DNA from: Lachnospiraceae bacterium | Lineage (GTDB): Bacteria > Bacillota > Clostridia > Lachnospirales > Lachnospiraceae | Direction: 5' to 3' | Assembly (NCBI GenBank): GCA_017482945.1 | Contig: JAFUMF010000023.1 | Span: 1 to 33,342 of the forward strand | Length of the DNA stretch: 33,342 nt | Part shown: in pieces, positions 1 to 33,342 of the stretch | Position numbering within the stretch: position 1 is the stretch's first letter | Layout: the number at the start of each line of letters is the position of its first letter | Notes under the pieces: model-generated | What the model saw: the letters and a program-made list of their open reading frames with translations, nothing else | Database searches by the model: none | What the model was told of the DNA's origin: nothing | Made by a program: the position numbers and the translations under genes

Positions 1-551
1 CGCTCTTCCTCGTTGTGGTCGGAAATCCGCTTTCCTGTCTTCTCATAAAATTCCAGGGCGCGGATCACTCGCTTCACATTGTTGGCATGGATCGCATCCG
101 CAGATGCCGGATCCACCTGGCGAAGCATCTCATGGAGCACATTCGCTCCCTGCTCTGCTGCAAGTGCTTCCAGCTTTTCACGGTATTCCATATCCCCGTC
201 ATTTTCCGTAAAATCGATGTCGTTCAAGAGTGCCTGGATATAGAATCCTGTTCCACCTGCCACGATCGGAATATGTCCGTTCGCATAAATCCTTTCCATG
301 GCCTTTTTGGCCATTTCCTGGAACACCACCACATTAAATGCGTCCTGCGGGTCGAGGACATCGATCAGATGGTGGGGAACTCCGTCCATTTCTTCCTCAG
401 TCACTTTCGCTGAACCAACATCCATATATCGGTAGACCTGCATGGAATCAGCGCTGATGATCTCACCGCCGATCCGTTTTGCAAGTTCCACAGAAAGTGC
501 TGTTTTACCGGAGGCCGTCGGGCCTGTAAGTATGATCAAAGGCTGTTTCAT
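1..551 (-). CDS. miaA: tRNA dimethylallyltransferase MiaA (3' end cut by window)
   Basis: MiaA transfers the dimethylallyl group of DMAPP to N6 of A37 in tRNAs reading codons that start with U. The frame runs from an ATG at 549-551 off the left edge, giving the first 183 or so of an expected 310 residues. Visible motifs are an N-terminal P-loop (GPTASGKTALS, about residues 10-20), the ISADSMQVYR segment near residue 33 and VAGGTGFYIQALL near residue 116, all diagnostic for the family. The ATG overlaps the mutL stop codon by one base (TAATG), so translation is probably coupled to mutL. The product acts just before MiaB, encoded at the head of the same gene run. The C-terminal part cannot be judged. 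Confidence 0.96.
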   Translation of the reverse strand, partial: MKQPLIILTGPTASGKTALSVELAKRIGGEIISADSMQVYRYMDVGSAKVTEEEMDGVPHHLIDVLDPQDAFNVVVFQEMAKKAMERIYANGHIPIVAGGTGFYIQALLNDIDFTENDGDMEYREKLEALAAEQGANVLHEMLRQVDPASADAIHANNVKRVIRALEFYEKTGKRISDHNEEE

Positions 552-2596
552 TACACAATCCTCTTAAATTTCTTTTCCATTTCATATTTGCTGATGGCAA
601 TGATCGTCGGTCGTCCGTGCGGGCATGTGTACGGATTATCGAGGGCCAGAAGCTGGTCGATCAGTTCGTTGGCCTCGCGCTCGGAAAGACGGTTGTTTCC
701 TTTCACTGCCGCTTTGCAGGACATGGTCGCGATGCGGTTGTATATGGTCTCAGAACCTGCATTCGCATGGTCATCTGCCAGTCCGTCCAGCATTTCCAAC
801 AGCAATTCTTTCTTCGCCAGGGAGAACAGATTATCCGGCACTGCGCGGACCGCGTACTCGTTTCCCCCGAAATGCTCAATTTCAAAGCCGATATCTGTAA
901 ACACATTCTTGTGACGCTTTAACAAATCCTCTTCCTGCATGGAAAGCGTCAGGATGATCGGCGGGCTGATGAACTGGGAAGTGTACTCTCTGGATTTTAA
1001 AGAAGCAAAATTCTTTTCAAAGAGCACCTTCTCGTGGGCAGCATGCTGGTCGATGATGTAGAGGTTTTCGTTGTACTCTACCAGCCAGTATGTATCAAAT
1101 ACCTGGCCGATCAGGCGATGGCGGTATCTGGCTTTTTCTGAGAGAAGCCGGTTGTCGAACATCTCTAGCTGCTGCGGTTCTTCTGTTTTTGTTGTTGGCT
1201 TGGTAAGCGCGGCCGGGCTCTCCTGCGGTTTCTGGAATAATTTTTCTTTCAGAAGATCTTCCCGTCCTGCATTTAATCCAGTGCCTCTCATCGGAGGTCT
1301 GTTGGCAGACTGTGTATAGGACGGCACTGTCGGTTTCGGTCTGTCCTGAGAATAGGACGGTTTTTCAGGGAATTCCGGCAGAACAGTTTTTGCTGGATAC
1401 GGCGCTCTCGACTCTCCCACGCCCATGAACGGACGGGAAGTTTTCCCATCGCCGCCGCCCATGGCCGCCATACGCTTCACCTCAAAGGGTTCTGGGGCAC
1501 GATGCTCCTGCTTTTTCGCAGTGTCAACTGTCGCCGCAGTTTCTGCACTCGCTTCGGAAGTATCAGCCGTCTTGTTAGAACCGGAAGTAATTCCCACCTG
1601 CGGGATCAGCTCTCGTCCCCCAAGTGCTTCTGAAATCGCCTGATTGATCACGCGATACATGGTCTCTCCGTCTTTGAATCTCAGTTCCATCTTGGACGGA
1701 TGCACATTCACATCGATGTACTCCGGCTCTACCTCGAAATGCAGCATGGTAAACGGATATTTATGCTGCATCATGTAGCTCTTATATCCGTCCTCAATAG
1801 CCTTTGAGATCAGGCCGCTCTTAATATAACGTCCATTGATGAAATAGTTCTCAAAATTGCGGTTTCCGCGGGCGATCACCGGTTTTCCGATGAATCCTGT
1901 CGCGCGGACCACTTCATGTTCAATTTTCAGAGGGATCAGGTTTGCCGTGATCTCTCTGCCATAAATCGTATAAATAATATCCTTCAGATTGTGGTTTCCG
2001 GACGTATGAAGCTTGTTCTGGTTATTGACGATCAGGCGGATGGAAATCTCAGGATGAGAAAGTGCGATCTTCTCGACAAGATCTGCCACATGGGCGCCCT
2101 CTGTCTGGGCCGTCTTTAAGAACTTCCGTCTCGCCGGCGTATTAAAGAACAGATTTCTGGAAATAAAGGTGGTTCCATCCGGGGCACCGACCTCTTCCAG
2201 CCCCTTTTCTACGCCGCCCTCGATCTGGTAACGGGAACCGGTCAGACTATCCGCAGTTTTCGTGATCAGTTCCACCTGGGAAACTGCCGCGATACTGGAA
2301 AGGGCCTCACCTCGGAAACCGAGGGATGACACCGTCAGAAGATCTTCCGCCGAGCGGATCTTGCTGGTAGAATGGCGCAGAAATGCAAGCGGCAGTTCCT
2401 GTTTCGGAATGCCACATCCATTGTCCGTAATGCGGATAAAGCCAATGCCGCCCTCGCGGATCTCCACGGTAATCGCAGTCGCACCCGCGTCAATGGCATT
2501 TTCCATCAGCTCCTTCACGACAGAAGCCGGACGCTCCACCACCTCACCGGCGGCTATTTGATTGATCGTATTCTGGTCCAGTACCTGAATCGCCAT
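551..2596 (-). CDS. mutL: DNA mismatch repair protein MutL (endonuclease type)
   Basis: MutL couples mismatch recognition by MutS to strand removal. The 681-residue protein has an N-terminal GHKL ATPase: ELMENAIDAGAT (E29, N33, D36), DNGCGI (58-63), then RHSTSKI and GFRGEALSSI. A proline/threonine/glutamate-rich linker covers roughly residues 345-475. The C-terminal domain carries DQHAAHEKVLFE, the DQHA(x)2E(x)4E metal-binding endonuclease motif, plus SCKAAVKG and CPHGRPT near the end. This is therefore the nicking type of MutL found in bacteria without MutH, not the E. coli type. The start is an ATG preceded by AAGGGAG five bases upstream. It lies 25 bases after mutS and overlaps miaA by one base. 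Confidence 0.98.
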   Translation of the reverse strand: MAIQVLDQNTINQIAAGEVVERPASVVKELMENAIDAGATAITVEIREGGIGFIRITDNGCGIPKQELPLAFLRHSTSKIRSAEDLLTVSSLGFRGEALSSIAAVSQVELITKTADSLTGSRYQIEGGVEKGLEEVGAPDGTTFISRNLFFNTPARRKFLKTAQTEGAHVADLVEKIALSHPEISIRLIVNNQNKLHTSGNHNLKDIIYTIYGREITANLIPLKIEHEVVRATGFIGKPVIARGNRNFENYFINGRYIKSGLISKAIEDGYKSYMMQHKYPFTMLHFEVEPEYIDVNVHPSKMELRFKDGETMYRVINQAISEALGGRELIPQVGITSGSNKTADTSEASAETAATVDTAKKQEHRAPEPFEVKRMAAMGGGDGKTSRPFMGVGESRAPYPAKTVLPEFPEKPSYSQDRPKPTVPSYTQSANRPPMRGTGLNAGREDLLKEKLFQKPQESPAALTKPTTKTEEPQQLEMFDNRLLSEKARYRHRLIGQVFDTYWLVEYNENLYIIDQHAAHEKVLFEKNFASLKSREYTSQFISPPIILTLSMQEEDLLKRHKNVFTDIGFEIEHFGGNEYAVRAVPDNLFSLAKKELLLEMLDGLADDHANAGSETIYNRIATMSCKAAVKGNNRLSEREANELIDQLLALDNPYTCPHGRPTIIAISKYEMEKKFKRIV

Positions 2597-2621
2597 AAAG
2601 ACTCCCTTCTAAACACCACGG

Positions 2622-5273
2622 CTACTGCCAGCGGTTCTTAAGCTTCGTCTGAAGCCGGTACAATGTATTTAAAGCATCAATCGGTGTCATGGTCGAAAGC
2701 TCCAGTCCACCTAATTCTTTGATGATGTCATCATCCTTCACCGTATCGAATATGGAAAGCTGGTTCAGATCCACCTCGTCCGGTTTTGCCACAGCTTTCC
2801 GCTGGGTCACGTTTGCAGAATGCTCTGCAATTTCCTTTGCATGAGCCGTAATGTCAGCGCTGGAAAGCTCTTCCACCAGCTCTTTTGCCCTGCGGATAAC
2901 AGAATCCGGTACACCGGCCAGTTTTGCCACCTGAATACCGTAACTCTTATCGGCGCCGCCTTTGACGATCTTTCTTAAGAACACAATGTCGTCGCCCTGC
3001 TCTTTGACTGCGATACAATAGTTGTTAACGCCGCTGATGGTGCCCTCCAGCTCAGTGAGTTCATGATAGTGGGTCGCAAACAGCGTCTTCGCGCCAAGAA
3101 GCTTTGTATTACTGATATGTTCGATCACCGCCCAGGCGATGGAAAGACCATCGAAGGTGCTGGTTCCGCGGCCGATCTCATCGAGAACAAGCAAGCTGTT
3201 CTTCGTCGCGTTTCTTAAAATATTGGCAACTTCCGTCATCTCCACCATGAACGTACTCTGGCCAGATGCCAGATCGTCGGAGGCACCGACACGGGTGAAG
3301 ATTCTGTCACAGATTCCGATATTCGCCTCATCAGCCGGAACAAAACTTCCGACCTGCGCCATGAGAACGATGAGGGCGGTCTGTCGCATATAGGTAGACT
3401 TACCTGCCATGTTCGGACCTGTGATCACGGCGATTCTGTTCTTTCCGTTGTCAAGATAGGTATCGTTGGACACGAACATGTCATCACGGATCATCTTCTC
3501 AACGACCGGATGTCTTCCGTTCTTGATATTGATGATTCCCTTTTCATTGATCTTCGGCTTCACATAGTTGTTGCGCATCGCCACAGCAGAAAGTGACGTG
3601 AATACGTCGATTCCCGCGATGGACTTCGCCGTACTCTGGATACGCAGTACTTCGGCCGCAATGGCATCACGAACTTCACAGAACAGATCATACTCCAGCG
3701 TATACAGTCTGTCCTCCGCACCCATGATGATATCTTCTAATTCTTTTAAACGGTCCGTTGTATAACGTTCCGCATTGGTCAGTGTCTGTTTGCGGATAAA
3801 ATAGTCCGGAACCAAGTCCTTAAAGGAGTTGGTAACTTCAAAATAATATCCGAATACTTTATTGAACTTGACTTTCAGGTTTTTAATTCCTGTTTTTTCT
3901 CGTTCATCAGCCTCAAGGCCGGCAAGCCAGCTCTTACCCTCTGTCTTCGCATGGCGGTATTTATCTGCTTCCTCGCTGTAACCATCCTTGATGATATTTC
4001 CTTCGCGCACAGTGATCGGCGGCTCTTCCACGATAGAACGATCGATCAGATCATAAAGATCTGTCAATGTATCCATATCTTCGTTGATCCCCTTTAACAG
4101 GTCGCAGGAAAATTCCCCGAGAAGCTGCTTGATGTGCGGGAGCATCGCAAGAGAATTTTTGAACGCAAGAAGGTCCCTCGGATTGGCAGTCTTATAGCTG
4201 ATACGTCCGATCAGGCGCTCCATATCATAAATCGCGTTCAGATACTCACGAATCTCCTCACGGGAGATGAAGTTCATGTTCAGCTCTTCAATGGCAGCCT
4301 GACGTCTCTCGATCTCAGATCTGGAAACCAGCGGCTGTTCGATGAAATTGCGGAGCATTCTGGCACCCATGGCAGTCTTTGTTTTATCCAGCACCCATAG
4401 AAGGGAACCGCGCTTCTGCTTTTCTCTTAAGGTCTCCACCAGCTCCAGATTTCGTCTCGTGGAGGTATCAATGATCATGAACTGGCCGGTGGTATACGGA
4501 GTCAGCTTTGTCAGGTGGGACAGGTCACTCTTTTGTGTCTCATAAAGATACTGGAGCGCGCATCCACATGCCAGCATTCCGTTTTCATAATCAGCAAGCC
4601 CAAGACCCTCAAGGCTCATCACTTTAAAATGTTCTTTTAAGACTTTTCTGCAAGTATCATCAGAGAAAAATCTGCTGTCTAAGGATGTCACTGCCAGATG
4701 GTAACGGTTCTTTAATTCCTCCACATCCAGCCCGGACATCATAAGTGCCTCATTGCAGATCAGCTCTGACGGCACAAATTTATTGATTTCATCTAAAAAC
4801 TGGCGTTCATTCGGCACCTCCGTGACGAAGAAATCACCGGTCGTATTGTCCACAGTTGCAATTCCGTAGCTATTTCCGATATAAACGACCGCCATCAGAT
4901 AGTTATTTTTTGTTTCATCCAGAGCCTGCGCACTGGTAATCGTACCAGGTGTCACGATTCGGATCACCTCACGTTTTACAAGGCCCTTTGCCAGCTTCGG
5001 ATCTTCCACCTGCTCCGCAATTGCTACTTTATAGCCCTTCTGCACCAGGCGGGTCAGATATCCCTCGACAGCATGATAAGGAACGCCACACATCGGTGCG
5101 CGTTCCTCTAATCCACAGTCTTTTCCTGTCAGTGTAATTTCCAGTTCTCTTGAGACGGTCTTTGCGTCCTCAAAAAACATTTCATAGAAATCTCCGAGAC
5201 GATAGAACAAAATACAGTCTGGATGCTGCTCCTTCGTCTCGAGATAATGTGTCATCATTGGTGTCAGTGCCAC
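2622..5273 (-). CDS. mutS: DNA mismatch repair protein MutS
   Basis: MutS recognises base mismatches and small loops and recruits MutL. At 883 residues it has full family length. The N-terminal mismatch-binding domain has the GDFYEMF segment with F29 and E31, the Phe-x-Glu wedge. The ATPase domain has the Walker A GPNMAGKST (619-627) and Walker B/signature LLVLDEIGRGTSTFDG from residue 694. The start codon is GTG (5271-5273), supported by AGGGG seven bases upstream and by the MALTPMM start seen in homologues; the next Met is residue 6. It starts four bases after the miaB stop, so the two genes are almost certainly cotranscribed. Confidence 0.98.
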   Translation of the reverse strand: MALTPMMTHYLETKEQHPDCILFYRLGDFYEMFFEDAKTVSRELEITLTGKDCGLEERAPMCGVPYHAVEGYLTRLVQKGYKVAIAEQVEDPKLAKGLVKREVIRIVTPGTITSAQALDETKNNYLMAVVYIGNSYGIATVDNTTGDFFVTEVPNERQFLDEINKFVPSELICNEALMMSGLDVEELKNRYHLAVTSLDSRFFSDDTCRKVLKEHFKVMSLEGLGLADYENGMLACGCALQYLYETQKSDLSHLTKLTPYTTGQFMIIDTSTRRNLELVETLREKQKRGSLLWVLDKTKTAMGARMLRNFIEQPLVSRSEIERRQAAIEELNMNFISREEIREYLNAIYDMERLIGRISYKTANPRDLLAFKNSLAMLPHIKQLLGEFSCDLLKGINEDMDTLTDLYDLIDRSIVEEPPITVREGNIIKDGYSEEADKYRHAKTEGKSWLAGLEADEREKTGIKNLKVKFNKVFGYYFEVTNSFKDLVPDYFIRKQTLTNAERYTTDRLKELEDIIMGAEDRLYTLEYDLFCEVRDAIAAEVLRIQSTAKSIAGIDVFTSLSAVAMRNNYVKPKINEKGIINIKNGRHPVVEKMIRDDMFVSNDTYLDNGKNRIAVITGPNMAGKSTYMRQTALIVLMAQVGSFVPADEANIGICDRIFTRVGASDDLASGQSTFMVEMTEVANILRNATKNSLLVLDEIGRGTSTFDGLSIAWAVIEHISNTKLLGAKTLFATHYHELTELEGTISGVNNYCIAVKEQGDDIVFLRKIVKGGADKSYGIQVAKLAGVPDSVIRRAKELVEELSSADITAHAKEIAEHSANVTQRKAVAKPDEVDLNQLSIFDTVKDDDIIKELGGLELSTMTPIDALNTLYRLQTKLKNRWQ

Positions 5274-5277
5274 TGGT

Positions 5278-6714
5278 TTACCCCTCTTTAACTAAACTTC
5301 CCATGAAATAGAAGCCCTTTGCCTCATCAAGAGATACTTCCACGATTTTTCCAATCAGAGAGGCATCGCCTTTGAAGTGTACGACCGTATTGTTTGACAG
5401 ACGGCCTGTCACGAAGCCCGGCTCATGAGAGTCGATCTCTTCTACTAATACTTTCTGAACGGTGTGTTCATCACGCAAAATCACTTCTGCCGCGATATCC
5501 TGCACTTCCTTAAGAAGACGGTCAAAACGATCTTTCACCACATCCTCCGGCACCTGATTTTCCATGGCAGCAGCCGGTGTTCCGGTACGCTTGGAATAAA
5601 TGAAGGTAAACGCACTGTCATAACGTGCTTTTCTCACCACATCCAGCGTCTCCTGGAAATCTTCCTCAGTCTCGCCTGGGAAGCCAACAATAATATCAGT
5701 AGTCAGCGCGATATCCGGAACAGCCGCGCGGAGCTTGTCCACCAGTTCCAGATAACGCTCTTTTGTATATCTGCGGTTCATGACCTTTAAGATTTCACTG
5801 CTTCCTGACTGAAGCGGAAGGTGGAAATGCTTACAGATCTTCTTAGAATCCTTCATAACTTCGATCAGCTCATCGGAAAGATCCTTCGGATGGGATGTCA
5901 TGAAACGGATTCTCTCAAGTCCCTCGATCTGCTCAACGCGGCGAAGAAGCTCTGCAAAGGAGATCGGGTCCTTTAATGTTTTACCATAGGAGTTTACGTT
6001 CTGACCCAGAAGCATGACCTCCACAACACCGTCAGCAACAAGTCCTTCGATCTCTTTTACAATATCCTCCGGATTTCTGCTTCTCTCACGGCCTCTTACA
6101 TACGGTACGATACAGTAGCTGCAGAAATTATTGCAGCCGAACATAATATTGACACCGGATTTAAACGGATATTTTCTCTCGATCGGAAGATCTTCGACAA
6201 TGGCGTCGGTTCCTTCCCAGATATCAACGACCATCTTTTTGGAATTCAGGCGCGCAAAAATCAGCTCCGCCAGTTTAAAGATGTTGTGGGTGCCAAAAAT
6301 GATATCCACGTGACGATAGCTCTTCTTGATTTTCTCGACCACCTGCGGCTCCTGCATCATACAGCCACAGAGCGCGATCATCATATCCGGATTTTTTCTC
6401 TTCACACCATTCAGGTAACCAAGTCTTCCATATACCTTCAGGTTAGCATTTTCGCGCACGGTACATGTATTATAAAGTACAAAGTCCGATTTCTCGTCAG
6501 TGCCTTCTACATAGCCGATCTCCTGTAAAATTCCCAGAAGTTTTTCCGAGTCACGGGCATTCATCTGACAACCAAATGTGGAAATAAAGCAAGTTAACGG
6601 ACGGCCTTTTTCCTCCGCGATCTTTGCCACAGAAGCTTTTGCAAGCTCCATAAAGTATTTCTGTCTGGCCGGCTCCGCCTCCGGTGCCATTGCCATAATT
6701 TCTTTCATATTCAT
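5278..6714 (-). CDS. miaB: tRNA-2-methylthio-N6-dimethylallyladenosine synthase MiaB
   Basis: MiaB is a radical-SAM methylthiotransferase that converts i6A37 to ms2i6A37 in tRNA, acting on the product of MiaA. With the start chosen here it has 478 residues. The N-terminal MTTase domain holds the auxiliary cluster cysteines C49, C84 and C118 (FGCQMN, NTCTVREN, CGCMMQ). The radical-SAM domain has C194-x3-C198-x2-C201 (GCNNFCSYC), and a TRAM domain should fill the last 70 or so residues. The open frame continues upstream to a TTG at 6777, but a near-consensus promoter lies inside that extension. I therefore take the ATG at 6712-6714, which has GGAG nine bases upstream. It is the first gene of miaB-mutS-mutL-miaA. 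Confidence 0.96.
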   Translation of the reverse strand: MNMKEIMAMAPEAEPARQKYFMELAKASVAKIAEEKGRPLTCFISTFGCQMNARDSEKLLGILQEIGYVEGTDEKSDFVLYNTCTVRENANLKVYGRLGYLNGVKRKNPDMMIALCGCMMQEPQVVEKIKKSYRHVDIIFGTHNIFKLAELIFARLNSKKMVVDIWEGTDAIVEDLPIERKYPFKSGVNIMFGCNNFCSYCIVPYVRGRERSRNPEDIVKEIEGLVADGVVEVMLLGQNVNSYGKTLKDPISFAELLRRVEQIEGLERIRFMTSHPKDLSDELIEVMKDSKKICKHFHLPLQSGSSEILKVMNRRYTKERYLELVDKLRAAVPDIALTTDIIVGFPGETEEDFQETLDVVRKARYDSAFTFIYSKRTGTPAAAMENQVPEDVVKDRFDRLLKEVQDIAAEVILRDEHTVQKVLVEEIDSHEPGFVTGRLSNNTVVHFKGDASLIGKIVEVSLDEAKGFYFMGSLVKEG

Positions 6715-6748
6715 AGCATAGTTCTCCAATTTAAAGTCTACCGTGACC

Positions 6749-6777
6749 ATTATAAACGTCAAATCAAAAAATTGCAA
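6749..6777 (-). promoter_or_regulatory. Promoter of miaB-mutS-mutL-miaA
   Basis: On the minus strand there is a -35 TTGCAA (6772-6777), a 17-base spacer and a perfect -10 TATAAT (6749-6754). It follows the proA terminator directly and gives a leader of about 30 bases before the miaB ATG. Confidence 0.75.
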
Positions 6778-6830
6778 TATGCTAACTGCTTCTGTAAATA
6801 TTACGTAATAAATATTTTTCTCACCAGTAG

Positions 6831-6865
6831 AAAAAAGAAGCTTCCGGGTTCCCCCAAAAGCTTCT
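6831..6865 (-). terminator. Intrinsic terminator after proA
   Basis: Read on the minus strand, AGAAGCTT and AAGCTTCT form the base of a 13-pair stem that continues through two T-G pairs and GGG/CCC to a GGAA tetraloop (GNRA type). A run of six T follows at 6836-6831. This closes the proB-proA transcription unit just before the miaB promoter. Confidence 0.9.
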
Positions 6866-6873
6866 AAATTTAA

Positions 6874-8118
6874 CTATTTTCTAACCTGACCGTTTCCGTA
6901 GATGATGAATTTTGTGGAAGTTAAAGCCTCAAGTCCCATCGGTCCGCGGGCATGGAGCTTCTGTGTGCTGATACCGATCTCAGCACCGAAACCAAATTCA
7001 AAACCATCGGTAAATCGTGTGGATGCATTGACATAAACAGCTGCAGCGTCCACTTCATTTAAGAACTTCTGAGAATTGTTGTAATCAGAAGTAATGATCG
7101 CCTCAGAATGTCCTGTGTTGTATTGGTTAATGTGGGCGATCGCCTCATCAACAGAGTCTACGATCTTACAGGAAAGAATATAATCCAGATACTCTGTTCC
7201 CCAATCGTCTTCAGTCGCAGCAATAAATTCCGGAACGATCGCACATGCATCCTCGTCTGCGCGGATCTCCACCTGCTTCTCATCCAGTCTCTTCTTCATT
7301 AACGGCAGGAATTCCTTCGCAATATTTCTGTGGATCAAGGTAGACTCACACGCATTGCAAACGCCGATTCTCTGTGTTTTTGCATTGAAGAGAATATCCA
7401 GAGCCATATCAAAATCAGCGCTCTCGTCCACGAAAATGTGGCAGTTTCCTGTGCCGGTCTCAATTACCGGAACCGTGCTGTTTTCTACAACAGAACGGAT
7501 CAGTCCTGCGCCGCCGCGCGGGATCAGAACATCCAGGTAGCCATTGAGCTTCATAAACTCTGTAGCAGTCTCGCGGCTTGTATCGGAAAGAAGCTGAATC
7601 GCATCTTCAGGAATACCACAGTTCTTCAGACCGTCGCGGATCGCGTCAACGATGGCCTGGTTGGAGCAGATCGCATCACTGCCGCCGCGGAGAATGACCG
7701 CATTGCCGGTCTTAAAACACAGAGCAAATGCATCCGCTGTTACGTTCGGTCTTGCCTCATAGATGATTCCGATGACACCAAGCGGTACACGCTTCTGGCC
7801 CACCATCATACCGTTCGGACGCTCTTTCATGGAAATCACTTCACCGATCGGATCCTCAAGACCAACGACCTGGCGCATTCCCTCTACGATTCCATCGATT
7901 CTCGCAGATGTCAGTAAGAGACGATCCACAAGACCCGGAGCCATTCCCTTTGCTTTTGCAGCTTCAATATCTTTTGCGTTGGCTGCGAGAATTTTTTCCT
8001 GCTGGTTTAAAATCTCGTCAGCAGCCGCCAGTAAACCTTTATTTTTTTCTGCAGAGCCCATCTTTCCTAAAAGAAAAGATGCATCCTTTGCTTTTTGTCC
8101 AATAACACGAAGTTCCAT
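6874..8118 (-). CDS. proA: Gamma-glutamyl phosphate reductase ProA
   Basis: ProA reduces gamma-glutamyl phosphate with NADPH to glutamate-5-semialdehyde, the second step of proline synthesis. The 414-residue protein is a full-length member of the aldehyde dehydrogenase superfamily. It shows [16 protein letters not shown], the ILRGGSDA segment, the conserved [10 protein letters not shown] and the catalytic cysteine in GVCNACE, with [21 protein letters not shown] near the C terminus. The ATG has GGGGAG only three bases upstream, a short but usable spacing. It lies 26 bases after the cyclo-ligase gene, and a strong terminator follows the stop. ProB, its partner, is two genes upstream. Confidence 0.98.
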
Positions 8119-8144
8119 AGACTCCCCACTTTCCGCATATCACA

Positions 8145-8705
8145 TTAATAAATTCCAGACTCTGTCACGATTTTATCCACCGGCCGGTCATGTTCCTCCG
8201 CCGGAATTTCATCCGTCAGCTGGAACTCGTAAGCCAGCGCCACCGTCTTATGTTCCGGTTCCTTTGAAAGAAACTTGTCATAAAAGCCGCCGCCTTTTCC
8301 AAGACGTTTACCATCCTTAGAAAATGCCAGGCCCGGCACAAGAATCGGAGCATCCGGCCATGAAACCATCTTACATGACTCCTTCGGTTCTAAAATATGA
8401 AAGGCTCCTTCCTGAAGATCATTCTGAGATGCAACATGGAAGAACTCCATCTCATCTCCAAGAACTTTCGGAAGCGCCACCCGCACGCCCATGTTCCAGA
8501 GGCGTTCAAGAATTTCATCGGTTCCTGTCTCCCAGGAAAGAGACATGTAACCGTAAACATAGTCCGCACCGGCGATTTCCGGAACCTCAAAGAGTTTATC
8601 ACAGACCATATGGTCCAGAGCTCTCTTCTCTTCCTTTTCCATCGCCTTCAATTGTGCTTTCATCTGCTTTCTTAAATTAGTTTTTATTTCTTTTAACATT
8701 GCCAT
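8145..8705 (-). CDS. 5-formyltetrahydrofolate cyclo-ligase
   Basis: This enzyme uses ATP to convert 5-formyl-THF to 5,10-methenyl-THF, returning a storage folate to the one-carbon pool. The family signature is clear: PGLAFSKDGKRLGKGGGFYD in the second half, the phosphate- and folate-binding loop, and a Lys/Arg-rich N terminus (LRKQMKAQ) that normally contacts ATP. I chose the ATG at 8703-8705 (186 residues), which has GGTGAG four bases upstream; an ATG two codons later is also possible. The frame is open further upstream, but that stretch lies within the ynzC-like gene. The two genes overlap by 29 bases, which points to coupled translation. Confidence 0.93.
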   Translation of the reverse strand: MAMLKEIKTNLRKQMKAQLKAMEKEEKRALDHMVCDKLFEVPEIAGADYVYGYMSLSWETGTDEILERLWNMGVRVALPKVLGDEMEFFHVASQNDLQEGAFHILEPKESCKMVSWPDAPILVPGLAFSKDGKRLGKGGGFYDKFLSKEPEHKTVALAYEFQLTDEIPAEEHDRPVDKIVTESGIY

Positions 8706-8904
8706 ATTTCTCACCAAGATTTGTAATAGAACCATCTGCTTCCTGAATGGAGATATTATTTAATGTACCTCTTAAGCTTGCACGGAAATCTGCAATATAT
8801 TCTTTTCTGAGAGCAGCCTGCTCTGCCTTCTCTTCCTCTGTCAGTCCCTCTGCCTTGGACTTGCGGGCCAGAGCATTGATTCTGTCGATTCTCTCCTGAT
8901 TCAT
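8677..8904 (-). CDS. DUF896 / UPF0291 small protein (YnzC-like)
   Basis: This 75-residue basic, helical protein belongs to the UPF0291/DUF896 family, whose Bacillus member is YnzC. The typical pattern is visible: RIDRINALARKSKAEGLT, then EEEKAEQAALRKEYI, then FRASLRGTLNNI. The N-terminal half should form a two-helix hairpin and the C-terminal tail is polar and probably disordered. No biochemical function is established that I know of. The start is well supported by GGAGG four bases before the ATG. It sits 11 bases after proB and overlaps the cyclo-ligase gene by 29 bases, so it is part of the proB-proA transcription unit. Confidence 0.9.
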   Translation of the reverse strand: MNQERIDRINALARKSKAEGLTEEEKAEQAALRKEYIADFRASLRGTLNNISIQEADGSITNLGEKYGNVKRNKN

Positions 8905-8915
8905 GTTTCCTCCAA

Positions 8916-9767
8916 TTAGTGAATGCTTTCAATATAATCGAGAAGCTCGAAATTCTCTGTTCTGTGAGCAGTAAACAGTGTTCCCTTCTGTTTGCCTTCC
9001 ACAGCAATATCCCAGACAACTTCTACTTTCTCAGCATTTGCAATTACCATATCGCAGCCACTGTGTGTTGCGATCTTTGCAGCGTAAAGTTTTGCTGCCA
9101 TTCCGCCGGTTCCGACGTCACTTCCTGTTGTCGCCTTGCCCATTCCCATCAGATCATCTGTCAGCTCATCCACCTGGTCGATGAACACTGCATCCGGATT
9201 CTTCTTCGGGTCATCGGAGTACAGACCATCAATATCAGATAACAGGATCAGAAGGTCTGCATCGATCAGAGCCGCCACGATCGCAGAAAGACGGTCGTTA
9301 TCACCGAATTTAATTTCGTATGTAGAAACGGTATCGTTTTCGTTAACGATCGGCACGGTTCCGAGCTTGATAAGCTCGTTAAAGGTATTCACTGCGTTTT
9401 CTCTTGCGATATCGTTTACGATTGTATTCTTTGTCATAAGGATCTGGGCCGGAACCTGGTTGTACTCAGAAAAGATTCTCTGGTATACCATCATCAGTCG
9501 CGCCTGACCTACTGCAGCATGTGCCTGTTTCTCAGATACAGTCTGCGCCTTCGGACATCCAAGCGCCTGTCTTCCTGCTGCGATCGCACCGGAAGATACG
9601 AGAACAACTTCTTTTCCAAGGCCTCTGAGGTCAGAGATCACGCGGACAAGGTGTTCGATCTTGTGAAGGTTTAAATCGCCTGTCGCCTCGTGCGTCAGGG
9701 AAGAAGAACCAATTTTGATGACGATCCTCTTTTTATCCTTTAACATTTCTCTTGCAGATTTTTCCAT
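8916..9767 (-). CDS. proB: Glutamate 5-kinase ProB, short form without PUA domain
   Basis: ProB phosphorylates glutamate to gamma-glutamyl phosphate, the first and usually feedback-controlled step of proline synthesis. The 283-residue protein shows the amino-acid kinase fold: KIGSSSLT (K18), VLVSSGAIAAG, VNENDTV, FGDNDRLSAIVA, LLSDIDGLY and GTGGMAAKLYAAKIA. The sequence ends soon after the kinase domain, so the C-terminal PUA domain of the roughly 365-residue E. coli and Bacillus enzymes is absent. Such short forms are known in other Bacillota. The start is an ATG with GGAG nine bases upstream; Met8 is an alternative. An 8-4-8 inverted repeat lies 26 bases upstream. Proline feedback may differ from the long form, which is inference. 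Confidence 0.96.
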   Translation of the reverse strand: MEKSAREMLKDKKRIVIKIGSSSLTHEATGDLNLHKIEHLVRVISDLRGLGKEVVLVSSGAIAAGRQALGCPKAQTVSEKQAHAAVGQARLMMVYQRIFSEYNQVPAQILMTKNTIVNDIARENAVNTFNELIKLGTVPIVNENDTVSTYEIKFGDNDRLSAIVAALIDADLLILLSDIDGLYSDDPKKNPDAVFIDQVDELTDDLMGMGKATTGSDVGTGGMAAKLYAAKIATHSGCDMVIANAEKVEVVWDIAVEGKQKGTLFTAHRTENFELLDYIESIH

Positions 9768-9792
9768 AATTACTCTCTCCGTTCCTATAATT

Positions 9793-9812
9793 TATTTACC
9801 CACCGGTAAATA
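9793..9812. promoter_or_regulatory. Perfect 8-4-8 inverted repeat upstream of proB
   Basis: TATTTACC and GGTAAATA are perfect inverted copies separated by four bases, ending 26 bases before the proB ATG. No T run follows on either strand, so it is not a terminator. It could be an operator or a leader hairpin. I do not recognise the motif and see no convincing promoter in the 84-base gap. Confidence 0.4.
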
Positions 9813-9851
9813 GGATCATATTCAACAAACATTGTTAAATATTAATCGATA

Positions 9852-11456
9852 TTAAAAAGCATTATACCGCATAATTACTTCTTCTGCAACCTTTAATCCG
9901 TCCATTGCGGCGGAAGTTATGCCGCCGGCATAGCCTGCTCCTTCGCCGCACGGGAATAAGCCTTTGATATTACTCTCCAAATGCTCGTCTCTTACGATTC
10001 TGAGCGGAGAGGATGTGCGGCTCTCAATACCGGCTAAAATCGCATCTTCTCTGTCAAATCCTTTGATCTTGCGGCCAAATTCTTTCATGCCCTCAATGAA
10101 AGCCAGATTCATTTCCTCTGTCATCAGCTCTCTTAAATTTGCAAAGGCATAATCTCCGCAGATTTGCGGAGAAACTGCTCCAAATGCCTTGGATGTCTGG
10201 TTCTTTTCAAAATCGCCATAAAGCTGCACCGGAATCATGCCGCCGCCAAGGGCGAACGCCTTCTCCTCCAGCTGTCTCTGGAATTCCACACCTCCGAGTG
10301 GGCCGGATACAGGGAAATCGTCGGGAGTTACGGACACAATGATCGCACTGTTGGCATTTTCGCCGCCACGCTTATAATAGCTCATGCCGTTTACCGCAAG
10401 GCGTCCATTTTCCGAGGATGCGTTGACCACATAGCCGCCCGGGCACATACAGAAGGAATACACGCCGCGGCCACTGGTCGTTTTCGCAGTCACTTTATAC
10501 GGTGCTGCGCCCAGCTCTCCTGCATCTTCTCGTCCATACTGAGAGAGGTTCATCATTTTCTGCGGGTGCTGCACACGAAGTCCGACTGCAAATGACTTCG
10601 GCTCCATGTAGACCTTTTGCTCATGAAGCTTTGCAAACAGTTCACGTGCACTGTGGCCTACTGCAAGAATGATCACTTCCGTCTCGATGATCGTTCCATC
10701 TTCTAAACGCACGCCATACGCATTTTCGCCTTCCATCAGAATTTCCTGAACACAGCTTCTAAAGCGGACGTCGCCGCCATGTTCGATGATGCGCATACGG
10801 ATATTTTTCACCACCTCACGGAGTACGTCGGTTCCGATGTGTGGTTTGCTGTCGTATAAAATCGCAGGATCCGCACCGGATTCTACAAAGATCTCCAGCA
10901 CCTTCTTATTTCTTCCCGAAACATCTTTTACCAGAGTATTCAGCTTTCCGTCAGAAAATGTACCGGCACCGCCCTCACCGAACTGGACATTGGAACGGAT
11001 GTCGAGATGGGGATCGCCATGCTTCCAGAACTCTTCCACCTTCTTTGCTCGCACCTCCACCGGATCGCCCTGCTCTAAGAGGATCGGGGCATAACCATTT
11101 TCCGCAAGTGAAAGGGCCGCAAACATGCCAGCCGGGCCGGCACCGATGATCACCGGACGGTCTTTCAGCTCACCGGTTCCATGCTTCGGATACCGGTATG
11201 GTTTCTCTGTCTCGATCTTGATATTGTTATTGGCTGCTTTTTTTACCACAGAAGCTTCTTTTTTCACATCCGTCAGTTTGACATCCACGATATAACTATA
11301 AAGAAGATTGTCCTTCTTTCTGGCATCGATGGACTGTCTGACGATCGTTACCTGTTCAATGGCAGCCTCCGGGACTTTTAAAAGTCTTGCTGCTTTTTTC
11401 TTTAACGCCCCCGGCCCATGGCTCACTTCCAGAGCCAGCTGATTAATTCGGATCAT
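9852..11456 (-). CDS. FAD-dependent dehydrogenase, COG2509 family
   Basis: This 534-residue flavoprotein belongs to the uncharacterised COG2509 group. Residues 1-90 form a small alpha/beta domain typical of this group (SHGPGALKKKAARLL, then SIDARKKDNLLYSY). The FAD-binding Rossmann motif follows at VIIGAGPAGMFAALSLAENG (GAGPAG 105-110). Further signatures are FGEGGAGTFSDGKLNT, GHSARELF, CMCPGGYVVNASSE and the C-terminal FAD motif GLFPCGEGAGYAGGITSAA. No membrane segment is evident. The substrate is unknown; the protein is normally annotated only as an NAD(P)/FAD-dependent oxidoreductase. GGAGG lies 12 bases before the ATG, a long spacing, and a perfect hairpin precedes it. It follows another FAD oxidoreductase gene by 67 bases and is probably cotranscribed with it. 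Confidence 0.93.
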   Translation of the reverse strand: MIRINQLALEVSHGPGALKKKAARLLKVPEAAIEQVTIVRQSIDARKKDNLLYSYIVDVKLTDVKKEASVVKKAANNNIKIETEKPYRYPKHGTGELKDRPVIIGAGPAGMFAALSLAENGYAPILLEQGDPVEVRAKKVEEFWKHGDPHLDIRSNVQFGEGGAGTFSDGKLNTLVKDVSGRNKKVLEIFVESGADPAILYDSKPHIGTDVLREVVKNIRMRIIEHGGDVRFRSCVQEILMEGENAYGVRLEDGTIIETEVIILAVGHSARELFAKLHEQKVYMEPKSFAVGLRVQHPQKMMNLSQYGREDAGELGAAPYKVTAKTTSGRGVYSFCMCPGGYVVNASSENGRLAVNGMSYYKRGGENANSAIIVSVTPDDFPVSGPLGGVEFQRQLEEKAFALGGGMIPVQLYGDFEKNQTSKAFGAVSPQICGDYAFANLRELMTEEMNLAFIEGMKEFGRKIKGFDREDAILAGIESRTSSPLRIVRDEHLESNIKGLFPCGEGAGYAGGITSAAMDGLKVAEEVIMRYNAF

Positions 11457-11475
11457 ATGTATGAATCTCCTCCCA

Positions 11476-11496
11476 GGATCTTTTACACAAAGATCC
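11476..11496 (-). promoter_or_regulatory. Leader hairpin before the COG2509 gene
   Basis: GGATCTTT and AAAGATCC form a perfect eight-pair stem with a five-base loop. On the minus strand it ends three bases before GGAGGAG, the ribosome binding site of the COG2509 gene. No T run follows, so it is not a terminator. It may protect the mRNA or tune translation. Confidence 0.4.
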
Positions 11497-11523
11497 CGTC
11501 TCTTCTATTTCAAATGTTTCCAT

Positions 11524-12774
11524 CTATCTCTGATTCTTTGCGGCACTGACTCCGGCAAGATGTCCGCTGGACCATGCCCACTGGAGATTGTAGCCGCCGC
11601 AGATGCCGTCCACATCAAGGATTTCTCCTGCAAAATAAAGACCCGGAACCAGTCTGGATTCCATCGTCTCCGCATCTACCTCACGAAGACTGACACCGCC
11701 CATGCAGACCTGAGCCTTATCATAGGAATTAGTACCTGTCACCTCAAAAGAAGCATCCTTGATCACGTCGCAAAGTTCCGCAAGTTTTCTATCCGGAATC
11801 TCAGAAACCTTCTGGTCCGCCTTAATCCATGCAGTTTTTAAAAACAGCATGGCAAGTTTCTTATTAAAGAGACCATTTAAGAAATCTCCTGCGTTTCTGT
11901 CATGCAGATATTTTCTCTGGTCCTTCAAAAGCTTAAACATCTCTTCACTGGAATAATCCGGCATGAAATCTACCACTGCAAGGACTCTCTTTTTATGATC
12001 CAGTGCCTCCGCGGCGTACCGGCTTACCTGGAATACCGGAATTCCGGAAATACCATAGTCGGTCAGCTGCAATTCGCCCTGGTCGGTGGCAAGCAGAGCA
12101 CCACGTTCCCCATTCTTTCCCATGGTGTAGAGACTGACTTTCACGTCGGTTCTCACACCTGCAATGGCTTTAAAGAAATCGCCCTTGCACTTTAACTGCA
12201 CAAGCGCCGGTAGCGGCTTTTTAATCTTATGCCCAAGACTTTTTGCCAGATCATAGCCACTGCCGTCAGATCCAGTCGTTTTCGCGGCCATGGAACCGGC
12301 CGCAAGAATCACAAAATCGCCCCGAAAGGTCCCGCCTTCTGCGTGAACCACAAATTTCCCATTTTTGTTTTTCTCGATAGAATTTACCTTGGACTCGCAG
12401 ATCGTACGAATTCCAAGACTTTCTGTCTGATCTCTCAGCGCATCAAGGACCGTCTGCGCCTGGCCCGATGCCGGATACACATAACCGTTCCGGTCCGTTG
12501 TCAGAATCCCAAGTCGTCTGAAAAAACGAATCGTCTCCTCCACCGGAAATGTCCCGATCACACGCATTGGAACCTCCGGTTCACCAGAGCGGTAACATTC
12601 CGCTGTCATATGCAGATTGGTCATATTGCACTTTCCGTTGCCTGTGGATAAAATCTTTTTTCCCACTCTCGGCATATGCTCTAAAATTGTCACTTCCGCG
12701 CCATGCTCTACCGCCGTGATCGCAGCCATGAGACCGGCCGCTCCGCCGCCGATGACGATTCCCTGTTTTTTCAT
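11524..12774 (-). CDS. HI0933/BaiN-like NAD(P)/FAD-dependent oxidoreductase (COG2081)
   Basis: This 416-residue flavoprotein belongs to the HI0933 (YhiN) family, which also includes BaiN of bile-acid 7-dehydroxylating clostridia. The FAD-binding motif is at the very N terminus (IVIGGGAAGLMAAITA, GGGAAG 9-14), followed by the family signature VGKKILSTGNGKCNMTN (37-53). Other landmarks are VILAAGSMAAKTTGSDGSGY and the C-terminal block GEILDVDGICGGYNLQWAWSSG. Membership does not by itself imply bile-acid chemistry: the family is widespread, including in bacteria without that pathway, and no bai gene is present here. The ATG has GGGAGGAATCC directly upstream. A promoter and a possible 26-codon leader frame precede it. 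Confidence 0.93.
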   Translation of the reverse strand: MKKQGIVIGGGAAGLMAAITAVEHGAEVTILEHMPRVGKKILSTGNGKCNMTNLHMTAECYRSGEPEVPMRVIGTFPVEETIRFFRRLGILTTDRNGYVYPASGQAQTVLDALRDQTESLGIRTICESKVNSIEKNKNGKFVVHAEGGTFRGDFVILAAGSMAAKTTGSDGSGYDLAKSLGHKIKKPLPALVQLKCKGDFFKAIAGVRTDVKVSLYTMGKNGERGALLATDQGELQLTDYGISGIPVFQVSRYAAEALDHKKRVLAVVDFMPDYSSEEMFKLLKDQRKYLHDRNAGDFLNGLFNKKLAMLFLKTAWIKADQKVSEIPDRKLAELCDVIKDASFEVTGTNSYDKAQVCMGGVSLREVDAETMESRLVPGLYFAGEILDVDGICGGYNLQWAWSSGHLAGVSAAKNQR

Positions 12775-12787
12775 GGATTCCTCCCAG

Positions 12788-12868
12788 TTACTCTGAACGT
12801 TCCAGTATTATCTGCGCATCCATTCTCTCAGTATCTCCAAACATGATCTGGTCATGGAACATGCGCAT
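12788..12868 (-). CDS. Possible 26-residue leader peptide
   Basis: An ATG frame of 26 codons plus stop fills most of the leader between a promoter and the HI0933-like oxidoreductase gene, ending 13 bases before its ATG. It begins MRMFHDQ and ends IILERSE. There is no good ribosome binding site, but the predicted transcript would start only a few bases upstream, so translation would be nearly leaderless. It may equally be a chance frame. I recognise no family. Confidence 0.15.
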   Translation of the reverse strand: MRMFHDQIMFGDTERMDAQIILERSE

Positions 12869-12878
12869 ACACTTGTTT

Positions 12879-12907
12879 AGTATATCGGGAAGACGTTTAA
12901 ATTGCAA
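12879..12907 (-). promoter_or_regulatory. Promoter of the FAD oxidoreductase genes
   Basis: On the minus strand there is a -35 TTGCAA (12902-12907), a 17-base spacer and a -10 TATACT (12879-12884). It starts immediately after the stop codon of the BofC-like gene. Confidence 0.6.
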
Positions 12908-12910
12908 GTC

Positions 12911-13321
12911 TTAACTGCTGTATGACTCCAGATAACTAAAAATCTCAGCCATGGTCGGAAACCAGATGCCCTCCAACAATTTCTCCTGCTCCGCCTCAGG
13001 AAACTCAGAAAGCGGCATGTGCGTAAAAAGATTCACCGTCTCCTCGTCCTTATCATAAACAATCAGATAGCCTTCTTCTGCCACAAGACAATATTTCTCG
13101 CTCTGAACCTTCGCCACCACCTGTTCCTGATTCAAAACCAGATGCATCATCGTCTCTGTCTCCGGCTCCACTCCCGCAAATGCCGGATGTTCCACAGTCT
13201 CAACCGCCTGAACCTGCTTCGCCTCCTCCTGATCCGCACCTTTGGTCATAAAAAAGAGTGCAAGGAGTGACCCGGTCGTCAGACACAAAAAGAAAAGAAA
13301 GCCCGATACATATTTCTTCAT
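12911..13321 (-). CDS. Membrane-anchored protein with BofC-like C-terminal domain
   Basis: A 136-residue protein of unknown function. Residues 5-26 are a hydrophobic signal or anchor segment (YVSGFLFFLCLTTGSLLALF), followed by a polar Glu-rich stretch that should lie outside the membrane. The last 60 residues read EEGYLIVYDKDEETVNLFT, an LSEFPEAEQEKLLEGI segment and a closing LESYSS. This pattern resembles the C-terminal domain of BofC, the Bacillus protein that restrains the SpoIVB protease, but the match is by eye. The N-terminal BofC domain is missing. AGGAGG lies eight bases before the ATG. It is 60 bases downstream of the flippase gene, at the end of a run that begins with yqfC/yqfD, which fits a sporulation role by inference. 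Confidence 0.75.
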   Translation of the reverse strand: MKKYVSGFLFFLCLTTGSLLALFFMTKGADQEEAKQVQAVETVEHPAFAGVEPETETMMHLVLNQEQVVAKVQSEKYCLVAEEGYLIVYDKDEETVNLFTHMPLSEFPEAEQEKLLEGIWFPTMAEIFSYLESYSS

Positions 13322-13381
13322 AGGAAATTCCTCCTTTGGAAATAGTATCCGCTTTCTTTTCTTCTTTTATACATTCTTTAC

Positions 13382-15049
13382 TTACATCAGTCTGAGTTTT
13401 CTAAATATGCCAAGAAGTCTTGTACCGCCCGGCATCTGACGAAGTTCTGTCTCATCCAGGCATTTCAGCTTGATCAGTAAAATACCATAAACCGCAACCG
13501 CAGCCACAATCGAAAGAATTGTGGAAATCGCATTGCTCTTGATCACTGCATACAGAAGCTTATACACACCAAACGTACATACGCCCATGATGGCAGCGGA
13601 AATGGTCGGGATCAGGATCGTCTTCTTGATCTCCTGGCGATAACCAATGGTCTTTCTGATCGCACGATGATTTAAGAAGCACATGATCACAGCAAATACG
13701 ATGTTCGCATACACCATACTGTAAATTCCAAGGTCGAATACCAACGCCATCACCTCAAGCGCACCGATATGGAGCACAAGAGCGATCAGCGCGTGGATGA
13801 TCGGCATATGCATCTTGTCGATACCCTGTAAAATTGCATTGGTGACCGTAGACAGCGAATAAAATACAACTGCTATGGAACCATAAAGAGTCATCTGAAT
13901 CGCAAGAGCATTGTCTCCTGAGAATAACAGATTGTTGATCGGGCCTGCAAGGACTGTAAGGCCGATGGTCGAAGGGATCGCGATCAGCATGGAAAATCTC
14001 ACAGCCACCGCCACTTTACTCCGCACCTGCTTCACATCTCCTGCCGCCACCGCTCTGGAGACCGACGGAATCAGAGAGGAGGACAAGGCATTGGAAACTG
14101 CCATCGGCACATTGATCAACAAATGATATTTTCCTGTGTATACACCCCAGTCAGCCGCAAATTGTGCCTCACGGCCGAGACTTGCAAAATTGAACGCAAG
14201 AAGTCCGTTATCGATGACACTGTTCACATTATAAATCGCAGAGCTGATGATCACCGGGGCAACGGTAAAGAACAGGATTCTTGTGATCTCTCCGTAGCTT
14301 TCTAAAGAACCGGACCGGTCCTTCATGATCTGCCGTCTCGATGTTTTTCTGTACGCGGCAAATAAAATCAACAAAAATACAAGTGCCGTAAACGCACCGG
14401 AACCAGTACCGATGGTTCCGCCGGCTGCACCCCAGGCGTTGGAATAGCCTGTCCCAACTTCATTTTTTAGAATTTCAACTTTCAGCGCTTCGTTAAAGAG
14501 ATAGCCACCTGCAAGGACGCTGACGATCGCATTGACGATCTGCTCAAAGATCTGAGAGAACGCAGTCGGAACCATGGTCCCGCGTCCCTGGAAATATCCT
14601 CTGAACACACCAAGATATGCCATGATCCACACCGTCGGAGCCAGTGTCTTTAATGCGAAAGACGCATATGGCATATAGAAAATCTCGCTGGCAAAGAAAT
14701 CGGCTCCAAACCAGATCACAGCAGCCGTAATGGCACCAACGACCGTCGCATAACCGAGGGCCGCGCGGAAAATCCTTTCCGCATTCCGATACTGTTTGTT
14801 TGCGAGCCTTGCAGAAACCATCTTTGACACAGCAAGCGGCAGACTGTAGGAGGACAACAACAGCGCAATATTGTACACATTAAACGCCGTGCCGTAATAC
14901 CCCATTCCTTCGTCACCGATAATATTGATCATCGGGATGCGATATGCGATCCCGATGATTCTAACTAAAATAGATGCGATCGCAAGGATACTTCCCTGCA
15001 CCACAAAATTTGATTCTTTCTTTCCCCGGCTTTTGCCTTTACTTTCCAT
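13382..15049 (-). CDS. MurJ/SpoVB-type lipid-linked oligosaccharide flippase
   Basis: A 555-residue polytopic membrane protein of the MOP exporter superfamily (COG2244), in the SpoVB/YtgP branch. It starts with a basic tail (KGKSRGKKESNFVVQG), and about 14 hydrophobic segments follow. Characteristic stretches are IRIIGIAYRIPM-like ILVRIIGIAYRIPMINIIGD near residue 30, YRNAERIFRAALGYA, GYFQGRGTMVPTAFSQIFEQ and AVSNALSSSLIPSVSRA. Family members move lipid II or related precursors across the membrane; in Bacillus SpoVB acts in spore cortex synthesis. Whether this copy serves vegetative wall, cortex or another polysaccharide cannot be told from sequence. Its ATG overlaps the end of the DUF3048 gene by 11 bases, so the two are translationally coupled. 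Confidence 0.88.
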   Translation of the reverse strand: MESKGKSRGKKESNFVVQGSILAIASILVRIIGIAYRIPMINIIGDEGMGYYGTAFNVYNIALLLSSYSLPLAVSKMVSARLANKQYRNAERIFRAALGYATVVGAITAAVIWFGADFFASEIFYMPYASFALKTLAPTVWIMAYLGVFRGYFQGRGTMVPTAFSQIFEQIVNAIVSVLAGGYLFNEALKVEILKNEVGTGYSNAWGAAGGTIGTGSGAFTALVFLLILFAAYRKTSRRQIMKDRSGSLESYGEITRILFFTVAPVIISSAIYNVNSVIDNGLLAFNFASLGREAQFAADWGVYTGKYHLLINVPMAVSNALSSSLIPSVSRAVAAGDVKQVRSKVAVAVRFSMLIAIPSTIGLTVLAGPINNLLFSGDNALAIQMTLYGSIAVVFYSLSTVTNAILQGIDKMHMPIIHALIALVLHIGALEVMALVFDLGIYSMVYANIVFAVIMCFLNHRAIRKTIGYRQEIKKTILIPTISAAIMGVCTFGVYKLLYAVIKSNAISTILSIVAAVAVYGILLIKLKCLDETELRQMPGGTRLLGIFRKLRLM

Positions 15050-16184
15050 AGAATTCTGTCCTGTTCACCTTATCTGTACCATTGATGCAGATCCAGGTCT
15101 TTCCCTTATTTAAAGTAATTTCATTTCCATCCAGGTCATAATAGTGGGTCACCCCAAACTCGCCGTCCTTCTTCCATGTGATCGGGATGGCTTTTCCGTT
15201 TGTGATATAGTAACCTTCGCGGCCGGTATGTACGTTGATGTTCAGATACTGAGTCGTCGCATAGTAGCCCCACTCTGCATACTGAATAATAATATTCTTC
15301 ACCGCGATCTGGCCTTCGTTTCCTTTGTGCGGCGCGCCGTACTGGTAACGATAATAAAGTCCATCTTCCTCGTTATACTCAAACCACGGCCCATTGTAGC
15401 TGTAGCCCGGCACAACTTTGTACGCATCCTGACCATCCAGTTCGACCTGTTTGCTTCCATTTGCGAACTTAAAATGACCTTCATAGGATTCGTCATACTC
15501 AGTACGATAACCCAGCTTTTCGATCGTGCTCTTAATTTTAGACGCACTCGCATAAGCATTGTGCGGAGCCTTTCTATCGTTGGAACGGTAGAACGCATTT
15601 CCACCGATACCTTCGATTCCATTGATATTATCAACGTTCTCAAGATACGGAACAGCGAAGGTACTCTGTCCGAAATGCGCATAGATCGCGTCGAACTCAC
15701 GGGCGAAATATGTGTAGTACGTACGACAGCTTCGAACGGAACCGATCCTGTCCAGATCATCATAATCTTCAATGATCGCCATATAGCGGTTCATGGTTCC
15801 TTCCACCGGTGCCTCATAAACTACGCCGGCACGGTTGATACCATAGTGAGGAAGTGCCTCTTTATCATTGCTCATCATGATCGCAAGCGGTCTCCGGTTT
15901 GCTTTTTCCACATCGACCATCTCTCCGGTCAGATAGCTTCTGATCTTACCGTCTACCTCAATGCGCTCCTCCGGTTCCTCTGCCTCCGTTGTCTCTGGCT
16001 CCTCTGTTTCCAGAACGATGGAGATCTGTGTTGTTTCCTCCACAGCTTCCGTTGTAGCTTCTGTTTCTGCCACAGCCGCCGTCGTTGCAACAACTTCTTC
16101 ATATTTACTTCCACAGCCACCAAGCATAGCCGCCATCAGGAACAACGCAATTCCTGCTAACATCTGCCTGCCTCTTTTTATCAT
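15039..16184 (-). CDS. DUF3048 (YerB-like) lipoprotein
   Basis: A 381-residue predicted lipoprotein. The signal peptide ends in the lipobox LGGC with the lipidated Cys24, followed by a Thr/Glu-rich linker up to about residue 75. The DUF3048 domain follows: RPLAIMMSNDKEALPHYGIN, VVYEAPVEGTMNRYMAI, IGSVRSCRTYYTYFA and KAPHNAYAS are typical, and the C-terminal half has TWKKDGEFGVTHYYDLDGNE. The Bacillus relative YerB has no well-established function as far as I know. The start overlaps the ybeY stop (ATGA), with GGAGGGG nine bases upstream, and the gene overlaps the flippase gene at its other end. The position suggests a surface role linked to envelope synthesis, which is inference. Confidence 0.92.
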   Translation of the reverse strand: MIKRGRQMLAGIALFLMAAMLGGCGSKYEEVVATTAAVAETEATTEAVEETTQISIVLETEEPETTEAEEPEERIEVDGKIRSYLTGEMVDVEKANRRPLAIMMSNDKEALPHYGINRAGVVYEAPVEGTMNRYMAIIEDYDDLDRIGSVRSCRTYYTYFAREFDAIYAHFGQSTFAVPYLENVDNINGIEGIGGNAFYRSNDRKAPHNAYASASKIKSTIEKLGYRTEYDESYEGHFKFANGSKQVELDGQDAYKVVPGYSYNGPWFEYNEEDGLYYRYQYGAPHKGNEGQIAVKNIIIQYAEWGYYATTQYLNINVHTGREGYYITNGKAIPITWKKDGEFGVTHYYDLDGNEITLNKGKTWICINGTDKVNRTEFYGK

Positions 16185-16678
16185 CTTCTGTAACCCCTCC
16201 GCTCCAGAATTTCTCTCTGCATGGCTTCCATCTCGGCGCGCTCTTCTTCCTCCATATGGTCATAGCCGCTTAAATGGAGCATGCTGTGCGCCACCAGAAA
16301 TGCCAGTTCTCTGGTCTCTGAATGACCGTATTTTTCCGCCTGTTCTTTCACCTTTTCCACGGAGATCACAATGTCTCCCATCATCAATTCTCCCGTGTCC
16401 GGATTAAAGTATGCCTCCGGTGTCTCCTCCAGCAAGGAGAAGTCGCCCGGTGTCTCAAAATCGCACATCGGAAAAGAAAGAACATCCGTCGGATTATCGA
16501 TCTGACGCATATCCAGATTGATCTGATGGATTCCATCGTTGTCGGTAAGAAGTACATTGACCTCAAAGTCATATGGACACTCCACATAGTCCACAGACTC
16601 CTCAATTACGTTATTGATAATCTCCTCATACGGAAGATCCAGGAGAATTTCGGTCTCATAATCAATGGTTATTGTCAT
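16181..16678 (-). CDS. ybeY: Endoribonuclease YbeY
   Basis: YbeY is a zinc-dependent endoribonuclease needed for 16S rRNA 3'-end maturation and ribosome quality control. With the start chosen here it has 165 residues. The metal-binding HxxxHxxxxxH motif is complete at H131, H135 and H141 (HSMLHLSGYDH), and the conserved MRQIDNPTDVLSFP segment carries Arg58. GELMMGDIVIS is also typical. The open frame continues 43 codons upstream within phoH, but that part has no family character. The ATG at 16676-16678 has AAGGA seven bases upstream. It overlaps the 3' end of phoH by 17 bases and the DUF3048 start by four. Confidence 0.96.
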   Translation of the reverse strand: MTITIDYETEILLDLPYEEIINNVIEESVDYVECPYDFEVNVLLTDNDGIHQINLDMRQIDNPTDVLSFPMCDFETPGDFSLLEETPEAYFNPDTGELMMGDIVISVEKVKEQAEKYGHSETRELAFLVAHSMLHLSGYDHMEEEERAEMEAMQREILERRGYRR

Positions 16679-17744
16679 GTTTTCGTCCTTCCCGGCCTGC
16701 GTGATCGCCTTTTCGGTCGCCTCTGTGCTCAGACTTTCCATCCTTCGCATCCGGCTTTCCGTCGTTTTTCTTCGCAGCGATCGCTTTGCCGCGGGCCTCA
16801 TAGTCATCGTATGCTTTTACAATCTTCTGTACCAGCGGATGGCGGACAACGTCATCACTGGTGAAATAACAGATTCCAATATCATCGATTCCCTTTAAGA
16901 TCTTAAGTGCTGTGTCAAGACCGGAAACCGTGCCGTACGGCAGATCCTTCTGGGACTGGTCACCGGTGATGATCACCTTGGAACCGAAACCGATTCGTGT
17001 TAAGAACATCTTCATCTGGGCCTGCGTCGTGTTCTGCGCCTCATCCAGAATAATAAAAGCATTATCGAGTGTACGACCTCTCATGTACGCAAGGGGTGCC
17101 ACTTCGATCAGGCCTTTTTCTGCATTGTGCAGATAGCTCTCTGCGCCCATGATCTGGTACAGGGCATCATAGAGCGGTCTTAAATACGGATCGATCTTAC
17201 TCTGCAGATCACCTGGCAGGAAACCAAGCTTTTCTCCGGCCTCAATGGCTGGTCTTGTCAGAATAATACGGTTCACTTCGCCGTTCTTAAACGCCTGGAT
17301 CGCCATCGCCATACCAAGATATGTCTTACCGGTACCGGCCGGGCCGACACCAAAAACGATCATTTTCTTTCTGATCAGGTCCAGATACTGTTTCTGGCCC
17401 AGAGTCTTCGGTTTGACCGGTTTGCCATTGATCGTATGGCAGATAATATCCTTGTCAATTTCTAAAAGCTCACTGTCTTTTCCTTCAAAGGAAAGAGCCA
17501 GTGCATAATCCACGTTCTGCTCGCCGATTTCTTCACCGCGTTTGGAAAGCGTGATCAGCGTGGAAAAAACACTTTTTGCGCGTTTTACTGCATGGTCCGG
17601 GCCGATCACTTTAATTTCACCGTTTCTTGCGATCATGGACACATGAAGTGTGCGCTCAATTTTCTTTAAGTAACAATCAAACTGCCCGCAGACTTTTCTT
17701 TCATGCTCTACAGGAATGTCGATAATGGTTTCAATTACACTCAT
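16662..17744 (-). CDS. PhoH-like ATPase
   Basis: A 360-residue cytoplasmic P-loop protein of the PhoH family, an RNA-helicase-like ATPase usually encoded next to ybeY and presumed to act in RNA metabolism. After an N-terminal nucleic-acid-binding-like domain (residues 1-75), the ATPase domain shows Walker A GPAGTGKT (134-141), LTRPAIEAGEKLGFLPGDL (162-180), Walker B FIILDEAQNTT (230-240) and ITGDQSQKDLP (259-269). The last 40 residues are a Lys/His/Gly/Asp-rich tail, partly overlapped by ybeY. GAGGAG lies 13 bases before the ATG, an unusually wide spacing. A 16-codon frame ends in that gap and stop codons directly precede the ATG in frame, so no longer start exists. Confidence 0.95.
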   Translation of the reverse strand: MSVIETIIDIPVEHERKVCGQFDCYLKKIERTLHVSMIARNGEIKVIGPDHAVKRAKSVFSTLITLSKRGEEIGEQNVDYALALSFEGKDSELLEIDKDIICHTINGKPVKPKTLGQKQYLDLIRKKMIVFGVGPAGTGKTYLGMAMAIQAFKNGEVNRIILTRPAIEAGEKLGFLPGDLQSKIDPYLRPLYDALYQIMGAESYLHNAEKGLIEVAPLAYMRGRTLDNAFIILDEAQNTTQAQMKMFLTRIGFGSKVIITGDQSQKDLPYGTVSGLDTALKILKGIDDIGICYFTSDDVVRHPLVQKIVKAYDDYEARGKAIAAKKNDGKPDAKDGKSEHRGDRKGDHAGREGRKHDNNH

Positions 17745-17805
17745 TTACTAACTAAATCTCCTCTTGTTTTTCCGATGCAGGCTGGATGGACCGATCATAT
17801 TCCGG

Positions 17806-19035
17806 TCATGATTCCGGAAGTTCCTCTTCCATCACTTCACTCTGCGTTTCAACTGCAATGTCTTCAATTACAGTCAGTGTCCCCTCAATCGTCCATCTGG
17901 ATTCACCTTGCTCTATTTTACCATCACTCCCAAGTATTTGTACACCTTTTTCCATTAAATTTTCCATATATTCCTGCAAATACGAATTGGAAATGGCTAC
18001 AACTTCCTCTTCTGTATAATTTTTCTCGTAAGAAACATACTCATAAGAGGTGATCATGCCGAAATAAAACGGAAGATAATAATCTTCAAATATCTTAAGT
18101 TGCGCCTGTTCTGTGACAAATTCCCACTTGGAATCCGTCATGGACGGCGGCATCACATAAAAAACATGCTCAAAAGCTTTGAAAAAAATACCCTTTCTTA
18201 CGGTTCCTGTCCTGGATTTCACCGTCTCAGTAAGCGGCACTTCTTTCCTGATCGTATGTACCGTCTCTGCATAGATTTCTGCGTCTGAATGCACCTCATG
18301 GCTGTTCACCAGCGTTCCGGCGTCATCCAGAATCGGAATGGTCCCGTCCACAAGAAGATCGCCTGCCTCAACGATGTCTCCTTCCTTCACCTGGCAAAAA
18401 CCGCTCCGGACCACAGTCCGCACAATGGTCCCTGACTTTTCCGCCACAAGATCACATGGCGCATCCTCCAAGATGACCGGAGCTAAAAGCGCCTCATTCT
18501 CCTTCACTCTCACCACCAGTCTGGTCCCTTTCATCTCCGCCGACACCCAGGTGATCTCCGTAAAATGATTTCGTATCTTTTCCTCCAGCTCATCACAGGA
18601 AATATCAGACTTTTTCATCCCATAAACGACAGGAATTGTCTCCATATAATGAAGCAGCATTTCATCGGTGAACCTGTGATTCCCCTCAAAAGAGATATCC
18701 CAGATGAAAAAGGACATCATATATAATAGAAGAAAGAACGAACATGCCCCTGCCACCAGCAGTTTTCGTTTCCGGTTCCGGTATAAGAAAAACGGAAGTC
18801 CAGACCTTCCTATTATCTTCAGTCTGACTCCCGCTTTCTTTGCAACTGCCTTCATATTCTTAAACTCTTTTGGAGTCGTCCAGAAGGTGACCGTCCCATC
18901 CTCCTTCGTCTCCACGTCCCTGATAAAAATCTCACGCTGCGCCGCAATATTAAAAAAACGCTCTATGTTCATTCCACGAATTTCGACCTTCACGCCCCCG
19001 CGAAACAAATCTTCCGTTCCTGCACACGACTTCAT
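17806..19035 (-). CDS. yqfD: Sporulation protein YqfD
   Basis: YqfD is a membrane protein needed for efficient sporulation, made in the mother cell in Bacillus; its exact activity is unknown. The 409-residue protein has the expected N-terminal cytoplasmic domain (VKVEIRGMNIERFFN), one strong transmembrane segment around residues 91-113 and a large external domain, with SFEGNHRFTDEMLL just after the membrane. It also has VRVKENEALLAPV and an SGFCQVKEGDIVEAGDLLVDG stretch typical of the family. The start is uncertain: the AGAGGAG before the ATG touches it with no spacing, while a TTG at codon 10 has AGGA nine bases upstream and would fit the length of homologues. The gene starts five bases after yqfC. 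Confidence 0.93.
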   Translation of the reverse strand: MKSCAGTEDLFRGGVKVEIRGMNIERFFNIAAQREIFIRDVETKEDGTVTFWTTPKEFKNMKAVAKKAGVRLKIIGRSGLPFFLYRNRKRKLLVAGACSFFLLLYMMSFFIWDISFEGNHRFTDEMLLHYMETIPVVYGMKKSDISCDELEEKIRNHFTEITWVSAEMKGTRLVVRVKENEALLAPVILEDAPCDLVAEKSGTIVRTVVRSGFCQVKEGDIVEAGDLLVDGTIPILDDAGTLVNSHEVHSDAEIYAETVHTIRKEVPLTETVKSRTGTVRKGIFFKAFEHVFYVMPPSMTDSKWEFVTEQAQLKIFEDYYLPFYFGMITSYEYVSYEKNYTEEEVVAISNSYLQEYMENLMEKGVQILGSDGKIEQGESRWTIEGTLTVIEDIAVETQSEVMEEELPES

Positions 19036-19040
19036 CTCCT

Positions 19041-19295
19041 CTACTCAAAATTCACCGCCTCGATTTTCCCACAAATCTCCATCTCATCTTTATCATAATA
19101 CCGGATACAAAGCCGCTTTCCGACCACATTCACTTTATATCGCTTTGCCTGAATCCGGATTTTCTCGTCTGTGTAGATCAGGATGCTCCGATAATTTTCG
19201 ATTTTCACGGTATGTTTCCCAATGAACGTCAAAAGCGTTTCCCCGCTCACCACATCCTGCGGCAGACTAAGTGCCGCCAAAAAGGAATGCTTCAA
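19041..19295 (-). CDS. yqfC: Sporulation protein YqfC
   Basis: A small 84-residue sporulation protein, nearly always encoded with YqfD. The family pattern is visible: LSLPQDVVSGETLLTFIG at the start, then VKIENYRSILIYTDEKIRI, and KRLCIRYYDKDEMEICGKIE near the end. It probably folds as a small beta structure and has no signal peptide. The start codon is TTG (19293-19295), with GGTGA six bases upstream; an in-frame TGA lies just before it, so no longer start exists. It is the first gene of the run yqfC-yqfD-phoH-ybeY-DUF3048-flippase-BofC-like, directly after the rpsU terminator. Confidence 0.92.
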   Translation of the reverse strand: MKHSFLAALSLPQDVVSGETLLTFIGKHTVKIENYRSILIYTDEKIRIQAKRYKVNVVGKRLCIRYYDKDEMEICGKIEAVNFE

Positions 19296-19312
19296 CGAAT
19301 TTCACCGCCCGG

Positions 19313-19340
19313 ATTTTCTGGATTTCATATTACCATATGC
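19313..19340 (-). promoter_or_regulatory. Possible sigma-E-type promoter before yqfC
   Basis: Between the rpsU terminator and yqfC there is GCATATG (19334-19340), close to the sigma-E -35 consensus KMATATT. After a 13-base spacer comes CAGAAAAT (19313-19320), a partial match to the -10 CATACAMT. Sigma-E control of yqfC/yqfD is known in Bacillus. The leader would be only about ten bases, so this is a weak call. Confidence 0.25.
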
Positions 19341-19350
19341 AGTTTTAAGC

Positions 19351-19386
19351 AAAAAAAGAAGATATCCCAAAACGGAATATCTTCTT
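19351..19386 (-). terminator. Intrinsic terminator after rpsU
   Basis: On the minus strand a 13-pair stem (AAGAAGATATTCC paired with GGGATATCTTCTT, one T-G pair) with a five-base loop runs straight into further T residues at 19355-19351. It lies 14 bases after the rpsU stop codon and separates rpsU from yqfC. Confidence 0.9.
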
Positions 19387-19399
19387 AAATCAATACTAA

Positions 19400-19576
19400 T
19401 TAGTTATATTTGCGCTTTCTAGCAGCTTCAGATTTCTTTTTGCGTTTTACGCTCGGTTTTTCATAATGCTCTCTTTTACGAATCTCCTGCTGAATACCTG
19501 CTTTTGCGCAGTTTCTTTTGAATCTGCGTAAAGCGCTGTCCAGGCTTTCGTTCTCTTTAACGATTACGTTTGACAT
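19400..19576 (-). CDS. rpsU: 30S ribosomal protein S21
   Basis: S21 is a small, very basic protein of the 30S platform that helps base-pairing between the mRNA Shine-Dalgarno and the 16S 3' end. The 58-residue product begins [20 protein letters not shown] and continues with an [19 protein letters not shown] segment and a Lys/Arg-rich end ([15 protein letters not shown]), exactly the family pattern and length. The ATG has AGGTG six bases upstream, after a second purine block. It has its own near-consensus promoter and terminator, so it is a single-gene unit. Its leader contains an inverted repeat whose inner edge touches the GGAGGGAGG block before the gene. Confidence 0.97.
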
Positions 19577-19597
19577 AGCTCACACCTAACCTCCCTC

Positions 19598-19626
19598 CAG
19601 TTGTGTAATTGTGCATAATACAACTG
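19598..19626 (-). promoter_or_regulatory. Leader hairpin of rpsU
   Basis: CAGTTGT and ACAACTG form a seven-pair stem around a 15-base AT-rich loop in the rpsU leader, between the promoter and the gene. The 3' arm ends directly at the GGAGGGAGG purine block, so folding could affect ribosome access. No T run follows. Confidence 0.4.
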
Positions 19627-19652
19627 TTTGGGTATTTTTTAGCACATCTAGT

Positions 19653-19680
19653 ATTATAGCATAAAAAACCCATACGTCAA
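19653..19680 (-). promoter_or_regulatory. Promoter of rpsU
   Basis: On the minus strand there is a -35 TTGACG (19675-19680), a 16-base spacer and a perfect -10 TATAAT (19653-19658) preceded by TGC, an extended -10. A strong promoter suits a ribosomal protein gene. The -35 overlaps one arm of an AT-rich inverted repeat (19679-19688 and 19702-19711). Confidence 0.85.
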
Positions 19681-19712
19681 CATTTTTTTTACATTTTCTT
19701 TAAAAAATGTTT

Positions 19713-22352
19713 TTATTTAATCTGGCCTTCAACAACCTCGATCACTTTCTCCAGTGCTGCAGCAACGCCTTCCGGATTCTTACCGCCGGCCTGAGCCATG
19801 TTCGGACGTCCGCCGCCGCCACCGCCAACAAGACCTGCAATTGCCTTGATGAGGTTGCCTGCATGTGCACCCTGCTTCATAGCACCGTCAGTAGCAGTTG
19901 CCATCAGGTTAACTTTGCCGTCAAGTACGGAAGCGATCACGATCACGCCTTCGCCTAACTTCTCTTTTAACTGGTCACCAAGATTTCTTAAGCCGTTCAT
20001 GTCAACGCCGTCAGCCTTCACTGCGAGAACTTTTACGCCCTTCACTTCTTTTACCTGATCCATAACGTCGCCCATTGCTTCTTTTGCCATCTTGGATTTT
20101 AACTTCTCGTTTTCAGCGTGGAGAGCCTTGATCTCTTCCATCATAGCTACGATCTTTGCTGTTAAATCTGCCGGGTTTGCCTTAGCAGCCTGTGCAGCAG
20201 CGTGAAGATCTTTTTCTACCTGCTCGTAGTGAGCGATAAGACCATCAGAAGTTAATGCCTCGATACGTCTTACACCGGCAGCGATACCAGCCTCAGAGAG
20301 GATCTTGAAGGAACCGATCGTATTTGTATTGGAAGCATGTGTACCACCACAAAGCTCTGTGGAGAAGTCGCCCATCTTAACAACGCGAACGGACTCGCCA
20401 TATTTCTCACCGAAGAGAGCCATAGCGCCTGTCTTCTTCGCATCTTCCAGGCTCATTTCCTGTGTGATGATCTCAAGACCTGCTTTGATCTCGCTGTTTA
20501 CGATTGCTTCTACCTTCTTAACTTCTTCAGCTGTCATAGCTGAGAAATGTGTGAAGTCGAAACGAAGTCTGTCTTTTGTTATAAGGGAACCGGCCTGCTC
20601 AACATGCTCGCCAAGTACGAGACGAAGTGCTTTGTGGAGAAGGTGTGTTGCAGAGTGGTTTCTTGCTGTTAAAGCACGGTTCTGCTCATTCACTTTTAAT
20701 GTAACAGTTTCACCGTTCTGGAACATGCCCTTAACTACTTTACCAACATGACCAACTTTTCCGCCCTGTAATTTGATTGTATCTTCCACTGCGAACTCAG
20801 CGTTCTCAGTTACGATTGTACCGATATCACCCTGCTGACCACCCATTGTAGCGTAGAACGGAGTCTCATTTACAATGATTGTACCAGTCTGGCCGTCTGT
20901 GAGAGCCTGAACGATCTCATCCTCTGTTGTGAGAACTGTGATCTCAGAATCATGAACCAGTCTGTCGTAGCCAACGAATTCGGATGTGATGGAAGGGTCG
21001 ATGGACTGGTAAACAGTAACATCTGCGCCCATGTAGTTTGTTGTCTTTCTGGCTTTTCTTGCTTTCTCTTTCTGCTCTTTCATGCAGGCAGCGAAACCAT
21101 CTTCATCAACCTCGAAGTTCTTCTCCTCAAGAATTTCCTTTGTAAGATCAAGCGGGAATCCGTAAGTATCGTAAAGCTTGAACGCATCTGCGCCGGAAAG
21201 CATTGTCTTGCCTTCAGCCTTCATAGCCTCTTCCATATCAGCGAGGATCGCAAGACCCTGATCGATCGTCTTATTGAACTTGTCCTCTTCCTCTGTGAGA
21301 ACCTTGAAGATCATAACCTTCTTCTCTTCCAGCTCCGGATAACCATCCTTGGAAAGAGCGATAACTGTATCGGAAAGGTTTGCAAGGAACTTACCTTCGA
21401 TACCAAGCTTTCTTCCATGACGTGCTGCACGTCTTAAAAGTCTTCTAAGTACATAGCCGCGGCCTTCGTTGGACGGCATGATACCATCGGAGATCATGAA
21501 TGTACAGGACTTGATGTGGTCTGTTACGATACGGATAGAGATATCTGTCTCGTGGTCAACCTGGTACTCTTTTCCTGCAAGTGCACATACTCTGTCGAGA
21601 AGCGCTTTGTTTGTATCTACTGTGAACAGAGAGTCAACATCCTGTACCACTACAGCAAGACGCTCAAGTCCCATACCTGTATCGATGTTCTTCTGTGCTA
21701 ACTCTGTGTAGTTGCCGTGACCATCGTTGTCGAACTGTGTGAATACGTTGTTCCATACCTCGATGAAACGGTCACACTCACAGCCAACTTTACAATCCGG
21801 CTTACCACAGCCATATTTCAGTCCACGGTCATAGTAAATCTCAGAACACGGACCGCACGGACCGGAACCATGCTCCCAGAAGTTGTCTTCTTTACCAAAA
21901 CGAACGATTCTTTCAGCCGGTACACCGATTGTCTTATTCCAGATCTCGTATGCCTCATCATCCTCAAGATATACGGACGGATAGAGACGGTCTGGCTCAA
22001 GGCCGATCACTTCTGTTAAGAACTCCCAGGACCACTGGATTGCTTCTACTTTGAAGTAGTCACCGAAAGAGAAGTTACCTAACATCTCGAAGAATGTACC
22101 GTGACGTGCTGTCTTACCGATATTTTCAATATCACCGGTACGGATACATTTCTGACATGTGCAGACTCTGCGTCTCGGCGGGATTTCCTGACCTGTGAAG
22201 TACGGCTTTAACGGAGCCATACCGGAGTTGATTAAGAGTAAGCTGTTATCATTGTGCGGAACAAGAGAAAAGCTCTTCATTGCAAGATGTCCCTTGCTCT
22301 CAAAGAAGTCGAGGAACATTTTTCTAAGTTCATTAACACCATATTTCTGCAT
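19713..22352 (-). CDS. alaS: Alanyl-tRNA synthetase
   Basis: AlaS charges tRNA-Ala and hydrolyses mischarged Ser- and Gly-tRNA-Ala. At 879 residues it is full length. The class II catalytic domain shows NSLLLINSGMAPLKPYFTG (36-54), and a cysteine knuckle CGKPDCKVGCEC (182-193) precedes DRFIEVWN. The editing domain has the zinc site H566-x3-H570 (HSATH) and C668-GGT-H672. The C-terminal C-Ala domain ends with a GGGGGRPNMAQAGG motif. The ATG has AGGAGG eight bases upstream. It has its own promoter and a structured leader of about 120 bases. I see no true terminator between alaS and rpsU, only an AT-only inverted repeat, so readthrough into rpsU is possible. Confidence 0.98.
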   Translation of the reverse strand: MQKYGVNELRKMFLDFFESKGHLAMKSFSLVPHNDNSLLLINSGMAPLKPYFTGQEIPPRRRVCTCQKCIRTGDIENIGKTARHGTFFEMLGNFSFGDYFKVEAIQWSWEFLTEVIGLEPDRLYPSVYLEDDEAYEIWNKTIGVPAERIVRFGKEDNFWEHGSGPCGPCSEIYYDRGLKYGCGKPDCKVGCECDRFIEVWNNVFTQFDNDGHGNYTELAQKNIDTGMGLERLAVVVQDVDSLFTVDTNKALLDRVCALAGKEYQVDHETDISIRIVTDHIKSCTFMISDGIMPSNEGRGYVLRRLLRRAARHGRKLGIEGKFLANLSDTVIALSKDGYPELEEKKVMIFKVLTEEEDKFNKTIDQGLAILADMEEAMKAEGKTMLSGADAFKLYDTYGFPLDLTKEILEEKNFEVDEDGFAACMKEQKEKARKARKTTNYMGADVTVYQSIDPSITSEFVGYDRLVHDSEITVLTTEDEIVQALTDGQTGTIIVNETPFYATMGGQQGDIGTIVTENAEFAVEDTIKLQGGKVGHVGKVVKGMFQNGETVTLKVNEQNRALTARNHSATHLLHKALRLVLGEHVEQAGSLITKDRLRFDFTHFSAMTAEEVKKVEAIVNSEIKAGLEIITQEMSLEDAKKTGAMALFGEKYGESVRVVKMGDFSTELCGGTHASNTNTIGSFKILSEAGIAAGVRRIEALTSDGLIAHYEQVEKDLHAAAQAAKANPADLTAKIVAMMEEIKALHAENEKLKSKMAKEAMGDVMDQVKEVKGVKVLAVKADGVDMNGLRNLGDQLKEKLGEGVIVIASVLDGKVNLMATATDGAMKQGAHAGNLIKAIAGLVGGGGGGRPNMAQAGGKNPEGVAAALEKVIEVVEGQIK

Positions 22353-22409
22353 GGTTTTTGCCTCCTGGTTACTGTTTATTAGTCTTTTTCTTAAAATACT
22401 TTATTTTCC

Positions 22410-22442
22410 GGCCGGTTTTTATGATCCGGCCATCGGTACCGA
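22410..22442 (-). promoter_or_regulatory. Structured leader elements upstream of alaS
   Basis: The alaS leader contains a ten-base palindrome TCGGTACCGA (22433-22442) and a six-pair GC stem GGCCGG/CCGGCC (22410-22415 with 22426-22431) around a ten-base loop. There is no T-box consensus (GGGTGG-ACCGCG) and no terminator, so this is not a classic T-box leader. Its function is unknown. Confidence 0.4.
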
Positions 22443-22477
22443 ATGTACTTACAATACGGCACACTAACATAAAATAT

Positions 22478-22506
22478 ATCATAATCGTAAATTTGAATAT
22501 ATGCAA
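22478..22506 (-). promoter_or_regulatory. Promoter of alaS
   Basis: On the minus strand there is a -35 TTGCAT (22501-22506), a 17-base spacer and a -10 TATGAT (22478-22483), just after the terminator of the upstream gene. It leaves a leader of about 120 bases. Confidence 0.6.
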
Positions 22507-22538
22507 GAAGAAATTAAATAGAAATTCAAAAAATGGAC

Positions 22539-22570
22539 AAAAAAATCGGGAAAATTACTCTTCCCGATTT
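22539..22570 (-). terminator. Intrinsic terminator of the LprI-like gene
   Basis: AAATCGGGAA and TTCCCGATTT form a ten-pair stem with an eight-base loop, followed on the minus strand by seven T (22545-22539). The 5' arm lies inside the last codons of the gene, and the stop codon is in the loop region. Confidence 0.9.
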
Positions 22571-23565
22571 AAAACTTCTTCATATTCTGATACCAGCCAG
22601 TAACAGCGCTCCTTGGTTTTCTCTGTCAGAGCCCGGATATAGACCGGATTCTGGTTCTGCGCATTCATGACCGGGGATTTCGCAGCTACTTTTTCTGCGT
22701 ACTGGTCTCTCTCCTTCATCCAGTCCAGTTCCAGATGCTTCAGTTCATCGGCCTCTTTCTCAGAAAGCCTCTCTCTGATCGCACCATAGACCAGATTCAG
22801 TTCGTAATCCCAGAGCACACGCTCCTGTTCCGCGGTCGCGTAGTAAGCCACCATGTTGTCGGCAGTCACCTTCTCCCACAGCGCTTTCGAGCTTGCTTCT
22901 GCCGTTTCCAGGCGGTTCAAATAATCTTCCGCCACGTATACGACAACTTCCGCTTTTGTCTCGATCAGTATCGCCTTTGTTTCCACGACCGGGTCCAGCG
23001 GAGATTTTACCGTCTCCTGAATTGCGGCCGCTTCCATTTTTAAATCATCGGCCACTTCTGTCTCAGAAGGTTCCATGTCACCAGGATATGCCTCTGCGGC
23101 ACTTGCCATGGGATCCAAACCGACTGCAGCAACCGCCGGAGTATCGGCAAGTTCCTCTTCTGCCAGTTCCGGTGTCACTTTCATCATCGAATCTTCCATA
23201 CCGACTTCTGCCGGAGAATCTTCCCCAGAGGTTACTGATGTATTCATATCGAAATCCTCTGTACTTCCGGCCACTGCAGCAGCCTCTGTCGGTGCAGGAG
23301 CCGCCTCAAGCTGGATTTCCATATCAGCACCACCAGCTCCCGCCTCCGGAGCCGGAATCCGAAACGCCGCACGATTTTCGGCCGCAGCAGACTCCTGTGC
23401 ACCGCCTGCAAACGCCGCACCCGAAACATCTGCGTCCATCACACTGATAATCGACGAAGCCGCCACACCCTTAGAAACAACGAACTCCTTCGTCATTCTC
23501 GTAACGGAAACTCCGACCACCAGGATACATAAAATTCCAATCCACATTCCAAAGCGTCTCTTCAT
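22555..23565 (-). CDS. Exported protein with LprI-like (DUF1311) C-terminal domain
   Basis: A 336-residue protein of unknown role. A basic start and a hydrophobic segment at about residues 5-24 (GMWIGILCILVVGVSVT) indicate a membrane anchor or signal peptide. A long Ala/Glu/Pro/Gly-rich, probably disordered acidic linker covers about residues 40-190. The last 130 residues look helical and contain LWDYELNLVYGAIRERL, then LKHLELDWMKERDQYAE, matching the D-x-x-LN-x-VY and W-x-x-RD pattern of the LprI/DUF1311 family, some members of which inhibit lysozyme. The cysteine pattern of LprI is absent. I chose the second ATG (GGAG six bases upstream) over one four codons earlier without a ribosome site. 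It is a single-gene unit with its own terminator. Confidence 0.78.
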   Translation of the reverse strand: MKRRFGMWIGILCILVVGVSVTRMTKEFVVSKGVAASSIISVMDADVSGAAFAGGAQESAAAENRAAFRIPAPEAGAGGADMEIQLEAAPAPTEAAAVAGSTEDFDMNTSVTSGEDSPAEVGMEDSMMKVTPELAEEELADTPAVAAVGLDPMASAAEAYPGDMEPSETEVADDLKMEAAAIQETVKSPLDPVVETKAILIETKAEVVVYVAEDYLNRLETAEASSKALWEKVTADNMVAYYATAEQERVLWDYELNLVYGAIRERLSEKEADELKHLELDWMKERDQYAEKVAAKSPVMNAQNQNPVYIRALTEKTKERCYWLVSEYEEVLNREE

Positions 23566-23590
23566 AATCCACTCCATTCTATCTATATTA

Positions 23591-23619
23591 ACGATAGCAT
23601 AAAGTTGCAGAATTGTGAA
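23591..23619 (-). promoter_or_regulatory. Possible promoter of the LprI-like gene
   Basis: On the minus strand there is a -35 TTCACA (23614-23619), a 17-base spacer ending in TGC and a -10 TATCGT (23591-23596). The -35 is good and the -10 is only fair. Another weak pair starts further upstream with TTGAAA. Confidence 0.4.
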
Positions 23620-23715
23620 CTAGAAACTTCAATTAGTAATATATTGTAAGATTCTTGTAATATTTTCAACGCCAAAAGATAGACGGAATTCGTCCAACAG
23701 GGACTCTAGAGATAC

Positions 23716-23746
23716 AAAAATCCCGAAGTATTTTATACTCCGGGAT
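23716..23746 (-). terminator. Intrinsic terminator overlapping the rnhA stop codon
   Basis: A 12-pair stem (ATCCCGGAGTAT with ATACTTCGGGAT, one G-T pair) with an AAA loop is followed by five T on the minus strand. The rnhA stop codon TAA overlaps the loop, so the stem begins inside the coding sequence. Confidence 0.92.
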
Positions 23747-24209
23747 CAACAAGTAACTCATTTCCATCAGCGGCGGAAGTCGCAAGTCTGTCGCAGCGTT
23801 CATTTTCCGGATGGCCGTCGTGGCCCTTGACCCAGAAAAAGTTTACCTGGTGCGGTTCCATGGCTGCAAGCAGGCGCTTCCAAAGATCCACATTTTTCAC
23901 CGGCCCTGTCTTCGGCCTGTTCCAGTTGTTTTTGACCCAGTTCTCGATCCAGTGCTGATTGAATGCATCCACCAGATATTTGGAATCCGAGTAAAGCTCC
24001 ACCTGACACGGACGGTTCAACGCCTCCAGCCCAACGATTGCGGCCATCAGCTCCATCCGGTTATTGGTTGTCTTCACATACCCTGCGGACATTTCCTTTT
24101 CATGGAGCTGGCCCTGCTTGTCCACGAACTGGAGGACCGCTCCGTAACCGCCCGGCCCGTCGGGATTTCCGCGGGCCGAACCGTCTGTATACAACGTTAC
24201 TTTCATCAT
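23733..24209 (-). CDS. rnhA: Ribonuclease HI
   Basis: RNase HI cuts the RNA strand of RNA-DNA hybrids, removing primers and R-loops. The 158-residue protein has the complete active site: D9 (LYTDGSARGNPG-like start), E53 (NRMELMAA), D75 (YSDSKYLVDA) and D140 in WVKGHDGHPENERCDRLA, with the conserved His130. The basic handle region (WVKNNWNRPKTGPVKN, 91-106) is present. The length equals that of E. coli RNase HI. Two ATG codons in a row could start translation; AGGA lies about nine bases upstream. It is 18 bases downstream of the metallo-beta-lactamase gene, so the two are probably cotranscribed. Confidence 0.97.
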   Translation of the reverse strand: MMKVTLYTDGSARGNPDGPGGYGAVLQFVDKQGQLHEKEMSAGYVKTTNNRMELMAAIVGLEALNRPCQVELYSDSKYLVDAFNQHWIENWVKNNWNRPKTGPVKNVDLWKRLLAAMEPHQVNFFWVKGHDGHPENERCDRLATSAADGNELLVDPGV

Positions 24210-24227
24210 CTACAGTTTCCTTCCATA

Positions 24228-25829
24228 TTATAAGTCCCACTTATCGCAGAGCGCATTGACATCGGCAGTAAATTTCTTGATGTCTTTGTTGGAACATTCT
24301 TTGTTCTTTCTGATCACGCGCATCAGGCGCTCGCCTGCAGCAACGAGAAGTTCGAAGATACTACGATTTTCTTTCTGGCGTGCTGTCTCTTTCTGGCGCG
24401 GGATACCCATGGTCTGCTTCGCCCACTGATCCTTGGCAAGATCATAAATCGATCCGGAATAAGGAGCGTCCGCATCGTAACCATACTCGGTGCGAAGGAA
24501 ATTTGCAAAGCTGGAACATACCGCATCGTCGCCATGTACCAGGAATACCTTCTGCGGCGCGTTTTTAAATGCCTGCAGCCACTCGATCAGTCCTTCTTTA
24601 TCTGCATGGCCGGAAAGTCCATCCAATTTGGCAATTCTTGCATTCACATCGATCGTCTCACCAAAGAGTTTTACGACCTGTGTTCCTTCGATCAAAGAGC
24701 GTCCGAGCGTTCCCACTGCCTGATATCCTGCAAAGAGGATCGTACACTCCGGTCTCCAGAGGTTGTGTTTTAAATGATGGCGGATACGACCGGCATCACA
24801 CATGCCTGCTGCCGAAATGATCACCTTCGGCTTCATATCAAAGTTGATATTTTTCGAATCTTCGCTTGTGATGGAGAGCTTCAGCCCCGGGAATGTGATC
24901 GGGTTGATTCCCTGATTCACTAACTCCATCGCCTCATCGTCGAAACACTCGCTGATATTCTTATTGAACACATGCGTCGCTTCCACCGCCATCGGGCTAT
25001 CCACGTAGACCTCAAAATTCTCATGACCAACGATCATATTCTCTTCTTTGATCTTTCTCATAAAGTACAGGATTTCCTGGGTACGGCCAACCGCGAAAGC
25101 CGGAATCACAAGATTTCCGCCGCGGTCCAGTGTCTCCTGTAAAATATTTGCAAGCTCGCCGATGTGTTCATGGGTCCTGTTGTGAGAACGATCTCCATAG
25201 GTACATTCCATTACCACATAATCTGCATCCTCCACATAAGACGGATCCTTGATCAGCGGCTTATTCTTATTACCGATATCACCGGAGAAAACGATCTTCT
25301 TTTCGATTCCTTCTTCTTCCACCCAGACCTCGATGGACGCAGAACCGAGCAGATGGCCCACGTCGGTAAATCGGATCTTCAGACCATCCACGATCGTCAG
25401 CGTGTCGCCATAACGGCACGGCATAAAGTGCTTCAGCACACCTTCTGCGTCCGCCATGGTATAAAGAGGCTGTACTTCCGGTTTTCCGGCACGTCTCGCC
25501 TTTCTGTTCTTCCACTCCGCCTCCATCTCCTGGATATGGGCACTATCTTTTAACATGATATTGCAGAGATCGCAGGTCGCCTGTGTGGCAAAGACCTGAC
25601 CCTTGAATCCTTTGGAATAGAGAAGCGGCAAATGACCGGAATGGTCAATGTGAGCATGAGTCACAAGGATATAATCCACATCTGACGGTGGAATTGGAAG
25701 CTCCGCATTTTCAAAGACGTTTCCTCCCTGTTCCATACCATAATCCACCAGAATATGTTTACCACACGCTTCCAGATAGTGGCAGCTGCCAGTCACTTCA
25801 TGATCCGCACCAATAAATGTAAGTCTCAT
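24228..25829 (-). CDS. Metallo-beta-lactamase / beta-CASP family protein, probable ribonuclease (COG1236)
   Basis: A 533-residue protein of the beta-CASP metallo-beta-lactamase group related to CPSF/Ysh1-type RNA nucleases. The first metal site is HAHIDH (58-63), with DVGHLLGSASIEV and VFSGDIG supplying further ligands. The beta-CASP half shows VIPAFAVGRTQEILYF, VYVDSPMAVEATHVF, ISAAGMCDAGRIRHHL, and GLSGHADKEGL, then FLVHGDD. The last 60 residues, rich in Lys, Arg and Glu, extend beyond the core. RNA cleavage is inferred from family; the true substrate is unknown. I start at the second in-frame start (ATG with AGGAGG seven bases upstream); an upstream GTG would add 15 residues. A promoter lies at the end of spoIVA, and rnhA follows 18 bases downstream. 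Confidence 0.93.
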   Translation of the reverse strand: MRLTFIGADHEVTGSCHYLEACGKHILVDYGMEQGGNVFENAELPIPPSDVDYILVTHAHIDHSGHLPLLYSKGFKGQVFATQATCDLCNIMLKDSAHIQEMEAEWKNRKARRAGKPEVQPLYTMADAEGVLKHFMPCRYGDTLTIVDGLKIRFTDVGHLLGSASIEVWVEEEGIEKKIVFSGDIGNKNKPLIKDPSYVEDADYVVMECTYGDRSHNRTHEHIGELANILQETLDRGGNLVIPAFAVGRTQEILYFMRKIKEENMIVGHENFEVYVDSPMAVEATHVFNKNISECFDDEAMELVNQGINPITFPGLKLSITSEDSKNINFDMKPKVIISAAGMCDAGRIRHHLKHNLWRPECTILFAGYQAVGTLGRSLIEGTQVVKLFGETIDVNARIAKLDGLSGHADKEGLIEWLQAFKNAPQKVFLVHGDDAVCSSFANFLRTEYGYDADAPYSGSIYDLAKDQWAKQTMGIPRQKETARQKENRSIFELLVAAGERLMRVIRKNKECSNKDIKKFTADVNALCDKWDL

Positions 25830-25917
25830 AGAATTCCTCCTGTCCTTGGTGACAGCCGCGCTCCCCCAAAACACGACTTTTTGTCATAAGAATCTGAACC
25901 ATCATACTTCTATCTTT

Positions 25918-25946
25918 ATTATACCTGTTTTCAGATAATAATGCAA
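25918..25946 (-). promoter_or_regulatory. Promoter of the beta-CASP/rnhA unit
   Basis: On the minus strand there is a -35 TTGCAT (25941-25946, inside the last codons of spoIVA), a 17-base spacer and a perfect -10 TATAAT (25918-25923). Confidence 0.7.
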
Positions 25947-27406
25947 ATCATTCCTCCATTTGAGTCATTTATTATTTTTTGTAACGTATCCTGCAGCTTT
26001 ATCTGGCAATCTTCTGTCATTTGAGAGATTTTTGCCTGCATTCCATCCTCCACGATCTGCTCCACCGACTTGCCGAAAATGTTCGTCTCCCACACACCAT
26101 CTTCTGTCGCTTCATTATTTTTTATGTATGCGATGAGATCCTTTGCCTGCTGCTCACTGCCGACGATCGGCGCGATCTCTGTCTCGATATGCGCTTTAAT
26201 CATATTGATGGACGGTGCCTGTGCATGAATCTTCACACCGTACTTATTGCCATGTTTGATCAGCTCCGGTTCCCGAAGCACAATTTCCGATTTATCCGGC
26301 ATGACGATCCCATACCCTTTCATCCGAACCTGGCTCAGGGCATTTTTCACCTTTTCGTATTCTCCTTGCATGCCCGAAAGTCTGGAAAGTGTGTGGAAGA
26401 GCTCATATTCGTCATCCACCGGAAGACCGGTATACTCACTGATCACATCAAAATAGCAATGATCCTCCATCTTCATTTCAACAGAAACCGTTCCGTCTGC
26501 CATCTCCATCTTGTTGACGGCAATGTCTGCCACCCCGGTATTTCTGTCTGCACGAAAGATCTCATGCTGCACATCCTTCATCTGATCCACGTTCATGAAA
26601 ATCTCTCTGGCATTCTCGATGGCTGCATGTTTCAGAGGATGGGAGTCAGGAAGAATCTCCATCCACTTTGGAATATGAAAATCCAGTTTTGTTACCGGAA
26701 ACTCTTTCAGAATCTTCGCAAGAATCATCTCAATATCATCTTTTTTCAGCTGCTCACAGTTCATGGGAAGTACTGTCACACCGTACTGTTCCTCCATTTT
26801 TCTTGCCGTCTCCTTCGTTTCCTCTGTATATGGCCTCGATGAATTTAATAAAATCAGGAATGGCTTTCCGATTTCCTTTAGTTCTTTCATCGTCTGGGCC
26901 TCTGCCTGCAGATAATCCATACGTTTTAGATCCCCAAAACTTCCATCCGTCGTCACAAGAATGCCGATGGTGGAATGATCGCGGATGACCTTTCGCGTTC
27001 CGATCTCTGCCGCCTGTGTAAACGGGATCTCGTAGTCATACCACGGTGTCTTCACAAGCCGGTCTTCCCCGTTTTCCTCATGTCCGGCCGCACCATCTAC
27101 CATAAAGCCCACACAGTCGATGAGCCGCACTTTTGCACTGATCCCATCCTCCAATGAAATCTCGGCTGCTTCCTTTGGAATAAACTTCGGCTCCGTCGTC
27201 ATAATCGTCTTTCCCGCCGCGCTCTGGGGAAGCTCATCCCTCGCAAGCGTCCTTCCATGTCCCTCCGGAAGTTTCGGAAGAACCATGACCTCCATGAACC
27301 GCTTGATAAACGTGGATTTTCCCGTGCGGACCGGTCCAACCACACCTATGTAAATCTCGCCCCCGGTCCTGGCTTCAATATCTTTGTATACATGGAAATT
27401 GTCCAT
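25931..27406 (-). CDS. spoIVA: Stage IV sporulation protein A
   Basis: SpoIVA is a mother-cell morphogenetic ATPase that polymerises on the forespore surface and forms the base layer of the spore coat. The 491-residue protein matches the family length. After the conserved start (FHVYKDIEARTGGEIYIG) comes the Walker A loop GPVRTGKS (24-31), then FIKRFMEVMVLP and the GTPase-like switch region RLIDCVGFMVDGA. The C terminus ends in the short hydrophobic tail CIII. In Bacillus it is controlled by sigma-E. The start ATG has GGGGG seven bases upstream, but that site lies in the 3' arm of a long hairpin. No terminator follows, so transcripts could enter the beta-CASP gene. Confidence 0.98.
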   Translation of the reverse strand: MDNFHVYKDIEARTGGEIYIGVVGPVRTGKSTFIKRFMEVMVLPKLPEGHGRTLARDELPQSAAGKTIMTTEPKFIPKEAAEISLEDGISAKVRLIDCVGFMVDGAAGHEENGEDRLVKTPWYDYEIPFTQAAEIGTRKVIRDHSTIGILVTTDGSFGDLKRMDYLQAEAQTMKELKEIGKPFLILLNSSRPYTEETKETARKMEEQYGVTVLPMNCEQLKKDDIEMILAKILKEFPVTKLDFHIPKWMEILPDSHPLKHAAIENAREIFMNVDQMKDVQHEIFRADRNTGVADIAVNKMEMADGTVSVEMKMEDHCYFDVISEYTGLPVDDEYELFHTLSRLSGMQGEYEKVKNALSQVRMKGYGIVMPDKSEIVLREPELIKHGNKYGVKIHAQAPSINMIKAHIETEIAPIVGSEQQAKDLIAYIKNNEATEDGVWETNIFGKSVEQIVEDGMQAKISQMTEDCQIKLQDTLQKIINDSNGGMICIII

Positions 27407-27449
27407 AAAAATACCCCCTTGTTATACTGATAGAGTATATGCAAGGGGG
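27407..27449 (-). promoter_or_regulatory. Hairpin masking the spoIVA ribosome binding site, also terminator-like
   Basis: On the minus strand CCCCCTTG (27449-27442) pairs perfectly with CAAGGGGG (27421-27414). Inside lie a 2x1-base internal loop and a second perfect stem, TATACT/AGTATA, with loop CTATC. The 3' arm is the only Shine-Dalgarno of spoIVA, seven bases before the ATG. It is followed by TATTTTT, so it also resembles a weak terminator for transcripts entering from gpsA. The 5' arm runs into CATATACT, which resembles a sigma-E -10 element. Confidence 0.7.
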
Positions 27450-27518
27450 ATGATTTCTTATACTATGAAATTATAATCCACGTTCGCGAACCAGATTTTC
27501 AGCCGCTTCGAAGGACGT

Positions 27519-28529
27519 TTATTCCTCCCATGGAAGATCACTGTGCTCGATCTTCTTATCACGGAGCATCAGGTCTGCCACAGCCTCTTTCGCCGGCTTA
27601 TTTTCAAATAACACCTCATTGACCTGTTCCACGATCGGCATCGGAATGTCATATTTTTTAGAAAGCGCAAGTGCGGCTTTCGCAGAATACACACCTTCGA
27701 CCACCATCTGGACTTCCTTCATCGCCTCGTCCATGGTGTAGCCTTTACCGATGAGAATACCTGCACGGCGGTTACGGCTGTGCATGGACGCACATGTTAC
27801 GATCAGATCGCCGATTCCTGTCAGGCCGGTAAATGTCTGGAACTTACCGCCCATAGCCATACCGAGACGTGCGATCTCAGTGATACCTCTTGTGATCAGG
27901 GCGGCCTTTGTATTATCTCCGCATCCATAACCATCCGCGATACCTGCAGCCAGCGCAACAACGTTCTTTAACGCCGCACCGACCTCAATACCTAACACGT
28001 CCGGACTCGTATATACACGGAACACCGGGCTCATGAACAGAGACTGGATGTATTCTGCCACTTCTTTTTTATGAGAACCTGCAACACAGGTAGTCGGAAG
28101 ACCACGGCTTACTTCCTCCGCGTGGCTCGGGCCGGAAAGTGCCGCCGGCTCACACTGCGGGATCTCTTCTTTGATGATCTGGGTCATGGTCATCAGGGTA
28201 TCTTCCTCGATTCCCTTTGCCACGTCCACGATAATCTGGCCTTCCTTGCAGAATTCTTTCATTCTTCTTGCTGTGCCGCGAACGAACACAGACGGAACTG
28301 CCAGAACCAGAAGATCCTTTTCCTTCATTGCAGCTTCCAGATCCACTGTATAGCAAATGGTCTCCGGAAGTGTGATCTCCGGAAGGTTTTTATGTTTTAA
28401 AGTAGCTTTCATCTCTTCGATTTCAGCCGGGATCGCAGACCACAAGTCCACACTGTGACCATTGTTATTCAGTAAAACCGCAATGGCTGTTCCCCAGGTA
28501 CCGGAACCGATAACGCCGATTTTTGCCAT
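27519..28529 (-). CDS. gpsA: NAD(P)H-dependent glycerol-3-phosphate dehydrogenase
   Basis: GpsA reduces dihydroxyacetone phosphate to sn-glycerol 3-phosphate, the backbone precursor for phospholipids and the substrate of PlsY next door. The 336-residue protein has the N-terminal dinucleotide site GSGTWGTA (8-15), an SGPSHAEEV segment in the middle and the catalytic lysine region VGAALKNVVALAAG, followed by FTGLTGIGDLIVTC and the conserved RNRRAG. The length is standard. The ATG has AGGAGG seven bases upstream, 11 bases after the plsY stop. I see no separate terminator except the hairpin before spoIVA. After the stop, a further 15 codons stay open in frame, which I regard as chance. Confidence 0.98.
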   Translation of the reverse strand: MAKIGVIGSGTWGTAIAVLLNNNGHSVDLWSAIPAEIEEMKATLKHKNLPEITLPETICYTVDLEAAMKEKDLLVLAVPSVFVRGTARRMKEFCKEGQIIVDVAKGIEEDTLMTMTQIIKEEIPQCEPAALSGPSHAEEVSRGLPTTCVAGSHKKEVAEYIQSLFMSPVFRVYTSPDVLGIEVGAALKNVVALAAGIADGYGCGDNTKAALITRGITEIARLGMAMGGKFQTFTGLTGIGDLIVTCASMHSRNRRAGILIGKGYTMDEAMKEVQMVVEGVYSAKAALALSKKYDIPMPIVEQVNEVLFENKPAKEAVADLMLRDKKIEHSDLPWEE

Positions 28530-28540
28530 AAACGTGCCTC

Positions 28541-29173
28541 CTACTTTTTATTTCCCCAGATTTTATTCTCTGTTCCGTTCATCAGACGCTTGATATTGGC
28601 TCTGTGCCGCCAGATGGCCATGACCATGATCACTCCCGCGAGAATATAAAACTCAGTGAGACTCTCAGCAGAAATGGTATAATCACCTGCACCTCCGAAC
28701 ATCACGCACATAATAAAGAACGCGATGACCAGTAAAATAGAACCAAGAGATACATATTTCGTCAGAAGAACTGTCAGAAAGAAAATGGTTCCACATACTA
28801 CACACATTCTCCAGTCCGTAGACGCCAGAATTCCTGCGGTCGCCGCAATTCCCTTTCCACCTTTAAAGCCAAGGTAAAACGGAAAATTATGACCGAGAAT
28901 CGCACCAAATCCGGCATAAAGCGCCAATAAATCAATATCCACATGACCGGCAAAGATCATTCTCGCAGCGGCACATGCAAAAATTGTCTTGAACGCATCT
29001 CCGAGGAAAACGATGATACCGGCTTTCTTACCGAGAACTCGGAGCGCATTGGTCGTTCCCGCGTTTCCACTTCCATGCTGGCGAATGTCAATGTTATGCA
29101 TTTTTCCGTAGATGTATCCGGTCTGGAACAGACCGAACGCATATCCGATTGCAAGGCAGATCAATCTCTCCAT
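28541..29173 (-). CDS. plsY: Glycerol-3-phosphate acyltransferase PlsY
   Basis: PlsY is an integral membrane enzyme that transfers the acyl group of acyl phosphate to glycerol 3-phosphate, the first step of phospholipid synthesis in most Gram-positive bacteria. The 210-residue protein has several hydrophobic segments and the three family motifs: GSGNAGTTNALR (34-45), GHNFPFYLGFKGGKGIAAT (94-112), and the C-terminal WRHRANIKRLMNGTE. The ATG lies only three bases after the der stop, with its ribosome site inside the end of der. It is followed by gpsA, which makes its substrate. Confidence 0.97.
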   Translation of the reverse strand: MERLICLAIGYAFGLFQTGYIYGKMHNIDIRQHGSGNAGTTNALRVLGKKAGIIVFLGDAFKTIFACAAARMIFAGHVDIDLLALYAGFGAILGHNFPFYLGFKGGKGIAATAGILASTDWRMCVVCGTIFFLTVLLTKYVSLGSILLVIAFFIMCVMFGGAGDYTISAESLTEFYILAGVIMVMAIWRHRANIKRLMNGTENKIWGNKK

Positions 29174-29176
29174 CGC

Positions 29177-30502
29177 TTATTCCTTCTCCTTCCGCTCACG
29201 GATGATGAACTTCAGAGAAGTTCCACGGAATCCAAATGACTCTCTGATCTTATTCTCCAGATATCTTGTGTAGGAGAAATGCATCAGTTCCTTGTCATTT
29301 ACAAATACTACGAATGTCGGCGGCTTTACAGAAACCTGTGTTGTGTAGTAGATCTTTAAGCGTTTGCCCTTATCGGACGGCGGCTGCTGCATTGCCACTG
29401 CTTCTGTCACGATCTCATTGAGAACACCAGTCTGAACACGAAGTGTCTGGTTCTCACGGACCATATCGATCAGTTCAAACAATTTGCCCATTCTCTGGCC
29501 TGTCTGTGCAGATACAAAGACATACTCTGCATACGGCATGAAGGACAGGATGTTCTTAATGTTCTTTGTATATTCGTAGATGGTCTTATCGTTTTTCTCG
29601 ATGGCATCCCACTTGTTTACAACAACGATGATGCCTTTGCCTTTGTCATGTGCGATTCCGGCGATCTTTGCATCCTGCTCTGTCACGCCCTCAACCGCAT
29701 CAATGACCATAAGGACCACATCGGCGCGCTCCACCGCTGTAACGGTACGGATAATGCTGTAACGCTCGATGTCCTCTTTTACTTTGCTCTTTCTTCTAAG
29801 ACCTGCTGTATCGATAAATACATATTCTGTTCCGTTATGAACGATTTCTGTATCGACAGCATCTCTTGTCGTACCGGCAATATTGGATACGATCACACGG
29901 TTCTCACCGCAGAGCTTATTGATAATAGAAGATTTACCTACGTTCGGTTTACCTACGATCGCGATTCTCGGTCTGTCGTCTTCTTCATCCTCATACTGGT
30001 CCGGTCTGAAGTGCTTTGTCACCTCATCAAGAAGTTCACCGAGACCCAGGCGGGATGCAGCAGAAACTGCGATCGGATCGCCCATACCAAGGTTATAGAA
30101 TTCGTACACATCATTGCCGAATTTCGCAAAGCTGTCCACTTTATTTACTGCAAGAACTACCGGCTTTTTGGACTTACGAAGCATGTCCGCAACCTTGGTA
30201 TCTGCGTCTACAAGTCCCTGTCTTACGTCAACGATGAACACGATCACATCAGCGGTATCGATGGCGATCTGAGCCTGCTCTCTCATCTGGGAGAGAATAA
30301 TGTCTTTGGAATCCGGCTCAATACCGCCGGTATCGATCAAGGTAAAGGCATGATTCAACCAGGTACAGTCCGCATAAATACGGTCTCTTGTTACACCCGG
30401 AGTGTCCTTTACGATGGAAATTGCACTGCCGGCCAGCACATTAAATAATGTAGACTTACCTACATTCGGGCGGCCAACAATGGCTACGATTGGTTTACTC
30501 AT
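29177..30502 (-). CDS. der: Ribosome biogenesis GTPase Der (EngA)
   Basis: Der is an essential tandem GTPase required for 50S subunit assembly. The 441-residue protein contains two complete G domains. The first has GRPNVGKS (10-17), DTPG, DTGG and NKVD (120-123). The second has GKPNVGKS (184-191), DTAG and NKWD (296-299). A KH-like C-terminal domain runs from about residue 350 to the end ([20 protein letters not shown]). The start ATG has GAGGA six bases upstream. It lies 77 bases downstream of the DUF512 gene with no terminator between, and three bases before plsY. Confidence 0.98.
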
Positions 30503-30579
30503 ATTGTTTCCTCACTTTCGTCACCGGAACTTCTGAATCTTCCTTGTCCCGGCCGTCATGGGGTAATCCCCGATACTGG

Positions 30580-31983
30580 TTAACTGAGAACTTCTCCGTC
30601 CTCAGCAAGATCAAAATCCTTCATGGAGAGCTCATAGGCCCCGTGTTCCGCGGTCTGCATCGCAGCAGCTTCCGGGTCTAAAATCGCGTCCACGAAATCA
30701 TATCCGCTTGATTTTACTATATTTATCGGAATCTGTAAAGCGGCTTCTGCCTGAGATTTCGTCACGTCATCCAGGAAAATTTCCTCACCGCTCTTGAACA
30801 TGCAGGCCGGCAAAAGAAGTCTCTCACCAAGCGGTTTATCCTTTAACTGGGCAATTAAATCCTGTCCTGTGATCAGTCCCGCTACCGTGATCATCTCACC
30901 GAAGAAATCATTGCGGATCGGATACAGATGGACCTTACGGCCAGGATGGCGCTTTTCGATTTCCGCGATCAGTCTCTTTAAATAAGGATACGGAAGATAT
31001 CCCGTCGCCATGGAAATCTCCTCCACAGAACCGTCATCTTCTCTGCCATCCAGGGCATCCATCACTTCCTCATAAAGAAGGCGGATCATGCCAACGCCGT
31101 TCTCCAGCTGGATATAACCGTCATACCGTCCCTCCTCCGGAAGTTCACGGTCCGCCAGAATATACCACTCATCGCTCGCATGAATAAAATGGATCTGATG
31201 CTCTGCATAGAGTTTCTTCTGCCAGCGCTCGATCATATCGATCACTTCACAGGCATCCTCTTTCGTAAACGGCTCCAACGGATAAAGACCGTCACGGTAT
31301 TTAGAAAGTCCGACAGGTACCACCGAAACACTCTGCATATATGGTGCGTAGCCTGCAAGCTTTTCAATCGTATATTCCAGCTCTTTTCCGTCATTGACGC
31401 CTTTACAGAGCACGATCTGGCCGTTCATCTCCGTTCCCGCCTCATAGAGTCTCTCCAGCTTCTTAAGCGCCTCACCTGCAAAACGATTGTGAAGCATCAT
31501 ACAGCGAAGCTCCGGATTCATGGTCTGCACAGAAATATTGATCGGCGCAAGATGGAATTTAATAATACGGTCGATATCTTTATCACTCATGTTCGTAAGA
31601 GTGATGTAGTTGCCCTGTAAGAATGAAAGTCTGGAATCATCATCTTTAAAATAAAGAGTCTCACGCATTCCCGGCGGCATCTGGTCGATGAAGCAGAAAA
31701 TACATTTATTCCGGCATGAGCGGTAGTCACTCATAAGACCGTTCTCAAACGTCAGGCCAAGGTCCTCGCCGCCGCTTTCGATCTCCAGCTCCCACTCTTC
31801 GCCATTTGCTTTTTTCACGACCATCACAAAGCACTCACTGTCGGTCATATAGTCGTAATCGAAAATATCCTCCAACTCCTCGCCGTCGATGGTCATCAGT
31901 ACATCACCGACCTCCAACTCCAGCTCTTCGCCGATGGAGCCCGGTGCAACTGCTGTAATTTTATGTCCTTTATATTTTCTCAA
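30580..31983 (-). CDS. DUF512 protein: PDZ-like domain plus radical-SAM-type FeS domain
   Basis: A 467-residue protein of the uncharacterised DUF512 family. Residues 1-70 form a PDZ-like domain (ITAVAPGSIGEELELEVGD, then MTIDGEELEDI). The next part has C90-x3-C94-x2-C97 (CRNKCIFCFIDQMP), a radical-SAM-like cluster motif, followed by LTNMSDKDIDRIIKFHLAP and ISVQTMNPELR, typical of that barrel. The DUF512 domain occupies the C-terminal half (YPIRNDFFGEMITVAGLITG). The reaction is unknown. The start codon is TTG (31981-31983), with AAGGA seven bases upstream. It has its own promoter and precedes der, plsY and gpsA on the same strand. The linkage to Der hints at a role in ribosome or translation functions, but this is inference only. 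Confidence 0.93.
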   Translation of the reverse strand: MRKYKGHKITAVAPGSIGEELELEVGDVLMTIDGEELEDIFDYDYMTDSECFVMVVKKANGEEWELEIESGGEDLGLTFENGLMSDYRSCRNKCIFCFIDQMPPGMRETLYFKDDDSRLSFLQGNYITLTNMSDKDIDRIIKFHLAPINISVQTMNPELRCMMLHNRFAGEALKKLERLYEAGTEMNGQIVLCKGVNDGKELEYTIEKLAGYAPYMQSVSVVPVGLSKYRDGLYPLEPFTKEDACEVIDMIERWQKKLYAEHQIHFIHASDEWYILADRELPEEGRYDGYIQLENGVGMIRLLYEEVMDALDGREDDGSVEEISMATGYLPYPYLKRLIAEIEKRHPGRKVHLYPIRNDFFGEMITVAGLITGQDLIAQLKDKPLGERLLLPACMFKSGEEIFLDDVTKSQAEAALQIPINIVKSSGYDFVDAILDPEAAAMQTAEHGAYELSMKDFDLAEDGEVLS

Positions 31984-32049
31984 TGTTTATTCCTTCCTGT
32001 TCCAGGCCAAAGCCCGAACCTGTCCCATTGTATCGTTTTCTACCTTAAC

Positions 32050-32078
32050 ATCATACCAATCTTCGTCCAATTTGTAAA
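32050..32078 (-). promoter_or_regulatory. Promoter of DUF512-der-plsY-gpsA
   Basis: On the minus strand there is a -35 TTTACA (32073-32078), a 17-base spacer and a -10 TATGAT (32050-32055), leaving a leader of about 60 bases. It diverges from the prs promoter, with their -35 boxes about 40 bases apart. Confidence 0.7.
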
Positions 32079-32116
32079 GAAATGATAATCTTTTTTAAGT
32101 AATCCGACACTAACTA

Positions 32117-32146
32117 TTGACGAAAAAGCCCGAAAAATGTTATAAA
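32117..32146 (+). promoter_or_regulatory. Promoter of prs
   Basis: There is a -35 TTGACG (32117-32122), an 18-base spacer and a -10 TATAAA (32141-32146), about 45 bases before the prs ATG. It is the only plus-strand promoter I support in this window. Confidence 0.7.
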
Positions 32147-32191
32147 CAAATTGGAAACTTATGAACAAAGTAAATCGGAGGAATCTTTGAC

Positions 32192-33342
32192 ATGTCGAAT
32201 CAGCACGTTTTCAATGACCGTCTTCCTGTTGCACCGTTAAAAATCGCTGCACTGGAAAGCTGCACTGACCTTGCTAAAAAGGTCAATGACCACATTGTAA
32301 ACTTCCGCCGCAACGACGCGGAAGAATTAATGCGTAGACAGCAGACTCTGCAGTACAGAGGTTATGATGTCGATTCATACCTTCTTGACTGTGCATGCCC
32401 GCGTTTCGGAAGCGGTGAAGCAAAAGGTGTCGTAAAAGAATCTGTACGTGGTACAGATGTATTCGCTATGGTTGATGTTACAAACCACTCTCTTACTTAC
32501 AAGATGGCAGGTTACATGAACCATATGTCACCGGATGATCACTATCAGGATTTAAAACGTATCATCGGTGCTTGCTCTTCTACAGCACACAGAATCAACG
32601 TTATTATGCCGTTCCTTTATGAGAGCCGCCAGCATAAGCGTACACATCGTGAGTCCCTCGACTGTGCGATGGCACTGGAAGAGCTTCACAACATGGGCGT
32701 TGACAACATCATCACATTCGATGCTCACGACCCGCGCGTACAGAACGCAATCCCGTTATCCGGCTTTGACAACTTTATGCCGACCTATCAGTTTATTAAA
32801 GCTCTGTTCAAGCATGATAAGACCTTAAAAATTGATAAAGACCATTTAATGGTAATCTCCCCGGATGAAGGCGCGATGGGACGTGCTGTATATCTGGCAA
32901 ACAACCTGGGCGTTGACATGGGTATGTTCTATAAGAGACGTGACTACTCCAAGGTAGTAAACGGCCGCAACCCGATCGTTGCCCACGAGTTCTTAGGAAG
33001 CTCTGTAGAAGGAAAGACAGTTGTCATCGTTGACGATATGATCTCCTCCGGTGAGAGTATGTTAGATACTGCGAAATCCTTAAAAGAGAGAAAGGCTGCA
33101 AAAGTTGTTGTTTGCTGTACCTTCGGTCTCTTCACAAGCGGTTTCGACAAATTCGACGAGTTCTACGAGAAAGGCTACATTGACTGCGTAGTTACAACAA
33201 ACTTAAACTACCGCGCTCCGGAACTCTTAACAAAAGAATGGTATGTAGAAGCTGATGTAAGTAAATTCATCGCTGCTATCATCAACTCCTTAAACCACGA
33301 CGTATCCCTTGAGAACGCTCTCACTTCCACAGAGAAGATCCA
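32192..33342 (+). CDS. prs: Ribose-phosphate pyrophosphokinase, divergent clostridial form (3' end cut)
   Basis: The enzyme makes PRPP from ribose 5-phosphate and ATP for nucleotide, histidine and tryptophan synthesis. The open frame starts at an ATG with GGAGG ten bases upstream and runs 383 codons off the right edge; little should be missing. The PRPP-binding motif VVIVDDMISSGESMLDTA is clear. The KRTHRESLDCAMALEEL and ITFDAHDPRVQNAIP segments correspond to the catalytic loop region and the DLH motif of classical enzymes. It is longer than the usual 315 residues: the N-terminal half has an extra segment (LMRRQQTLQYRGYDVDSYLL) before GSGEAKGVVKESVRGTDVF. I recognise this as the Lachnospiraceae-type Prs. 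It is the only plus-strand gene. Confidence 0.92.
   Translation, partial: MSNQHVFNDRLPVAPLKIAALESCTDLAKKVNDHIVNFRRNDAEELMRRQQTLQYRGYDVDSYLLDCACPRFGSGEAKGVVKESVRGTDVFAMVDVTNHSLTYKMAGYMNHMSPDDHYQDLKRIIGACSSTAHRINVIMPFLYESRQHKRTHRESLDCAMALEELHNMGVDNIITFDAHDPRVQNAIPLSGFDNFMPTYQFIKALFKHDKTLKIDKDHLMVISPDEGAMGRAVYLANNLGVDMGMFYKRRDYSKVVNGRNPIVAHEFLGSSVEGKTVVIVDDMISSGESMLDTAKSLKERKAAKVVVCCTFGLFTSGFDKFDEFYEKGYIDCVVTTNLNYRAPELLTKEWYVEADVSKFIAAIINSLNHDVSLENALTSTEKI

Follow-up and report, generated by a model that had tools for sequence, protein, structure and literature searches.

A conserved hairpin in the spoIVA leader of Lachnospiraceae pairs with the Shine-Dalgarno sequence and contains a putative sigma-E promoter

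In the genome of a Lachnospiraceae bacterium (GenBank assembly GCA_017482945.1), the sporulation gene spoIVA lies behind housekeeping genes that point in the same direction, which raises the question of how it would be kept silent while its neighbors are transcribed. We analyzed the leader of this gene in a stretch of 33,342 nucleotides (contig JAFUMF010000023.1), hereafter called the window. Profile searches (Pfam/NCBIfam) identified the upstream neighbors of spoIVA as GpsA and PlsY. The gpsA-spoIVA intergenic region measures 112 bases, the last 43 of which form a hairpin and a TATTTTT tract, and the ATG follows directly. The relevant features are as follows.

25931 to 27406, minus strand: spoIVA (TIGR02836, E 9.5e-189, and Pfam SpoIVA domains)
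27407 to 27413, minus strand: U tract TATTTTT between the Shine-Dalgarno (SD) sequence and the ATG, a putative terminator tract
27414 to 27449, minus strand: hairpin (sequence, folds, conservation and covariation; covariance model, 73.8 bits)
27414 to 27418, minus strand: SD core GGGGG, in the 3' arm (unpaired probability and opening cost computed)
27421 to 27414, minus strand: 3' arm CAAGGGGG, which contains the SD core
27425 to 27429, centre 27427, minus strand: predicted transcription start zone, derived from the -10 and past the anti-SD arm
27434 to 27441, minus strand: CATATACT, a putative sigma-E -10 that lies within the 5' arm (column conservation, 128 leaders)
27442 to 27449, minus strand: 5' basal arm CCCCCTTG, the anti-SD, within the promoter spacer (sequence)
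27457 to 27463, minus strand: putative sigma-E -35 GTATAAG, its ATAA beginning 20 nt before the -10 (family peak, 19)
27519 to 28529, minus strand: gpsA, the co-directional upstream gene and source of readthrough, with its 3' end at 27519

Read 5' to 3', the minus strand is CCCCCTTG-CA-TATACT-CTATC-AGTATA-A-CAAGGGGG, then TATTTTT, then the ATG (27406). The stem consists of an 8-bp basal part, a 2x1 internal loop and a 6-bp upper part closed by a 5-nt loop. The sequence and folds thus agree with the first-pass annotation, which had described an interrupted hairpin of 14 pairs followed by TATTTTT at 27407-27449. It had also taken the 3' arm of the hairpin for the only SD of spoIVA, and GGGGG is indeed the sole SD-like stretch near, and reachable from, the ATG. 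Its proposal of a sigma-E-like sequence inside the 5' arm corresponds to CATATACT at 27441-27434. Finally, a terminator scan of the minus strand from gpsA to spoIVA listed none, in line with the claim that this interval has no other terminator; the scan also misses the spoIVA hairpin, whose stem has an internal loop.

Folding of the 121-nt leader gives z = -3.1 relative to dinucleotide shuffles, with 1 of 200 shuffles equally good. The hairpin 36-mer has an energy of -17.7 kcal/mol, which was equalled or bettered by 17 of the 16,654 36-mers sampled in the window (both strands, overlapping positions counted). In RNA reading through from gpsA, every base of the SD core is predicted to be unpaired with a probability of at most 0.003, and opening the SD would cost 16.9 kcal/mol, versus 2.0 to 3.2 kcal/mol in the predicted own mRNA of spoIVA (transcripts starting 17 to 26 nt before the ATG). 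The residual cost in the own mRNA comes from weak pairing of the SD with the short leader and early codons, for some start sites, and depends on the exact start. According to these calculations, the SD would be sequestered in the long transcript, as in hairpins of the T4 gene e or Bacillus subtilis sigG type.

We collected 80 and 90 spoIVA loci from two genome sets and retained 154 distinct leaders, mostly from Lachnospiraceae and with the window included, after omitting duplicates, leaders that were too short and L001, which is the locus of the window itself. The device was present in 95 of the 154 leaders by a strict definition and in 116 by a loose one, and 39 of the 59 leaders without the strict device lie behind a co-directional gene. 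Roseburia hominis (L034) is among the carriers. Among the 95 strict devices, the median opening cost was 13.1 kcal/mol in the long RNA versus 1.9 kcal/mol in the own mRNA, and the difference reached at least 5 kcal/mol in 87 of them. By N-terminal identity, the strict device was found in 23/38 leaders at 80% and over, 50/66 at 70-80%, 20/46 at 60-70% and 2/4 at 50-60%. None of the seven loci L075-L081 (mostly Clostridium) carried the strict device, and three of them passed the loose test.

The SD core was paired at 0.7 or more in 119 of the 154 leaders, with 78.6 expected from dinucleotide shuffles. We judged this comparison weak because the shuffles keep the C-run, which is itself the arm, and used a species-swap test instead. 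The mean duplex energy was -11.2 with the leader's own arm versus -8.8 (sd 0.18) with swapped arms, and none of 200 swaps was as good as the own arms in any of the four subsets. The result also held when only leaders with an SD other than GGGGG, or only the more distant set, were considered.

The first-pass annotation had proposed to judge the stem by covariation in aligned leaders. We aligned 72 of the 154, which were picked for a hairpin in a comparable register, with no fitting to the structure. The annotation had also named a non-conserved stem as grounds for rejecting its idea, and this outcome did not occur: taken together, the SD pairing, the swap test and the alignment show a conserved, covarying stem that follows the SD. 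All 8 pairs of the basal helix showed changes on both sides, and 78.2% of the cells pair; the covariation score was 0.209, versus 0.173 after shuffling (0/500 as good) and at most 0.167 when slid. The upper stem, which is constrained by the -10, was weaker (70.7% pairing for its five-pair part). Between leaders, the arms change jointly (CCCCC/GGGGG, CCTCC/GGAGG, CTTCTTA/TAAGGAG) and shift position relative to the -10, and pairing to the SD is what stays. On this comparative evidence, the spoIVA hairpin is a conserved RNA element, whose pairing appears to have been maintained through compensatory change, as in a hairpin of the T4 gene e or sigG type.

Sigma-E promoters have an ATA-type -35 located about 14 to 15 nt from a CATAnnnT -10. 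The consensus letters of sigma-G, sigma-K and B. subtilis sigma-E used here are general background, apart from the statement on ATA and AC in -35 elements. That statement is taken from an excerpt of PMC3789822, which also reports that spoIVA of Clostridioides difficile is sigma-E dependent and that sigma-E -35s carry ATA. For the promoter alignment we used 128 of the 154 leaders, those with a good CATAnnnT match at a plausible distance. ATAA, ATAT or CTAA starts 19 bases upstream of CATAnnnT in 62 of the 128 and within one base of that position in 93, counts in which one leader may in principle score at two positions. The first-pass annotation had called the window's -35 poor. Comparison answers this point, since an ATAA-type -35 recurs at sigma-E spacing in those 93 leaders and GTATAAG in the window, with its ATAA at -20, is one base beyond the family peak. 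The spacing and the motifs therefore point to a sigma-E promoter.

The columns between the -35 and the -10 become C-rich across the 128 leaders, and the anti-SD arm coincides with the promoter spacer in 80 of the 95 strict devices; in 14 of these devices it overlaps the -10. As the anti-SD fills the spacer, the own mRNA should lack it, with a leader of about 19 to 23 nt from the predicted start zone. In a second geometry (e.g., L052, L057 and L059-L061), a CTTCTTA arm next to the -10 pairs with TAAGGAG. With either geometry, a start at the predicted position, about 7 nt downstream of the -10, would exclude the arm, so that arm exclusion survives the change. One scan both selected the -10 and predicted the start, which makes arm exclusion to some extent part of the strict definition; the figure of 95/154 is thus not independent evidence for it, whereas the outcome preserved across geometries is. 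The position of the spoIVA promoter appears to keep the 5' arm out of the gene's own mRNA. As a separate observation, leaders of the L052-L073 clade (e.g., L057, L061 and L064) have CTTCTTA at and just after the -10 and no U tract.

Between the SD and the ATG, the T content was 0.67 in leaders with the hairpin (n = 116) versus 0.40 in those without (n = 38; p = 3e-7, relatedness ignored), and runs of at least four T occurred in 64/116 versus 8/38. The T-run also tracked the hairpin at yabP, which is described below (20 leaders with and 10 without hairpin; p = 3e-4, relatedness ignored). Since T-runs accompany it, the spoIVA hairpin is probably also a terminator, and in the window it combines the stable, GC-containing stem and the U tract expected of an intrinsic terminator. 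In one clade (e.g., L052, L057, L059-L061, L064, L067-L070 and L072), the SD is paired upstream and AAGGAGGATATT or a similar sequence precedes the ATG; SD sequestration is retained there with no T run, which suggests that SD burial is the more general function. Among loci with gpsA found upstream, separate ordinary terminators occurred in 3 of 13 hairpin-less leaders versus 3 of 38 with the loose hairpin, with no clear pattern.

We assigned the orientation of the upstream gene for 138 of the 154 loci by homology between loci and Pfam, leaving 16 unassigned; of 40 loci that homology did not settle, Pfam decided 7 and a rule on ORF length 17. Orientation from the longest open frames was dropped, as it was misled by antisense open frames. 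The ten divergent upstream genes identified via Pfam were confirmed by Pfam. The loose hairpin was found in 99 of 120 loci with a co-directional upstream gene versus 5 of the 18 whose upstream gene is divergent (Fisher, 5.7e-6), and the strict device in 81/120 versus 4/18 (Fisher, 4.2e-4). The hairpin is kept despite a divergent neighbor in L030, L041, L032 and L115 (strict) and in L024 (loose only). The SpoIVA tree yields only 6 independent pairs, for which the sign test on orientation was not significant (median p 0.6-1). The raw counts are strong and, with 6 independent pairs, the tie between the device and a co-directional upstream gene is suggestive.

The explanation that fits best, and that we regard as probable, is that of a readthrough insulator with spoIVA's own promoter built in. 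RNA polymerase arriving from der-plsY-gpsA would copy the whole hairpin, and the hairpin with its U tract may halt much of this transcription. In any mRNA that continues past the U tract, the SD would be buried at a computed ~17 kcal/mol, and SpoIVA would not be made during growth. In the sporulating mother cell, by comparison with other leaders, sigma-E would recognize GTATAAG and CATATACT, two elements with the anti-SD arm as their spacer, and initiation near 27427 would omit that arm and give a short leader with a nearly free SD. The first-pass annotation had offered insulation as an idea; the conservation and covariation of the stem, the conserved -35 and the same architecture at yabP all speak for it.

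Could the hairpin simply end the gpsA operon, its overlap with the SD being a by-product of a short intergenic region? Stem stability, the short intergenic spacers and the co-occurrence of the T tract with the hairpin would suit such a terminator, but the AAGGAGGATATT-type clade retains SD pairing where the T run is absent, and we find this account unlikely. The inverted repeat also spans a promoter, as would an operator for a repressor such as SpoIIID overlapping the -10, and B. subtilis spoIVA is given as a direct SpoIIID target in an excerpt of PMC3789822. However, the arm sequences change together and move relative to the -10, and it is the pairing to the SD that persists, which makes a DNA operator hardly credible.

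A regulated leader would require a sporulation promoter farther upstream and a protein, small RNA or ligand that opens the hairpin. A parallel can be found in B. subtilis sigG, whose ribosome-binding-site hairpin damps translation of its own mRNA according to an excerpt of PMC5942855. Against such a leader, the 7 columns immediately 5' of the -35 hold at most 0.24 bit (128 leaders), upstream spacers among spoIVA loci go down to about 50 nt (open-frame heuristic) and give little room for a second promoter, and an Rfam search of the spoIVA hairpin matched no family or riboswitch model. We thus consider a regulated leader very unlikely and retain the readthrough insulator.

A covariance model of the spoIVA hairpin matched nine places at E ≤10 in the window's own genome (G000), the best after spoIVA being yabP (E 0.0027; YabP by Pfam and NCBIfam). 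Candidate devices in this genome are listed below.

L172 723-790 (G000:C194): yabP device (covariance model match, fold)
L175 1501-1564 (G000:C78:4142-4205): device of a small lipoprotein gene behind dapB (both genes named by eye)
L174 1501-1560 (G000:C152): device of a SodC-like gene, whose long SD hairpin encloses a sigma-K-like promoter

Two other model matches were set aside: L173 (E 0.05) showed no real hairpin on folding, and the weak match L176 1398-1494 is an ordinary THF riboswitch (RF01831) before an ECF transporter S-component-like gene.

At yabP, the SD was paired upstream in 20 of 30 leaders, including that of the window's genome. In 15 aligned leaders, chosen for a clear hairpin, 90.3% of the cells pair and the covariation score exceeded all 500 shuffles. 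The -35 is of the GGAATAA type, at sigma-E distance, and relatives with a promoter-embedded anti-SD/terminator hairpin include L199-L209, L213, L221 and L223. In L202 the gene order is mazG, HU-like, S4-like (HU and S4 named by eye) and then yabP, 71 bases on.

The lipoprotein gene has TGAATA-N17-CATAATA, which we take to be a sigma-G consensus, and its spacer TTCTCCTTTCTAAC is the anti-SD arm that pairs with the SD; computed opening costs were 11.8-15.2 kcal/mol (long RNA) versus 0.5-2.0 kcal/mol (own mRNA). The device is kept in two related genomes (L231, whose copy belongs to G002, and L232, which has CATACTA). When the sigma-G pattern was searched in 41 genomes, inspection by eye of the matches listed showed the device clearly at the lipoprotein gene of G000, G001 and G021 and nowhere else; sigma-G promoters do not carry it as a rule. 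At the SodC-like gene, the promoter is AC-N17-CATATCTTA. Of the collected leaders L305-L334, we compared 26 (L331-L334 left out); 25 were readable, L326 having no start, and by eye the device was clear only in the window's genome and L327. It is therefore barely or not conserved, and in the relative L306 an ordinary terminator followed by CATATACTA replaces it.

A scan of the same genome for SD-T5-ATG gave 53 places versus 9 for the reversed pattern. Folding of 45 distinct leaders revealed a hairpin also at L281 (a YdcZ-type exporter), L264 (a peptidase-like frame, by eye), L296 (an unknown frame) and L291 (G000:C152:5790-7205, a transporter-like frame); several other matches were plain terminators with a chance ATG. 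In L291 a sigma-A-like TGGACA-N16-TATACT flanks the anti-SD, so that the design may extend beyond sporulation. A loose anti-SD/CATAnnnT/SD pattern was not enriched in this genome (124 places versus 230 reversed) and was dropped, and a sigma-E-plus-SD pattern gave 7 matches at 5 places (control, 4), with the device clear at spoIVA only.

The device looks like a conserved, economical way of keeping a spore gene off during growth. More tentatively, and with rather more doubt than confidence, we propose that Lachnospiraceae use a general insulation scheme for genes that must stay silent behind active neighbors, assembled repeatedly with different sigma factors. Its compact element would be a promoter spacer that is the anti-SD arm, a 3' arm that is the SD and an SD-ATG spacer that is the terminator U tract; the sigma factors would be sigma-E at spoIVA and yabP, and sigma-G-like, sigma-K-like and sigma-A-like ones at the lipoprotein, SodC-like and transporter-like genes, respectively. 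Such repeated assembly would let housekeeping and sporulation genes be mixed at gaps of 50 to 110 nt. The readthrough insulator would explain the silence of spore genes among growth genes without ordinary terminators, by transcriptional and translational insulation in about 50 bases that double as a promoter. It would also allow sporulation mRNAs starting inside a hairpin to be predicted from sequence alone, giving testable start sites in a bacterial family poor in transcript data, and would offer a compact design for insulated promoters.

The mechanism class is already known, and the readthrough hairpin of B. subtilis sigG is reportedly covered by earlier references (Sun 1991; Masuda 1988). 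In an excerpt of PMC5942855, a hairpin of 20 or more bp at sigG (spoIIIG) is proposed to block translation of spoIIGA-sigE readthrough RNA and cannot form in mRNA from PsigG. Like spoIVA, sigG is thus a sporulation gene with a readthrough hairpin absent from its own-promoter mRNA, but at sigG a different sporulation operon supplies the readthrough and the promoter is of the sigma-F/sigma-G type, whereas spoIVA has housekeeping genes upstream, a sigma-E-like promoter whose spacer holds the anti-SD, and a U tract after the hairpin. For T4 gene e and I-TevI, an excerpt of PMC3014915 reports that folding of the longer, early transcripts hides the SD, that late mRNAs lack the 5' strand because late promoters sit in the DNA encoding it, and that the effect at gene e is 100-fold. 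As proposed for spoIVA, the long RNA hides the SD and an internal promoter skips the 5' strand; these are phage genes with a phage sigma factor and, in that excerpt, no mention of a terminator tract, in contrast to a chromosomal sporulation gene. With intrinsic terminators, the spoIVA hairpin shares a stable stem followed by a U-rich tract, but it encloses a promoter, and its 3' arm serves as the SD of the following gene. Apart from sigG and T4, our search of the open-access literature yielded no description of a comparable leader for spoIVA or yabP. What appears to be new is the family-wide form. It joins the hairpin to a terminator tract, lets the promoter spacer double as the anti-SD and recurs at spoIVA and yabP across Lachnospiraceae and, as judged from its layout, at other genes with other sigma factors.
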